Assembly: GCA_025363575.1 (NCBI GenBank)
Contig: JANYDM010000182.1
Coordinates: 1 to 56,430, forward strand
Reading direction: 5' to 3'
DNA from: Betaproteobacteria bacterium
GTDB lineage: Bacteria > Pseudomonadota > Gammaproteobacteria > Burkholderiales > SG8-41
DNA length: 56,430 nucleotides
Shown here: positions 1-56,430 of the stretch, piece by piece
Position numbering within the stretch: the stretch's first letter is position 1
How the letters are laid out: each line of letters starts with the position of its first letter
Made by a program: the position numbers and the translations under genes
Notes under the pieces: generated by a model
The model's database searches: none
The model's input: the letters and a program-made list of their open reading frames with translations, nothing else
What the model was told of the DNA's origin: nothing

Positions 1-746
1 TTCAGTTCGCGCAACTCTTCCTCGTCTATGTACAAATCGCTGTTACGCGTGAGCTGGAACTGGTAGCAGCCGAGGACCGCCATCCCCGGGAACAATTCCG
101 CGACGTGCGCATGCAGTATCGACGATAGAAAAACGAAGCCATGCTCGCAGCCGGAAATCGTGCGCGGCACGGAGATCACCCGCGGCAGCACGCGCGGCGC
201 CTGCACGATCGCCATGCTCGATTTGCGCCCGAATGCGTCTTTGCCCTCAAGCTCGATTACGAAGTTGAGGCTCTTGTTGAGCAGCTTTGGAAACGGATGC
301 GCCGGGTCGAGCCCGAGCGGCGTCAGCACGGGCATCAGCTCGCGAAAAAAGTACTCCTTGACCCATTCCTTCTGCGCGGCGTTCCACTTGCTGCGGCGCA
401 GGAAACGTATGCCTTCGGCGGCGAGCTGCGGAAGAATTTCTTCGTTGAGCACCTGGTACTGACGCGCGACCAGGTCCTGCGCCTTCGCCGTAACCTGCCG
501 GAACACTTCGAGCAGCGGAATGCCATCGGGTCCGGGCGGCGCCTGCGCGGCAATTTCTTCCTTAAGGCCCGCGATGCGAATCTCGAAGAATTCGTCGAGG
601 TTGCTGTCGACGATGCACAGAAAGCGCAGCCGCTCGAGCGCCGGCACGCCGCGGTCCTCTGCCAGCGCGAGCACGCGCCGGTTGAACTGAAGCTGTCCAA
701 GCTCGCGGTTCAGATAAAGCTCGGGAGCGACGTGTCGTTTGGCCAT
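1..746 (-). CDS. ppk1: Polyphosphate kinase 1, N-terminal part (runs off the window)
   Basis: This is the first 248 or so codons of polyphosphate kinase, which reversibly transfers the ATP gamma-phosphate to polyphosphate. The minus-strand translation begins MAKRHVAPELYLNRELGQLQ. It continues through FNRRVLALAED and LDEFFEIRIAGLKEE, the helical N-terminal domain typical of PPK1, and then HPFPKLLNKSLNFVIELE. The catalytic phospholipase-D-like domains with the autophosphorylated histidine lie beyond base 1. The start at 746 is the ATG that gives the usual family N-terminus. It lies downstream of the phosphoesterase gene on the same strand, with a 158-base gap holding a possible Pho box. Family assignment is firm; completeness cannot be judged. 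Confidence 0.93.
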   Translation of the reverse strand, partial: MAKRHVAPELYLNRELGQLQFNRRVLALAEDRGVPALERLRFLCIVDSNLDEFFEIRIAGLKEEIAAQAPPGPDGIPLLEVFRQVTAKAQDLVARQYQVLNEEILPQLAAEGIRFLRRSKWNAAQKEWVKEYFFRELMPVLTPLGLDPAHPFPKLLNKSLNFVIELEGKDAFGRKSSMAIVQAPRVLPRVISVPRTISGCEHGFVFLSSILHAHVAELFPGMAVLGCYQFQLTRNSDLYIDEEELREL

Positions 747-842
747 GAACTGCGTGCTTGATTTTGGTGGGCGCGCCGGCAGGATTGCCGGCCCGTTTTT
801 CTGCCGCAGTTTTCTGTTACGGACGCAGACTAGCCGTGTTGT

Positions 843-860
843 ATTGCAGAATTGTTACAT
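843..860 (-). promoter_or_regulatory. Possible Pho box upstream of ppk1
   Basis: Read on the minus strand, this is two 7-mers, ATGTAAC and CTGCAAT, separated by AATT. The spacing is that of PhoB half-sites (CTGTCAT-N4-CTGTCAT). The matches are 4/7 and 5/7. It sits about 97 bases before the ppk1 ATG, and ppk is a known Pho regulon member in several proteobacteria. The match is imperfect and could be chance. Confidence 0.3.
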
Positions 861-904
861 TTTACGCGGAATCCCTTGCGCGGCGCTGTAGGACGCCGCC
901 GCGG

Positions 905-1711
905 TCAGGCAACCCGCGCGGTTTCGCCGACCGCAGCGTTTTGCGCTTCGCCGGTATGCGAAGTCCAGCGCACGAGGTTGATATGGCCGTCGAGGTGTTC
1001 GACCGCAGCCGTGCAACTGTCGACCCAGTCGCCGCAATTGATGTAGGTGAGGCCATGGATGTCCCTGATCGCGGGCGTGTGGATGTGACCGCAAATCACA
1101 CCGTCAAGGCCGCGCTGCAGCGCGCTGTGGATGACCGCCTCCTCGAAGTTGCTGATGAAGCTCACCGCGTGCAGTACGTTGCGCTTGGCGTAGTCGGCCA
1201 GCGACCAGTGGCCGGCGATGCCAAGCTTGCGCCGCGCATACGACAGCACGCGGTTCAGATGCACCAGCCATGTGTATGAGATATCGCCGAGGATGGAAAC
1301 CCAGCGATGGCAGGTCGTGACCTGGTCGTATTCGTCGCCGTGCAGGAGCAGGTAGCGCCTGCCGTCGGCGGCGGTGTGGACATAGTCGCGCACGAGATTG
1401 ATGTCGCCGAAAGCGCTGCCGATGTATTCGCGCAGCGCTTCATCGTGGTTGCCGGGGATCAGATAAACGCGCGTGCCGTGGCGCGCTTGCTTGAGTATTT
1501 TCTGCACGACGGTATTGTGCAGCGCCGGCCAGTAGATGCCGCGACTCATCGCCCAGAAGTCGATAATGTCGCCGATCAGGAAGATGTTCTCGCAGTGATA
1601 GGCCTTGAGCAATGACAACAACTGCTCGGCTCGGCATGCGCGCGTGCCGAGATGGATGTCCGACAGAAACAACGAGCGAGCGTGCAGGGCGGGCGTTTCA
1701 TCCGCTTTCAT
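905..1711 (-). CDS. Metallophosphoesterase, UDP-2,3-diacylglucosamine diphosphatase-like (COG2908)
   Basis: This is a 268-aa calcineurin-like phosphoesterase. All the metal-binding blocks are present in order: SDIHLG (17-22), GDIIDFW (47-53), GNHDE (87-91), HGDEYD and the C-terminal GHIHTP. The family includes LpxH, which hydrolyses UDP-2,3-diacylglucosamine in lipid A synthesis, but this longer branch is often a paralogue with an unproven substrate. The ATG at 1711 was chosen because homology begins just after it; the same frame stays open far upstream inside the neighbour without family similarity. It follows the glycosyltransferase on the same strand with a short gap, suggesting a joint envelope-lipid role. 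Fold is sure, substrate is not. Confidence 0.85.
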   Translation of the reverse strand: MKADETPALHARSLFLSDIHLGTRACRAEQLLSLLKAYHCENIFLIGDIIDFWAMSRGIYWPALHNTVVQKILKQARHGTRVYLIPGNHDEALREYIGSAFGDINLVRDYVHTAADGRRYLLLHGDEYDQVTTCHRWVSILGDISYTWLVHLNRVLSYARRKLGIAGHWSLADYAKRNVLHAVSFISNFEEAVIHSALQRGLDGVICGHIHTPAIRDIHGLTYINCGDWVDSCTAAVEHLDGHINLVRWTSHTGEAQNAAVGETARVA

Positions 1712-1751
1712 GCGTGGGCGGCCTTCGGGGGCAGAACCGACAATCCGTGAC

Positions 1752-2984
1752 TCATGCAGACGACTGCGTTCCGGCGTAGCCGGCGTGCATTTCATGCGTG
1801 GCGATGACGTCGCGCAAGGCGTTTTCGAATTCACTGTGCACGGCTTCCCAGTCGATGCTCTCAGCGGTGTCGCGCGCGCGCCGGCCAAGCTCAGGCATAC
1901 GCTGCGCGCCGCCGGCGAGATTGGCGGCGAGCGCGATGAATTCGCGCGCGTCGTCGAAACCGGCAACGAGCCCGTTGCGTCCGTGCTCGATATGCTCCGA
2001 CGCAGCCGCGTAGTCGTAGGCGATGACCGCCAGCCCGCTCGCCATTGCCTCGACAGTGACATTGCCGAAAGTTTCGGTCGTGCTGGGGAAAAGAAACACA
2101 TCACCACTTGCGTAGTGGGCGGCAAGGTCTTCGCCGGAACGCATGCCGGCGAAAATACAATCCGCGTGCGCTGCCTGCAGCGCGGCGCGCTCGGGACCGT
2201 CGCCCACCACCACCAGCCGCGTGTCGGGCCGGACTGCTTTCATCGCCGCGTACGCCTGCATGACGAGCGGCAGGTTTTTTTCCGGCGCGAGCCGGCCGAC
2301 CGAGAGCGCGACGGGCTGTCCTAGCTTCACGCCCCACGCTTCGCGCAACTGCGCGCTGCGTTTCGCCGGACTGAACAGGCGCGTGTCGACGCCGCGCGCG
2401 ACCACGCGCAGATTCAGATAACCGTGCTGGGCCAGATCGTCGCGTATGGCGGACGTCGGTACCAGCGTGCAGCTCGCCTTGTTATGAAAGCGGCGCAGAT
2501 AGGCAACGATGGGTTTCTTCAGCCAGCCGATGCCGTAGTGCTTGCTGTAGCTGTGGAAGTTAGTGTGAAAATCGCTGCTGCATGGAATCCGCAGTTTGTT
2601 CGATGCAGTGAGCGCCGACCAGCCGAGCGGCCCTTCGGTCACGATGTGCACGAGGTCCGGCCGCTGCAGCGACCACAGCCGCAGCAGGGCCTGCTTGGCG
2701 GGCAGCCCCATTTTAAGCATGTCGTAGTTCGGTATGGCGACTCCCCGCTGCAGCACCTCTTCGAAGCTCGGTGTGCTGGCGGCCTGATCGTCCCGGTGCT
2801 GGCGGGGTCTGATCAGCTGGATCTGGTGCTGGCGCCGCTGCAGTCCGTCGACCATGCGGCCTATCGTCATGGCGACGCCATTGATCTCGGGCGGATAGGT
2901 TTCGGTGACGACGGCCACGCGCAGCGTCCTGCGTGCCCCCGGCAATTGCTGGCAGATGATTTGCCCGCTGTTCATGGCGCGCAT
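1752..2984 (-). CDS. GT4-family glycosyltransferase (GT-B fold), MgtA/PimB-like
   Basis: This 410-aa protein has the GT-B layout. The N-terminal acceptor side carries VTETYPPEINGVA (27-38) and DFHTNFHSYSKHYG (about 138-151). The donor-binding half carries VGRLAPEKNLPL (229-240) and the EX7E-type motif ETFGNVTVE (304-312). This pattern is typical of GDP-mannose- or UDP-sugar-dependent transferases that glycosylate diacylglycerol or other lipids. Neighbours fit a membrane-lipid role: dgkA lies 67 bases upstream and a COG2908 phosphoesterase downstream, all on the minus strand. Sugar and acceptor are not predictable from sequence. An alternative ATG at 2975 is possible, and neither has a clear Shine-Dalgarno sequence. 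Confidence 0.88.
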   Translation of the reverse strand: MRAMNSGQIICQQLPGARRTLRVAVVTETYPPEINGVAMTIGRMVDGLQRRQHQIQLIRPRQHRDDQAASTPSFEEVLQRGVAIPNYDMLKMGLPAKQALLRLWSLQRPDLVHIVTEGPLGWSALTASNKLRIPCSSDFHTNFHSYSKHYGIGWLKKPIVAYLRRFHNKASCTLVPTSAIRDDLAQHGYLNLRVVARGVDTRLFSPAKRSAQLREAWGVKLGQPVALSVGRLAPEKNLPLVMQAYAAMKAVRPDTRLVVVGDGPERAALQAAHADCIFAGMRSGEDLAAHYASGDVFLFPSTTETFGNVTVEAMASGLAVIAYDYAAASEHIEHGRNGLVAGFDDAREFIALAANLAGGAQRMPELGRRARDTAESIDWEAVHSEFENALRDVIATHEMHAGYAGTQSSA

Positions 2985-3051
2985 GATGGCGCGCGGCTCA
3001 AGACATCGCGATTAAGCTTTTATGATGATTGCGTGACGGCCGGCACGGGCG

Positions 3052-3420
3052 TCAGCCGAAAATTACAAGCAGCCAGACAACCGGCACATTGATGAGCGAC
3101 AGCATGACCGCCGCACTGCCGAGATCTTTCGCGCGTTTTGCGAGCTGGTGGTCTTCGAGAGATACGCGGTCGGTCACCGCCTCGATGCCGGAGTTGAGCA
3201 GCTCGACGATCATCACCAGCAGCACGCTCGCGATCATCTGTCCTTTGGCCGCGCCGCCGACCGGCAGGTAGCACGCGAGCGGGATCAGCAGCAGCGCCAG
3301 AAAAACTTCCTGGCGGAACGCGTCTTCGTGGCGGAACGCGGCGCCGAAACCGTCGAACGAATACAGCATTGCGTTCCAGATGCGCTTCAAACCGGTTTTG
3401 CCTTTGTACGGACTTTCCAT
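3052..3420 (-). CDS. dgkA: Diacylglycerol kinase
   Basis: This is a small integral membrane kinase of 122 aa, the usual length. It recycles diacylglycerol to phosphatidic acid in the inner membrane. Three hydrophobic helices are visible. The signature VELLNSGIEAVTDRVS contains the catalytic-site glutamates at about 73 and 80, followed by HQLAKRAKDLGSAAV. It heads a minus-strand group with the glycosyltransferase and phosphoesterase, and is divergent from the MBL-fold hydrolase. Confidence 0.95.
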   Translation of the reverse strand: MESPYKGKTGLKRIWNAMLYSFDGFGAAFRHEDAFRQEVFLALLLIPLACYLPVGGAAKGQMIASVLLVMIVELLNSGIEAVTDRVSLEDHQLAKRAKDLGSAAVMLSLINVPVVWLLVIFG

Positions 3421-3555
3421 GGTCGAGCCCTGCCTCTCGCAATAAATCCCCGCAAGCTAGGCGCGCGGGATTACATTCGTATTACAGCAGCGTGCTTTCA
3501 CCGCGGCGGACGCTAGAATGGCCGCCTTGCTTGCGCCTACCAATGGATTTTGCGC

Positions 3556-4506
3556 ATGACCGATGTCATCGATTATGAATTCGGTATCAGCGCTGTCGAT
3601 TCCGGCTATCTGCGGCCGCGGCTCGATGCGATACACATCGTGGTCCAGGGCGACCGCGCCGCGGTGATCGACGCCGGCGTCAACAGCTCGGTGCCGCATG
3701 TCCTCGCGGCACTGCGCATCAAAGACATTGCGCCCGCGCAGGTCGACTACGTAGTGCTTACACATATCCATCTCGATCACGCGGGCGGCGCGGGCCTGTT
3801 GATGTCGCAGCTGCCGAATGCGAAGTTGACGGTGCATCCGCGCGGCGCGCGCCATGTCATCGATCCTGCGCGGCTGATCGCCAGCACGCAGGCCGTTTAC
3901 GGCGCGGAGGCGACGGCGCGCGCGTATGGCGATATCGTGCCGGTGCCGCGCGAGCGCGTGATCGAAACGCCGCACGGCGCGGCGCTTAAATTAAACGGCC
4001 GCGAGTTCCGTTTCTTCGACACGCCCGGCCACGCGCGCCATCACGTGTGCGTGCTAGACGCCCGCTCGGGGCATTTGTTCGCCGGCGACACTTTCGGCTT
4101 GTCGTACCGCGAGCTCGACTGCGACGGCCGGCAGTTCATTTTTCCGACGTCGAGCCCTACTCAGTTTGACCCGGCAGCCGAGCACCGTTCGCTCGATCTG
4201 ATCCGTGCTCTGGACCCCGGCGCCGTTTACGTCACCCACTACAGCCAGGTGCGCGACATCGCACGCCTGACCGATGACATGCATCGTCTCGTCCATGCGC
4301 ACGAACAGCTCGCGCGCCGCGAGCGCATGGCCGGCGCAGCGCGGCATGAACGCCTCAAAGCGGGCGTCACGGATCTGGTGCTTGGCGAGGCGCGACGTTA
4401 CGGCTGGCGCTTGTCGAGTGCAGCGCTGCTCGAAATATTCGCCGGCGACATCGAGCTCAATGCGCAGGGCCTCGCCATCTGGCTGGACTCGCTGCCGCCA
4501 GGCTAG
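3556..4506 (+). CDS. MBL-fold metallohydrolase
   Basis: This is a 316-aa metallo-beta-lactamase fold protein. The zinc motif THIHLDHAGG (about 69-78) gives HxHxDH, and further conserved elements are DTPGHARHHV and AGDTFG. The C-terminal 80 residues are helical and fit the glyoxalase II-like or RNase Z-like subfamilies with an alpha-helical tail. It is not a class B beta-lactamase by context. The ATG at 3556 is preferred over a TTG two codons upstream; no convincing ribosome site precedes either. It converges with the carbonic anhydrase gene, with only 8 bases between the two stops. Substrate unknown. Confidence 0.85.
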   Translation: MTDVIDYEFGISAVDSGYLRPRLDAIHIVVQGDRAAVIDAGVNSSVPHVLAALRIKDIAPAQVDYVVLTHIHLDHAGGAGLLMSQLPNAKLTVHPRGARHVIDPARLIASTQAVYGAEATARAYGDIVPVPRERVIETPHGAALKLNGREFRFFDTPGHARHHVCVLDARSGHLFAGDTFGLSYRELDCDGRQFIFPTSSPTQFDPAAEHRSLDLIRALDPGAVYVTHYSQVRDIARLTDDMHRLVHAHEQLARRERMAGAARHERLKAGVTDLVLGEARRYGWRLSSAALLEIFAGDIELNAQGLAIWLDSLPPG

Positions 4507-4514
4507 GCGGAGAG

Positions 4515-5174
4515 CTATGCCGTGCCCGCCCGCGACAACTGCGCGAGCGCCGCCTCATAACTGGTCATCACTTCATCCTGCCGCGTCACTACGGTATTGA
4601 GATCGCTTAACAGGCCGTCGTGCAGTCCGTAGATCCAGCCGTGCACCGCCAGTTCCTGGCCGCGTTCCCAGGCGTCCCTGATAATCGACGTCTGGCAGAC
4701 GTTGACGACCTGCTCAACGACGTTGAGCTCACACAGCCGCGCGCTGCGCCCGGCAAAGTCGGCGAGCGACACGAGGCGGCGCTCGTGTTTTTCACGCACG
4801 TCCTGCACATGGCGCAGCCAGTTGTCGCTCAGGCCCAGGCGGTCGCCGCGCAGTATCGCCTCGACGCCGCTGCAACCGTAGTGACCGCACACGATGACGT
4901 GGCGGACTTTGAGCACCTCGACGGCAAACTGGATCACCGACAGGCAATTGAGGTCGGTGTGCACGACCACATTCGCCACATTGCGATGCACGAACAGCTC
5001 GCCCGGCATGAGCCCGACGATTTCATTCGCGGGCACCCGGCTGTCGGAGCAGCCTATCCACAAATACTCGGGCGACTGCTGATGCGTAAGTTTCTGGAAA
5101 AATTCCGGGTCCTGGCGGCGGATGCGTTCGGCCCATGCGCGATTGCTCTGAAACAGATGGCTGAGGGTTTTCAT
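4515..5174 (-). CDS. can: Beta-class carbonic anhydrase
   Basis: This 219-aa cytosolic zinc enzyme interconverts CO2 and bicarbonate. The ligand set is intact: CSDSRVP (C42, D44, R46) and CGHYGCSG (H98, C101). The full length matches E. coli Can. The ATG at 5174 gives the family start MKTLSHLFQSNRAWAERI; the longer open frame upstream has no homology. It is divergent from the MgtC-like gene. Confidence 0.95.
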   Translation of the reverse strand: MKTLSHLFQSNRAWAERIRRQDPEFFQKLTHQQSPEYLWIGCSDSRVPANEIVGLMPGELFVHRNVANVVVHTDLNCLSVIQFAVEVLKVRHVIVCGHYGCSGVEAILRGDRLGLSDNWLRHVQDVREKHERRLVSLADFAGRSARLCELNVVEQVVNVCQTSIIRDAWERGQELAVHGWIYGLHDGLLSDLNTVVTRQDEVMTSYEAALAQLSRAGTA

Positions 5175-5356
5175 GGACTGTCCGCTCGGTGGACGCTGAT
5201 GCGGCCACCCGGTATCGACGAGAAGGATTCTACAAGCTTTGCGCCGCCGCGGGCGACGCGTTAGCGGCGAATCGCGCCGCCGGTTGTCGCTGCTCATGGT
5301 TTGTGTAACGCTTCCGTTTGCGCAATTGCGCCAGCAGGAGATGGGGGGAGATCGCG

Positions 5357-5824
5357 ATGGAACTGGGCGTCTTACCGAGCTTGGCGCAGGCGTCCGACAT
5401 GATCGCCGCGGTACTATTCGGCGCGCTGATCGGATTTGAACGCCAGTTGCGCGGACATCCCGCGGGCTTGCACACCAATGCGCTGGTCGCGCTGGGTTCC
5501 GCGGCGTTTGTCGCCGCGGGCCTGTTGTTCGGCGATGCTTCCGGACCGGCGCGAGTCGCCGGCCAGGTCGTCACCGGCGTCGGATTTTTGTGTGCCGGCG
5601 TGATCATGCATCAAGGCGTCACCGTGCGCGGAATCAACACCGCCGCGACAGTCTGGTGCTCGTCCGCGGTAGGCGTGCTCGCGGGGCTGGGGCAGTTGTG
5701 GTGGTCGGCGCTGGTTGGCGCGCTGGTGGTTCTTACCAACTTTACACTGCACTTTGTCGAGCATCGCATTGTCAAATCGCTACCGAAGGATACGCAGGCG
5801 GTGGACAATCGCCGGCTGGATTAA
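5357..5824 (+). CDS. MgtC/SapB-family membrane protein
   Basis: This 155-aa protein is almost entirely hydrophobic (four to five predicted helices). It carries the MgtC signature GALIGFERQLRGHPAG followed by LHTNALVALGSAAF. It lacks the C-terminal cytosolic domain of Salmonella MgtC, so it is the short SapB-like form. The ATG at 5357 was chosen because GGGGGGAG lies six bases upstream. Members of the family affect growth at low Mg2+ or modulate ATP synthase; for this copy the role is unknown. Confidence 0.85.
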   Translation: MELGVLPSLAQASDMIAAVLFGALIGFERQLRGHPAGLHTNALVALGSAAFVAAGLLFGDASGPARVAGQVVTGVGFLCAGVIMHQGVTVRGINTAATVWCSSAVGVLAGLGQLWWSALVGALVVLTNFTLHFVEHRIVKSLPKDTQAVDNRRLD

Positions 5825-5912
5825 ACCGGTGGCGGGCAGCATGGGCGCTTGTTAGGATTCCTGTCCCCGCGCGACCAACCATCGTCATACTCATCCGCGC
5901 TGAAGGGATCGC

Positions 5913-7207
5913 ATGAAACCGCAATCGGAAATTTCGAATCGGCACGCCGAGCCGGTGTCCACTGAATCGGAGGTGCTCGCCGCGGAGTACTTGCGCGTGC
6001 GCGCGCAGACCGAATGCCTCGCGCAGCCTCTATCGGCCGAAGATTGCGCGCTGCAGTCGATGCCGGATGCGAGCCCGGTCAAATGGCACCGGCGCATACA
6101 ACGTGGTTCTTCGAGACCTTCGTGCTCGCGCCGGCGCTGCCCGGGTACAAATTGTTTTCGCCGCAGTTTCGCGTGCTGTTCAACTCCTATTACGTCGCAG
6201 TGGGCCCGCGCCATCCGCGGCCGGAGCGCGGCATGCTGTCACGGCCGTCGCTCGACGAAGTGCGCGCCTACCGGCGCTACGTCGATGCGCACATGGCGCA
6301 GCTGCTGGCCGGCGCCACGCTGCCGCGCGAGCGCCTGGAATTGATCGGGCTGGGCATCAATCATGAACAGCAGCATCAGGAATTGATAATCACCGATCTC
6401 AAGCATCTGCTGTCGCGCAATCCGCTGCAGCCCGCGTACGTCGCCGCGCCTGTCGCACGCGGCGTCGATGGCGAAGGGCCGTCTGCAGCCGCGGAATGGC
6501 TGAGCCTGCCTGATGGCATACGCCAGATCGGGCACGCGGGCGACGGTTTCCGTTTCGACAATGAGGAGCCGCGCCATCGCGTCTTCATCGATGCATACGA
6601 GATGGCTGCACGGCCGGTGACCGTCGGCGAATATGCGGACTTCATTGCCGATGGCGGCTATCGGCGCGCCGAGTTGTGGTTGTCCGAAGGATGGGACCTG
6701 TGCAACGCGCAAGGCTGGCACGCGCCGCTCTACTGGCACTCCGGCGGCGAGCCGGGTAACGCATTCACCCTGCACGGCGTGCAAAAACTCGATGCACGAG
6801 AGCCGGTGTGTCACGTGAGTTTTTTCGAAGCCGATGCGTACGCGCGGTGGGCGGGCGCGCGTCTGCCGACCGAGGCCGAATGGGAAACTTTCGCCGCGCA
6901 CGAAACCGGCGGCAATTTCCTGGAAGGCGGCCGCTTTCATCCTGCGCCGGCTGCAGGCGGCGCATTGCATGTTTTCGGCGATGTGTGGATGTGGACGCGC
7001 AGTTCCTACGAGCCGTATCCGGGCTATCGCGCCGCGCCCGGCGCGGTCGGCGAATACAACGGCAAGTTCATGTCCAACCAGTACGTGCTGCGCGGCGGCT
7101 CTTGCGTGACGCCGGCATCGCATATCCGCGCGACCTACCGCAATTTTTTCCCCGCGGCCGCGCGCTGGCAGTTCAGCGGCCTGCGCCTCGCGCGGGACGT
7201 GTGCTAG
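5913..7207 (+). pseudogene. egtB: EgtB ergothioneine sulfoxide synthase, interrupted by a one-base frameshift
   Basis: EgtB joins gamma-glutamylcysteine or cysteine to hercynine in an iron-dependent step. The first frame, from ATG 5913 (ribosome site AAGGGA), gives [19 protein letters not shown] and [12 protein letters not shown]. The family sequence then continues in a different frame as [14 protein letters not shown] and on to the end. Between CAC (6087-6089) and GCG (6092-6094) there are two bases where three are expected, so one base is missing. The rest is intact: the DinB iron motif NHEQQHQE and the formylglycine-type C-terminal domain ending FSGLRLARDV. Repair would give about 431 aa, the usual length. 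The break falls in the iron-site block. It is either a true null allele or an assembly error. No egtD is nearby. Confidence 0.85.
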
Positions 7208-7569
7208 GTAGTCCACGCTGCGCCAGGCGCTGTTTTTCCCTCGTAGAGGCCTCGCCCTTCGGCTGTGACGTCTGCAATGTCGACGTTAACAGTCGGCGCT
7301 TTGCCATTGACGTTTAGAGTGTTTTTCCGCGCAAAGGCGAACGATAGCGGATGCGCGCAGCGCTGAATCTGTAACGCGCCGGCGCGCTCGATTGTGTGCA
7401 TTAGTACCGCGCGGCGGCCGCGTCAAGGTCATGCCGGTCGTACTTCACGGGGCACGGCAGGCGATTTTCTCTCTAAGAAAGTACCCAATTCTTAAAGTTT
7501 GGATTACAATCCGCTCAACCCAATTTTTTTGGGGGAAATTCCAGTCTTTACTGTCAAGGAGAACAGACG
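7208..7569 (+). other. Intergenic stretch without a recognised gene
   Basis: This is 362 bases between egtB and the SWIB gene. Its open frames are short and have no family signature. The last 100 bases are more AT-rich, with TACAAT at 7505-7510 as a possible -10 element but no good -35. It probably holds the SWIB gene promoter and leader. Confidence 0.5.
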
Positions 7570-7872
7570 ATGGCCGCAAAGAAAAAAGCTAGCAAAAAGC
7601 CCGCGAAGAAAAAATCCGCACGTAAACCCAGCGCGGCATTCATGAAGCCGATGACGATTTCGTCCGCACTGAGTTCAGTGATCGGCGCCGGTCCCTACCC
7701 GCGCACCGAAGTGACCAAGAAACTGTGGGGCTATATCAAGAAGCATGGCCTGCAGGACAGCAAGAACCGCCGCAACATCAATGCCGACGACAATCTCAAA
7801 GGGGTGTTTGGCGGCAAGAAACAGGTCTCGATGTTCGAGATGACCAAACTGGTCAGCAAACACCTGAAGTAA
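7570..7872 (+). CDS. SWIB/MDM2-domain protein
   Basis: This is a 100-aa basic protein. The first 25 residues are a Lys/Ala-rich tail (MAAKKKASKKPAKKKSARKP), like histone H1 or bacterial AlgP-type tails. The rest is a SWIB domain, with LSSVIGAGPYPRTEVTKKLW, NRRNINADDNLKGVFGG and a C-terminal MFEMTKLVSKHLK. In bacteria such proteins are short and presumed DNA-associated; chlamydial versions are linked to chromatin. Ribosome site AAGGAG is nine bases before the ATG. A strong terminator follows, so it is probably monocistronic. Confidence 0.9.
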   Translation: MAAKKKASKKPAKKKSARKPSAAFMKPMTISSALSSVIGAGPYPRTEVTKKLWGYIKKHGLQDSKNRRNINADDNLKGVFGGKKQVSMFEMTKLVSKHLK

Positions 7873-7890
7873 TCAGCGTCTTTGCTTCGA

Positions 7891-7931
7891 AAACGGCCGT
7901 TGCCGCCATGCGGTGCCGGCCGTTTTTTTTT
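7891..7931 (+). terminator. Rho-independent terminator of the SWIB gene
   Basis: A perfect 9-bp stem (AAACGGCCG with CGGCCGTTT) is followed by an uninterrupted T-run. It lies 18 bases past the SWIB stop codon and also separates the gene from the convergent MFS gene. Confidence 0.85.
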
Positions 7932-7943
7932 CAGGCGGCCCCT

Positions 7944-9134
7944 TCAGCGCGCGGCAGCGTCGGGCCGGCGCACGAAATAACCGGCGCCGACGAGCAGCGC
8001 CGCCATGGTCCAGAATACCGGCGTCATGCCGAGCGCGGCACCGAGCGCGCCGAACATCAGCGGGATCGCCGTCTGGCTGATATTGATCAACAGCGTGCGC
8101 ACCCCGATTGCTTCGGCGCCGCGCCCCGCCGGCGCCTTGTTATAGAGCAGCGACATGATCATCGGTTGCGTGCCGCCGAGCCCCGCGCCGAGGAAGAAAG
8201 CCAGCACGATCAGCACCGGCGCGGTCTGCACGAGCGGGAAAATAAAGAGCGCGATGCCGGTTGTGATCATGGCGCCGATGAGCAGTTGCCATTCGCCGAT
8301 ACGGTGAATCACGAGCGGCATGGCAAGCCGCACCACGAATACCGCGCCGCCGAATGTTCCCAGGATCAATCCGATCGTCGATGCCGACAGGTGAATGTTG
8401 GAGCCGTGGATCGGCACCACGAACGAAAAAAGGTCCCATGCCATCGACAGCAGCCCGCTGACAATGAACACGCGCCGCATCGTACGGCTGCGCAGCAAGT
8501 CGATCAGCCGGCGCTGCTGCGCGCCGGGCGCGTCGGCCGGCTGCAGCGGCACTTCGATTCGTCTGATAAGCAACGCGATCAGCGTAGCGAGTGAAAAGCA
8601 TGCGAGCAGCAGCATGGTGGCGCGGTGGCCGATCAGGTCGATCGCGAACCCCGCGACCATCGGGCCGAGGAAGCCCGAAGTTGAAAAGGAGATCGCGAGC
8701 CAGCTGAAATTGCGCGGGCGGTCTTCGGGCCGGCCGGTCACCGCGACGAGATAGTTGACGGCGATGTGGAACAGGATAAAACCCGAGCCGGCAAGACAGC
8801 TCGTGACGAACAGCGCCGGCAGCGTCGGCGATATCGCGGCGACGAGGATGCCGAGGGTGAGGGCGGCGGCGCCGGCGAGCATCGGCTTGCGCACGCCGAT
8901 GCGGTCTATCATGCGCCCGACCGGCACCGAGAACGTCATTGGCAGCAAGGCCAGCAGCGACAGCAGGATGCCGACGGTGAACGGCGATGCTGCCAGGCTC
9001 AGCGCGAACAGCGACAGCGTTACGCGCGCGCCGGTGTAGGCGAGATGCAGCGTGATGGTAAACGGGAAAACGTAGGCGAGGGGCACGAGGCAGACTGGCA
9101 ACGCCGTGGAAACAAAGATTTTACCCGTGTTCAC
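7944..9134 (-). CDS. MFS transporter
   Basis: This is a 396-aa major facilitator with about twelve hydrophobic segments. The loop 2-3 signature is VPVGRMIDRIGVRKPML. It resembles the other MFS protein in this window (49844-50980): both have PFT[VI]G, then a P-x-GR-x-[IV]DR-x-G block, and end with similar helices, so they are paralogues. The gene is divergent from a TauD-type dioxygenase plus Bug receptor, which may share its substrate. Direction and substrate are unknown. Confidence 0.85.
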   Translation of the reverse strand: MNTGKIFVSTALPVCLVPLAYVFPFTITLHLAYTGARVTLSLFALSLAASPFTVGILLSLLALLPMTFSVPVGRMIDRIGVRKPMLAGAAALTLGILVAAISPTLPALFVTSCLAGSGFILFHIAVNYLVAVTGRPEDRPRNFSWLAISFSTSGFLGPMVAGFAIDLIGHRATMLLLACFSLATLIALLIRRIEVPLQPADAPGAQQRRLIDLLRSRTMRRVFIVSGLLSMAWDLFSFVVPIHGSNIHLSASTIGLILGTFGGAVFVVRLAMPLVIHRIGEWQLLIGAMITTGIALFIFPLVQTAPVLIVLAFFLGAGLGGTQPMIMSLLYNKAPAGRGAEAIGVRTLLINISQTAIPLMFGALGAALGMTPVFWTMAALLVGAGYFVRRPDAAAR

Positions 9135-9244
9135 GGGAGGGCCGGCGCCTCATCCGCGCGCGCCTGCGCGGCGCATTGGGCTTGGTATACTCGGCACAGC
9201 CGATCTTAAGGCAGACGCGCGCAATTTCGCCGCCTCACACCCTC

Positions 9245-10069
9245 ATGGAAGTCAGGAAGCTGAACGACGCGATCGGCGCCGAGATACACGGCGTCGATCT
9301 CGCGGGCAAATTGTCCGCGCAGCAGGTCGCGGCAATCCGCCGCGCGTGGCTCGAGCACTGCGTGATTTTCTTTCGCGAGCAGGAACTTTCATCCGTGCAA
9401 TTCATGGCGTTCGCCGAATTGATCGGCACGCCGGTCGAATACCCGTTTATCAAGGGTTTGCCCGGCTTTCCGTGCATCACGCCGGTCGTCAAGCTCGAGC
9501 ACGAACGCCATAACTTCGGCGGCATCTGGCATTCCGATACGACTTATCTCGAGACGCCGCCAATGGGCACTCTGCTGCTGGCGCGTGAAGTGCCGCCGGC
9601 CGGCGGCGACACCCTGTTCGCGAATCAGTATCTCGCCTTCGCAGGGTTGTCGGACGGTTTGCAGCGCACTCTCGCGGGTTTGCAAGGAATCGCAAGCTCG
9701 GCCAAGGCGGACGTTACCAGGACGCGCGAAGACCGGCTCAAGACCGACGGCCGCGACGATGCAAAAAAAGAATACAGCGCCGGACATCCGGTGGTGCGCA
9801 CGCATCCAGAAACCGGACGGCGTGCGCTCTACGTCAACACTGCGCACACCGCGCGTATCAAAGACTGGAGCGAAGAGGAAAGCGCGCCGCTGCTGAACTA
9901 TCTGTTCGCGCACCAGGTCAAGCCGGAATTTACCTGCCGCTTCAGCTGGCGGCCGGGCTCGCTCGCGCTATGGGACAATCGCTGCGCGCAGCACAATCCG
10001 GTCAACGATTATCATGGACACCGGCGCGTCATGCATCGCATCACGCTGGCGGGCGACCGCCCGCAATAA
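9245..10069 (+). CDS. TauD/TfdA-family Fe(II)/2-oxoglutarate dioxygenase
   Basis: This 274-aa enzyme carries the HxD of the facial triad in IWHSDTTY (H96, D98). The distal histidine is in WDNRCAQHNPVND (H250), and the 2-oxoglutarate-binding arginine is near 265. Family members hydroxylate taurine, 2,4-D, alkyl sulfates and other organic acids. ATG 9245 begins the conserved N-terminus EVRKLNDAIGAEIHGVDL; the frame upstream is not conserved. A Bug receptor starts 16 bases after the stop, so the two are likely co-transcribed and the receptor may deliver the dioxygenase substrate. Confidence 0.88.
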   Translation: MEVRKLNDAIGAEIHGVDLAGKLSAQQVAAIRRAWLEHCVIFFREQELSSVQFMAFAELIGTPVEYPFIKGLPGFPCITPVVKLEHERHNFGGIWHSDTTYLETPPMGTLLLAREVPPAGGDTLFANQYLAFAGLSDGLQRTLAGLQGIASSAKADVTRTREDRLKTDGRDDAKKEYSAGHPVVRTHPETGRRALYVNTAHTARIKDWSEEESAPLLNYLFAHQVKPEFTCRFSWRPGSLALWDNRCAQHNPVNDYHGHRRVMHRITLAGDRPQ

Positions 10070-10084
10070 AAAAAAGGAGGAACC

Positions 10085-11059
10085 ATGGCCTGCTCCACAT
10101 TCCGGCGTTTCGCCATGCTTGCGCTCGCGCTGTGGGCGCCCGCCGATGCCGGCGCGCAGAGTTATCCCGCGCGGCCCGTTCGTTTCGTCGTGCCGCAGAC
10201 GCCCGGGGGCGCTTCCGACGCGCTTGCGCGCATTACGGGGCAGAAGCTCGGCGACCAGTGGGGCCAGCAGATTGTGATCGACAATCGCGGCGGCGCCGGC
10301 GGCAATATCGGTACCGACACCGTGGCCAAGAGCGCACCTGACGGCTATACCTGGCTGCTCGCCTATGTCGGGACCCACGCGATAAATGCTGCGCTCTACA
10401 GGAAGCTGCCTTTCAATCCCGACAAGGACTTCACGCCGGCGGCGACGCTAGCCACGCTGCCGTTTGTCGTAATCGTCAACAACAACCTGCCCGTGAAAAA
10501 CGTGACGGAGCTGATCGCGCTCGCCAAAGCGAAGCCGGGCGGCCTCTCCTACGGCTCCGCTGGCAGCGGATCGGTCAATCACCTGCTCGGCGTCATGCTG
10601 AATTCGCTGGGCGGCGTCAACATAGTGCACGTGCCGTACCGCGGTGCTGCCGCTGCGCTCACCGACACCATGAGCGGTCAGGTGCAGATGTATTACGCGA
10701 GCATGCCGTCGGTGGTGCAGCACGTGCGCGCGGGCGCCGTACGTGCGCTCGCCGTCACCAGCGCCAGGCGCTCCGATGCGCTCAGGGACGTGCCGACCGT
10801 CGCCGAATCGGGTTTTGCCGGATTCGACGTCAACCCCTGGTTCGGCATACTGTTGCCCGCCGGCATGCCGTTCGCGATCGTCAAAAAGATCAATGCGGAC
10901 GTGAATCGAATGCTCGCGCAGAAAGACGTGATCGATCGCTTCACCAATCTTGGCGCCGTGCCGTTTGCGACGACGCCCGAGCAATTCGCCAGGATCGCGC
11001 ATGACGATATCGTGAAGTGGGCGAAAGTGGTCAAAGAATCCGGCGCTACGGTGGACTGA
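10085..11059 (+). CDS. Bug/TctC-family periplasmic solute receptor (1)
   Basis: Bug proteins are Venus-flytrap binding proteins for carboxylates and related small molecules. They either serve tripartite TctABC transporters or act as sensors. This one is 324 aa, with a signal peptide ending near AGAQ (about 25), the family block QTPGGASDALARI with its conserved Asp, and DGYTW. A very strong ribosome site (AAAGGAGGA) precedes the ATG. It follows the TauD dioxygenase directly and has no TctA or TctB beside it. Its stop abuts that of the convergent EamA transporter. Ligand unknown. Confidence 0.93.
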   Translation: MACSTFRRFAMLALALWAPADAGAQSYPARPVRFVVPQTPGGASDALARITGQKLGDQWGQQIVIDNRGGAGGNIGTDTVAKSAPDGYTWLLAYVGTHAINAALYRKLPFNPDKDFTPAATLATLPFVVIVNNNLPVKNVTELIALAKAKPGGLSYGSAGSGSVNHLLGVMLNSLGGVNIVHVPYRGAAAALTDTMSGQVQMYYASMPSVVQHVRAGAVRALAVTSARRSDALRDVPTVAESGFAGFDVNPWFGILLPAGMPFAIVKKINADVNRMLAQKDVIDRFTNLGAVPFATTPEQFARIAHDDIVKWAKVVKESGATVD

Positions 11060-11959
11060 CTATTCCGGCGCCGGCTGATCGCGTTTCCACGCGACGAGCG
11101 CCACGCCTGCGCAGGTGATCGCGATGCCGATCACTGACACCCAGGTCGGCACGACATCGAACAATGCGAATTCGAGCACGACCGCAAACACGGGCGTCAA
11201 ATAGAAAAGACTCGTTACGCGCGTCGCCTCGCCATGGCGCATCAGCGTGTGCAGCGCGCTGACGGCGAGGATGGACGCACAGATTACGAGGAATACGATG
11301 GCGCCGAAGAGCGGCCACGCCCATCGCACGTGAAATCCCTCGACGAGCCACGCGAGCGGCGCCAGCACTGCCGCCGACGCGACGAACTGCAGCAGCGTCG
11401 ACGCGCGCAGATCCACGCGCGGGCAGAACACGCGCTGATAAAGCGTGCCCGCAGTCACGGCGAGCAGCGCGACGATTACCGCGCACAAGCTGCCCGGCGT
11501 CATCTCGCGGATATCGATCTTGTGCCACACGACCAGCACGACGCCGGCAAAGCCGACTGCTATGCCAAGCCATTGGCGGCGCGAAAGCTGCTCCCCCATC
11601 CAGCGCGACGCGATCAGGGCAGTCAGCAGCGGCTGCACGGTCAGCAGAACTGCGGTAATGCCGGCTGACACGCCGAGGTACTGCGTGTAGTGGCTGCCGC
11701 CCAGATGTATCGCGTGCATCAGCAGCCCGGCGACGACGATATGCCCGAGCTCGGCGCGTGACGCCGGCCACACCGGACGCATGAACACGACGATAGGCAG
11801 CATGCAGGCGATGCCGAACAGAAAACGCATCGTCAGAAAAGTGAACGGCGCCGCGAACTGCATGCCGATCTTGGACGCGAGAAAACCGGAACCCCAGATC
11901 GTCACGAAATACCACGCGAGGAAAGTATCCAGCCAGCGGCGGTCGGCAGCAATATTCAT
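11060..11959 (-). CDS. EamA-family (DMT) transporter
   Basis: This is a 299-aa membrane protein with ten predicted helices in two EamA repeats. The first includes WGSGFLASKIGMQ and SHYTQYLGVSAGITAVL; the second includes GEATRVTSLFYLTPVFAVVL. RhaT/YdcZ-type drug or metabolite exporters share this form. It is convergent with the preceding Bug gene, with no bases between the stop codons. Confidence 0.88.
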   Translation of the reverse strand: MNIAADRRWLDTFLAWYFVTIWGSGFLASKIGMQFAAPFTFLTMRFLFGIACMLPIVVFMRPVWPASRAELGHIVVAGLLMHAIHLGGSHYTQYLGVSAGITAVLLTVQPLLTALIASRWMGEQLSRRQWLGIAVGFAGVVLVVWHKIDIREMTPGSLCAVIVALLAVTAGTLYQRVFCPRVDLRASTLLQFVASAAVLAPLAWLVEGFHVRWAWPLFGAIVFLVICASILAVSALHTLMRHGEATRVTSLFYLTPVFAVVLEFALFDVVPTWVSVIGIAITCAGVALVAWKRDQPAPE

Positions 11960-12194
11960 GCTGAATGCGGAGCGTCCGTGCGTAGAAAAGTTGCGTGGAA
12001 GGCGAGTATACCGCGCTTGAATTTGCGGCCGCGATGCGCCAAACCGGATAAACTAGCGCCTGCCGGAAATGACCTGCAGGCTGGCCACTGGAAAATTCGG
12101 GGTGTTCGATCGATGCGCGTCCGGCAGTCCGCGGGTGCGCCCGGGAACGCGAGGCCCCGTAGTATTGGCCACCAGTCGATGAATGGAGGAAACG

Positions 12195-12821
12195 ATGTTT
12201 GCACGCCTGATGCCCCGCCAGGGCAGGTTTTTTGATTTGTTCAACGAGCACGCTGAACAGATCGTTCTCGGCAGCCATGAACTGGCCGCGCTGATGACCA
12301 ACCGCGAAGACCTGGAGCGCCGCATTTACAACATTGAGTCGATCGAGAAGCGCGCCGACAAGATCACGCGCACCACGATCGAGCTGGTGCACAAGACTTT
12401 CATCACGCCGCTCGACCGCGAGGACATTCACCAGCTGATCAGCAAGATGGACGATATCCTGGACCTCGTGGAGGATTCAGCCCAGCTCATGTTCCTGTAT
12501 GACGTGCGCGATCCGACCCCCGAAGCGAAGAAACTCGCCGATATCTGCGTGCTGTGCTGCGCGAAAGTGAAGGCCGCCGTCGCGCTGCTGTCGAACATGG
12601 ACAACGCGGCCCAGATCATGGCGATCTGCAACGACATCGACAAGCTGGAGTCGGAAGCTGACCACGTCATGCGCGGCGCGATCGCGCGGCTGTTCCGCGA
12701 CGAGCCCGACGTGCGCGAGCTGATCAAGTTGCGCACCGTCTACGAGCACCTCGAAACGGTGACGGACCGCTGCGAAGACGTGGCAAACATCATTCAGGGC
12801 ATCGTGATCGAAAACTCATGA
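12195..12821 (+). CDS. DUF47 (PhoU-like) phosphate transport accessory protein
   Basis: This 208-aa all-helical protein of the DUF47/YkaA family is the usual partner of Pit transporters. It probably regulates low-affinity phosphate uptake in a PhoU-like manner. Conserved runs include NIESIEKRADKITRTTIELV and TVYEHLETVTDRCEDVANII, with the acidic metal-binding positions intact. The ATG at 12195 has GGAGGA four bases upstream; the ATG four codons earlier overlaps that ribosome site and is less likely. It lies 37 bases before the pit gene. Confidence 0.92.
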   Translation: MFARLMPRQGRFFDLFNEHAEQIVLGSHELAALMTNREDLERRIYNIESIEKRADKITRTTIELVHKTFITPLDREDIHQLISKMDDILDLVEDSAQLMFLYDVRDPTPEAKKLADICVLCCAKVKAAVALLSNMDNAAQIMAICNDIDKLESEADHVMRGAIARLFRDEPDVRELIKLRTVYEHLETVTDRCEDVANIIQGIVIENS

Positions 12822-12858
12822 GCGCGGCTGGCGGAACGGGACAGGCGGAGCGCGCCGC

Positions 12859-13851
12859 ATGAGCGTTGAAGTGCTGGTGGTGCTGGTTGTGGTCGCGCTG
12901 CTTTTCGATTTCATGAACGGCTTTCACGATGCCGCGAATTCGATCGCGACCATCGTATCGACCGGCGCGATGCGTCCGCAGTATGCAATCGTGTGGGCCG
13001 CGTTCTTCAACTTTGTCGCTTTCCTGTTTTTCGGGCTGCATGTCGCGGGGACCGTGGGCAAAGGCATCATCGACCCGCTGATCGTCGATCACCACGTCGT
13101 ATTCGGCGCGCTGACCGGCGCCATATTCTGGAACGTAATTACATGGTACTACGGCATACCGTCGAGCTCTTCGCACGCGCTGATCGGCGGCCTGGCGGGC
13201 GCGGCAGTCGCCAAAGGCGGCGTGCATACGCTGGTAGCGAGCGGTTTTCTAAAAACCGCCGCGGCAATCGTGCTCTCGCCCCTGTTCGGATTCATGCTGG
13301 GCGCGGCCCTGATGATAGCGGTGGCGTGGATCTGGATGCGATCGACGCCACGGCGCGTCGATCGCCTTTTCAACAAGCTGCAATTTGTGTCCGCGGCCCT
13401 TTACAGCATGGGGCACGGCAGCAACGACGCGCAGAAAACCATGGGCATCATCTGGATGCTGCTGATCGCCGCGAGCGTGACGGGCCCCGACGACCCATTG
13501 CCGTTATGGGTGGTTCTGGCGTGTCAGACGGCGATGGGCCTCGGCACGCTGTTCGGCGGCTGGCGCATCGTCAAGACGATGGGCATGCGTATTACCAAGC
13601 TCAAGCCCGTGAGCGGCTTCTGCGCGTCGGCAAGCGGAGCGGCAACGTTATTCATCGCGACCAGCCTCGGTGTGCCGGTATCGACCACGCATACCATCAC
13701 CGGCGCCATTATCGGCGTCGGCTCGGTGCAGAGATTGTCGGCCGTGCGTTGGGGCGTCGCCGGCAATATCGTGTGGGCGTGGCTGTTCACCATCCCGTGC
13801 TCGGCCTTTGTTGCGGCTGTCGCGTGGTGGATCGCCCAGCATTACTTCTAG
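12859..13851 (+). CDS. pit: Low-affinity inorganic phosphate transporter (PiT family)
   Basis: This is a 330-aa inner-membrane transporter of the PiT family. Both inverted PiT signatures are present: GFHDAANSIATIVSTGAM (21-38) and GHGSNDAQKTMGII (185-198). The NDA/HDA residues form the phosphate and cation site. It is the second gene of a DUF47-pit operon. With ppk1 and a possible Pho box at the start of the window, this is the phosphate-handling part of the region. A hairpin terminator follows. Confidence 0.94.
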   Translation: MSVEVLVVLVVVALLFDFMNGFHDAANSIATIVSTGAMRPQYAIVWAAFFNFVAFLFFGLHVAGTVGKGIIDPLIVDHHVVFGALTGAIFWNVITWYYGIPSSSSHALIGGLAGAAVAKGGVHTLVASGFLKTAAAIVLSPLFGFMLGAALMIAVAWIWMRSTPRRVDRLFNKLQFVSAALYSMGHGSNDAQKTMGIIWMLLIAASVTGPDDPLPLWVVLACQTAMGLGTLFGGWRIVKTMGMRITKLKPVSGFCASASGAATLFIATSLGVPVSTTHTITGAIIGVGSVQRLSAVRWGVAGNIVWAWLFTIPCSAFVAAVAWWIAQHYF

Positions 13852-13862
13852 ATAGCCAGCTC

Positions 13863-13894
13863 ACGGGCGGCTGAGCCGCCCCCCGCCCGTTTTA
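13863..13894. terminator. Hairpin terminator between pit and the convergent bactofilin gene
   Basis: An 8-bp GC stem (ACGGGCGG with CCGCCCGT) is followed by TTTT on the plus strand. Its position between two convergent stop codons suggests it ends pit transcripts, possibly in both directions. The T-run is short. Confidence 0.6.
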
Positions 13895-13903
13895 CCAGCT
13901 CGC

Positions 13904-14479
13904 TTAATTGATAACGGGCACCGCGCCCGGGCGCACGACCGCCGCGACGTGCTGCACGCGCAGTGAGCGCTCATCGTCCGAAATGCGCTTGATGTCGCCG
14001 CTGATTTCCCCGCCTTCCTCGATCACGAGCTTGCCGTAGCGGATGCCCGATACCCGGCCGGTCGCGTGTATGGTCGGGCACTTCCTCACTGTGAGCTCGC
14101 CGGTGAAGCCACCGTGGATTTCGGCGATGTCGATACCGGCGGTGCCCGAGAAGGTGCCGATCTGGGCGATTTGTATCATGCGGCTGTCCATAGTTGCCTC
14201 GACGTGCCCTTCAACTACGAGCGTATCGCAATCAGTGATTTCGACGCCCTTGAGCTTGATGTTGGGGCCCACTATCAGCTGACTGCCGACCTCACCTTCG
14301 CGCAAGGCCGGCTTGGCTGTCTTGCGCGCGTCGTCCACGACGGGTGGCGCGCCGTTTGCCGGCAAACGCGCAAGCGCTGCCTCGGGTGCCGGTGCTCCGG
14401 CTTGTGCTTGCGCCTGCTTGTTCGGAATATCCGGGGATTTCTGCGGCGTGCGGGCAAAGAAACTATCGCGCAGTAACAT
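13904..14479 (-). CDS. Bactofilin-family polymer-forming protein
   Basis: This is a 191-aa cytoskeletal-type protein. A Pro/Ala-rich disordered N-terminus (about 1-65) precedes a beta-helical bactofilin domain, with repeating hydrophobic-Gly turns such as LIVGPNIKLKGVEITDCDTL, VEGHVEATMDSRMIQI and GELTVRKCPTIHATGRV. Bactofilins self-assemble on the membrane and affect cell shape or stalk growth. ATG 14479 has GGGAGA upstream and was preferred over an upstream ATG at 14527. Confidence 0.85.
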   Translation of the reverse strand: MLLRDSFFARTPQKSPDIPNKQAQAQAGAPAPEAALARLPANGAPPVVDDARKTAKPALREGEVGSQLIVGPNIKLKGVEITDCDTLVVEGHVEATMDSRMIQIAQIGTFSGTAGIDIAEIHGGFTGELTVRKCPTIHATGRVSGIRYGKLVIEEGGEISGDIKRISDDERSLRVQHVAAVVRPGAVPVIN

Positions 14480-14781
14480 AAGGTCTCTCCCAAAATGAAA
14501 ATGAAAATCGGCAGTCGCGGCGGGCATTCATGGCCGCCGCGATGCGATGGCAATTGCAACTTGCGTACTCGCGGCGGCGCGGCCGCGGACACTGCGTGTG
14601 CGTACAGAGGGAAAAACGCTGAAATAAAAGAAACGAACCAATGGCGATCAGGGAGCCGCTTGTCGCCTTTTCCCGACACCCCGCGCGGGTGCTTTACCAA
14701 TCTATTGATTTCTAATGAAACGCGCCGTCGGCAGCGCACGACAACAACGACGGTAAATGGCAGCGCCGCGGGGCTTTCGAT
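14480..14781 (-). other. Intergenic stretch upstream of the bactofilin gene
   Basis: About 300 bases between two minus-strand genes. No coding signature was recognised. It contains a GC hairpin around 14680-14695 without a T-run, and presumably the bactofilin promoter. Confidence 0.4.
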
Positions 14782-16233
14782 TCAGGCTTGTCGTGGCAGA
14801 ACGCGGCCGGGGCGTACGCCGGTCGATCTGCCGTCGCGCCATATGATCGAGCCGTTGACAATGACCGTAGCGATGCCCCGCGCGGGACGCGTCGAATGCT
14901 CGAAATCGGCAGCGTCGATGACCGTCTCGGCATCGAACAGCGTGATGTCGGCGTACGCACCCGCGCGCAGTGTGCCGCGGTCCTTCAGCCCGAACTTGCC
15001 CGCTGTGAGGCCCGTCATCTTATAAACAGCCGTTTCCAGCGGGAACAGCTTCAGTTCGCGCGAATAGTGGCCGAGTACGCGCGGGAAAGTGCCCCATAAG
15101 CGCGGATGAGGCTTGGTGTCGTGGGGCAGCCCGTCGGAGCCTATCATCGTCTCTTCGAAAGCGAGTATGCGCTGCACGTCTTTTTCGTCGAGCATGAAAT
15201 AAATCGCGCCGGCGGGCTTGATCTTCTCGACCGCCTCGGCCTGCGTCATCTTCAGGCGGCGCGCAACTTCGTCGAGATCGACGCCAGCGAATTCCGGATG
15301 GGGCTTGGACCACGTGATGATGATGCGTGACGATTGCTCGAGCCGGTCGTAGCGCAGCACGGTGGACGACGCGATATACGGATAACAATCGAGCCCCAGC
15401 GGCTGTTTGTGCATGAGCGCCGCGATCTGCTGCAGCGTTGCGACCGAGCGGCCGTGGTTGCGCGTGCCGACCGTCTTGTGATGCGAGATAACGACGGGCA
15501 CCGCCAGCGTGCGGCCGATCAGGCAGGTCTCGTCGATGGATTCAGTGACCTGATCGTCTTCGTTGCGCATGTGCGTGACGTACAGCCCGTTGACCGCGGT
15601 TAGCGGCCGGCAGATTTCGATGATTTCTTCGGTCGGCGCGCAGGCGGCCGGCGGATAGGCTGTGCCGGTGGAAATGCCGATCGCGCCGGATGCAAGCGAT
15701 TCGTGCGCCATCTCGCGCATCCTGCCGATCTCGGCAGCAGTGGCGGCGCGGTCCAGCCGGTCCATCGTCGCCACGCGAAACGTCGTGTGGCCGACAAGGC
15801 AGGTCGCATTGACGGCGGCGGGGTGAGCCGCGAGTTCTTCGCGGTAGGCGCGAAAACTGGGGAACTTGAACCACTCGCCGCTACCATCGAGCAGGTCGAG
15901 CGGTGGTGTCGCTGCGCCGTTTACGGGGGAGTGCGCCAGGCTGATACCGCAGTTGCCCGTGACCACGGTTGTCACGCCCTGGCTGGCCTTCGGCGCCATG
16001 TCCGGATCGGACAGCAACAGCCGGTCGTCGTGGGTATGCGCGTCGATAAAACCGGGCGCGGCGATGAGGCCCGACGCGTCCACTTCGGTGTCCGCAGTCG
16101 CATTGTCGAGCGCGCCGATGCTGACGATGCGGTCGCCGCGCACCGCGATTTCGCCGTGAAAACGCGGCGCGCGCGTGCCATCGATGATGGTCGCGTTGCG
16201 GACTATGAGATCGTAATGCTCGTGGTTGGCCAT
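14782..16233 (-). CDS. D-aminoacylase / N-acyl-D-amino-acid deacylase (amidohydrolase superfamily)
   Basis: This 483-aa enzyme belongs to the D-aminoacylase group, which removes N-acyl groups from D-amino acids and includes related dihydropyrimidinase-like hydrolases. Zinc-site elements are GFIDAHTHDD, the Cys-containing VVTGNCGIS, THMRNEDDQV and VISHHKT. The C-terminal region HPRLWGTFPRVLGHYSRE and the closing strand RGTLRAGAYADITLFD are typical of the group. ATG 16233 starts the conserved HYDLIVRNATIIDG region. A Bug receptor lies 14 bases upstream on the same strand, so the pair is likely one operon for uptake and deacylation of an acyl amino acid. Confidence 0.9.
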   Translation of the reverse strand: MANHEHYDLIVRNATIIDGTRAPRFHGEIAVRGDRIVSIGALDNATADTEVDASGLIAAPGFIDAHTHDDRLLLSDPDMAPKASQGVTTVVTGNCGISLAHSPVNGAATPPLDLLDGSGEWFKFPSFRAYREELAAHPAAVNATCLVGHTTFRVATMDRLDRAATAAEIGRMREMAHESLASGAIGISTGTAYPPAACAPTEEIIEICRPLTAVNGLYVTHMRNEDDQVTESIDETCLIGRTLAVPVVISHHKTVGTRNHGRSVATLQQIAALMHKQPLGLDCYPYIASSTVLRYDRLEQSSRIIITWSKPHPEFAGVDLDEVARRLKMTQAEAVEKIKPAGAIYFMLDEKDVQRILAFEETMIGSDGLPHDTKPHPRLWGTFPRVLGHYSRELKLFPLETAVYKMTGLTAGKFGLKDRGTLRAGAYADITLFDAETVIDAADFEHSTRPARGIATVIVNGSIIWRDGRSTGVRPGRVLPRQA

Positions 16234-16247
16234 TGGAGAAATTCCAC

Positions 16248-17228
16248 TCAGTCCAGCTTGGCGCCGGATTTTTTCACGACGTCGGCCCACTTCACCGTTT
16301 CTTTTTTGACGAACGCGGCGAATTCCTCCGGCGTGCCGCCGACAGGCTCCGCTTCGATGGCGGCATAACGGTCTTTCACGGTCTGCGTTCGCAGCGCCTT
16401 GTTGACCTCGGTATTGAGCCTGCCCACGATCGCTTTCGGCGTGCCGACGGGGACCACCAGCCCGCCCCACGCGTTGGTCTCGTAGCCGGGTACGCCTGCT
16501 TCGGCGATGGTCGGGATATCGGGAAAGATCGGTGAGCGTTTGAGACTGCTCACGCCGATACCGCGCACCTTGCCCGACCTGACGTGTGGAGAAATCGAAG
16601 TCAGATTATCGAACATCAACTGCACCTGTCCGCCGATCAGGTCCGAGATACCCTGCGGACTGCCTTTATAGGGCACGTGCACGATCTGCGTGCCGGTCAT
16701 GATCTTGAAGAGCTCGCCGCCGAGATGGCCGGTGGTGCCGTTGCCGCCCGACGCATTCGTTAACTTGCCCGGGTTCTGCCGCGCGTAGTCGATTAATTCC
16801 TTCACCGATTTCACGGGCAGGGAGTTAGTCACCGCGAGCATGTTGTAGGTCGACAGGAATTGGCCGATCAATACGAGGTCTTTGTCGGGATCATAAGGCT
16901 GCTGCGCTTTGGGCAGCAGCGATTTATTGATGGCGAGCGACACCACATTGGCATAGCCGATCGTATAACCGTCGGGATTGGCGCGCACGATCATCTCGGT
17001 GCCGATGGTGTATGCGCCGCCGGGCCGGTTGTCGACGACGATTTGCTGGCCCAACTGTTTCGCGAGCTCGATGACGAGGATGCGGGTCACCACGTCGGGC
17101 GAGCCGCCGGCCTGCGACGGCACGATCAGACGGATCGACCGCTCCGGATATTCGGCGTGGGCAGCGACCGCCGCCAGCACGAAGATCGCGGTCAGCGTTG
17201 CGCGCGGGCGCACGACATGATTCTGCAT
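16248..17228 (-). CDS. Bug/TctC-family periplasmic solute receptor (2)
   Basis: This 326-aa secreted receptor has its signal peptide ending near AAHAE. Its ligand-loop variant is PSQAGGSPDVVTRI; also visible are VVDNRPGGAYTIGTE and HVPYKGSPQGISDLIGGQ. ATG 17228 has GGGGAG upstream; the longer frame to 17330 has no signal sequence in place. It is the first gene of a pair with the D-aminoacylase, suggesting an N-acyl amino acid or related carboxylate as ligand (inference). Confidence 0.93.
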   Translation of the reverse strand: MQNHVVRPRATLTAIFVLAAVAAHAEYPERSIRLIVPSQAGGSPDVVTRILVIELAKQLGQQIVVDNRPGGAYTIGTEMIVRANPDGYTIGYANVVSLAINKSLLPKAQQPYDPDKDLVLIGQFLSTYNMLAVTNSLPVKSVKELIDYARQNPGKLTNASGGNGTTGHLGGELFKIMTGTQIVHVPYKGSPQGISDLIGGQVQLMFDNLTSISPHVRSGKVRGIGVSSLKRSPIFPDIPTIAEAGVPGYETNAWGGLVVPVGTPKAIVGRLNTEVNKALRTQTVKDRYAAIEAEPVGGTPEEFAAFVKKETVKWADVVKKSGAKLD

Positions 17229-17350
17229 GCGGAACTCCCCTATTGGTGACGGGCCGCAGGATGCGCAGGCCCTGCTGCGATTCTGGGATAGTTCGCGGGC
17301 AGGGTCAACACGCGCGGCGTACAGCCGCAAGCTGCTGCGCGGCGTAGTTT

Positions 17351-17983
17351 TTAAGGCGCGAGCCGCTCGATTTTCCAGCTGTCAGCGCGGCGCGTGTATA
17401 GGACGCGGTCGTGCAGTCGGTTCGGGCGACCCTGCCAGAACTCGACGGTCGCGGGGACCACCCGATAACCGCCCCAATGCGCGGGCCGCGCCGGCGACGA
17501 GCCGTGCGTTTTTTCGGCGTCGGCAAAGCGCGCTTCCAGCACTGCGCGGTCAGGCACTGCTTCGCTCTGCGGCGAAGCGATCGCCGCGTGCCGGCTGCCC
17601 AGCGGGCGGCTCGCAAAATAGGCGTCGGACTCCTGCGTCGAAACTTTTTCGACCCGGCCCTCGACGCGCACTTCACGTTCGAGCTCGACCCAGTGGAAAA
17701 GCAGCGCGGCAACCGGATTGGCGGCGAGTTCCGCGCCTTTGCGCGAAGAGTAGTTAGTAAAAAACACGAAGCCGCGCGCATCGACGCCTTTGAGCAGCAC
17801 GATGCGCGCCGACGGTTGTCCGCTGGCTGCTGCGGTCGCGAGAGTCATCGCATTCAGCATCGGCATCTTCGCCGCGATTGCGGCCTTAAACCAATTGTCG
17901 AATTGCACGCACGGATCGCGCGCGACGTCGTGCTCGTCGAGGGTCTCGCGCATGTACTCTTGGCGCAGGTCGGCAATATTCAT
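17351..17983 (-). CDS. pdxH: Pyridoxamine 5'-phosphate oxidase
   Basis: This is a 210-aa FMN enzyme that makes pyridoxal 5'-phosphate from PNP or PMP. Motifs in order are [37 protein letters not shown] with [17 protein letters not shown] and [19 protein letters not shown]. The C-terminal end SWKIERLAP is canonical. Length and start at 17983 match the family. It lies 116 bases downstream of the large VIT-domain gene and may be read from its transcript. Confidence 0.95.
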
Positions 17984-18099
17984 GAGGGTCCGAATGTGAA
18001 CACAGGATTCTACCTGTCGCGCCGCCGGTGTGCAGCCAGCGCATCCCGGGCTTCGCGCGTCGCGGCCGCGCATCTGCGCGCGACCGCTGGCTGCGTTGC

Positions 18100-21045
18100 T
18101 CATTTAACGTCGAATTCGCCGACGAACACCGTTTCCTGCCGGCCCTTCAAGCGCAGCGTGATGTTTTGCTCTTTCTGCTGTGGCGTGCCGAACCGTGTTG
18201 CAAGCTTGACCTGTAGTGTCGTCGGCCCGGTTACCGCCTGACGGCGGTCGCCGAAGTACTGCGCTTCGACCTTGTACTTGCCGGGCTTGGCGCGCTTGAG
18301 CGAAAACTCTTCCGGACCGTAACCGCCGGTAAAGTCGAGCGACATGCGCCCGCCCTGATAAGTGAGCTGATGCCCATAGAATGCCTTCTCGCCGTTTGGA
18401 TCGGTCACCCATAAGTCGATGTCGGTATTGTCCGCATCCCACGTCAGCACCACGCGCAAATCCAGCGGCAGGTTTTTCACAAGGCGCGGATCGATGCGGC
18501 TGACGTCGAGCTTGTCGCCATTGGTCGCGACGATGCCATTGAGTTCGGCGAGTGTAATGATTTCGATGTCGGGGAAACGGCCGTGCCACGGCCTGGCCAC
18601 CACTTCGTATAGCGTGTCTATTGCCTGCTGATATTGGCGGTCGGCAGCCAGCGCGAGACCCAGATCACGGTACGACTGCGGTTCTTCGGGGGAAAGGTCG
18701 AGCACCTGGCGAAACACCGGTATCGCCAACGCTGCCTGGTTCGCCTGCAGCAGGCGATAGCCCAGGATGCGCAGGATGTGCCGGTTCTCGAGATCCATTT
18801 CCGCGAGGTTCGTCAGCACGCGCAAGGCGAGCGCCACCTGCTTTTTGTCGAACAATATATCGGCGGCGTCAAGAAAAAAAGCCGTGCTGTTCAGATAGCC
18901 GGGCCGCTCGTCGAGATAGACGCGGTAGACGTTGTCGCCCACTGCGTTGCGCATGCGGGTTGCGTAAGGCGCATCGGGTTCCCATTTTCTGAGCTGTATC
19001 GCTGCGACCGTGGCTGCCGAGTTGCCGCCGGACTCCGCTTCGTTCTTGGCCTTCTTCGCGGTCACTAGCCGGCCCGCCCCGTCTTCTGATCCGCGAAGGG
19101 CCAACTGTTGCTCCGCCCGGGGGGCCGCTGCGGCCGGTGCCGGTGCTTGATTGCGAGCAGGCGCGTCGCGCCTGTCCTGCGCGAGGCCCGATACACTTTC
19201 GGCAGGGCGCAGTGCCGGTTGCGGCGCCGGCTTGTCGCCTTGCGGGAAATCGCGGTTCCACCATGTAACCTTGTCCTGAAAGCGGCGCACAATATTTTCC
19301 AGATGCGCATTGCGATCTGCGCCACTGCGTTGCGCCGCGACCACGCGCAGCCTCTCGTAATCGGCCGCAAGCTCCGGTGGCGGCGCGATTTCATAGCGCA
19401 CGTAATCTTCGACGCGCTCGAGCACTATCAGCGACGTTTCGCGCGTGACCAACCGGAACGTCTTGCCGAGCCGGCGGATCTCGGCGCTATTCAGCTCGTG
19501 CTGCGCTTCGAGCGCCTCGATCTTGAAGCGTGCCCACAAAGACGCGACCAGCATGAACGGCGCGGCGCCCGCGCGCACGGGCACTTCGATAATGACCGGT
19601 TTGGCGCCGGGGTGCACAACGGTGATGCGAACCCGTGTCGAGGCCTCCGTCATCTGCCCCGCGATTTCGATGCGGCCCTGGCGCGGGTAGGGCGAACGCA
19701 TCACGACTTCGCGCGCGCCATCCGCGCTGAGGGCGACCACGCGTGTCGTGACAGTCAGCAGTTTGCGCGATGCTTCCTGCGCGCTATCAGTCAGCAGATC
19801 GATAAAACGGCCGCCGCTTGCTTCAGCGATGCGGGCCAGCAGGGCGGCATCACTCTTTGTCGAAGCCGTTACGCTATAGAGCGGCACGTTCGGCGCGGCA
19901 AGATTTTGCGCGCCAAAATTCGAGAGGCCGTCGCTAAACAGCAGGTATTCCGCTATGCCCGCGTCAGGTGCGAATGCGCCGAGGTTGGTCGCTCCGTCGT
20001 AAGCAGTTGCTTCGAGCGCCGCGCGCAATACGCGCCAGTCGCCGGCGACGATGCTGAATGACTTGGCGGCCTCCGCGGTATCGCGGACGCGCGTGAGCCT
20101 CACCTCGCCGTTCTGCATGCGCCGGAAATAGCTGTCGAGCAGGGCGAATTCGCGCACGTGATCGCGCGCGGCGCCCGAGCCGGAGCTGTCCCAGATCAAG
20201 CCAACGGTTTTCGGCAACGCGCGCGGCGCTTCGCGCACTGGCAGCGGCAGCTCGGCATAGAAATAGGATTTCGCGTCGAACGACTGGGTATAGGCATGTG
20301 CGCCAGGCACGGCCGCAATGTCGATCTCGAGCATTCCCCGTCCGGCAAAGCGCTCGCGCGCGACTTGCGCGTGATAGCCATTGGCCGTCGATTTAAAGTT
20401 GAGTTCGTCGAGCCGGCCGCGTGTTTTTTCCGGCGCCGTCAGGGCACCTGCGACGTTGAGGTCCAGCCGGAAATTGTCGACCATATCCGCGTAGTCGAGC
20501 GGCAGACGGTAAACAAGATGGCCGCCGCGCTTCTTGAGCGTTTCGGCGTAACGGATGATTACCTGCCGCGTGCCGAGCGCTGGAATCGGATAGACGCGCA
20601 GCTTGAAGTTGTTGCCTTGAGTAATTTGTAGAAGGCCCGGGTCCACGCGCACCCGCGTAATGTCCTCGAACACGGCCTGGCCGCGGGCCTTGTCCACCGG
20701 CACTGCTTCGCGCATGCGCCCGTTCACGTCGAGCGCAAAGCCCAGCACGTTCTGGCCGTCCAGCAGGGGGAACTGCAGTTCGCCTTCGAGCGCGCGGCGG
20801 TTCGGATTGTGAAATGTGAGTGCGATTTCTGTAATCGCGAGATTGCCGCTGACCTCGGCGCGGACCGCAACCTGCTGCAGCCGTACCGGCGTTTCAGCCG
20901 GCGCCGCAATCATGAGTTGCGGGCGCGCGATGCGCTCGACCGTGACCGGCGCGAGATTTTGTGCGCCGGCCGCCGGCACCAGCCACGCGCCGGCCCCCAA
21001 CACGAGGATATTGATGAATTGCATTACCGCATCCGAACACCGCAT
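18100..21045 (-). CDS. Large secreted VIT / von Willebrand A / TPR / DUF2135 protein
   Basis: This is a 981-aa exported protein. Signal peptide: about residues 8-28, ending AAGA. VIT domain: about 45-190, with [20 protein letters not shown] and [18 protein letters not shown]-like domain: about 285-450, opening [11 protein letters not shown], which fits a DxSxS MIDAS. Next comes a Pro/Ala-rich linker (about 625-680), TPR-like helices (about 740-840), and a C-terminal DUF2135 beta domain with [20 protein letters not shown]. The architecture suggests a periplasmic or surface protein-interaction scaffold; function is unknown. No sortase or LPXTG signal is seen. An internal start at Met8 (21024) is possible. 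Confidence 0.85.
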
Positions 21046-21127
21046 GACTGCCTCCCGGTTAAAGACGACCTGCCGCTATAAACGGCGCGCGTCCCCGGAA
21101 GGGGTTAATGCTGAGGCAAGGGCAGGT

Positions 21128-21901
21128 TTATTCGGCCAGACAGTCGTCGGCGAGGCACTCGACAGGCGCGAAATCGCGATGCGCGATGTATTCGGGGCGA
21201 TGAAATCGCCGGATATGGTTTTGGCACGAATTGATGCTGAGGTAGACGATAGTGCGGTTCCACGGCGTCATGTTGCTGCCCGATGCATGCACGAGATTGC
21301 AGTGGAACATCATCATCGAACCCGCGGCGCCTTTCGGCGCAATGATGCCGCCTTCCGCGACGAGGCGCGCGATCGTGTCGTTGTCTATCGTCCACAGCGG
21401 GTAGCTGGTGGTCGACAGATCGTGCCCGGCGTCCTGGCGGCCTTTTTTGTGCGAGCGCGGGATGAACATCAGCGGGCCGTTGAACTCGTTGACGTCCTCG
21501 AGAAACACCGCGATGTTCATCGCGCGCGCTTCGGGCATGTCGTCGTCGTTGAACCAAGTGCCGTAGTCCTGGTGCCATTGCCAGACGTCGCCGTCGAACG
21601 CAGCCTTGCCGTTGATCTTGAATTGGTGAATGTAGACGTCGTCGCCGAGAATCTGCTGCGCGGGCTCGATCAGTCGCGGATGGCGGCCGAGCCGGCGGTA
21701 GGTGTCGTTATACGTATGTGCCGCGAAGTTGGTGCGCACCGCGTTGCTGTCTTTCTCGCGCACATTTTCGGGCCGCCGCTGCGCGTAGAGCCGGGGCACC
21801 TCGGCGTTCAGCGCCGAGATTTCCGCCGCCGTGAAGAGACCCGGAAAGAAGAGGTAGCCTTCACGTTCGTATTCTTCGACTTGCGCGGGCGTCAGTTTCA
21901 T
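21128..21901 (-). CDS. PhyH-family (EctD-like) Fe(II)/2-oxoglutarate dioxygenase
   Basis: This 257-aa member of the phytanoyl-CoA dioxygenase family has iron ligands in WQWHQDYGTWFNDD (H110, D112) and FHCNLVHASGSN (H205). R216 is the likely 2-oxoglutarate contact. The stretch DDDMPEARAMNIAVFLEDV with IPRSHKKG resembles ectoine hydroxylase and related proline hydroxylases. No ectABC genes are nearby, so ectoine hydroxylation cannot be assumed. The gene begins 12 bases after the end of the membrane-protein gene on the same strand. Confidence 0.85.
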   Translation of the reverse strand: MKLTPAQVEEYEREGYLFFPGLFTAAEISALNAEVPRLYAQRRPENVREKDSNAVRTNFAAHTYNDTYRRLGRHPRLIEPAQQILGDDVYIHQFKINGKAAFDGDVWQWHQDYGTWFNDDDMPEARAMNIAVFLEDVNEFNGPLMFIPRSHKKGRQDAGHDLSTTSYPLWTIDNDTIARLVAEGGIIAPKGAAGSMMMFHCNLVHASGSNMTPWNRTIVYLSINSCQNHIRRFHRPEYIAHRDFAPVECLADDCLAE

Positions 21902-21913
21902 ATAGGCAAGAGC

Positions 21914-22555
21914 TTATTGCTCGCCGGGTTGATCGTTAGAACTCGCCCTGCGCCGCCAGCGCAAGCGCCCGATCGCGACGGCCAGCAGAGCCGCGGCAAT
22001 CGCGAGCCCAATCCACGCACTGGCGCCCGGCATTCCGAATGTGGATGGTGGCGTGCCGCTGCTTTTTTGCCCGCCTGAGGAAGGCTGCGCCCGCTGCCAT
22101 TCCTTGACCCATGGCGCGGGTTCGCGCGGCACCGGATCGTCGGTGAGCCAGGTAAGCGTGACGGGAAACGCATATTCGCCAATCGCCGAGCCGCCCGCCA
22201 CTACATTCAGACGCACTTCGTCGATGCGCGTCGGCTTTTCTCCCCAGTAGAACAGGTTGACTACGCCGATGCCGCCGCCGGCGGGCAGCGCGGTCGGCGC
22301 GCTGCTGCCACCGCTGTCGATGACGGGACTGCCTTTGAACAGGCCGCTTACAGAAACCATCGCCGGTTGTGCGCTCTTCAGTTCGAAGCGCACGAAAAAC
22401 GGCTGCTGGCGCGCGAGCAGGACATCGGTCGCGGGGTCCGTCGCGAGGATTTTCAATGCCGGTAACGCTGCGGCCGGCGCGAATGTCCCGGCGCCCGCGA
22501 AAATGATGGCGGCGGTGCATATAACGAATGCGGTCAACCAGCGCTGCACTTTCAT
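21914..22555 (-). CDS. Exported membrane-anchored protein of unknown function
   Basis: This is a 213-aa protein I do not recognise. It has an N-terminal signal sequence (about 1-30), a beta-rich periplasmic part (about 31-150, including PFFVRFELKSAQPAMVSVSG) and a Pro/Ser-rich linker. A single transmembrane helix (about 176-198) is followed by a short Arg-rich tail. The start ATG overlaps the stop of the diguanylate cyclase gene (ATGA), implying translational coupling. It could be a periplasmic input or partner for the cyclase (inference). Confidence 0.7.
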   Translation of the reverse strand: MKVQRWLTAFVICTAAIIFAGAGTFAPAAALPALKILATDPATDVLLARQQPFFVRFELKSAQPAMVSVSGLFKGSPVIDSGGSSAPTALPAGGGIGVVNLFYWGEKPTRIDEVRLNVVAGGSAIGEYAFPVTLTWLTDDPVPREPAPWVKEWQRAQPSSGGQKSSGTPPSTFGMPGASAWIGLAIAAALLAVAIGRLRWRRRASSNDQPGEQ

Positions 22556-23778
22556 TTGCTCACCCGATTGCGTCCGTTGCTTTTGGCGCGATAGAGCGCC
22601 TTGTCCGCCGCTTTGATCACATCCTCCGGCGTGGCCAGCGCGCCGCTGCGTTCCGCGACGCCGATGCTGATGGTCACCGACACCGGATTGGCTTCGCGGA
22701 AAGAGCCGCGCCGGCGTGTCGCCGGCTCCGGTTTGTCGGGGCGGTCCGGCGCGCGAACTGCAATTCTGTAACTTTCGACGGCGGCGCGCAACGCTTCGAG
22801 ATGCGGCAGGGTCTGCGCGGCTTCCCGGCCGGGGAACAGCACGGTGAATTCCTCGCCGCCATAGCGGTAGGCGGTGCCGCCGCCGCTGACTTCGGCGAGT
22901 TTCGCGGCGACCATCTTAAGTACCTGGTCGCCCAGATCGTGGCCATGCGTGTCGTTAAACCGCTTGAAATGATCGACGTCGCACATTGCGATCGTGTATT
23001 TGCGGCCCAAGCCCATCATGCGCTCGTTCAGGTCGCGGCGGCTTGGCAGGCCAGTGAGCTCGTCACGGAATGCCATGCGGAACGTGTCCTGCACCAGCGC
23101 CACGGTGAATATCAAAGCTGCAGCCGTGAGATAGGTCATAAATGCGTTGGGTTCGCCGATGAGGTTCAAAGCGAGCGCGTACGCGAGCAGCGCGCCGGTA
23201 AACGCGAGATCGAGCGGCGCGCGCCTCAGCACCCAGGTCGCGAAGCTCGCAATGATGGCGAGCACCAGAACTATCCACCCGAGCTGGCGGACCGGCGAAG
23301 CGGTAAATAGCGTCGACTGCACGAACGGCGTCATTGCCCACGCCGTCACGCGCGTTGCCGGCGCGTATATGACCCATAGTGTGAACAGTATCTCCGCCGC
23401 CAACACGGCCAGCCGCTGCACCCCGTGCATATTGAATATTCCGCGTTCGGGCAGCACGCACAGCAGCGTCAGGTTGAGGGGCACGAACACGCATAGCGCC
23501 GAATAAACCGTGTGCGCGCGAAAGCCGGCAAGGCCGTCGCGCTGGAGCAATCCATAGCAGAGGCAGGCCAGCGTGAGCGTGAGCAGCGCGAAGACGATGC
23601 GCCCGCGCCGGAACACCAGTCCCGCGACACCCCCCACGCCCAACACCGCGTAAGCATCCAGGCCTTTGAGCCCGGACAACGACGGCGGCAGATCGGCCGC
23701 GTGCGGCGTCAGCCACCACGCGAGCACGATGATGACGACCGGCGGCGCCAGATTGAGCAGCAGTTTTGCGGGTGTCAT
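22552..23778 (-). CDS. Membrane-bound GGDEF diguanylate cyclase
   Basis: This 408-aa protein has about eight hydrophobic helices in residues 1-235, then a GGDEF domain. The domain shows RDELTGLPSRRDLNERM, CDVDHFKRFNDTHGHDLGDQ and the active-site YRYGGEEFTVLFPGRE. It should make cyclic-di-GMP from two GTP. The RxxD inhibitory site expected just upstream of GGEEF is not present (the segment reads SGGGTAYRY), so product inhibition may be absent. It is co-translated with the downstream membrane protein through an ATGA overlap. Confidence 0.9.
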   Translation of the reverse strand: MTPAKLLLNLAPPVVIIVLAWWLTPHAADLPPSLSGLKGLDAYAVLGVGGVAGLVFRRGRIVFALLTLTLACLCYGLLQRDGLAGFRAHTVYSALCVFVPLNLTLLCVLPERGIFNMHGVQRLAVLAAEILFTLWVIYAPATRVTAWAMTPFVQSTLFTASPVRQLGWIVLVLAIIASFATWVLRRAPLDLAFTGALLAYALALNLIGEPNAFMTYLTAAALIFTVALVQDTFRMAFRDELTGLPSRRDLNERMMGLGRKYTIAMCDVDHFKRFNDTHGHDLGDQVLKMVAAKLAEVSGGGTAYRYGGEEFTVLFPGREAAQTLPHLEALRAAVESYRIAVRAPDRPDKPEPATRRRGSFREANPVSVTISIGVAERSGALATPEDVIKAADKALYRAKSNGRNRVSK

Positions 23779-24026
23779 GCCATGTGGCGCGATGCAGTGC
23801 TGAAACTATGCGGGGCCATCGAAATTGTAGGACGCGGCCATTGTTGCGCGCGAATCTCAAAGGATAACATGCGTTTTACGCGCACTTTGCGATGCGGCAC
23901 GGGGCGCGGGCGCAAAAATGAACTCCGCACGCCGGCAGCAATCTCATGTAAATGGTATATCGCGGCGCGTAATTCTGCGCTGCCGCGTCCTGTCAATGTC
24001 CCGCGGCCAGCGGCGAGGAGAATCGC

Positions 24027-24632
24027 ATGAAGCTTTATTATTCACCCGGCGCGTGCTCGCTGGCCCCCCACATCATCCTGCGCGAGGCGGGCTATGCATT
24101 CGACCTGGAGAAAGTCGATCTCGGCAAGAAGACCACGGGCGGCGGCGCGGACTACATGAAGATCAACCCGAAAGGTTATGTGCCCGCGCTGCAGCTCGAC
24201 GATGGGCAAGTGCTGTCGGAAAACATCGCCATCGACCTGTACCTCGCCGACCACAAGCAGGAGTCCGGCCTCGCGCCCGCGAGCGGCACGATGGAGCGTT
24301 ATCGCCTGATCGAATGGCTTGCTTTCATCAGCACCGAAGTGCATAAGCAGTTCGGACCGCTGTTCAAGCCGGACACGCCCGACGCCACGAAACAATCCCA
24401 GAAAGACCTGCTCGGGAAACGCTTCGACTACGTGACCGGGCAGTTGAAAAACAAGCAGTACCTGCTGGGCGAATTCAGCGTTGCCGACGCCTACCTTTTT
24501 ACCGTATTGAACTGGACCGGCCACGTTCAGATCGATTTGAGTAAATGGCCGGTGCTGAGTACCTACTTGGCGCGCGTCGCCGCACGGCCGCAGGTGCAGG
24601 CGGCGCTCAAAGCCGAAGGACTCGTCGAGTAA
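24027..24632 (+). CDS. Glutathione S-transferase (beta-class like)
   Basis: This is a 201-aa cytosolic GST. The thioredoxin-fold N-terminus MKLYYSPGACSLAPHIILRE carries the catalytic Ser/Cys region, and KINPKGYVPALQLDDGQVLS holds the cis-proline and glutathione-binding segment. A helical C-terminal domain contains FSVADAYLFTVLNW. The ribosome site is GAGGAG. It resembles E. coli GstA in length and motifs. Physiological substrate unknown. Confidence 0.92.
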   Translation: MKLYYSPGACSLAPHIILREAGYAFDLEKVDLGKKTTGGGADYMKINPKGYVPALQLDDGQVLSENIAIDLYLADHKQESGLAPASGTMERYRLIEWLAFISTEVHKQFGPLFKPDTPDATKQSQKDLLGKRFDYVTGQLKNKQYLLGEFSVADAYLFTVLNWTGHVQIDLSKWPVLSTYLARVAARPQVQAALKAEGLVE

Positions 24633-24657
24633 GCGGCACCCTGTCGATTCCGCGCGC

Positions 24658-24810
24658 ATGGTCAAACCTCCAACGCCAAAACCGCCAAAACCGCCAAAAC
24701 CGCCAACGCCCGCCCGAAGCCGGAATCCATTTGCGCTGAATCCGCAATTCAATCAGCAGACGCGCAAGATGCTGGGCAAGCATTACCGCGCGAAATTCGG
24801 CGTGAAGTAA
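24658..24810 (+). CDS. Small basic proline-rich protein, hypothetical
   Basis: A 50-codon open frame starts with ATG 26 bases after the GST stop. The first third is a KPP-type repeat (VKPPTPKPPKPPKPP), and the rest is basic (NPFALNPQFNQQTRKMLGKH, ending AKFGVK). There is no clear Shine-Dalgarno sequence. It is too short for ordinary gene callers, but the charge pattern and Asn/Gln/Lys-rich tail look protein-like. The repeat also makes chance low-complexity possible. Confidence 0.35.
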   Translation: MVKPPTPKPPKPPKPPTPARSRNPFALNPQFNQQTRKMLGKHYRAKFGVK

Positions 24811-24814
24811 AAGC

Positions 24815-24896
24815 AGGATTGAGGATTGAGTGCGCTTTGGCACTAGAATGCGCATGCAGCCGGTTTAGAACTGCTCAATCCTCAATCCTCAATCCT
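24815..24896. repeat. Inverted repeat built from tandem heptamers, in the rlmJ leader
   Basis: The left arm 24815-24830 is AGGATTGAGGATTGAG. The right side 24874-24896 holds its exact reverse complement in two overlapping registers, because the 7-mer CTCAATC is repeated three times. The loop is about 43 bases. In RNA this could fold into a 16-bp hairpin ending just before the GTG start of rlmJ. Confidence 0.8.
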
Positions 24897-24901
24897 AACG
24901 C

Positions 24902-25744
24902 GTGCTCGCTTACCGTCATCTCTTTCACGCCGGCAACTTTGCCGATGTATTCAAGCATTCACTGCTCGCGCAGCTCGTGCTCGGTCTGGCGAAGAAAGAC
25001 AAGCCGTTTTTCTGCCTCGACACGCACGCGGGCATCGGCCTGTACGATCTGACGCACGAGTGGGCGCGCAAGAACGCCGAATACAAGACCGGCATCGCGC
25101 TGGTATGGGCGAGGAAGGATGCGCCGCCGGAAATGGCGCCGTATCTCGATGCGGTGCGCGCCGTCAATACCGGCGCGAAGCTCAATTACTATCCTGGCTC
25201 GCCGCGCATAGTGCGCGGGCTCATGCGCGCTCACGACAGGCTGGCGTTGACGGAGTTGAACAAGCGAGACTGCGAGACGCTCAATGAATTGTTCGCCGGC
25301 GACCGCCAGGTGCAGGTGCGCCTCCTCGACGGTTATCACGCGGTCAAGGCGTTGCTGCCGCCGCCCGAGCGGCGCGGCCTCGTCTTCATCGACTCGTCGT
25401 TCGACCGCGCGCAGGAATTCAAGCGCCTGACCGACGGTTTCGTCGAGGGCCACCGCAAGTTCGCGACGGGCGTCTACGCGCTCTGGTACCCGTTGATGGA
25501 CGCCATCGCCATGCAGGGGTTCGAGCGGCGCAACGCCGCGACCGGCGTTCGCAAAATTTTGCAGCTCGAGCTCGCGGTGCGCGAACTTGGCATCGCTGGC
25601 AGCGTGCGCGGCTGCGGCATGCTCGTCGTGAATCCGCCGTTTGGTTTCGAGGCCGCCGCGCGGAAAATCACCGCTTGGTTGCGGCCGCTGCTCGCGCAGG
25701 ATGGCGCCGGTAGCGAGCGCGTGCGCTGGCTCGTCCCGGAATAA
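24902..25744 (+). CDS. rlmJ: 23S rRNA (adenine-2030-N6)-methyltransferase
   Basis: This 280-aa SAM-dependent enzyme methylates A2030 of 23S rRNA. The N-terminus LAYRHLFHAGNFADVFKHS is diagnostic. The SAM-binding motif is DTHAGIGLYDL (40-50), and the catalytic NPPF is at about 244-247 (VVNPPFGFEA). The start is GTG at 24902, the only codon that gives the family N-terminus. An inverted repeat ends six bases upstream. It converges with the small secreted protein gene. Confidence 0.94.
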   Translation: MLAYRHLFHAGNFADVFKHSLLAQLVLGLAKKDKPFFCLDTHAGIGLYDLTHEWARKNAEYKTGIALVWARKDAPPEMAPYLDAVRAVNTGAKLNYYPGSPRIVRGLMRAHDRLALTELNKRDCETLNELFAGDRQVQVRLLDGYHAVKALLPPPERRGLVFIDSSFDRAQEFKRLTDGFVEGHRKFATGVYALWYPLMDAIAMQGFERRNAATGVRKILQLELAVRELGIAGSVRGCGMLVVNPPFGFEAAARKITAWLRPLLAQDGAGSERVRWLVPE

Positions 25745-25766
25745 CTCGACTGCGGCGGGAAGCCCG

Positions 25767-26156
25767 CTAACGAACGGTGGAGGTATCGCCGCCGGTCGAA
25801 ACCGAATCCTGGCGGATTCTCGAAGAGTCCGGTCTTTCGGACGCGCGCACCGGCGCGCAATTGCTGAATACGCCGTCCCCATTGGTGTGCGTCTCGACCG
25901 CGCCTTCGCGCGCAAGCTCGGTATTCACGCGCGTCAAAGTCTGCTTGGTCTCGATCTGCTGCCGGCGCAGCTGTGCGTCGTCCATATCGCGGACTTCGTT
26001 CCAGCGCCCTTCTTTGACGAGTTGTTCGCGCAACTGGTGTTCCTGCTTGAGTTGCAGCATTTCTGCCACGCTGGACGTGTGGGCCGTCGGGGCACTAGTG
26101 CCGGCGTATGCGCTGCCGACAATTGATGCCGCTATTGCAATTAAAAAAGATCTGAT
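25767..26156 (-). CDS. Small secreted protein with a probable non-canonical ATC start
   Basis: The frame has its first ATG at 26069, but reading upstream gives a clear signal peptide (RSFLIAIAASIVGSAYA) followed by GTSAPTAHTSSVAEMLQLKQ. An excellent ribosome site AAGAGGAG (26163-26170) lies six bases before an ATC codon at 26154-26156, with an in-frame stop just upstream. The likely protein is therefore about 129 aa starting at ATC, or the start codon has mutated from ATG, or a base is misread. The mature part is Gln/Arg/Glu-rich and probably helical (residues about 30-75), then polar. Function unknown. Annotation from the internal ATG would lose the signal peptide. Confidence 0.65.
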   Translation of the reverse strand: MRSFLIAIAASIVGSAYAGTSAPTAHTSSVAEMLQLKQEHQLREQLVKEGRWNEVRDMDDAQLRRQQIETKQTLTRVNTELAREGAVETHTNGDGVFSNCAPVRASERPDSSRIRQDSVSTGGDTSTVR

Positions 26157-26321
26157 GACGTGCTCCTCTTAATCCTTCGTCTACGCGAATGGGCGTAACT
26201 CATAGTACGACCGGATCAAGGATGTACAAATTTATTTCGCAATTAAGCGGAATTAATGCACGTATTTGCATCAACGTGGCTTTTTAGCATCGGGGTTGCA
26301 CGGGCCGCGAAATATCCGTGC

Positions 26322-26777
26322 TCAGGTGTGGGCGCGGACAATCGGCATCAACTGGGCCGGCGTCACGATGCCGAAAGGCGTGCGCCGGACTTTGCGCCGC
26401 ATGAGTTCGAGCAGAAGCAAGTCCTTGGTAACGAGATAATCAGCGCAGCAGGCGCGTGCCAGCTCGAGAAATTTTTGATCGTCTTTATCGCGGCACACGG
26501 GCAGATGCTCCGCGAATGAGGGGCCGCCCGGCGCGATCGCCTGCGCGACGCGCAGGCACTCGGCCATATGCGTGGCCCGGGCATCAGGCGGGAGGATTGC
26601 CTTTTGCAACGGATAGGCGAGCACGCGCTCGAGTTCCCCGGCGCACGCCGCGTCGATGAAGATCGCGGCGCGGCCCGCCGCGACCGCTGCCTTGAGATCC
26701 GCAACGCCGGCGTCCGCGAACACCAGCCAGTCGAGCCAGACGTTCGTGTCGAGAACGAGCTTGAGGCTAGCCGGCAA
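26322..26777 (-). CDS. PIN-domain protein (VapC/COG1569-like putative RNase)
   Basis: This 151-aa PIN domain has KLVLDTNVWLDWLVF at its start. Later acidic residues in CRDKDDQKFLELA and ADYLVTKD complete the metal site of a VapC-type ribonuclease. The proposed TTG start at 26777 lies just past the TGA of the upstream dioxygenase. A longer frame to ATG 26825 would overlap that gene by 47 bases. No antitoxin-like gene is adjacent, which fits the COG1569 group of solitary PIN proteins. Start codon uncertain. Confidence 0.75.
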   Translation of the reverse strand: MPASLKLVLDTNVWLDWLVFADAGVADLKAAVAAGRAAIFIDAACAGELERVLAYPLQKAILPPDARATHMAECLRVAQAIAPGGPSFAEHLPVCRDKDDQKFLELARACCADYLVTKDLLLLELMRRKVRRTPFGIVTPAQLMPIVRAHT

Positions 26778-26778
26778 G

Positions 26779-27666
26779 TCAGGCCGCGGCGCGCGCCGGC
26801 CGCAGTTCGGCGACCCCGTCGGCATCGGTCGCCGAAATAGTCGTGCGCACCATGTGCCGCGGATGCAGGTTGTCGGGCCACGGCCGCCCGCGATGCAGGG
26901 TCGCGCGGTTGTCCCACATCACGACGTCGCCCGCCTGCCAGCGATGCACATAGGTAAACTCCGGCCGCGTCGCGTCGGCTATGAGTTGATCGACCAGCGC
27001 GAGGGCCGCTTCCTTTGGCATGCCTTCGATCGCGCAGGTATGCGATGCGACGTAGATGGAAGTGCGGCCGTTCACGGGATTCACCCAGCGCATGCGCCAG
27101 CAGACTGGAGGCATGGTCGTGCGTTCGCGCTCGGACGCAAGCTGCGGCGCGATCTTGCCGCGCGAGTGCGCGTAGTCGTGCCAGGCGAAGGAGTTCGCCA
27201 GCTTGTCGCGCATGGCCTGCGGCAGGCGTTCCCACGCCAGCCGCATCGAAGTGAATTCCGTTTCGCCGCCCTGGGGTGGGACCACCCGCGCCGACAGCAC
27301 CGATGCGAGCGCCGGCGGAATCTTGAATGTGCTGTCGGTATACCACAACTGATTCGCGCGCGCGCGCAATGCCTCTTTGTGCCCGGGCGGCACCAGCATG
27401 CCGGTCGCGCGGTCGATATTGGTGAGTATGCTGAACGGCGTGCCTTCGCCTAGCGAAGCGGCTTTGGCGGTTTCCAGCGGCCCGAAGCGTTGCGAGTACG
27501 CAACTTGCAATTCGTCGCTGATTGGCTGGCGGCGAAAGATCAGCACGGAATGTTCCTCGAACGCCGCGCGCACCGCCGCATACACGTCGTCGCGCGCCGC
27601 CACGTCGGCAAGTCCCGCGCCGCGAACTTCGGCGCAGAAGCCGGGTCCCACAGCAATCAATTGCAT
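26779..27666 (-). CDS. TauD/TfdA-family dioxygenase with an altered iron ligand
   Basis: This 295-aa protein resembles TfdA. It has FGPLETAKAAS, PPQGGETEFTSMRLAW, and the distal block WDNRATLHRGRPWPD with H258 plus the arginine region RHMVRTT. The first iron-ligand motif reads LWYTDSTFK, so the usual histidine is Tyr109 (TAT at 27340-27342); Asp111 remains. ATG 27666 has GGAGA upstream; the open frame continues further without homology. The PIN gene follows immediately. If the sequence is right, normal iron binding is doubtful. Confidence 0.85.
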   Translation of the reverse strand: MQLIAVGPGFCAEVRGAGLADVAARDDVYAAVRAAFEEHSVLIFRRQPISDELQVAYSQRFGPLETAKAASLGEGTPFSILTNIDRATGMLVPPGHKEALRARANQLWYTDSTFKIPPALASVLSARVVPPQGGETEFTSMRLAWERLPQAMRDKLANSFAWHDYAHSRGKIAPQLASERERTTMPPVCWRMRWVNPVNGRTSIYVASHTCAIEGMPKEAALALVDQLIADATRPEFTYVHRWQAGDVVMWDNRATLHRGRPWPDNLHPRHMVRTTISATDADGVAELRPARAAA

Positions 27667-27831
27667 CGACGTTGTCTCCGCGCGGCGCGCCAGTGCCGCC
27701 ATGAATTCAGGTATGCCCCCATCCAGTATATCGCCGCGCGGGACGGGCCGCCGTCCTGCGCGGCGGCGGCGGTTTCCTGCTAGCATGCACGCCACAGACG
27801 ACGGCAACGGAACAACCGCGACACTCAGTCC

Positions 27832-28365
27832 ATGAATATCGATCTCGTGCAAGTGACCCGCGCGCTCGATTACGCCGCAAAGAAACATGTCGACCAGCGG
27901 CGCAAGGGCGAGGCGCAAGAGCCTTATGTCAACCATCTCATCGAAGTCGCGAATCTGCTGACGGAAGCTACCAACGGCGACGATGCGAATCTCGTCATCG
28001 CCGGTGTCCTGCATGACTGCATCGAAGACCAGGGCGTCACTTACGAAGAGCTGGTCGGGCGCTTCGGCCGCGACGTAGCGGACATCGTGCGCGAGGTCAC
28101 GGACGATAAATCGCTGCTGAAGGCCGAACGCAAGCGCCTGCAGATCGAGCACGCACCGCACGCCTCGGCGCGCGCGCGCATGCTGAAGATCGCCGACAAG
28201 ACGTCCAACCTGCGCGCCATGGTGGCGAGCCCGCCGAGCGGCTGGGACGAGCAGCGCAAACGCGATTACTTTACCTGGGCGCAGGCCGTCGTCGCCGGTT
28301 GTCGTGGCGTCAATGCATTCCTCGAAACCAAGTTCGACGAGGCTTACCGCATCGGGCAGAAATGA
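27832..28365 (+). CDS. HD-domain phosphohydrolase, MESH1 / SpoT-hydrolase-like
   Basis: This 177-aa stand-alone HD protein has the metal and catalytic residues of (p)ppGpp hydrolases: YVNHLIEVANLL (H35), GVLHDCIEDQG (H61, D62, E65, D66) and KIADKTSNLRAM. It lacks synthetase, TGS and ACT domains. Small proteins of this type hydrolyse ppGpp or related pyrophosphorylated nucleotides. The substrate here is inferred from family only. Confidence 0.85.
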   Translation: MNIDLVQVTRALDYAAKKHVDQRRKGEAQEPYVNHLIEVANLLTEATNGDDANLVIAGVLHDCIEDQGVTYEELVGRFGRDVADIVREVTDDKSLLKAERKRLQIEHAPHASARARMLKIADKTSNLRAMVASPPSGWDEQRKRDYFTWAQAVVAGCRGVNAFLETKFDEAYRIGQK

Positions 28366-28462
28366 GCGGCATCACCGGCCGGTAAAGCGCGGCAATTCGA
28401 CTGGACGGGGGCGGCAGGATGGCGGTATGGTCTGGCTGCGCAAAGTTAGCGAGGAGAACGCC

Positions 28463-29812
28463 ATGTCGCACTTGCTGTATCGGGACAATCTGGGCCACGC
28501 GTTGCCGGTCGCGGTGGCGGGCGACGGGCCTTATCTCATCGACGCGGCAGGCAAGCGCTATATAGATGCATCCGGCGGCGCGGCGGTATCGTGCCTGGGG
28601 CATAGCAATGAAGCCGTGCGCGCGGCGATCCGCGGGCAGACCGACCGGTTGGCGTTCGCGCACTCTCGTTTTTTTACGACCGAGCCGGCGGAAATGCTGG
28701 CTGACGATCTCGTCCGCGGCGCGCCGGGACAACTCACCAAGGTATGGCTGACCTGCGGCGGCTCCGAGTCAGTCGAAGCCGCGTTGAAGCTCACGCGTCA
28801 GTATTTCGTCGAGAGCGGGCAGCCGCAGCGCAAGTTCGTCATCGCGCGTCGCCAGGGTTATCACGGCAACACCTTCGGCGCCTTGTCCGCGAGCGGCAAC
28901 ATCTGGCGCCGTCGCCAGTTCGAGCCGTTGCTGATCAGCGCTATGCAGCACATCCCACCATGCTATGCGTATCGCAACAAAGGCGCTGACGAAAGTGCGG
29001 AAGCGTATGGTTTGCGCATGGCCAATGAGCTCGAAGCGAAAATTCTCGAGCTCGGCAGCGCCAATGTCGCGGCTTTCATCGCCGAGACGGTGGTCGGCGC
29101 CACGCTCGGCGCCGTAACGGCAACGCCAGGCTATTTCAAACGCATCCGCGAAATCTGCGATGAGCACGGCGTACTGCTGATACTCGATGAAGTCATGTGC
29201 GGCATGGGCCGCACCGGTACGCGCTTCGCGTGCGAGCAGGAAGGCATAGCGCCCGACATGCTGACGGTGGCCAAGGGATTGGGCGCGGGCTACCAGCCGG
29301 TGGGCGCGCTGCTCATCGCTGAAAAAATCCATCGCGCGATCGAGGGCGGCAGCAACGTCGTCATGCACGGCCATACATTTACCGGACACCCGGTCGCATG
29401 CGCGGCGGCGAACGCCACGCAGAATGAAATCCGCAAACGCGATCTGCTCGCCAATGTGAAGCGCCAGGGCGCGGCGCTCAGCGCCGCCCTCATAGACCGT
29501 TTCGGCAACCATCCCCATGTCGGCGATATCCGCGGCCGCGGGCTCTTCATGGCGCTCGAGTTCGTGGCCGATCGCCGCAGTAAGCAGCCCTTCGATGCCG
29601 CGCTCAAGGTGAGCGCGAAGATCAAGGACGCCGGCATGGACAACGGCCTGATCTGCTATCCGGGCGGCGGCATCATCGACGGCAAGAGCGGCGACCACGC
29701 GATGATCGCGCCGCCGTACATTGTCGATGCGGAGCACATCGAAGAAATCGTCGACAAGCTCGGGCGCACTGTCGATGCGGTCATGCGCGAAGTGAATATC
29801 AAAGCGGCGTAG
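28463..29812 (+). CDS. Class III PLP-dependent aminotransferase
   Basis: This is a 449-aa omega-aminotransferase-type enzyme. It has CGGSESVEAALKLTRQY, RRQGYHGNTFGALSASG, LDEVMCGMGRTGTRF (D242 binds the PLP nitrogen) and the Schiff-base lysine in TVAKGLGAGYQPVGA (K271). Similar enzymes use taurine, beta-alanine, GABA or putrescine as amino donors; the exact donor cannot be read. GAGGAG lies seven bases before ATG 28463. The frame upstream overlaps the HD gene and is not coding. Confidence 0.92.
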   Translation: MSHLLYRDNLGHALPVAVAGDGPYLIDAAGKRYIDASGGAAVSCLGHSNEAVRAAIRGQTDRLAFAHSRFFTTEPAEMLADDLVRGAPGQLTKVWLTCGGSESVEAALKLTRQYFVESGQPQRKFVIARRQGYHGNTFGALSASGNIWRRRQFEPLLISAMQHIPPCYAYRNKGADESAEAYGLRMANELEAKILELGSANVAAFIAETVVGATLGAVTATPGYFKRIREICDEHGVLLILDEVMCGMGRTGTRFACEQEGIAPDMLTVAKGLGAGYQPVGALLIAEKIHRAIEGGSNVVMHGHTFTGHPVACAAANATQNEIRKRDLLANVKRQGAALSAALIDRFGNHPHVGDIRGRGLFMALEFVADRRSKQPFDAALKVSAKIKDAGMDNGLICYPGGGIIDGKSGDHAMIAPPYIVDAEHIEEIVDKLGRTVDAVMREVNIKAA

Positions 29813-29892
29813 CGCCGCGCGGCAAAGCGATCAACGTGGCGTAGACGCTCGCCGCAACGCAATCAACGCGGCGCAGATAAGGGCAAACCGGT

Positions 29893-30591
29893 TTATTTGA
29901 TCGGCAGGAACACCGCCGTCGCCAGGCTCTGGATCACCTTCACGATCGTGCGGTTCTCCTTGTCGGCGATGATCTTCGACAGGAGATCGAGGTTGCCGAT
30001 CGTCTTGCCGAACTCGCGCTCGAAACTCAGATTGCGCGCGCCATTGCCGGTTTCATTCGACAGCAGAAAGAGTTCGCCGCGCGCGGTACGCGCATTGGAG
30101 AGCTTCCACACCGCGATTTCGACATTGCGCGCGGCGTTGTACAGCCGCTACGGGTCGAGGTCGTCGAGCATGAAGAACTCGGTCTTGTCATTGAACGCGC
30201 TCTGGGTCATGCTGCCGAGCCCCGCCACCAGCGCGAGCACGCGATCGCCCGCGTAATCGTCGCGGAACGCCAGGTGGATCGCGTCGGTTCCGCGCCTGCC
30301 CTGCAGTTCCCGAAACATCCATTCGTGGCGGCCTTCGAAGATGCGCGCAAGTCCCGCTTCCACGGTGGCGGCGCCGCTTTTTTTCAGCTCGCGTGGATTG
30401 CGCTGGTAGAGCTTGTCCGCGAGCAGTTTCAGATCGATAAAGATTCCGCGCTGATGCGCTTCGGCGACGCGGTCGATGTCGGATTTGGCGAGTTGCGACG
30501 GCTCGAAGCCGCCGCCGGTGCGTGGCGGCGTGGTGCCATGGCTCGCGCAGCCCGCGAGCACTGCCATGCTCACCAGCAAGGCGCGCCGCAT
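29893..30591 (-). pseudogene. Lipoprotein gene interrupted by an in-frame amber codon
   Basis: Two open frames lie in the same frame, separated by TAG at 30148-30150. The first part starts MRRALLVSMAVLAGCASHG, with a lipobox at Cys15, and ends FFMLDDLDP. After the TAG it resumes seamlessly as RLYNAARNVEIAVWKLSNAR and runs 84 more residues to the natural stop. CAG (Gln) to TAG is one transition and would restore about 232 aa. The gene overlaps the upstream nucleotidyltransferase stop by one base (TGATG), implying coupling. It may be a true nonsense mutation, readthrough, or a sequencing error. I recognise a lipoprotein but not its function. Confidence 0.75.
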
Positions 30592-30977
30592 CAGCGGCGG
30601 CACGATATCCGTTCGGCAGACCCGATGATAAAAACCTTGTGCTGCTTCTGCATCGCCAGCAAGACGCGGTTGCCTGCCGCCAGCTTGCGCGTCCATTCGT
30701 CGGTGCTGTACACGCTGGGGTTGATCATGCGGCCCAGATATTTGGCGGCGTCGATCAGCGGCGCGAGCACATCGGCGTGCGTGATGTTGCGTCCGACGAT
30801 CATCATATCGATATCGTGTTTGCCGGCAAGCGCCATCCCGGCCGTGGTGCCATAAACGAAGGCCGCGTCGATGCGTGGCGCGAGCGCCGCCAGCGCCGCG
30901 CGCAGGACGTCGGTCACCGAGGGCGCGTCGCTTCCACTGTCATCCGGATCATCGTTGGGTGGCGGTTCGAGCAGCAT
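30591..30977 (-). CDS. MNT-type nucleotidyltransferase domain protein
   Basis: A 128-aa protein with the minimal nucleotidyltransferase motif FVYGTTAGMALAGKHDIDMM (Gly-Thr, then D55 and D57), and the family tail YLGRMINPSVYSTDEW with HKVFIIGS. Relatives commonly carry a winged-helix domain in front of this core. Here the frame reaches a stop about 20 codons before the ATG, so no such domain is present. It is translationally coupled to the amber-interrupted lipoprotein. Target unknown. Confidence 0.75.
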   Translation of the reverse strand: MLLEPPPNDDPDDSGSDAPSVTDVLRAALAALAPRIDAAFVYGTTAGMALAGKHDIDMMIVGRNITHADVLAPLIDAAKYLGRMINPSVYSTDEWTRKLAAGNRVLLAMQKQHKVFIIGSAERISCRR

Positions 30978-31226
30978 CTTGAGGTTGGTTCGTGTGCGGC
31001 CTGCGGTTAGTCGAGCGAGTGCCGGGCTACTTTACTCCACGCTTGCGCGAATAAACAAATTCCGGCGCTATGCAAAAAAATATTTGCGCGCGGGCAATAA
31101 AACGGCATGTAAATTTTTCAACACACTTGCGCCCTCGTACGACAGTGCTGCAAGCGTTGCGATCGAGTCTTGCCGCCGGCAGCAATCGCTCGCGTGGCGT
31201 AAAATAGCATGCGAGGAGAAACCATT

Positions 31227-32231
31227 ATGTCAGGCGCCCTTAGTCATAGACGCATTTTTCTGGCGCGAACGCTGTTCTGCGCGTGCGCAGGTCTGGCCGG
31301 CTCAGCGTTTGCCGCGCCGGCCGACATCGCGAAAGATTTTCCAACCAAACCAGTGCGCCTGATCGTGCCGTTCACGGCCGGTGCGGGCACCGACTCGACC
31401 GCGCGCCTGGTCGCCGCCAAAATGAGCGAGTTGTGGGGCCAGCAAGTCGTTGCCGACAATCGGACCGGCGCCACCGGCTCAATCGGCGTCGACATCACCG
31501 CGCACGCCGCGCCCGACGGTTATACGATCTGCCTCATTTCGGCCTCGCATGCCGTCAACGCTGCCGTCAATCCGAAACTGCCGTACGATCTCACAAGGGA
31601 TCTGACGGGCGTATCGCAATTGACTTCGCTGTTCTACGCGGTCTACATCAACCCGAGTGTTCCCGCGAACAGCGTCAAGGACCTGATCGCTTACGCGAAA
31701 ACCAACCCTAACAAGCTCAACTACGGCTCGTCCGGCACCGGCGGCCTCGAGCATTTCGCGGGCGAAATGTTCAACTACATGACGGGCACGAAAATAACCC
31801 ACATTCCATTCAAGGGTGCGGCGTCCGCGATTCTTGCCAACCTCGCGAACGAGATCCAGCTCGGCTATTCGACGTATATAGGCGTCAAGCCGCAAGTCGC
31901 GAGCGGCCGTCTGCGGCTGCTGGCAGTTACCTCGGCCAGGCGCTCGCCGGCGCTGCCGGACACGCCTGCGGTTGCAGAAACGGTGCCGGGCTACGAAGTC
32001 AATCAATGGTACGGCATCATCATTTCTTCCAAGGTGCCGCCCGTGCTGGTGAATAAAATCAATGCCGGCATCGTAGCGGCTTTGAAATCGCCGGACGTGG
32101 TGCAGCGTCTTGTTGCCGACGGGTCTGTGCCGGTGGGCTCCAGCCCCGGGCAGTTCAGCGCGCACATCAAGTCCGAAATATTGAAGTGGCGAAAATTCGC
32201 ACAGGATTCGCATCTGGTCCTGACGCAATGA
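31227..32231 (+). CDS. Bug/TctC-family periplasmic solute receptor (3)
   Basis: This 334-aa receptor is the first of three in tandem. The signal peptide ends near AFAAP and has an arginine pair (HRRIF) before the hydrophobic core. The ligand loop reads PFTAGAGTDSTARL, replacing one glycine of the usual GG with alanine. GAGGAG precedes ATG 31227. Its last codon overlaps the next gene (ATGA). Confidence 0.93.
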   Translation: MSGALSHRRIFLARTLFCACAGLAGSAFAAPADIAKDFPTKPVRLIVPFTAGAGTDSTARLVAAKMSELWGQQVVADNRTGATGSIGVDITAHAAPDGYTICLISASHAVNAAVNPKLPYDLTRDLTGVSQLTSLFYAVYINPSVPANSVKDLIAYAKTNPNKLNYGSSGTGGLEHFAGEMFNYMTGTKITHIPFKGAASAILANLANEIQLGYSTYIGVKPQVASGRLRLLAVTSARRSPALPDTPAVAETVPGYEVNQWYGIIISSKVPPVLVNKINAGIVAALKSPDVVQRLVADGSVPVGSSPGQFSAHIKSEILKWRKFAQDSHLVLTQ

Positions 32232-33217
32232 AACGTGCGTTTGTTTTGCTCGGCGCGCTTCCCGCGCTGGCGTTTCCTGCGCTCGTGTACCCCGCGCTGG
32301 CGTATGGCGCGGCGGCGGCCGAACCGGCCTATCCGCAGAAGCCGGTGCGCATCATCGTCAATGTGACCGCCGGCGGCGGCGTGGACGCGGTCGCGCGCAT
32401 CGCTGCGCAGCACTACTCGCAAATCTGGGGCCAGCCCTTCGTGATCGACAATCGCGTGGGCGCCGGCGGCAGCATAGGCATAGAGCTGGCCGCCAAGGCA
32501 CTTCCTGACGGCTATACACTGCTGGTGACCAGCAGCGGCGTGGTGACCAACGCAGCGTTGCGACCGCAAAGCTACGATCCGATACGCGACTTGCAGCCGA
32601 TCAGCAAGCTGACGTCCAACCCGTATATCGTCATTCTCACGCCGTCGCTGCCGGCGGCGAACGTAAGAGAGCTCGTCGCGCTTGCGAAATCCAGGCCGGG
32701 CGGCGTGAGCTACGCCTCCGCGGGAATCGGCAGCATCGTGCATATGGGCGCGGAGCTGTTGACTGCGATGGCTGGCACGCCGATGACGCACATTCCTTAT
32801 AAAGGGGTCGCCGATGCGTATCCCGCGGTGGCCGCGGGGCAGGCTGACTGGATGATCGGCAGCCCGATTTCCGCGCTGCCGTTGATACGTGCCGGACGGT
32901 TGAAAGCGATTGCTGTGACCAGCAAGATGCGCGCAAAAGCATTACCTGAGTTGCCGACGGTCGCCGAGAGCGGTTTTCCCGGTTACGAGGTTGTCGCGTG
33001 GTTCGGCCTGTTCGCGCCCGCGCATACGCCGCCGGGCATCGTGACGAAACTGAGCGCGGAAGCGCGCAATTCGCTACAGTCGCCGGAAGTCGCGCGCCGC
33101 ATGGAAGTCGAGGGCACCGATGCCGTCGGCAACACGCCGTCGCAATTTGCCGTCGAAGTGAGGGCCGAGTACGACAAATGGCGCGCGCTCGTCAAGAAAA
33201 CCGGCATGAAGTTCTAG
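32228..33217 (+). CDS. Bug/TctC-family periplasmic solute receptor (4)
   Basis: This 329-aa receptor starts at an ATG overlapping the previous stop by four bases, so the two are translationally coupled. The signal region is long and Ala/Pro-rich, ending near GAAAAEP. The ligand loop reads NVTAGGGVDAVARI, and HIPYKGVADAYPAVAAGQ differs from the other copies in the dimer-side loop. It is not a recent duplicate of its neighbours. Confidence 0.92.
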   Translation: MKRAFVLLGALPALAFPALVYPALAYGAAAAEPAYPQKPVRIIVNVTAGGGVDAVARIAAQHYSQIWGQPFVIDNRVGAGGSIGIELAAKALPDGYTLLVTSSGVVTNAALRPQSYDPIRDLQPISKLTSNPYIVILTPSLPAANVRELVALAKSRPGGVSYASAGIGSIVHMGAELLTAMAGTPMTHIPYKGVADAYPAVAAGQADWMIGSPISALPLIRAGRLKAIAVTSKMRAKALPELPTVAESGFPGYEVVAWFGLFAPAHTPPGIVTKLSAEARNSLQSPEVARRMEVEGTDAVGNTPSQFAVEVRAEYDKWRALVKKTGMKF

Positions 33218-33243
33218 CCGGGTCACGCAGGGACAGTATAAGC

Positions 33244-34212
33244 ATGACTGCACATTTCATTCGCTGCATGGCGGCGCTGGTCGCCGCTTTCGCAGTCGGC
33301 GCTGTGTACGCGCAGGGCGAATATCCGGCCCGGCCGATCCGCTTTTTAGTCGGTGTCGTGCCGGGCGGCGCCGCTGACAATCTGGCGCGCGCGGTGGCGC
33401 AGCGCTATGCGAGTCAATTTCGCCAGCAGGTCATCGTCGATAATCGCGCCGGCGCCAACCAGACTATCGCGGCGGACATCACTGCGAAGTCCGCGCCTGA
33501 CGGCTATACCGTAGCAATCATTGCGTCGGCGCATGCGATCAGCCCCTCGCTGTACAAGCTGCCATTCGATTCGTATAAGGATTTTTCGGCGATCGGAATG
33601 ATTGCGATGGTGCCGAACGTGCTCGTCGTGCATCCTTCTCTCCCGGCGCGCTCGGTCAAAGAGTTGATTGCATTGGCGCGCGCGAAACCGAACGAGCTCA
33701 ACTTCGGCTCGTCCGGCATCGGCTCGGCGAGCCATTTGTCCGCGGAGCTTTTTCAGTCGATGGCGCAGGTCAAGTTCGTGCACGTGCCGTTCAAGGGCCA
33801 GGGTCTGGCGATGATCGATCTGCTCGGCGGCCATATGCAACTGGGGTTTCCGTCGGTGCCGGCGGCCATTCAGCACGTGAAAGCCGGCAAAATGATCGCG
33901 CTCGCGGTCGCGACCAAACAACGTTCGTCGGCTTTGCCCGAAGTGCCGACGATGAGCGAGGCGGGCCTGACCGGCTATGAAGTCAGCGGCTGGTACGGCG
34001 TGGTCGGCCCCGCGCATCTGCCAAAGGCTGTCGTCATGAAATTGAACGGCGAACTCAATGCCATGCTGCGCGATCCGGCGAGCCGTGGGATTCTCGCGCG
34101 CGAAGGCGCCGATCCTCTGCCCGGCACGCCCGAAGAATTTTCGAATACACTTGCCGCCGATATCGTGAAATGGGCGGAGGTGGTCAAGGCTGCGGGTATC
34201 AAGGTTGATTGA
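33244..34212 (+). CDS. Bug/TctC-family periplasmic solute receptor (5)
   Basis: This 322-aa receptor is the third in tandem, starting 27 bases after the previous stop. The signal peptide ends AVYAQ, the ligand loop is VVPGGAADNLARA, and the later block is HVPFKGQGLAMIDLLGGH. A spacer with inverted repeats follows directly at its stop codon, before the SDR gene. Confidence 0.93.
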   Translation: MTAHFIRCMAALVAAFAVGAVYAQGEYPARPIRFLVGVVPGGAADNLARAVAQRYASQFRQQVIVDNRAGANQTIAADITAKSAPDGYTVAIIASAHAISPSLYKLPFDSYKDFSAIGMIAMVPNVLVVHPSLPARSVKELIALARAKPNELNFGSSGIGSASHLSAELFQSMAQVKFVHVPFKGQGLAMIDLLGGHMQLGFPSVPAAIQHVKAGKMIALAVATKQRSSALPEVPTMSEAGLTGYEVSGWYGVVGPAHLPKAVVMKLNGELNAMLRDPASRGILAREGADPLPGTPEEFSNTLAADIVKWAEVVKAAGIKVD

Positions 34213-34300
34213 ATCAGTGATTTAGTATTTAAGTGATTCAGTAAATCTGTGATTAAGCGGGCCCATACCTAATCACCTAATCACTGAATCATCTAAAAAA
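34211..34300. repeat. Nested inverted repeat between Bug receptor 5 and the SDR gene
   Basis: The AT-rich spacer is made almost wholly of variants of GTGATT and its complement. Outer arms TGATTCAGT (34234-34242) and ACTGAATCA (34283-34291) are exact. Inner arms GTGATTA (34249-34255) and TAATCAC (34270-34276) are exact too. The result is a nested hairpin of about 58 bases. It has no T-run, so it is not a standard terminator. Confidence 0.75.
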
Positions 34301-34310
34301 GGAATCAATC

Positions 34311-35123
34311 GTGGGAAGACTGGACGGCAAAGTTGCATTTCTGACCGGCGCCGGCGCCGGCATCGCGAAGGCGACTGCGCTGGCCTTCGTGCGAGAAGGC
34401 GCGAAGGTCGCCATAATCGAACTCAACAAGGAAACGGGCGCCGCGGCTGAAGCGGAAGTACGCGCGGCCGGCGGCGATGCAATCTTTATCGCGACCGATG
34501 TCACCGACGATGCCAGCGTCAAGCGGGCGGTCGAAGCGACGGTTGCGAAATTCGGCACCGTAAACGTGCTCTTCAATTGCGCGGGGGGCTCGTTGCAGGA
34601 AGACGTGCGGGTGCACGAAATGGATCTCGACGTGTGGAACCGAACCATTGCGCTGAATCTGCTGCATCCTTTCCTGACCTGCCGCCATGCGATCCCGCAC
34701 ATGATGAAGGCGGGCGCCGGCTCTATCGTCAATGTGACTTCGCACCTGGGCCTCATGGGTTCCATGAAGCCCGCGTATGCGGCGACCAAGGGCGGCATCA
34801 TCTCGTTTACCAAGACGCTGGCGGCGCAATATGCGGACCACGGCATACGCGCCAACGGCATCGCGCCCGGGTCGGTGCGCACGGAGCGTCAGATCAACCG
34901 CTACGAAAACAAGGAGTGGCTGAATCCGGAAAAGCCCTCGCTTGCCGCGCGCACGCGCCTTGTAATGAAAAAACTCTACCCATTCGCGTCCGGCGATCCC
35001 GGCGATATCGCCGCCATCGCGGTCTTTCTCGCTTCGGACGAATCGCGCATGCTGACCGGCACCACCATCGCCGCCGACGGCGGACGCTCGTCTTACCTCA
35101 AGGTCTACGCGGGCGAGGAATGA
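34311..35123 (+). CDS. SDR-family NAD(P)-dependent oxidoreductase
   Basis: This 270-aa short-chain dehydrogenase has the Rossmann glycine motif FLTGAGAGIAKATA (10-23), NCAGG (about 89-93), catalytic Ser144 in VNVTSHLG, and YAATK (156-160). The start is GTG 34311 with AAGGA upstream. It overlaps no neighbour, but the hydroxyacid dehydrogenase starts five bases after its stop, so the two form an operon. It probably oxidises a hydroxy intermediate of an organic-acid pathway (inference). Confidence 0.92.
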   Translation: MGRLDGKVAFLTGAGAGIAKATALAFVREGAKVAIIELNKETGAAAEAEVRAAGGDAIFIATDVTDDASVKRAVEATVAKFGTVNVLFNCAGGSLQEDVRVHEMDLDVWNRTIALNLLHPFLTCRHAIPHMMKAGAGSIVNVTSHLGLMGSMKPAYAATKGGIISFTKTLAAQYADHGIRANGIAPGSVRTERQINRYENKEWLNPEKPSLAARTRLVMKKLYPFASGDPGDIAAIAVFLASDESRMLTGTTIAADGGRSSYLKVYAGEE

Positions 35124-35127
35124 CGGC

Positions 35128-36123
35128 ATGACCGGCATGCTGCTGTCGAAAGGATTTGTCGCGACTTACGGCAGCATTCTCGAGGAGACCATGCGCCGCG
35201 CGGGGCTAAAGCCCGCCATTGTGCATCTGCCCGGCGATCCGGGCGCGCAACTGGCGCCCGCCGACATCGACCGTATCGAAGTGACGATGCTCACGCGCGA
35301 TATCCGTTTCTCCGATCATTACAAGACATACGGCGATACGTTGCTGGCTGCAAAAAACCTGAAGCTCGCGCATTTCGACAGCACGGCGATCGAGCAGCAC
35401 CCGTTTGTCGCGCCGCTCATGGAGCGCGGCGTGAAGCTGACTACCGCGACGGGCAGCAACGGGGTGCCCGTCGCGCAGACGGCAATCACCACGCTTTTGA
35501 TGATGAGCCGCGGACTGCCGCAGATGATGGACGCGCAGCGCCGCAAAAGCTGGGAGCCGGTGCGCTTCGCGGCGCAGCCGCCCGATCTGCAGGGCCAGAC
35601 GATAGTCATCGTCGGTATGGGCACGATCGGCAGTTCCGTCGCGCGCTTCGCGCAGGTGCTGGGCATGCACGTCATAGGCATACGCCGCAGGCCACGGGCC
35701 GCGAACGATCCAGTGGACGAAATGCACGGGCTGAGCGAGCTGCACAAACTGCTGCCGCGCTGCGACTGGCTGGTGCTGGCTTGTCCGCTGGTCGCGGAAA
35801 CGCGCGGCATGATCAATGCGCAATCGCTGGCGCTGATGAAAAAAAGCGCGGGCTTGATCAACGTAGCGCGAGGCGCCTTGTGCGATGAAGCGGCCGTTAT
35901 CGCTGCGCTGAGGAGCGGGCAGCTGCGTTGCGCGCACTTCGACGTGTTCGCCACCGAACCGCTGCCTGCCGCATCGCATCTCTGGGAAATGCCGAACGTG
36001 ATCGTTACGCCGCACAGCGCCGGGGCTTCCACCGGTAACGAACTGCGCAGCGTGCGCATTTTTTTAGACAATCTCGAGCGCTGGGGGCGCGGCGACGCGC
36101 TCGTCAATCTGTACGAAACCTAA
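35128..36123 (+). CDS. D-2-hydroxyacid dehydrogenase (NAD-binding)
   Basis: This 331-aa D-isomer 2-hydroxyacid dehydrogenase has the cofactor motif IVGMGTIGSSVARF (161-174). The catalytic triad is R248 (INVARGAL), E277 (FATEPLP) and H296 (VTPHSAG). Family substrates include glycerate, lactate, phosphoglycerate and glyoxylate. It lies between the SDR and a Bug receptor on the plus strand, in a gene group that looks catabolic. Confidence 0.92.
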   Translation: MTGMLLSKGFVATYGSILEETMRRAGLKPAIVHLPGDPGAQLAPADIDRIEVTMLTRDIRFSDHYKTYGDTLLAAKNLKLAHFDSTAIEQHPFVAPLMERGVKLTTATGSNGVPVAQTAITTLLMMSRGLPQMMDAQRRKSWEPVRFAAQPPDLQGQTIVIVGMGTIGSSVARFAQVLGMHVIGIRRRPRAANDPVDEMHGLSELHKLLPRCDWLVLACPLVAETRGMINAQSLALMKKSAGLINVARGALCDEAAVIAALRSGQLRCAHFDVFATEPLPAASHLWEMPNVIVTPHSAGASTGNELRSVRIFLDNLERWGRGDALVNLYET

Positions 36124-36151
36124 GCCAGCAATTACAACCGGGAAAATTCAG

Positions 36152-37120
36152 GTGCTGCTAAAAATACGAATGGTGCTGGCCGCAGTGGTGGCAGCAAGCT
36201 CCCTTGCTGCGCACGCGCAGAAGCCGGCTTATCCAGACAAACCGATACGGCTTATCGTTCCATTTGCGCCCGGGGGCGGCATAGACACCATAGGCCGCAT
36301 CATGGCGCAGATGCTGACGGCGAATTTCGGCCAGTCGGTGATCGTCGACAACCGCGCCGGCGCCGGCGGCAAGATTGGCATCGAAACCGGGCTCACCGCC
36401 GCCCCCGACGGCTATACGCTGCTGTTCATCTCGGGCGGCTATACGGCCAACGCCGCCATCTACAAGCTGCCCTACGATCCGATCGCCGACGTCACGCCGG
36501 TGGCAATGATAGGCGAATCGGGCTACCTGATCGCACTGAACCCGGCGGTGCCGGCAAAAAACACCGCCGAGCTGATCGCGCTGCTCAAAGCCAAACCGCG
36601 CAGCCTGAATTACGGCACTTCGGGCGTCGGCGGGCTCACGCATCTCGCGACCGAGCTCTTCGACCTGATGGCGGGCACGCAGATGACGCACGTGCCGTAC
36701 AAGGGCTCGGGCCCGGCGCTCACGGATCTGCTGGGCGGCCAGATCCAGGTCAGCTTCGCGGCGATTCCCGTGGTCATGCCGCACGTTAAGACCGGCCGCT
36801 TGCGCGCGATTGCAGTGACGACCGCGCGCCGCGTCGCGACTTTGCCCGACATGCCGACCATCGCCGAGACGTTGCCCGGCTATGAGACCGTCCTGTGGTA
36901 CGGTGTGCTCGGGCCCAAGGGGCTGCCGAAAGAAGTGCTCGCGCGCTGGAGTACGGAAGTGTCCGCTGCGCTCACCAATCCCGAAATGCGTGAACGCATC
37001 GCCGCAGAGGGATTCGAGATTGGCGACACGAAGGCCGCGCGCCTGTTCGACGTGATGAAGCGCGATATCGCGAAGTGGAGCAAGGTAGTCAAGCAGGCCA
37101 ACATCAAGGTTGCGCAATAG
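36152..37120 (+). CDS. Bug/TctC-family periplasmic solute receptor (6)
   Basis: This is a 322-aa receptor with GTG start at 36152. The signal peptide ends AAHAQK and the ligand loop is PFAPGGGIDTIGRI, with Gly where others have Ala before the conserved Arg. It lies in line with the 2-hydroxyacid dehydrogenase before it and the enolase-superfamily gene after it, so its ligand is probably the acid consumed by these enzymes (inference). Confidence 0.92.
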   Translation: MLLKIRMVLAAVVAASSLAAHAQKPAYPDKPIRLIVPFAPGGGIDTIGRIMAQMLTANFGQSVIVDNRAGAGGKIGIETGLTAAPDGYTLLFISGGYTANAAIYKLPYDPIADVTPVAMIGESGYLIALNPAVPAKNTAELIALLKAKPRSLNYGTSGVGGLTHLATELFDLMAGTQMTHVPYKGSGPALTDLLGGQIQVSFAAIPVVMPHVKTGRLRAIAVTTARRVATLPDMPTIAETLPGYETVLWYGVLGPKGLPKEVLARWSTEVSAALTNPEMRERIAAEGFEIGDTKAARLFDVMKRDIAKWSKVVKQANIKVAQ

Positions 37121-37142
37121 CATCGCCCCCGGAGATCATTGC

Positions 37143-38291
37143 ATGATGAAAATAAAATCCATCAAGGCGCACGCCATTTCAGTGCCGCTCAAGTACGTCT
37201 ACGCGGTCGCAACGGAGCCGTTTACCGTGGCGACGCAAATCATCGTCGAGATCGTGACTGACGACGGTCTGACCGGTCTGGGCACGATCCATGGACGCGC
37301 GGCCAAGCCGGTGCTCGAGGCCGTGGAAAAGCTGAGCCACATTCTGATCGGCATGGACGCGCACGCGCACGAGGCCATTTGGGCGAAGATTTTTGCGCTC
37401 ACCAACGACGGCGCGAAGATTTACAAGGACGGCAACACCGCGGGCATGGGATTCCGCACGGCACAGCGCCAGCCTATCATGGCGGCGCAAGCGGGCATCG
37501 ACAGCGCTTTGTGGGATTTGAAAGGCAAGGCGTGCAATTTGCCGGTGTGGAAACTGCTCGGCGCGGGCACGAAGGAGATCCACGCGTACGCAAGCGGTGG
37601 CTACTATCGCGAGGACAAGCCAGCGGCGATCGTCGCCGACGAGATGGCTGCCTATATCGAGCAGGGCTTTACCGCCGTCAAGATGAAGACCGGCGGCCTG
37701 CCGTTGGCGCAGGACGCCGACCGTGTGCGCCGCGTGCGCGAAGCGATCGGCCCCGACACACAGTTGATGATAGACGCGAGCCGCTCTTATTCGCTGATGC
37801 AGGCGGTGGATGCGATACATGCATTCGAGCCTTACAACGTGTTTTGGTACGAAGAGCCCCTGCACTGGTACGACGCGATCCGCGGCATGGCCAAGCTCAC
37901 GCAACATACCAACACGCCGTTAGCGTGCGGCGAGAGCGAAAGCCATCTGTGGGCGTGCCGCGATCTGGTCGACCTCGGTCTCGTGCGTTATCTGAACTTC
38001 GACTGCACGCGCGCCGGCGGCATCACCGAGTGGCTGCGCATCGCGAGCTACGCGCACGCGCATGGCGTGCTGATGACGACGCATCACGATCCGCAGGTGC
38101 AGGGACATCTGACCGTGGCGGTGCCTAACGGCTATTGCGTGGAAGTGTTCGCCGACGAAGAACGCGACCCGCTGTGGAACAATCTCTTTACCCAGCGCGC
38201 GCAGATGCAAGGCAGCAAGCTCGTGCTGAACGATGAGCCGGGATTCGGCTATGCGATCAACTGGGATTACGTCAAAAAGTACCGGGTATAA
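37143..38291 (+). CDS. Mandelate racemase/muconate lactonizing enzyme family protein (sugar-acid dehydratase-like)
   Basis: This 382-aa enolase-superfamily enzyme has the base motif AVKMKTGG (K180, K182). The metal ligands are likely D211 (MIDASRSY), E237 (WYEEPL) and E264 (ACGESES), and the second-side histidine is in TTHHDPQVQGH (H314/H315). These enzymes abstract the alpha proton of carboxylates, and many dehydrate sugar acids. The pair ATGATG at 37143/37146 leaves the start ambiguous by one codon; GGAG lies upstream. It is co-oriented with a Bug receptor and a 6PGDH-like dehydrogenase. Confidence 0.9.
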   Translation: MMKIKSIKAHAISVPLKYVYAVATEPFTVATQIIVEIVTDDGLTGLGTIHGRAAKPVLEAVEKLSHILIGMDAHAHEAIWAKIFALTNDGAKIYKDGNTAGMGFRTAQRQPIMAAQAGIDSALWDLKGKACNLPVWKLLGAGTKEIHAYASGGYYREDKPAAIVADEMAAYIEQGFTAVKMKTGGLPLAQDADRVRRVREAIGPDTQLMIDASRSYSLMQAVDAIHAFEPYNVFWYEEPLHWYDAIRGMAKLTQHTNTPLACGESESHLWACRDLVDLGLVRYLNFDCTRAGGITEWLRIASYAHAHGVLMTTHHDPQVQGHLTVAVPNGYCVEVFADEERDPLWNNLFTQRAQMQGSKLVLNDEPGFGYAINWDYVKKYRV

Positions 38292-38365
38292 TTTCGCGCT
38301 CGCTCCGGCGCATTCCGGAGGACAGCGGGCGCAGCACAACGCAATTGAAATGCAACGGAGAGCAC

Positions 38366-39250
38366 ATGCAAATCAAGAAAATCGGAATCACCAGCATCGG
38401 TGACATGGGCGGGCAGGTCGCGGTGCGCCTGAAAAAGGCGGGCTATGAAATCTTCACGTCGCTCGAAGGCCGCAGCAAACGCACGCAGGCGCTGACGGTC
38501 AAAGCCGGCGTTACGGATTGCGGCTCGATCGAAAAACTCATCGCCACCGTCGACGTGATCATTTCCGTGCTGGATCCGGCGCACGCAGTAACCAAGGCGC
38601 GCGAAGTAGCGGCCGCCATCAAGGCCACCGGCAGAAAAATCCTGTTCGTCAACGGCAACGCGGTTGCGCCGCGCACCGCGCAGGAAATCGACGGCATCAT
38701 CCGCGCAGCGGGTGGTTCATGCGTCGACGGCAGCATACTGCGCGTGACGACGCGCGAGGGCAAATCCGAGTTGCGGCTGTATGTGTCCGGCCCCGAGGCC
38801 GCCGAGCTCACGCAGATCAATGACGAGATTCTCAAGATCCGCGTGGTCGGCGAGAACGTCGGCAATGCTTCCGCGCTCAAGATGTGCTACGGCGCTTTCA
38901 CCAAGGGCGCGTTGGCGCTGGGCGTCGAGCTGCTGCTCGCCAGCCACAAGCTCGGCGTGGCCGAAGAAGTCGCGGCCGAGTTCGAGGACACCCAGCCCGA
39001 AGTCTATAAATGGATCCTGGGCCGCACCATCGGCATGGCGCCCAAGGCTTACCGCTATGTGCCCGAGATGCTCGAAGTCGCGACGACTTTCGAAGACGCC
39101 GGCATGACGCGGCGCATGCTCGAAGGCGCGGCCGACATGTTCGAGATGCTCGCCAAAACGCCGCTCGCCAAAGAAACGCCGGAAGAATCGAAAGAGAAAG
39201 GGCGCAGCGGCAAGCAGATCGTCAAGGCATTGGCCGAAGGCAACGCGTAG
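38366..39250 (+). CDS. 6-phosphogluconate-dehydrogenase-like NAD(P) oxidoreductase (DUF1932)
   Basis: This 294-aa two-domain protein has an N-terminal Rossmann domain starting IKKIGITSIGDMGGQVAVRL. Its glycine motif is degenerate (GITSIGDMG rather than GxGxMG). The C-terminal helical DUF1932-type domain includes ASALKMCYGAFTKGALAL, with the conserved lysine of the beta-hydroxyacid dehydrogenase superfamily. It probably oxidises a 3-hydroxy acid. ATG 38366 has GGAG upstream; the TTG at 38345 is less likely. Confidence 0.87.
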   Translation: MQIKKIGITSIGDMGGQVAVRLKKAGYEIFTSLEGRSKRTQALTVKAGVTDCGSIEKLIATVDVIISVLDPAHAVTKAREVAAAIKATGRKILFVNGNAVAPRTAQEIDGIIRAAGGSCVDGSILRVTTREGKSELRLYVSGPEAAELTQINDEILKIRVVGENVGNASALKMCYGAFTKGALALGVELLLASHKLGVAEEVAAEFEDTQPEVYKWILGRTIGMAPKAYRYVPEMLEVATTFEDAGMTRRMLEGAADMFEMLAKTPLAKETPEESKEKGRSGKQIVKALAEGNA

Positions 39251-39297
39251 TTGCCGCGGCGACGCTGTTTCAGCGCCGGACATTGAAGGGAGCGGAT

Positions 39298-40281
39298 ATG
39301 AAGACCCGGAGAATCGCCGCAGGCATCGTCTGCGTTTGTCTGCTGCTTACGTCGGGCGCGGGTACGGTGCTCGCGCAGCCGGCCGCATATCCGGTGAAAC
39401 CGATCCGCTTCATCGTTCCTTTCCCCGCGGGTTCGGGCACCGATATCATCGCGCGCCTCGTCGCCATCAAGCTGAGCGACAGCCTCAAGCAGCAGGTCGT
39501 GATCGACAACCGGCCCGGCGCGAGCACGATCATCGGCACTGAAATCGTCGCCAGGGCACCGCCCGACGGCTACACGATAATCATCGCGTCCAACAACCAT
39601 GCAATCAATCCGGCGCTGTTTGCCAGGCTGCCATTCGACCCGGTCAAAGACTTCGCGGCGGTCGGCGAGCTGGCGCTGTTGCCGTTCATCCTGGTCGTGC
39701 ATCCTTCGATACCGGTCAGGAGCGTAAAAGACCTGGTCGCGCTGGCGCGCGCGAATCCGGGCAAGCTTGCTTACGCGTCCACCGGCAACGGCACGCCGCC
39801 GCATGTCGCGGGCGAACTGTTGAAGCAGCTCACTCACATCGATATCGTGCACGTGCCGTATAAAGGCAGTGCGGCCGCGCTGACGGACGTCGTCGCGGGC
39901 CAGGTGCCGTTCATGTTCGTCAATACGCTGTCGTCGGTCCAATACGTGCGCGGCGGCCGCCTGCGCGCAATTGCGGTCGGCACGAAAAAACGCATTTCGA
40001 TCATGCCGGAGCTGCCGACGCTGATCGAATCGGGCGTGCCCAATTTCGATGTTGCGCTGTGGGCGGGCGTGCTGACCACTGCAGGCACGCCGCCGGAAAT
40101 CATCGTGAAATTGAATCGTGAACTGGTTGCTGTGCTCGCGCAGCCGGACGTCAAGGAAAAGCTCATGGCAGAAGGAGCGGAAGTCATGCCGAGCACGCCG
40201 GAAGAGTTCAGCGCGCTGATCGTCTCGGAAATTGACCGGCTCGGCAAAATCGCCCGCGCAGCGAAGATGCGGGTGGATTGA
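39298..40281 (+). CDS. Bug/TctC-family periplasmic solute receptor (7)
   Basis: This 327-aa receptor has its signal peptide ending VLAQP, the ligand loop PFPAGSGTDIIARL (Ser in place of the second Gly) and HVPYKGSAAALTDVVAGQ. AAGGGAG precedes ATG 39298. It is followed after 50 bases by an MmgE/PrpD gene, continuing the pattern of one receptor per enzyme. Confidence 0.93.
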   Translation: MKTRRIAAGIVCVCLLLTSGAGTVLAQPAAYPVKPIRFIVPFPAGSGTDIIARLVAIKLSDSLKQQVVIDNRPGASTIIGTEIVARAPPDGYTIIIASNNHAINPALFARLPFDPVKDFAAVGELALLPFILVVHPSIPVRSVKDLVALARANPGKLAYASTGNGTPPHVAGELLKQLTHIDIVHVPYKGSAAALTDVVAGQVPFMFVNTLSSVQYVRGGRLRAIAVGTKKRISIMPELPTLIESGVPNFDVALWAGVLTTAGTPPEIIVKLNRELVAVLAQPDVKEKLMAEGAEVMPSTPEEFSALIVSEIDRLGKIARAAKMRVD

Positions 40282-40331
40282 ACCGGAATGCTTTGCCTTG
40301 AGACTGAAAACAGACCTGTGGATGTGAATCA

Positions 40332-41747
40332 ATGACATCACCCGCCAAACTTAAAGCCCAGGCCCATCTCACGCCGGCATCCGTTTTCGCCGGCAGCAGC
40401 CCGCGCATCGCCGAAGCGCTCAGCAGTTTCGCGACTGCTCTCACGTTCGGTGATCTGCCGGCGGCGGCGATCGACGCGGCGAAACGTTCGATTCTCGATA
40501 CCCTCGCGGTCAGCGTTGCCGGCACGCGCTCGCGCACGGGGCAAAGCGCGATCAACGCATTCGCGGCCAACGGCGCCGGCGGGTCCGCGACCGTGATGGG
40601 AACCAAGCTGACCGCGCACCCGTCGCTTGCCGCGCTGGTCAACGGGACTCTCGGTCACGCGCTCGATTTTGACGATGTGTGGGCCGACGACGACGGCGTC
40701 GTCGCTTGGCGCGGGCATCCATCCGTATGCGTACTACCCGCGGTGCTCGCGGCCGGCGAGTCTGAAGGCTGCGACGGCGCAACCGCGCTGCTCGCCTACA
40801 TCATAGGCGTCGAGATCGCGGGCAAGCTGGGCACCGTGTTCGGCCCGCATCTCGGTCGCGCCGGATTTCATCCGACAGCGATCGTCGGTACGCTCGGCGC
40901 TGCCGCCGCAGTCGCGCGCGTTATAAAAATGGCGGCGGCGCGTGTTCCCGTGATGCTGGGTATTGCAGCCACTGAGGCATCGGGCCTCGCGCGCAATTTC
41001 GGCACCGACACCAAGCCGTTCCACGCCGGCCTCGCGGCGCAGGGCGGCGTGCAGTCTGCGTTGCTCGCGCGCGAGGGCTTCGGCGCGAACGCCGAGGCTG
41101 TCGGCGAATTCGTCAGGATCCACAGCGGGCCCGATGAAGCGCAGGCGCTCGCAGTCCTGGCTACGCTCGGCAAGGTCTGGGATATCGTGGCGCCGGGACT
41201 CAGCATCAAGAAATATCCATGCTGCCGTTTCGGCCACCTGCCGCTCGACGCGACGTTCATGCTGCTCGCGCAAGAGCGGTTCACCGCGTCGGACGTCGAG
41301 TCATTCACTATTCGCATCCAGCCCGGCGCCGACACGGCGCTGATTTACAAACAGCCGAACACGGGGCTGGAAGGCAAGTTCAGCATGGAATACGCGCTGA
41401 GCGCGGCGCTGCTCGACGGCAAGGTCACGCTGGCGTCATTCACCGACGAAATGGTGCGGCGGCCCGCAGTGCGCGCCGTCATGCAGCGCGTGCGCACCGA
41501 ATACAAATCCGAACCGGGGGCCGAAGCCATCGCGCGCACGTCGCGCGGCGAGCATCGCGCGCTTGCCACCGTCGTGCGCGGTGATCCCGCGAACCCGCTG
41601 TCGTGGGATGAATTGCTGCAGAAGTGCTATCAGTGCCTTGATGGCATCGTCGCTAACGAGCGCGTCGACCGCGTGGTCGACGCCGTTGAGCGGCTCGAAC
41701 AACTGCCGGACATCCGTGCGCTCAGCGAACTCCTGCGCGCTGGGTAA
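40332..41747 (+). CDS. MmgE/PrpD-family protein (2-methylcitrate dehydratase-like)
   Basis: This 471-aa protein is of the PrpD/cis-aconitate decarboxylase/MmgE superfamily. Conserved blocks are AKRSILDTLAVSVAG, NGTLGHALDFDDV with WRGHPSVCVLPAVLA, and KKYPCCRFGHLPLDA. The superfamily works on tricarboxylic acids such as methylcitrate, aconitate or iminodisuccinate. No prpB or prpC is present, so it is not the standard methylcitrate operon. Substrate is probably a polycarboxylate (inference from family and Bug neighbours). Confidence 0.9.
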   Translation: MTSPAKLKAQAHLTPASVFAGSSPRIAEALSSFATALTFGDLPAAAIDAAKRSILDTLAVSVAGTRSRTGQSAINAFAANGAGGSATVMGTKLTAHPSLAALVNGTLGHALDFDDVWADDDGVVAWRGHPSVCVLPAVLAAGESEGCDGATALLAYIIGVEIAGKLGTVFGPHLGRAGFHPTAIVGTLGAAAAVARVIKMAAARVPVMLGIAATEASGLARNFGTDTKPFHAGLAAQGGVQSALLAREGFGANAEAVGEFVRIHSGPDEAQALAVLATLGKVWDIVAPGLSIKKYPCCRFGHLPLDATFMLLAQERFTASDVESFTIRIQPGADTALIYKQPNTGLEGKFSMEYALSAALLDGKVTLASFTDEMVRRPAVRAVMQRVRTEYKSEPGAEAIARTSRGEHRALATVVRGDPANPLSWDELLQKCYQCLDGIVANERVDRVVDAVERLEQLPDIRALSELLRAG

Positions 41748-41756
41748 CGGCCGGTG

Positions 41757-42161
41757 CTAGCGCATCCATAACTGGTGCGCGACGACCGCCTGATACAGGC
41801 ACAGCACTGCTTCGACGAGCAGCACGATGAAGGTCAGGCCCGCGCCGCCTATGCGCCCGAACGCGAATTGCTGCGTAAACGACAGTGCGTAGCCGTGCAG
41901 CAGCCGCGCCACGACCAGCATGATGCCGAGCGCGTGCAGTGCGTAGATCGAAAAGTGGCTCAGCTCGAGAATTGCCATCAGCAGCAGCGCGAGCGGCACG
42001 TATTCCGCGAAATTGGCCTGCGCGCGGATCACCCGCAGAATGCCCGCATTGCCGCCGTCCCCCAGCATGATCTTGTCGCTGCCGCGGCGGCGGATGACCC
42101 TGATGCTGAGCAGGAGAAACCACAGCACGAGCAGCCCTGCGTATAAAGGCGTTACCACCAT
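41757..42161 (-). CDS. MAPEG-family membrane protein
   Basis: This 134-aa protein has four hydrophobic helices and the MAPEG pattern, with IRAQANFAEYVPLALLLMAI carrying the N-x-x-E-Y block, and ALGIMLVVARLLHGYAL. Family members bind glutathione and act in eicosanoid or detoxification chemistry in eukaryotes; bacterial roles are mostly unknown. It is the only minus-strand gene in this part and converges with the PrpD gene. Confidence 0.88.
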   Translation of the reverse strand: MVVTPLYAGLLVLWFLLLSIRVIRRRGSDKIMLGDGGNAGILRVIRAQANFAEYVPLALLLMAILELSHFSIYALHALGIMLVVARLLHGYALSFTQQFAFGRIGGAGLTFIVLLVEAVLCLYQAVVAHQLWMR

Positions 42162-42289
42162 GATTATTTCTCCCCTGAATTCGTTTTGAGATCGCCGGCC
42201 GCGAGCGGCCCCGTGCCAGTTTACGCAAGATCCGACCGTTGCGGCCGGCTGTTCATTACAATGCCGGCTAGCGTAAGCAGGAGGAGATT

Positions 42290-43264
42290 ATGCGGCGCAC
42301 GACTCATGGTGCAACCATTGTCGCGTTAGCGGCGGTACTGGTCGCAGCGCTGTCCGGGGTCGCCGGCGCGCAGGCTTATCCGGCGAAGTCCATCCGCTAC
42401 GTCATTCCGTTTCCCCCCGGCGGCATTACCGACCTGATGGCGCGCACGGTGGCGCAGAAAACTTCCGAAGTGTGGAAGCAATCTGTCGTCATCGACAATC
42501 GGCCGGGCGGCAACGCGCTTATGGGCGCCGACGTCGTTGCGAAGTCGACGCCCGACGGTTACACCTGGCTCGGCATGACGATCACCCACACGGTCAATGC
42601 GACGCTATTTCCGCAAGCGCCTTACAGCTTCACCAGGGATCTCAGCGCAGTCGCCGTGCTGGGTTCGCTGCCCCTGGTGACGGTGGTGCCGCAAAGTCTG
42701 CCGGTAAAATCGCTCGCCGAGCTCACTCAGCTCAGCCGCATGCGCCCGCTCAACGGCGGCTCGAGCGGCAACGGCACGCCTCAGCACCTCGCGTTCGAGC
42801 TCTACCGCCAGATCGCCGGCGTCAATGCGCAGCATGTGCCGTTCAAAGGTGGCGGGCCTTCAACCATAGCGCTCATCGGCGGTCACGTCGACTTCATCAC
42901 GACCGGCCTGCCGGAATGCCTGCCGCATATCCGGTCGGGAAAATTGCGTGCGCTGGCGGTCGCGGGCGCGTCACGGCTGCCGCCTATCCCGGAAGTGCCG
43001 ACCACCGCCGAGCTCGGCATGCCGGCGCTCGCCATCACGAGCTGGACCGGGCTCATGGTGCCGGCCGCGACGCCGAAGGAAATCATTGCACGCATCAATG
43101 CCGCAGTGGCTGCAGCATTGAGCCAGCCCGACGTCGCCGCACGCGTGCGCGAGCAGGGCTTCGACATCATCGCCAATTCGCCGCAAGAAGCGCAAAGCTT
43201 CATGGCCGCTGAAGTCGAGCGCTGGGGCCGGCTCGTGCGCGAGGCGAACATCAAGGCCGATTGA
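42290..43264 (+). CDS. Bug/TctC-family periplasmic solute receptor (8)
   Basis: This 324-aa receptor has its signal peptide ending GAQAYP, the ligand loop PFPPGGITDLMART and HVPFKGGGPSTIALIGGH. AGGAGGAG precedes ATG 42290. It is the last gene of the plus-strand run and converges with a small lipoprotein gene. Confidence 0.93.
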   Translation: MRRTTHGATIVALAAVLVAALSGVAGAQAYPAKSIRYVIPFPPGGITDLMARTVAQKTSEVWKQSVVIDNRPGGNALMGADVVAKSTPDGYTWLGMTITHTVNATLFPQAPYSFTRDLSAVAVLGSLPLVTVVPQSLPVKSLAELTQLSRMRPLNGGSSGNGTPQHLAFELYRQIAGVNAQHVPFKGGGPSTIALIGGHVDFITTGLPECLPHIRSGKLRALAVAGASRLPPIPEVPTTAELGMPALAITSWTGLMVPAATPKEIIARINAAVAAALSQPDVAARVREQGFDIIANSPQEAQSFMAAEVERWGRLVREANIKAD

Positions 43265-43314
43265 CGGACGCCGCGCCGGCGAACGCTTAATCCATGCGTG
43301 TGGACGCGTGCGCG

Positions 43315-43722
43315 CTATTCGTCGCCGGCCGCCTCATCGTGCGCCGGTAGCGATTCGGGCGTAACCGATTCGCCCGCCGCGGGCGGGGCGGTTTGAGCGG
43401 GTGGCGCGGCATCGAGTGCAACCCGGATATTCGTGGCCGCGCCGGCTGCCGCAGATGCCGTCTTCGTGGCACAGATCGCCTCGCCCGTGACGAGGTTGAA
43501 CAGCTTGCAGTCTGATCCAGTCATCGCTGACAACGCATGGTCGGTAATGGTTTTGGACGATTTGGCGTAGCTGATGCCGTCGCCCAGCAGTTTTACGCGT
43601 TCGACCTGGGTGACCACGGCGACGATGGTCGGGCTGGAGCCCACCATCGCCAGCATGGGCGCACAGGCGGTAAGGCTGAGCGCCGCGCACGACATACACA
43701 GAAGGCGAAGGTAATGGACCAT
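43315..43722 (-). CDS. Small lipoprotein of unknown function
   Basis: This 135-aa predicted lipoprotein has signal sequence and lipobox ALSLTAC (Cys at about 20). The core includes AVVTQVERVKLLGDGISYAK, then TITDHALSAMTGSDCKLFNL with TGEAICATK. A Pro/Ala/Glu-rich tail (about 98-135) is probably disordered. The D-x-A-x-S-A-x-TG-x-DC pattern is, as I recall, shared by a lipoprotein group common in Betaproteobacteria. Function unknown. Confidence 0.75.
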   Translation of the reverse strand: MVHYLRLLCMSCAALSLTACAPMLAMVGSSPTIVAVVTQVERVKLLGDGISYAKSSKTITDHALSAMTGSDCKLFNLVTGEAICATKTASAAAGAATNIRVALDAAPPAQTAPPAAGESVTPESLPAHDEAAGDE

Positions 43723-43952
43723 CGTAGACCATGCCTATGCAAGCGCTGTGCCACTGCCGCAGCGCCCTGAAATTATTGAATTCCCGCGGGCGAGCACGCC
43801 GGAAATACCATTACCTCCCGCCGCCGCGGCCCCACGCCGGTGCGCGCACGGCGCGACCTGGTGCATGGTTGCGTGGCCGGGCGACCCGTAATAAGGTTTG
43901 CGCTGTCGTAACCCCATAAAATGCGTCCCGTCAACGACAGAGGAGAAACGCC

Positions 43953-44966
43953 ATGCAGCGCATGACTTTTGCGGGCCTGATGTGTGCGGTGAGTTTATTC
44001 ATGCAGACGATCGCGCAGCCGGCAGCGGCCGAGGTGGGCGAGGTGAAGGTCGCGCGGCAGTTCGGCATCTCGTTTCTGCCGCTGATGGTCATGCAGGACA
44101 AAAAGCTTTTTGAAAAGCATGCGAAGGCGGCCGGGCTCGACTCGACGGCAACGTACATGCAGATTTCCGGCGGCACCAGCGTCAACGACGCGCTGCTGTC
44201 GAACAGCATACAGATCGCCTCCGGCGGAGTGCCGCCGTTCGCGGTGTTCTGGGCGCGCACGCGCGGCACGCCCAACGAAGTCAAGGCGATGACTGCCAAG
44301 AACTGCGCGCCCATCATGCTGCTCACGCGCGAGCCGCGCATCAGGTCGATCGGCGACTTCACGGAAAAAGACAGGATTGCCATGCCCGCGACCAAGGTCT
44401 CCGGCCAGGCAATCATCCTGCAAATGGCAACGCAGCAGCAGTTCGGCAAAGGCAGCGAGTTTAAATACGACAACTTGCAGGTCGCGATGCCGACGCCCGA
44501 CGCCACAGCGGCGCTGATGTCCGGCGCCGGCGAGATCAACAATCATTTTTCCGAGGCGCCGTTCCAGTACCAGGAGCTGAAGAAACCGGGCGTGCGCCGC
44601 ATCCTGAAATCGTACGATGTGCTGGGCGGCAAGACGACCTATAACCTCGTGTGGACCACCGCCAGATTCCACGACGAGAATCCAAAAAACTATCAGGCAT
44701 TTCTCGCCGCATTCAACGAAGCGATTCAGGATATCAACAAAGACCGCCGCGGCGCGGCCGAGATTTATGTGCGCATCACGAAAGAAAAAATTTCGGTCGA
44801 TGAAGTGCTCGAGCTCATCAACGATCCGGATATCGAATTCACGATGACGCCGAACAACATGATGAAAATCGTCGGCTTCATGGCGGACGTGGGGCACATC
44901 AAGGTGAAGCCGGGATCATGGAAGGATATGTTTTTCCCGGAGGTGCACCATTTGCCGGGCAGTTAA
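43953..44966 (+). CDS. NitT/TauT-type ABC transporter substrate-binding protein (orphan)
   Basis: This 337-aa periplasmic binding protein of the SsuA/TauA/NMT1 type has its signal peptide ending PAAAE. The core runs through KVARQFGISFLPLMVMQDKK, QISGGTSVNDALLSNSIQIA and AMPTPDATAALMSGAGEINN. No permease or ATPase gene lies beside it, so it must use components encoded elsewhere or have another role. GAGGAG precedes the ATG. Likely ligands of the family are sulfonates, nitrate or pyrimidine-like molecules. Confidence 0.87.
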   Translation: MQRMTFAGLMCAVSLFMQTIAQPAAAEVGEVKVARQFGISFLPLMVMQDKKLFEKHAKAAGLDSTATYMQISGGTSVNDALLSNSIQIASGGVPPFAVFWARTRGTPNEVKAMTAKNCAPIMLLTREPRIRSIGDFTEKDRIAMPATKVSGQAIILQMATQQQFGKGSEFKYDNLQVAMPTPDATAALMSGAGEINNHFSEAPFQYQELKKPGVRRILKSYDVLGGKTTYNLVWTTARFHDENPKNYQAFLAAFNEAIQDINKDRRGAAEIYVRITKEKISVDEVLELINDPDIEFTMTPNNMMKIVGFMADVGHIKVKPGSWKDMFFPEVHHLPGS

Positions 44967-45061
44967 GACCTATCGCGCATGGGGGAAACGGGCGTATGGG
45001 CACGCCTTGTGGCATTAATCATGAAAATGTAAGATTTACAACTGAAAACCCGCCTCGAATC

Positions 45062-45091
45062 TTGACGTTTATTAGGTTGCTGCAATATAAA
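45062..45091 (+). promoter_or_regulatory. Sigma-70 type promoter of the PA2779-family gene
   Basis: TTGACG (45062-45067) and TATAAA (45086-45091) are separated by 18 bases, each 5/6 to consensus. They lie about 70 bases before the ATG, in an AT-rich gap after the ABC binding-protein gene. Confidence 0.6.
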
Positions 45092-45161
45092 AGCAGGGTG
45101 CACCTGTGTATTCTTGGCAGGGGCCGATCGACATTCCCTCTAATTTTTGACAGGAGCTTTG

Positions 45162-45518
45162 ATGAAATCATTGTATAAAATTGTCTGCAAACTTTTGATC
45201 GTTACCATGATGCTGCTGCCGTTCGCGACGCAGGCCGGCATGATAGGCACCGACCAGCTCGTCGCTGGCGCGAGCGATCAGGCCAATCGCGATAAGGTCG
45301 TCGACTTCATGACTCGCACCGATGTGCTCAAAAAGTTCGAGACGCTGGGCCTGACCGCCGCGACGGCGCAAGACCGCGTGAACGCCATGACGCAGGAAGA
45401 AATTAACCGGATCGCCGGCAAGATCGACTCGCTGCCTGCCGGCGCGAGCAACAATGGCTGGTGGATTGCGCTCGGCGTGATCGCCATCGCGGCCATAATC
45501 TGGTACGCGTATAAGTAA
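45162..45518 (+). CDS. PA2779-family small membrane protein
   Basis: This 118-aa protein has an N-terminal signal or anchor (MKSLYKIVCKLLIVTMMLLP). The core includes MIGTDQLVAG, VVDFMTRTDVLKKFETLGL and AMTQEEINRIAGKIDSLPAG, and a second helix at the C-terminus (WWIALGVIAIAAIIWYAYK). This is the layout of the Pseudomonas PA2779 family, usually found next to a PA2778-type cysteine peptidase/TPR protein, which is missing here. A strong promoter, AGGAG and a terminator make it a self-contained, probably well expressed gene. Confidence 0.85.
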   Translation: MKSLYKIVCKLLIVTMMLLPFATQAGMIGTDQLVAGASDQANRDKVVDFMTRTDVLKKFETLGLTAATAQDRVNAMTQEEINRIAGKIDSLPAGASNNGWWIALGVIAIAAIIWYAYK

Positions 45519-45552
45519 TTTGTCGGCGCATCAAAGCAGGACACGCAGCAGA

Positions 45553-45581
45553 AAAGCCCGCTTCATCGCGGGCTTTTTTTT
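45553..45581 (+). terminator. Rho-independent terminator of the PA2779-family gene
   Basis: The 9-bp stem AAAGCCCGC / GCGGGCTTT has a 6-base loop and is followed by a T-run. It lies 35 bases beyond the stop codon. Confidence 0.9.
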
Positions 45582-45676
45582 GTCCTGCGCCGCTCTACGC
45601 CGGTTGAGATGCGCAGTCGCGCGTCGGCGTGAAAAACAGAGTCCTTGCTCTGCCGGAAGGGGGCAGGCCGAAACTC

Positions 45677-46690
45677 TTATTTCTTTACCAGTCCGAGTTC
45701 ACTCATCAAATTTTTCAGCTCGCCGTATTCGGATTGCAGTTGCGCGCGCGTTTCGCTGCTGCGCAGGAATTCGCCGGTCAGCGCATCCTTCTCGAGCATG
45801 CTTTTCCATTCAGGCGTAGCGACCACGCGCGCGAGCACGTTTTCCCAGTAGGCGGTTTGCGCAGACGTGATGCCGCGCGGGCCTATCACCACCCGCCAGT
45901 TGGAAAGCGCGGCGCTGATGCCGAGCTCTTTCGTCACCGGCACGTCCGCGTAAGCGCCGGGCAGACGTTTTGGCGCAGCGATTGCGATCATGCGCAGGCC
46001 GCCTGACTGGATGTACGGAAGCAGGGTGGCTGCGGGCGCCACGACCAAATCGACGTGCCCGCCGAGCGCCGCGGTAACACTGTCCCCGCCGCCGTTGAAC
46101 GTGACGACTTTAAGTTTTTTTACGTCGCCGCCGGCGGCGCGCGCGACCAGCGCGAGCGCGATGTAATTATGGTTGCCGATGACGCCGGAAATCGCCGTGC
46201 TGATCGAGCCCGCGTCGGTTCTGAGGCGGGCCACGAGATCCTTGCCGGTCTTGAGCGGCGAATCCGTCCTGACCGCGAAGCCCACATATTCGGTAAAGAG
46301 CTGCGCAACCGGTGCGATTTCGGCGAGCCCAACCTGGCTGCGCCCGGCGATGATGTCGCCGAGAAAGGTGGCCGAAATGATGCCGATGTAGTGGGCGTCT
46401 CCCGGGTGCTGATTCACGTAGCCGATGCCGATCACCTGGCCGGCGCCGGGCTTGTTCGTAACCGTCATGACGGGAATTACGAAGCGTTTTTCCTGGGCGA
46501 TATGCTGCACGAGGCGGGCGATGCGGTCGTTGCCGCCGCCGGGCGCATTCGGTACGACGATCTCGACGCGCTTGTCGGGTGCCCAGTCCGCGGCGCATGT
46601 ATCGCTGGCAATGCCCGACATGACGAGCATCGCAGCGAGCGCGATTGCATACACGGTCAGGGTCATGTTTGCCCGCAGGACAGTTTTCAT
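45677..46690 (-). CDS. Bug/TctC-family periplasmic solute receptor (9), divergent
   Basis: This 337-aa receptor belongs to a different branch from the others. The ligand loop is VPNAPGGGNDRIARL, followed by VTNKPGAGQVIGIGYV instead of the usual VDNR-GA/GG segment. The signal peptide ends near DTCAAD. The ATG at 46690 gives a proper signal sequence; the ribosome site is weak. It lies 43 bases downstream of the HMG-CoA-lyase-like gene on the same strand, so they are likely one operon. Confidence 0.87.
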   Translation of the reverse strand: MKTVLRANMTLTVYAIALAAMLVMSGIASDTCAADWAPDKRVEIVVPNAPGGGNDRIARLVQHIAQEKRFVIPVMTVTNKPGAGQVIGIGYVNQHPGDAHYIGIISATFLGDIIAGRSQVGLAEIAPVAQLFTEYVGFAVRTDSPLKTGKDLVARLRTDAGSISTAISGVIGNHNYIALALVARAAGGDVKKLKVVTFNGGGDSVTAALGGHVDLVVAPAATLLPYIQSGGLRMIAIAAPKRLPGAYADVPVTKELGISAALSNWRVVIGPRGITSAQTAYWENVLARVVATPEWKSMLEKDALTGEFLRSSETRAQLQSEYGELKNLMSELGLVKK

Positions 46691-46733
46691 TCGGCAGTCA
46701 TGGCGGCCGATAGTGTGGCGCATCGCACTCTGG

Positions 46734-47699
46734 TCAGGCAGCAGCGCGTACCTTTTCGCGCAGGGCGCGCAACGGCCCGCCCTGCTTGATCGATCCCGGC
46801 AGCGGGTGGTCGACGATGTCTTCGGCAAGGCGCGCGGCTTCTATCAGCAGGTCGAGATCGACGCCGGTGTCGACGCCCATCTCCTCGCTCATGAACACGA
46901 GGTCTTCAGTGCAGATGTTACCTGCGGCGCCCTTGTGCGCGGCGAACGGGCAACCGCCGAGCCCGGCGACGCAGGCGTCGTAAACCCCCACGCCCATTTC
47001 GAGCCCGGCGTACGCGAGCGCAACCGCCATGCCGCGCGTGTCGTGCAAATGCAGCGACAGGCGCTGATCGGGATATTTGTTGCGTACTGCCCCGAGCACC
47101 CGCTTCAACGACAGCGGCGTCGCCCATGCCATGGTGTCGGACAGGTTGAGCGTCTTGATCGTGAGATTGTGCTCCGCAGCGAGGTCGAAAATCTGCTGCG
47201 TGATGTTCAGTACGCGTTCGACGGAGATGTCGCCTTCGAAGTTGCAGCCGAACGCCGCCATGATGGAGCCGCGATCGACCGGCACGCCGTGCTTTTTGTA
47301 CATCTCTATCATGCCGTGCTGCGCGTCGTAGTTTTCCTGCAGCGTGCGCTTTTGATTGCGCTTGACGAATGCTTCCGACGCGGTGAGCGAAATAATGCCG
47401 GTCGTGTCGAAGCAGCCGCTGGCGATCGCGCGCTCGAGGCCTTTCTCGTTCAGCGACAGCGCTTCATAGCGCACGCCGGGATGCCGCTTGAAGCCGGCGG
47501 CGACTTCGTCCGCATCGGCCATGCCGGGAACGTTTTTCGCGGGCACGAACGAGCACACCTGGATCTGCTTCAGCCCCGTGCGCGACAGCGCGTCGACGAG
47601 CTCGATCTTGCGCGCCGTCGGGATCGGCCCCTTCTCGAATTGAAAACCTTCGCGCGGGCCCTGCTCGTAGATGTGCACGGATGTCGGCAGATCGCTCAT
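46734..47699 (-). CDS. Hydroxymethylglutaryl-CoA lyase-like TIM-barrel enzyme
   Basis: This 321-aa HMGL-like protein has YEQGPREGFQFE at the metal-site start, SLHLHDTRGMAVAL with the paired histidines, and the catalytic-loop GLGGCPFAAHKGAAGN with its cysteine. In authentic HMG-CoA lyase the first motif reads GPRDGLQNE. Here the metal-binding Asp is Glu, which suggests a related but distinct C-C lyase substrate. GAGGAG precedes ATG 47699. It forms a probable operon with a Bug receptor, hinting that the imported acid becomes a CoA ester cleaved by this enzyme (inference). Confidence 0.85.
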   Translation of the reverse strand: MSDLPTSVHIYEQGPREGFQFEKGPIPTARKIELVDALSRTGLKQIQVCSFVPAKNVPGMADADEVAAGFKRHPGVRYEALSLNEKGLERAIASGCFDTTGIISLTASEAFVKRNQKRTLQENYDAQHGMIEMYKKHGVPVDRGSIMAAFGCNFEGDISVERVLNITQQIFDLAAEHNLTIKTLNLSDTMAWATPLSLKRVLGAVRNKYPDQRLSLHLHDTRGMAVALAYAGLEMGVGVYDACVAGLGGCPFAAHKGAAGNICTEDLVFMSEEMGVDTGVDLDLLIEAARLAEDIVDHPLPGSIKQGGPLRALREKVRAAA

Positions 47700-47889
47700 G
47701 GTGTGCTCCTCGCTTGAATTGACGCGGCACAAGGCAGTTGGGCGCCGCGAATTGATATCGCCCTTGCAGCAGGCATCAGCCGCAAGAATAGCATCCGGCG
47801 CGCGCAGCGGAAAGTACGGCGGCCGGCAGTTGCCAAGTCGCCGCGCTTAATGCATAAAGCACATTCTCTACACCAATCCTCCTATCGAC

Positions 47890-48702
47890 ATGCCTGTTGC
47901 ACGCATTACACCTGACCTCGAAATGCATTACGAGATCGACGATTTCACCGACCCCTGGCGCGAGGCCGAGACGATATTGATGATTCACGGCAATGCCGAA
48001 CGCGGCTCGTCGTGGTACGGCTGGGTGCCGCATCTCGCGCGCGATTTTCGCATCGTGCGGCCCGACACGCGCGGCTTCGGCGAATCGACAGTGATGCCGC
48101 GCGACTTCAAATGGACGATCGACCTCGTGGTCGATGACTACCTCGCGCTCATGAAGCAGCTCGGCATCGAGCGCTTTCATCTCATCGCGGCCAAGCTCGG
48201 CGGCACCATCGCGCGCCACTTTGCGGCGCGCTGTCCCGACCAGGTGCTGACGTTGACGGTAGTCGGGACCCCGCCGCCGAACTGGGACCGCATGGGCGCG
48301 AAGGCAGCGCACTCGACCGACGAGCTCGAGAAGCTGGGCGTCGAAGCGTGGGCGGCCAAAAACATGAGCAAACGCCTCGGCAGCAAATTTCCCAAAGAAG
48401 GCGTCGAGTATTGGACCAAGCTGATGGGCCGCTCGGCGGCGTCGACCATGGTCGGCTTCGGCGAAACGATCCCGTACACCGATATCACCGCCGATCTGCC
48501 GCGCATCAAGTGTCCCACGCTCGTCATGACAACGGAGGCGAGTGCGCTGGGCTCCGTCGAGTCGACCCGTGAGTGGCAAAAGCTGATTCCGAATTCGGAG
48601 CTGCGCGTGATACCCGGCGATTCCTATCATCTTGCCGCGACGGACGCGGACTGTTGCGCCGAAGAGGCCCGCGAATTCATACTGAAACATAGAAAAAAAT
48701 GA
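47890..48702 (+). CDS. Alpha/beta-hydrolase-fold protein lacking the nucleophilic serine
   Basis: This 270-aa alpha/beta hydrolase fold has the oxyanion-hole region LMIHGNAERGS, RPDTRGFGES and a C-terminal histidine in GDSYHLAATD. The nucleophile elbow, normally G-x-S-x-G, reads LIAAKLGGTIA, with Lys102 (AAG, 48193-48195) in place of serine. AAG is not one base from a serine-elbow TCG-type codon, and the surrounding fold is well conserved, so this looks like a natural variant rather than an error. Ordinary esterase action is doubtful. It overlaps the next Bug gene by four bases (ATGA). Confidence 0.85.
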   Translation: MPVARITPDLEMHYEIDDFTDPWREAETILMIHGNAERGSSWYGWVPHLARDFRIVRPDTRGFGESTVMPRDFKWTIDLVVDDYLALMKQLGIERFHLIAAKLGGTIARHFAARCPDQVLTLTVVGTPPPNWDRMGAKAAHSTDELEKLGVEAWAAKNMSKRLGSKFPKEGVEYWTKLMGRSAASTMVGFGETIPYTDITADLPRIKCPTLVMTTEASALGSVESTREWQKLIPNSELRVIPGDSYHLAATDADCCAEEAREFILKHRKK

Positions 48703-49667
48703 AAATTTCATGCACGCAGGCGTTGGCTGCGCTGTTGTTCGCCGTGCTCGGACTGCAGGCGGCCGCGCAAGACTATCCGCATAAACCCATCCGCATCATC
48801 GTGCCTTATCCGCCGGGTGGCCCGAGCGACATGCAGGCGCGCCTCGTCGGCATCGAGCTGACGAAAGCGTGGGGCCAGACTTCGGTCATCGACAATCGCG
48901 GCGGCGGCAGCGGCATCATAGGCACTGAAATGGCGGCACATGCCGACGCCGACGGTCACACGCTGATCCTGATGTCCGCCACCAATGCGGTGCAGCCGGC
49001 GCTTTATCCGCAGCTGCCGTTCGATCTCGTGCGCGATTTCGCGCACATCACGCTGATCACGTCCGGGCCAGGCATCATGGTCGTCAATCCTTCGTTGCCG
49101 ATTCGCTCGGTGCCGGACTTTATCGCTTACGCCAAGGCGCGGCCGGGCAAAGTATTTTTCGGCTCGGCCGGCAATGGCGCGCCCAGCCACCTCGCGGTCG
49201 AGTTGCTGAAAGTCATGGCGCAGATCGATGTCGTGCATGTGCCTTATAAAGGCATGGCGCCTGCGCTGACCGATGTGATAGGCGGCCAGCTGCAGTTCAG
49301 CATCCCGACGATCGCCGGCGGCCTGCCGCTCACGCGCGCCGGCAAACTCCGTGCGCTTGCAGTAACCGGTGCACATCGCTCGCCGGCGGAGCCCGGCCTG
49401 CCGACGATAGCGGAGGCGGGTGTGACCGGCTATCAGGCGTCCAATTGGTACGGCTTCGCCGCGCCCGCGAAAACGCCGCGCGCGCTCGTCGACAAGCTCA
49501 ATCGCGAATTTGCGCGCATTATGGCTGCTGCTGAGGTACGCGAGAAACTCATCAATGTCGGGATGGAGCCCGGCACGATGACACCCGAGCAGTACACCGC
49601 GTTCGTCAAAGCCGAAGTCGTGAAATGGGGAAAGGTCGTTAAAGCCGCGGGCATTAAGGCCGACTAG
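48699..49667 (+). CDS. Bug/TctC-family periplasmic solute receptor (10)
   Basis: This 322-aa receptor is translationally coupled to the alpha/beta-hydrolase gene (ATGA). The signal peptide ends AAAQDYP and the ligand loop is PYPPGGPSDMQARL. Its C-terminal codons and stop are part of a 28-bp unit that is duplicated in tandem just downstream. Confidence 0.93.
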   Translation: MKISCTQALAALLFAVLGLQAAAQDYPHKPIRIIVPYPPGGPSDMQARLVGIELTKAWGQTSVIDNRGGGSGIIGTEMAAHADADGHTLILMSATNAVQPALYPQLPFDLVRDFAHITLITSGPGIMVVNPSLPIRSVPDFIAYAKARPGKVFFGSAGNGAPSHLAVELLKVMAQIDVVHVPYKGMAPALTDVIGGQLQFSIPTIAGGLPLTRAGKLRALAVTGAHRSPAEPGLPTIAEAGVTGYQASNWYGFAAPAKTPRALVDKLNREFARIMAAAEVREKLINVGMEPGTMTPEQYTAFVKAEVVKWGKVVKAAGIKAD

Positions 49668-49740
49668 AAGCCGTCGCAAAATGCGGGCCGAGTAGAAGCC
49701 GTCGCAAAATGCGGGCCGAGTAAGCCGTCGGTAGTTGCAA
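49658..49740 (+). repeat. 28-bp tandem duplication at the 3' end of Bug receptor 10
   Basis: The unit at 49658-49685 covers the last codons and TAG of the receptor. It is copied at 49686-49713 with one mismatch (GGCCGA[C/G]TAG start). A third, degenerate partial copy runs to about 49740. It probably arose by slippage. Confidence 0.85.
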
Positions 49741-49843
49741 GCCGACTAGCAGGTCCGCGCGGCGGCGGCCACCAATTTGCAGTTTACTCCCGCGTTTGCT
49801 ACAACGTTTGCTTCCTGTCTGCCCGTTTGCATCTCCTCTGCTC

Positions 49844-50980
49844 ATGACGCTTTACCTCACGCTGGCGCTGGCGTTTTTCAACATGACCGGCGTGCGCGCG
49901 TCACGCGTGCTGGCCGTGCTCTATGCGATCAAGCTGGGCGCGCAGCCATTCACCATAGGCGCGCTCGCCGCGACGTTCGCGCTGTTCCCGCTGCTGCTCT
50001 CGTGGCCGGCCGGACGCATCGTCGATCGTTACGGCCCGCGCACGCCGCTGCTGCTCGGCGCGCTCGGCAGCGCCGTGGGCTTGCTGCTGCCTTGCTTCTG
50101 GCCTTCACTGGCGGCGGTGTTCATCGCGGCCGCGACGAGCGGAATCGCGACGACGTTTTTCAGCATCGCGCTGCAAAACATGGTCGGCGTGCTGTCGACT
50201 GTCGAAAACCGCGCGCGCAACTACAGCAATTACGCGATGGCGATTTCGATGGCGGCTTCCGCCGGGCCGATGCTCGCGGGATTTTCGTTCGACAGCGTCG
50301 GGCCCGCGGTGGCGTTTCTGTTCGGCGCGCTCTGCTTCACGGTGCCGGCGGCGATGCTCGCATTGTGGGGCGCGATGCTGCCGCGCGCCAAGCCAAGCAA
50401 GGCGCCGCCCATGAACGTGCGCGCCACACTCACCAACCCGGGCGTGCTGCCCGTGCTCATCGCGAGCAGTCTGGCGCAGACCGGGCTCGATATCTTTCAG
50501 TTCTATATCCCGGTCTACGGGCATGGCAACGGACTGTCGAGCGCGGCAATCGGCGTGGTGATCGCGATGTGCGCCATCGGCGGTTTTGCGGCACGGGTGA
50601 TACTGCCGTCGTGGATTGCGCGGCACAATGAAGAAAAAGTCCTGTCCCAGGCACTGGTGCTGAGCGGCCTGAGTTTCGTGTTGGTGCCGTTTTTTACGGG
50701 CGCGCTGGCGCTGTCGATGATCGCACTCGTCTTCGGTTTCGGCCTCAATGTCACGCAGCCGATTTCGCTGATGATCATGTACGCGCGCTCGCCCGAAGGG
50801 CGTTCGGGCGAAGCGCTCGGCGTGCGCTTTGCGGCGGACAACGCGACCAAGCTGGTCGGCCCCGTGATCTTCGGCGCGATTGCCGCTGCGCTCGGCGTGG
50901 CGCCGCTCTTCTGGATCAACGCGGTGATGATTGCGGGCGGCGGCCTGCTGATTCATCCAAGGCGCGGGCAGAAAAAATGA
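49844..50980 (+). CDS. MFS transporter (paralogue of the one at 7944-9134)
   Basis: This is a 378-aa major facilitator with about twelve helices. The signature loop is SWPAGRIVDRYGPRTPLLL; other features are NYSNYAMAISMAASAGPMLA and GLNVTQPISLMIMYARSPEG. ATG 49844 has no good ribosome site, and a TTG at 49796 would add 16 residues. The stop overlaps the next Bug gene's ATG (ATGA), so transporter and receptor are made together. That suggests a common ligand, although MFS carriers normally need no binding protein. Confidence 0.87.
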   Translation: MTLYLTLALAFFNMTGVRASRVLAVLYAIKLGAQPFTIGALAATFALFPLLLSWPAGRIVDRYGPRTPLLLGALGSAVGLLLPCFWPSLAAVFIAAATSGIATTFFSIALQNMVGVLSTVENRARNYSNYAMAISMAASAGPMLAGFSFDSVGPAVAFLFGALCFTVPAAMLALWGAMLPRAKPSKAPPMNVRATLTNPGVLPVLIASSLAQTGLDIFQFYIPVYGHGNGLSSAAIGVVIAMCAIGGFAARVILPSWIARHNEEKVLSQALVLSGLSFVLVPFFTGALALSMIALVFGFGLNVTQPISLMIMYARSPEGRSGEALGVRFAADNATKLVGPVIFGAIAAALGVAPLFWINAVMIAGGGLLIHPRRGQKK

Positions 50981-51942
50981 GATGCAGCTGTTTACGTATT
51001 GCGGCATTCCTGCTTGCTTCGGCAGCCCTGCACGCGGCGGCGCAAAGCTATCCAACCAAGCCGATACGCGTGGTGCTGCCCGTCGCGCCCGGCGGCGGCT
51101 CCGATATCATAGTGCGCGTGGCGACGCAGAAAGTCGCGGCAGCGATCGGCCAGCAGTTCGTGGTGGATTTTCGGGGCGGCGCGAACGGCAACATCGCTTA
51201 CGAGCTGGTAGCACGCGCCGCACCTGACGGCTATACGCTGCTGTGGGTGAATGCCGGCTTCGCCACGAATGCGAGCATGTACCGCAAGCTCGCGTACGAT
51301 CCGGTGCGCGATTTCACACCTATCACCCAGCTTACGAGCCAGAGTTACGTGCTCGTCGTCCATCCGTCGGTGCCGGCAAAGAGCGTGGCGGAATTCGTCG
51401 CGCTGTCGAAAGCGCGCAAGGGCGGCTTTGTCTATGCATCGACGGGCGCCGGCTCGCTGCCGCACCTTGGCATGGAGTTGTTCAAGCTGAAGTCCGGCAT
51501 AGCCGGCACGCATATTCCGTACAAAGGTGCCGGCCCCGCGCTGATCGACCTCATCGGCGGCCAGGTCGACGTGATGATGCCGACGATGATCGCCGGCACG
51601 CCATTTGCGAAAAACGGCAAGCTGCGCGCGCTGGCGCTGACAGGTGCGAAACGCTCATTGCTGCTGCCCGCGGTGCCGACGATCGCCGAGCAGGGCTATC
51701 CGGGATTCGAAGTCAGCGGCTGGTACGGCATGCTCGCGCCTTCCGGCACGCCGAGGGAAGCGATTACGCTGCTTCATCTGGAAATCGCAAAGGCGCTGAA
51801 GCTGGCCGAAGTCGCGGAACGCCTCGCAGGCGACGGCGCGGTGGCGGTCGGCAACACGCCGGAAGAATTTGGCGCATACATTAAATCCGAAATGGCGAAA
51901 TGGGCGCCGGTCATCAAGGCATCCGGCGCTACCGCGGACTGA
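50977..51942 (+). CDS. Bug/TctC-family periplasmic solute receptor (11)
   Basis: This 321-aa receptor overlaps the MFS stop by four bases. The signal peptide ends HAAAQSYP. The ligand loop is LPVAPGGGSDIIVRV, and the next segment is altered to VVDFRGGANGNIAYE (Phe for the usual Asn). It is followed by a repeat element and a decayed gene. Confidence 0.93.
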   Translation: MRCSCLRIAAFLLASAALHAAAQSYPTKPIRVVLPVAPGGGSDIIVRVATQKVAAAIGQQFVVDFRGGANGNIAYELVARAAPDGYTLLWVNAGFATNASMYRKLAYDPVRDFTPITQLTSQSYVLVVHPSVPAKSVAEFVALSKARKGGFVYASTGAGSLPHLGMELFKLKSGIAGTHIPYKGAGPALIDLIGGQVDVMMPTMIAGTPFAKNGKLRALALTGAKRSLLLPAVPTIAEQGYPGFEVSGWYGMLAPSGTPREAITLLHLEIAKALKLAEVAERLAGDGAVAVGNTPEEFGAYIKSEMAKWAPVIKASGATAD

Positions 51943-51950
51943 TTACACTT

Positions 51951-52007
51951 AAGTGCGCAGCACTTTTCTCACCTTCCCCTTCACGGGGAAGGCGGGATGC
52001 GGATGGG
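51951..52007. repeat. Dispersed C/G-rich repeat element, copy 1
   Basis: Contains GTGCGCAGCACTTTTC followed by ACCTTCCCCTT-CAC-GGGGAAGG, a perfect hairpin, then GGGATGCGGATGGG. Copy 2 at 54331-54476 shares the same opening and ACCTTCCCCTT core. It sits at the junction where the CMD gene loses its N-terminus. Confidence 0.6.
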
Positions 52008-52289
52008 TAAAATAGTAATCGAATGTCACGCGCTGGCCGAGGGTCTGACAGACGTGCAACTGAAGGCGCTCGCGGATTGGCGCCCGTCGACGCTGTTCGA
52101 CGCGACTGAGCGGGCGGTGCTCGCGTATACCGATGCGATTACCGACCATATCAAGGTAAGCGAGGATATCTCGCCGCCGTGCGACCGTTGTTCGACGGCC
52201 GCCAGCTGGTCGAGCTCACGGGCACCATAGCCGCGTATAGTTTCGTCTCGCGCTTTATGGCGGCGCTCGAAATCGAGCCCGGGGATTGA
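51997..52289 (+). pseudogene. Carboxymuconolactone-decarboxylase-family remnant, truncated and frameshifted
   Basis: The first frame gives HALAEGLTDVQLKALADW and LFDATERAVLAYTDAITDHI, typical of the middle of CMD/AhpD-like proteins. After GATATC (about 52165-52170) the family sequence continues one frame over as AAVRPLFDGRQLVELTGTIA and FVSRFMAALEIEPGD, ending TGA 52287-52289. One missing T would explain the shift. The N-terminal half, including the usual CxxxH redox motif, is absent and replaced by a repeat element. Clearly a decayed gene. Confidence 0.75.
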
Positions 52290-52305
52290 ATCAAAAGGGT
52301 GAAGG

Positions 52306-53127
52306 ATGAAAAGTAACGCCGCACTGAAATTCACGTCGTGCATGGCGGAGAACGCCGAGTCGACGTGCAGCGCCATCGTCGGCTATCTCGGGCACAGGCT
52401 GGGCCTGCAGACGGAGTTTGTCGACGGCATCCCCTGGGAAGAGCGCGAGGCGCTCCTCGATGCGGGCCGCATCCAGGTATGCTGGATCTGCGGACTGCCG
52501 TACGCCTGGAAGGCGGACGCCACCGACGCCGCGATTGAGATCTGTGCGGTGCCGGTGATGCTAGGTACGCGCTATGCGGATTGTCCGGTGTATTTCTCCG
52601 ACGTGGTCGTGCATCGCGCGAGCACTTACTCGTCGTTCGCGGACCTGCGCGGCGCGGCCTGGGCGTACAACGAGCCGCGCTCGCACTCCGGGCACAACGT
52701 CGTACGACATCATCTGGTGACGCTCGGCCATCGCTCGGGATACTTCGGCCGTGTCGTCGAGTCGGGCGCGCATCAAAGGTCATTGCGCATGATCGTCGCT
52801 GGCGAGATCGACGCGTCCGCGATCGATAGTACCGTGCTGGAGGCGGAACTCGCGCGGCATCCGCATCTCGCCAGCGACATCAAAGTCATAGCTACCCTGG
52901 GCCCGAGCCCGATGCCGCCGTGGGTCGTGCAGAAGAGCCTGCCGCAGAATCTGCGCAGTGATTTGAAAGCGGCACTGCTCGAAATGCATACGGATCGCGC
53001 GGGGGCCGCGATTCTCGCGAGCTGGCGCATCGCGCGCTTTGTAACGGCGGCCGACGCGGATTACGATCCGTTGCGCAATATGGCGCGTGCGGCGGCGGAC
53101 GTGCAGCTGGGGTTGCATGCACAGTGA
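52306..53127 (+). CDS. PhnD-like phosphate/phosphonate-type binding protein without signal peptide
   Basis: This 273-aa protein of the PBP2 class is similar to phosphonate-binding PhnD. Visible blocks are GYLGHRLGLQTEFVD, ALLDAGRIQVCWICGLPYAW, YFSDVVVHRASTYSSFADLR and AWAYNEPRSHSGHNVVRHHL. No export signal is visible at the start, so it may be cytoplasmic or have a mis-set start, although GAAGG is well placed. No phnC or phnE genes are adjacent. Confidence 0.83.
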   Translation: MKSNAALKFTSCMAENAESTCSAIVGYLGHRLGLQTEFVDGIPWEEREALLDAGRIQVCWICGLPYAWKADATDAAIEICAVPVMLGTRYADCPVYFSDVVVHRASTYSSFADLRGAAWAYNEPRSHSGHNVVRHHLVTLGHRSGYFGRVVESGAHQRSLRMIVAGEIDASAIDSTVLEAELARHPHLASDIKVIATLGPSPMPPWVVQKSLPQNLRSDLKAALLEMHTDRAGAAILASWRIARFVTAADADYDPLRNMARAAADVQLGLHAQ

Positions 53128-53187
53128 TGCGCAGCCGATGATCGCGTTGCTCGAGCAGGCTGGCGCGAGATAGCGACGGAGCTAAGG

Positions 53188-53934
53188 ATGACAGCGCGCG
53201 CCTCCCTTGCACTTGTGACCCTGACTTTGGCGGCATGCAGTACGCCGCCGGCGCCACTGCTGCCGCACGCGGATTTGCCGGTCATCGTGCGGCCATCGCC
53301 CAATTTCGACGAGCGCCGGCCCAACTACGTGGTCCTGCACTATACGAGCAACGATAGCGCTGAACCGGCACTGCGCACGCTGACTGATCCCGCGAGCAAG
53401 GTCAGCGCGCACTATCTGATTGCGCGCGATGGCAAAACCCTCGCGCTTGTCGACGAGCGTGCACGCGCATGGCACGCCGGCGTTTCGTACTGGGGCGGTG
53501 ATCGAGATGTGAATTCCGCATCTATCGGCATTGAGCTCGATAACAGCGGCAAGGAGGAATTTGCCGCGCCGTTGCTCGATTCTCTCTATGCGCTGCTGGC
53601 GGACCTTAAGGCGCGCTATGCGATTCCGGCGGCGAATTTCATCGGTCACAGCGACGTGGCGCCCCGGCGCAAGCCGGATCCCGGCGCGTTGTTTCCATGG
53701 CGGGAGCTTGCGGCGCGCGGTTTCGGCTTGTGGTGCGATCCGCCCTATCGCGTGCCGCCCGCGGCGGAGGGCGTGACATTGCTGACGGCGTTTGGCTACG
53801 ACACGTCGAACGAAGCCGCGGCGATCGGCGCTTTCAAACTGCATTTCGCGCCAGACGGCGATGTGCGCGAGCTCACAGACGGTGATCGCGCGCTGCTTGC
53901 CTGCCTCATCGACAAGAAGCGCACGGCGGAATGA
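53188..53934 (+). CDS. amiD: N-acetylmuramoyl-L-alanine amidase, AmiD-type lipoprotein
   Basis: This 248-aa amidase_2 protein cleaves between MurNAc and L-Ala of peptidoglycan or anhydro-muropeptides. The lipobox is LTLAACS (Cys17). Zinc and catalytic residues are in VVLHYTSN, GIELDNSG and FIGHSDVAPRRKPDPGALFP, matching the E. coli AmiD pattern (His, Glu, His, Asp). The C-terminal helical part resembles a peptidoglycan-binding tail. Its stop overlaps the hslR ATG (ATGA). Confidence 0.92.
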   Translation: MTARASLALVTLTLAACSTPPAPLLPHADLPVIVRPSPNFDERRPNYVVLHYTSNDSAEPALRTLTDPASKVSAHYLIARDGKTLALVDERARAWHAGVSYWGGDRDVNSASIGIELDNSGKEEFAAPLLDSLYALLADLKARYAIPAANFIGHSDVAPRRKPDPGALFPWRELAARGFGLWCDPPYRVPPAAEGVTLLTAFGYDTSNEAAAIGAFKLHFAPDGDVRELTDGDRALLACLIDKKRTAE

Positions 53935-54323
53935 GCGTAGAGCACGGCCGCGTGCGTATCGACAAGTGGCTGTGGGCCGCGCGCTTTTTCAAGACGCGCG
54001 CGCTGGCGCAGGCGGCGGTCATCGCGGGCAAGGTGAGACTTTCTGACGAGCGCATCAAGCCGTCGAAAGACGTGAAGACCGGCGACGTACTCGTGGTCCG
54101 CGTCGGCGAATTCGAATGGAACGTCACGGTCGCGGCACTCGCCGAACGCCGCGGTCCGGCCGACGAGGCGCGCAAGCTCTACGTGGAGAGCCCCGACAGC
54201 ATTGCACGGCGTGTCGCGCAAATTGCCGACCGCAAAGCTGCGGGTGGTTCGTTCGGCGAGCGCAAAGGCCGTCCGACGAAGCGAGAGCGGCGGCAGATCA
54301 TTAAATTTCGCGAGGGTACTTAG
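53931..54323 (+). CDS. hslR: S4-domain RNA-binding heat-shock protein Hsp15
   Basis: This 130-aa protein has the S4 domain opening VRIDKWLWAARFFKTRALAQ and GKVRLSDERIKPSKDVKTGD. A basic C-terminal tail includes GRPTKRERRQIIKFR. Hsp15 binds stalled 50S subunits carrying nascent chains and helps recycle them. It is translationally coupled to the amidase gene; a repeat element follows. Confidence 0.94.
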   Translation: MSVEHGRVRIDKWLWAARFFKTRALAQAAVIAGKVRLSDERIKPSKDVKTGDVLVVRVGEFEWNVTVAALAERRGPADEARKLYVESPDSIARRVAQIADRKAAGGSFGERKGRPTKRERRQIIKFREGT

Positions 54324-54330
54324 TTACAAC

Positions 54331-54476
54331 GCGCAGCGCACTTCTTACCTTCCCCTTGCCGCGAAGCAAATCCCCTTGGGGGACAAGGGAAAGGGTGGGA
54401 TGGGGTGACTCATTCCCTATGCTCTGAACCCCCATCCCCCTCCTAACCTCCCCCTTGCAGGAGGAGGAACTTCTTC
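54331..54476. repeat. Dispersed C/G-rich repeat element, copy 2, between hslR and the selenoprotein gene
   Basis: Opens GCGCAGCGCACTTCTTACC, homologous to copy 1 at 51951. It then holds CCTTCCCCTTG facing CAAGGGAAAGG (10/11 pairing), TGGGATGGGG facing CCCCCATCCCC, and CCTCCC-loop-GGAGGAGG. The three stems make it strongly structured. It sits between two convergent stop codons and could terminate both transcripts. Confidence 0.65.
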
Positions 54477-54477
54477 T

Positions 54478-56217
54478 TTACTTCGCTCGCTCCGCCAGCA
54501 GCGTCGACCAATCCTTCGGCAATTGGATTTTCTTCGCGGTGGGAAAGCCCAGAAATCCGTTGTGGCCGAACACGTAAGCATTGTTGCGCAGCGGATCGCC
54601 GCCGACCGCGATCATGAAATCTTCCGGCTTCCACACAATGGGGATGCGCCGATGAGGATCGTCGGACTCGTAGAAGGCTTTTGGCATGCGATCGTGCGTG
54701 ACCTCGTCTTTCAGGTCCCACACGCCGCGGATGTTCCAGTCGCGCAACTGCCGCTCGAACTCGAACGCGGTGATGCGCGCGTGGTCGTAAAGATATCTCT
54801 GCACGTCGGATTTCTTCCAGCCTGCTTTCGCAATGGTTTCCGCGATGATGGGCGTGATGACCGCGAGCGGGCGCAGGCTTCCCGGTCCGTGGCTCGTCGT
54901 GAAGGTGATCTGCCAGTTGTTGAACTTGACCAGCGAGTCGGCAAGGTACGGCAGCATTTCCTCGGGCGTGCTGCCGGTGACTGACGATAGCGAACCGCCG
55001 CCGGTATAACGCGAGACGGTCACCGTGTTGTCACCTGCCTTGAAGCCCATGTCGGCGGAGATAGTCGACCAGCCGATGGACTTCAGCACGTCCTCGTTCT
55101 CAGCAAGAACCACGCGCCACGTATTGCCAAAGGTCGCCTTGTCGGTCTTGTGCAGCAGGAAGCCGGCAACGTTGCGTAAGTAGAGGCGCCAGAAACGGCC
55201 GACGCTGGTGTTGGGCACGAAGCCGTCGCGCATGGCGCCCTGCAAATAATTGAAATCGAGCTCCTTGATGATGGGGCCGTTCAGGATGATGAGCGTGTCG
55301 CCGCCCGGCGTGTTGCCGCTGTGCTCGACGCCGTACTTGGGATCGCACATTGCTTCGATAAGCGCCACCAGCACGGGCATATATTCGGGGCGGCAGCCGG
55401 CCATCACGCCGTTGACGGCGACACTCCATACCGTCGCGGCGCGCTTGTCGGGCAGCAGCACGCCCAGCACTTCGTCGGGCTCACGGTCGGTGAATTTGAG
55501 AAACTCTTCTATCGCAGCTTTGGTCGGCGGCACGATAGGCAAACCATCCGCATACTCGTGCTCTTGGAAATAGCGGTTGACTGCGCTGAAGCCGCCTTTG
55601 ACGACGATATCGCGCGCGCCGGGCTCGCTGTGATCGCCGGGCGCCTTCGTTACCACCGTAAGATTTTGTACGATCGCCTGCATCGTCACGCCCAGGATGT
55701 CGCGGCGCAGGTCTTCCTTGCTCTTGGTGCCGATATGGCCGGGCACGAGCGCGAGCGGAATATTGCGCATGCCCAGCCCGATCGAAGTCGCCGCAGCCTG
55801 CTTGAAAAAGCCTTCACAGGTCAGCGAAGAGGTCGGATAGCCCGCCGCTTCGCATGCCGCACTTGCCCGCAACACGGCGGGCGTGCAGCTGCCTCAACAC
55901 GCCATGCCGGAAATGACGGCGTCGACCCCCAGCTCCTTGAAGCGTTTGGGCAACGCATCCAACGTGTCCTTTTCGTCGCCGCCATGCGTGCTGCCCAAAT
56001 CGCGCCAGCTCACGAATTTTATGCCGGGGAATTGTTTCTTGAGACCCTCTTCGAGCAGCTCGAACACTTCATCGCCTTTGAAAAGATAGTCCCACAACTG
56101 CGCGACCGTCTTGCCCTCGAGCGAGTCAAGCCGCGGCGCCAGCGCGCGTGTTTTCTGCTGGCGCGCGCCGCGCGGCCAGCAGGCTTCGAAATAGCCGTCG
56201 TTACTTTGTTGCGTCAT
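54478..56217 (-). CDS. UGSC-motif selenoprotein with in-frame TGA read as selenocysteine
   Basis: Two open frames (54478-55875 and 55894-56235) lie in one frame and are split only by TGA at 55894-55896. Read through, the gene gives about 579 aa, with Sec108 in GMAC-U-GSCTPAVLRAS; Cys107 and Cys111 flank it. A SECIS-like hairpin starts four bases after the TGA. The N-terminal part (about 1-190) has DYLFKGDEVFELLEEGLKK, DALPKRFKELGVDAVISG and LGMRNIPLALVPGHIGTKS. The C-terminal part has EYADGLPIVPPTKAAIEEFL, VNGVMAGCRPEYMPVLVALI and SGNTPGGDTLIILNGPI. The U/C-GSC motif places it with the UGSC (seleno)protein family, presumably thiol/selenol redox; exact activity unknown. ATG 56217 follows GGGGG. 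A downstream fragment starting inside would lack the active site. Confidence 0.85.
55856..55889 (-). promoter_or_regulatory. bSECIS-like hairpin for selenocysteine insertion
   Basis: On the mRNA strand, counting T of the TGA as base 1, GCCCGC (15-20) pairs perfectly with GCGGGC (27-32) around the loop CGUGUU. After a two-base AA bulge, bases 8-14 pair with 35-41 (GCUGCAC with GUGCGGC, one G-U). The apical loop begins 17 bases after the UGA and has a G at its second position with GU steps, as bacterial SECIS elements require. It lies wholly within codons for CTPAVLRAS. Confidence 0.8.
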
Positions 56218-56251
56218 TGTTAAGCCCCCAGTCATTCATTCAAAGCTGGCC

Positions 56252-56277
56252 ACAGAGGACACAGAGTTCACAGAGGA
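56252..56277. repeat. Degenerate 9-mer repeat, inverted relative to the terminal array
   Basis: Three copies of ACAGAGNNN (ACAGAGGAC, ACAGAGTTC, ACAGAGGAA). This is the reverse complement of the CTCTGTG core repeated at 56328-56430. It lies about 35 bases upstream of the selenoprotein start codon. Confidence 0.75.
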
Positions 56278-56327
56278 AAAACAAACCGGAGTACCCGACC
56301 TAATCCACGATTTTAATTTTTGATTTT

Positions 56328-56430
56328 CTCTGTGCTCTCTGTGCTCTCTGTGCTCTCTGTGCTCTCTGTGCTCTCTGTGCTCTCTGTGCTCTCTGTGCTC
56401 TCTGTGCTCTCTGTGCTCTCTGTGCTCTCT
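56328..56430. repeat. 9-bp tandem repeat array, truncated by the window end
   Basis: The unit CTCTCTGTG is repeated about eleven times without visible error to the last base. With the inverted copies at 56252-56277 it forms an inverted-repeat pair around a 50-base AT-richer spacer. The true length is unknown. Confidence 0.95.

Follow-up and report, generated by a model that had tools for sequence, protein, structure and literature searches.

An in-frame TGA predicted to encode selenocysteine in a divergent, two-domain UGSC-family gene from a betaproteobacterium

The window, that is, the whole 56,430-nt stretch of DNA analysed here, carries near its end one gene that in our judgement encodes a two-domain protein of the UGSC family, in which an internal UGA is read as selenocysteine (Sec) within a Sec-x-x-Cys site predicted to be redox-active; we give this reading a probability of roughly 90%. 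The new element is the context, namely the partner domain that accompanies UGSC at each locus examined, the TrxB-like and sel-locus neighbours, the remote tie to the PrdB/GrdB selenoproteins and the number of paralogues. The features are collected in Table 1.

Reading frame, domains and family membership

The gene is hidden as two open reading frames on the minus strand, one of 465 aa with a GTG start (54478-55875) and one of 113 aa (55894-56235). Both belong to one frame, which a lone internal TGA divides; the residues around it read G-M-A-C-U-G-S-C-T-P. The frame can be opened at an ATG at 56235, giving 585 aa (P0001) with Sec at residue 114, or at a second in-frame ATG at 56217, giving 579 aa with Sec at residue 108; at the relatives' loci, homologue alignments begin near the second ATG. 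Below, the residue numbers of Cys113, Cys117, P119-R123, Cys281 and residues 197-585 are those of P0001 (585 aa).

Pfam family PF24696 matches the joined protein with 94.7 bits (profile positions 3-170 of 172, residues 19-192), well over the gathering cut-off of 25 bits, and also matches each of the separate fragments (33.9 bits for 54478-55875 and 26.8 bits for 55894-56235), which points to a single domain spanning the TGA. The NCBIfam equivalog for UGSC, NF041046, scores 41.1 bits, below its curated cut-off of 125, so the window protein is a divergent member. These results uphold the initial annotation, made from the sequence alone, which had proposed two ORFs that share a frame and are parted by one TGA, the motif Met-Ala-Cys-TGA-Gly-Ser-Cys-Thr-Pro, a UGSC-family protein of about 579 aa and Sec at position 108. 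It did not recognise that the C-terminal two thirds of the protein constitute a second, separate family; for residues 197-585, neither Pfam nor NCBIfam has a matching model.

Table 1 Features of the predicted selenoprotein gene (window positions)
Feature	Position	Strand	Basis or remark
Two-domain UGSC selenoprotein gene (predicted)	54478..56217	minus	579 aa, internal TGA as Sec; frame, PF24696, relatives' alignments
In-frame TGA, predicted Sec codon	55894..55896	minus	TGA in 22/22 relatives' genes, Cys in full-length homologues
Cys117 codon, second residue of Sec-x-x-Cys	55885..55887	minus	P0001 numbering
UGSC domain PF24696, predicted Rossmann-like alpha/beta, Sec-x-x-Cys motif	55660..56181	minus	Pfam and structure model
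C-terminal partner domain, no Pfam/NCBIfam family	54481..55647	minus	adjacent gene at canonical UGSC loci, fused in one
Cys281 codon, partner domain (AGCRPEYMP)	55393..55395	minus	invariant in aligned fused forms and partners
Predicted SECIS hairpin core GCCCGC-CGUGUU-GCGGGC	55865..55882	minus	folding z-score, frozen codons

In the accessible text of a 2008 paper, both the UGSC family and a UGSC fusion are already described (PLoS Genet, PMC2398784), so that the window protein is very likely a divergent, fused variant within this known family. With the canonical members (PF24696; NF041046) it has in common the UGSC domain, the U-x-x-C motif and the exchange of Sec and Cys, and the motif with Cys replacing Sec in non-Sec homologues, a feature of PF24696 members, was found here as well. 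In contrast, it shares 15-24% identity with those canonical members that were aligned to it, it carries C-U ahead of the motif where most canonical members seen carry D-U, and its SECIS stem is built differently from the canonical hairpin.

The accessible parts of further publications count UGSC among the major selenoprotein families of aquatic metagenomes, tabulate 33 UGSC selenoproteins in 26 organisms (2016 survey; PMC5029168), report UGSC-motif selenoproteins in Geodermatophilaceae together with a tRNA-Sec of anticodon CUA (PMC5330540), and place UGSC among selenoproteins discovered almost entirely through bioinformatics whose biological functions are largely uncharacterised (2026 review). 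Aside from the 2008 fusion, the accessible passages of the publications on UGSC selenoproteins name no function, adjoining partner gene or expansion for the family.

Selenocysteine at the TGA

A scan of contigs from one genome per species yielded 24 loci of relatives, 21 of which cover the site with 22 genes (L017 has two) that are 63-87% identical, and all 22 genes have TGA there. Three loci (L019, L023 and L024) are fragments lacking the site and the alignment of L022, whose site is TGA, is broken; these four were excluded from the codon count. In L004 a further stop accompanies the Sec TGA. All 16 full-length homologues among the matches listed (P0103, P0122-P0131, P0241-P0245) have Cys at the site, and neither Trp nor Arg occurs there among the relatives' genes and full-length homologues examined. 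In alignment A7, 20/20 members retain the Cys that closes Sec-x-x-Cys. Outside A7 lies a UGSC paralogue (L043; G001:C84) that has UGSS for UGSC and retains the TGA. The titles of seven of the MAGs (L002, L003, L007, L010-L012 and L022) name Bordetella parapertussis in six cases and Chitinophaga pinensis in one, which look like misassignments.

Directly 3' of the TGA begins a hairpin whose 6-nt apical loop, CGUGUU, lies 17 nt from the UGA. In bacteria, SECIS elements have an apical loop of 3-14 nt at a distance of 16-37 nt from the UGA, and the window hairpin falls within both ranges. Compared with shuffled sequences it folds with z-scores of -2.69 (51 nt), -3.25 (49 nt) and -1.69 to -1.97 (67 to 141 nt), and it has no match in Rfam. 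A codon alignment of 22 genes (the window gene and 21 relatives, L022 excluded) contains 122 amino-acid-invariant codons of at least fourfold degeneracy, of which 117 vary and five are spelled identically throughout. These five are consecutive and lie inside the hairpin, where they encode P-A-V-L-R (P119-R123; hypergeometric p 2.9e-8, a value to be read with the conservation having been noticed before testing and the genes being related). Widening the set to a degeneracy of at least two gives 193 invariant codons, six of them single-codon; the sixth is Cys113 (TGT), directly 5' of the TGA.

An identical run of 16 nt is found in fused paralogues of 39-43% identity from the sel locus of three genomes (L045, L046 and L047); L028, which is the gene in L046, folds no better than its shuffles (z -0.72). 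The hairpin of canonical UGSC genes is a different one: across 12 sequences 100% of its cells are paired and 6 cells are changed on both sides; pairing and two-sided changes were each reached by 0/500 shuffles, and two further measures by 40/500. The loop motif of this canonical hairpin is missing in six distinct Cys-coding UGSC genes.

We next considered the Sec machinery. In 22 relatives' genomes, selA was over the cut-off in 22, selB in 20, tRNA-Sec in 21 and selD in 21, with all four in 19; selB is in pieces in G008, selB and tRNA-Sec were not found in G017, and selD did not pass the cut-off in G007. Under the same cut-offs, 14 control genomes gave selA in 1, selB in 2, tRNA-Sec in 5 and selD in 2. 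Among 299 genomes drawn evenly from the phylum, selA was over the cut-off in 35 and UGSC was present in four; selA accompanies UGSC in the two genomes with TGA at the site (G001 and G161) and is not over the cut-off in the two with Cys (G165 and G299), a comparison of few genomes (n = 4). The UGSC gene of G299 has a TGA elsewhere in the gene, with Cys at the site. The closest relative is G001 (L001), with which the window has gene order in common in three blocks (46738-54316) at 77-78% DNA identity, and at 83% within the UGSC gene itself. The sel locus of this genome (L045, 3582-10895) has, on one strand, the order selA-selB-TrxB-like-selC-TctC receptor-fused UGSC selenoprotein. Across the five sel loci fetched, a TrxB-like gene occurs in 5/5 and a UGSC gene in 4/5, and each has a tRNA-Sec with anticodon TCA. 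As a separate observation, of the 21 genomes with selD over the cut-off, 19 have a single in-frame TGA within selD itself.

That the locus is a pseudogene, a sequencing error or two separate proteins would accord with the way gene callers split it and with the database, where 119 of 120 listed proteins are short forms of 430-469 aa covering 73-79% of the protein. Their lengths fit starts 3' of the TGA, as seen directly in the four sequences fetched; the remaining one, P0103, is a full-length Cys form. We nevertheless regard this explanation as very improbable, given the same TGA in 22/22 relatives' genes, the conservation of both halves with PF24696 running across the TGA, and the five frozen codons directly 3' of it; sequencing error, which the initial annotation had named as a possible refutation, is excluded by the recurrence of the TGA in separate assemblies. 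It is more improbable still, to the point of being hardly credible, that TGA is reassigned code-wide to another amino acid or subject to leaky read-through. The frame would be open under whatever sense reading of TGA, but TGA ends five of the eight family-identified window genes checked, which makes a wholesale code change very unlikely, the full-length homologues among the matches listed have Cys and not Trp or Gly at the site, and the tRNA-Sec of the relatives' sel loci reads TCA in all five.

The decoding of this TGA as Sec, as originally proposed, is thus supported by TGA or Cys at the site, the hairpin and the sel genes in relatives. Two checks suggested at the outset, on residue 108 in homologues and on the presence of sel genes, both came out in its favour, with TGA in the 22 genes and Cys in the 16 full-length homologues among the matches listed, and with the four sel genes over the cut-off in 19 of the 22 relatives' genomes. 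The expectation that standard annotation hides the Sec site likewise holds for 119 of the 120 listed proteins, which by length start after the TGA; because the listed forms mostly begin there, the predicted active site is missing from them.

Partner domain and paralogue numbers

At canonical UGSC loci, the counterpart of the C-terminal domain is encoded by a partner gene. Six such partners belong to no Pfam or NCBIfam family, with two matches at chance level, and the two among them with an extra N-terminal domain gave weak thioredoxin-type matches; in L032 and L044 the partner carries a thioredoxin-like domain with CETC at its N-terminus. A relative of the C-terminal domain lies beside the UGSC gene, or is fused to it (L040), in 15/15 distinct loci examined (11 in G001, 2 in G161, 1 in G165 and 1 in G299). 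In G001, the partner was found in 11/11 UGSC regions and in 0/20 control regions, the latter being hand-picked, not random, on UGSC- or sel-bearing contigs away from those genes; UGSC counts for this genome are lower bounds, with PF24696 scored for 11 of 38 candidates. Cys281 never varies in the alignment of 61 fused-form sequences, the window's among them, and its counterpart is invariant in 11 canonical partners.

TctC receptors were considered as specific partners and set aside. They number 2.2 per 15 kb at UGSC genes versus 1.2 in the 20 control regions of G001, an excess that is weak evidence because this genome is full of such receptors. The window itself has eleven TctC-type (tripartite tricarboxylate receptor) matches in 56 kb, and G001 is similarly rich.

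To gauge family size, exact DNA patterns were used, one per hairpin type, which gave 86 sites (22 genomes) and 211 sites (21 genomes), 297 in all, whereas the reversed control patterns gave 0 in the same 22 genomes. Of the known G001 genes, at least two (L029 and L043) escape the second pattern, and pattern sites were confirmed as genes in G005 only (27/27). This betaproteobacterial MAG (L114-L137) has 27 UGSC selenoprotein genes, with the UGSC domain running across the TGA in 27/27 and a window-type hairpin in 11; the partner is present at 27/27 sites, in the same frame at 18 and elsewhere in the fetched stretch at 9. All genomes counted are MAGs, and some of the G005 frames run off the contig or the stretch. 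For comparison, the 27 UGSC genes of this one MAG stand against the 33 in 26 organisms in the accessible table of the 2016 survey (PMC5029168).

Relation to PrdB/GrdB, electron supply and possible chemistry

The genomes that encode these UGSC proteins also carry PrdB-like genes, each with a single in-frame TGA: 18 in 17/22 genomes (L090-L112), and two more in G161; the four proteins read have the motif PVUPNC at the TGA. One of these genes (L015, 1080-2348) lies about 100 nt upstream of a UGSC gene on the same strand. Profile comparison (hhalign) of UGSC with PrdB-like proteins gave E 2.7e-4 and a probability of 42% with 5 sequences, and E 5.6e-5 and 66% with 11 sequences, with the Sec-x-x-Cys columns in register. 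In a separate run, the score was 48.9 (probability 89%), whereas none of 60 column shuffles exceeded 22.4 and the reversed profile scored 13.4; with the motif masked it was still 39.3 (63%) versus 18.4 in shuffles, so that the signal goes beyond the motif alone. As single-pair E-values with one null model, these comparisons are limited evidence that the UGSC domain has remote profile similarity to the PrdB/GrdB selenoproteins (PF07355, TIGR01918, TIGR04483), with Sec-x-x-Cys at the same place. Unlike PrdB/GrdB, the window protein has no direct Pfam match to that family (P0001 gave no GRDB, PF07355, match at E ≤1, where HMMER filters drop most matches above about 0.1), and the relatives seen here are betaproteobacterial MAGs. 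PDB sequence searches with the protein and with the UGSC, partner and PrdB-like profiles returned nothing significant; as no solved relative of the PrdB-like proteins was found by sequence, the relation rests on sequence profiles.

GrdB/PrdB reductases have a pyruvoyl-forming partner subunit, PrdA or GrdE. The partner profile shows no similarity to the PrdB-like profile, and six partners gave no NCBIfam match to a pyruvoyl-type subunit (PrdA/GrdE). A thioredoxin fold was suggested for UGSC in the accessible text of the 2008 paper (PLoS Genet, PMC2398784). The structure model has a pLDDT of 86.5, and the listed fold neighbours of the UGSC domain are mostly Rossmann-like. As Rossmann folds filled the whole-protein fold search, the C-terminal part was modelled alone; its fold matches were weak, and the class I fumarase alpha domain was considered.

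In addition to the sel loci, genes for TrxB-like proteins occur at several UGSC loci. On an Arthrobacter plasmid (L054) the gene run is trxB, trxA, partner, UGSC, and a TrxB-like gene lies beside UGSC or partner genes in 3/5 plasmid loci (Arthrobacter and two Variovorax plasmids), at one of the two loci in G161 and, at a distance of about 3 kb, in G165. CxxC is kept in 6/6 TrxB-like proteins inspected. No TrxB-like gene was found in plasmid loci L050 and L053, in the other G161 locus or in the G299 locus, nor in the 11 G001 UGSC regions or the flanks fetched for orthologues of the window gene; with such a gene absent from these last two sets, a TrxB-like electron donor is a matter of inference. 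The UGSC protein of the Arthrobacter plasmid (L054, 9012-9827) has, in addition, a C-terminal NifU-like stretch (27.2 bits against a Pfam cut-off of 27).

Glycine reductase draws its electrons from thioredoxin. By analogy, UGSC and its partner would form a two-part selenoenzyme, driven by thioredoxin reductase and reducing a small substrate. Electrons would pass from NAD(P)H to a TrxB-like flavoprotein and on, directly or via thioredoxin, to a selenenylsulfide of the UGSC domain, whose selenolate would then reduce a small organic substrate that the partner domain would hold, as GrdB and PrdB do. Tentatively, and short of calling it probable, we propose that UGSC and partner represent an unrecognised two-component, thioredoxin-reductase-driven selenoenzyme class, the counterparts of glycine and proline reductase in uncultured betaproteobacteria, present in up to dozens of copies per genome, each pair with its own TctC-delivered substrate, and a main reason for which the sel operon is kept. 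If so, several sel operons themselves carry such a UGSC-partner enzyme.

The selenoprotein might instead be a general thiol-disulfide oxidoreductase or a peroxidase in stress defence, which the Sec-x-x-Cys motif, the CETC thioredoxin-like domains on two partners and the TrxB-like neighbours would fit. We consider this rather unlikely, since a partner at every locus examined and paralogues as numerous as the 27 of G005 better suit substrate-specific enzymes, and since the predicted fold is Rossmann-like, unlike that of thioredoxin systems, with PrdB/GrdB as the remote relative. Sec could also take part in catalysis without redox chemistry, as it might in an isomerase or lyase with the partner as a dehydratase-like domain. 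To this we assign a low probability: all 20 A7 members retain the second Cys of the motif, reductases lie near several loci, and the partner domain of the fused form has one invariant Cys, too few for a three-Cys iron-sulfur cluster. For the proposed substrate reductase, the partner gene, the TrxB-like genes, the PrdB/GrdB tie and the sel-locus paralogue provide testable handles on UGSC chemistry.

Elsewhere in the window, ARAGORN called a tRNA-Pyl (anticodon CTA) at 13220-13305, which has no Rfam match even at E 1 and is therefore very likely false, and a search of PHROGs gave no match. At 56327-56430, a perfect 9-bp tandem repeat, TCTCTGTGC, runs for 11.6 copies up to the end of the window, perhaps marking an assembly break.
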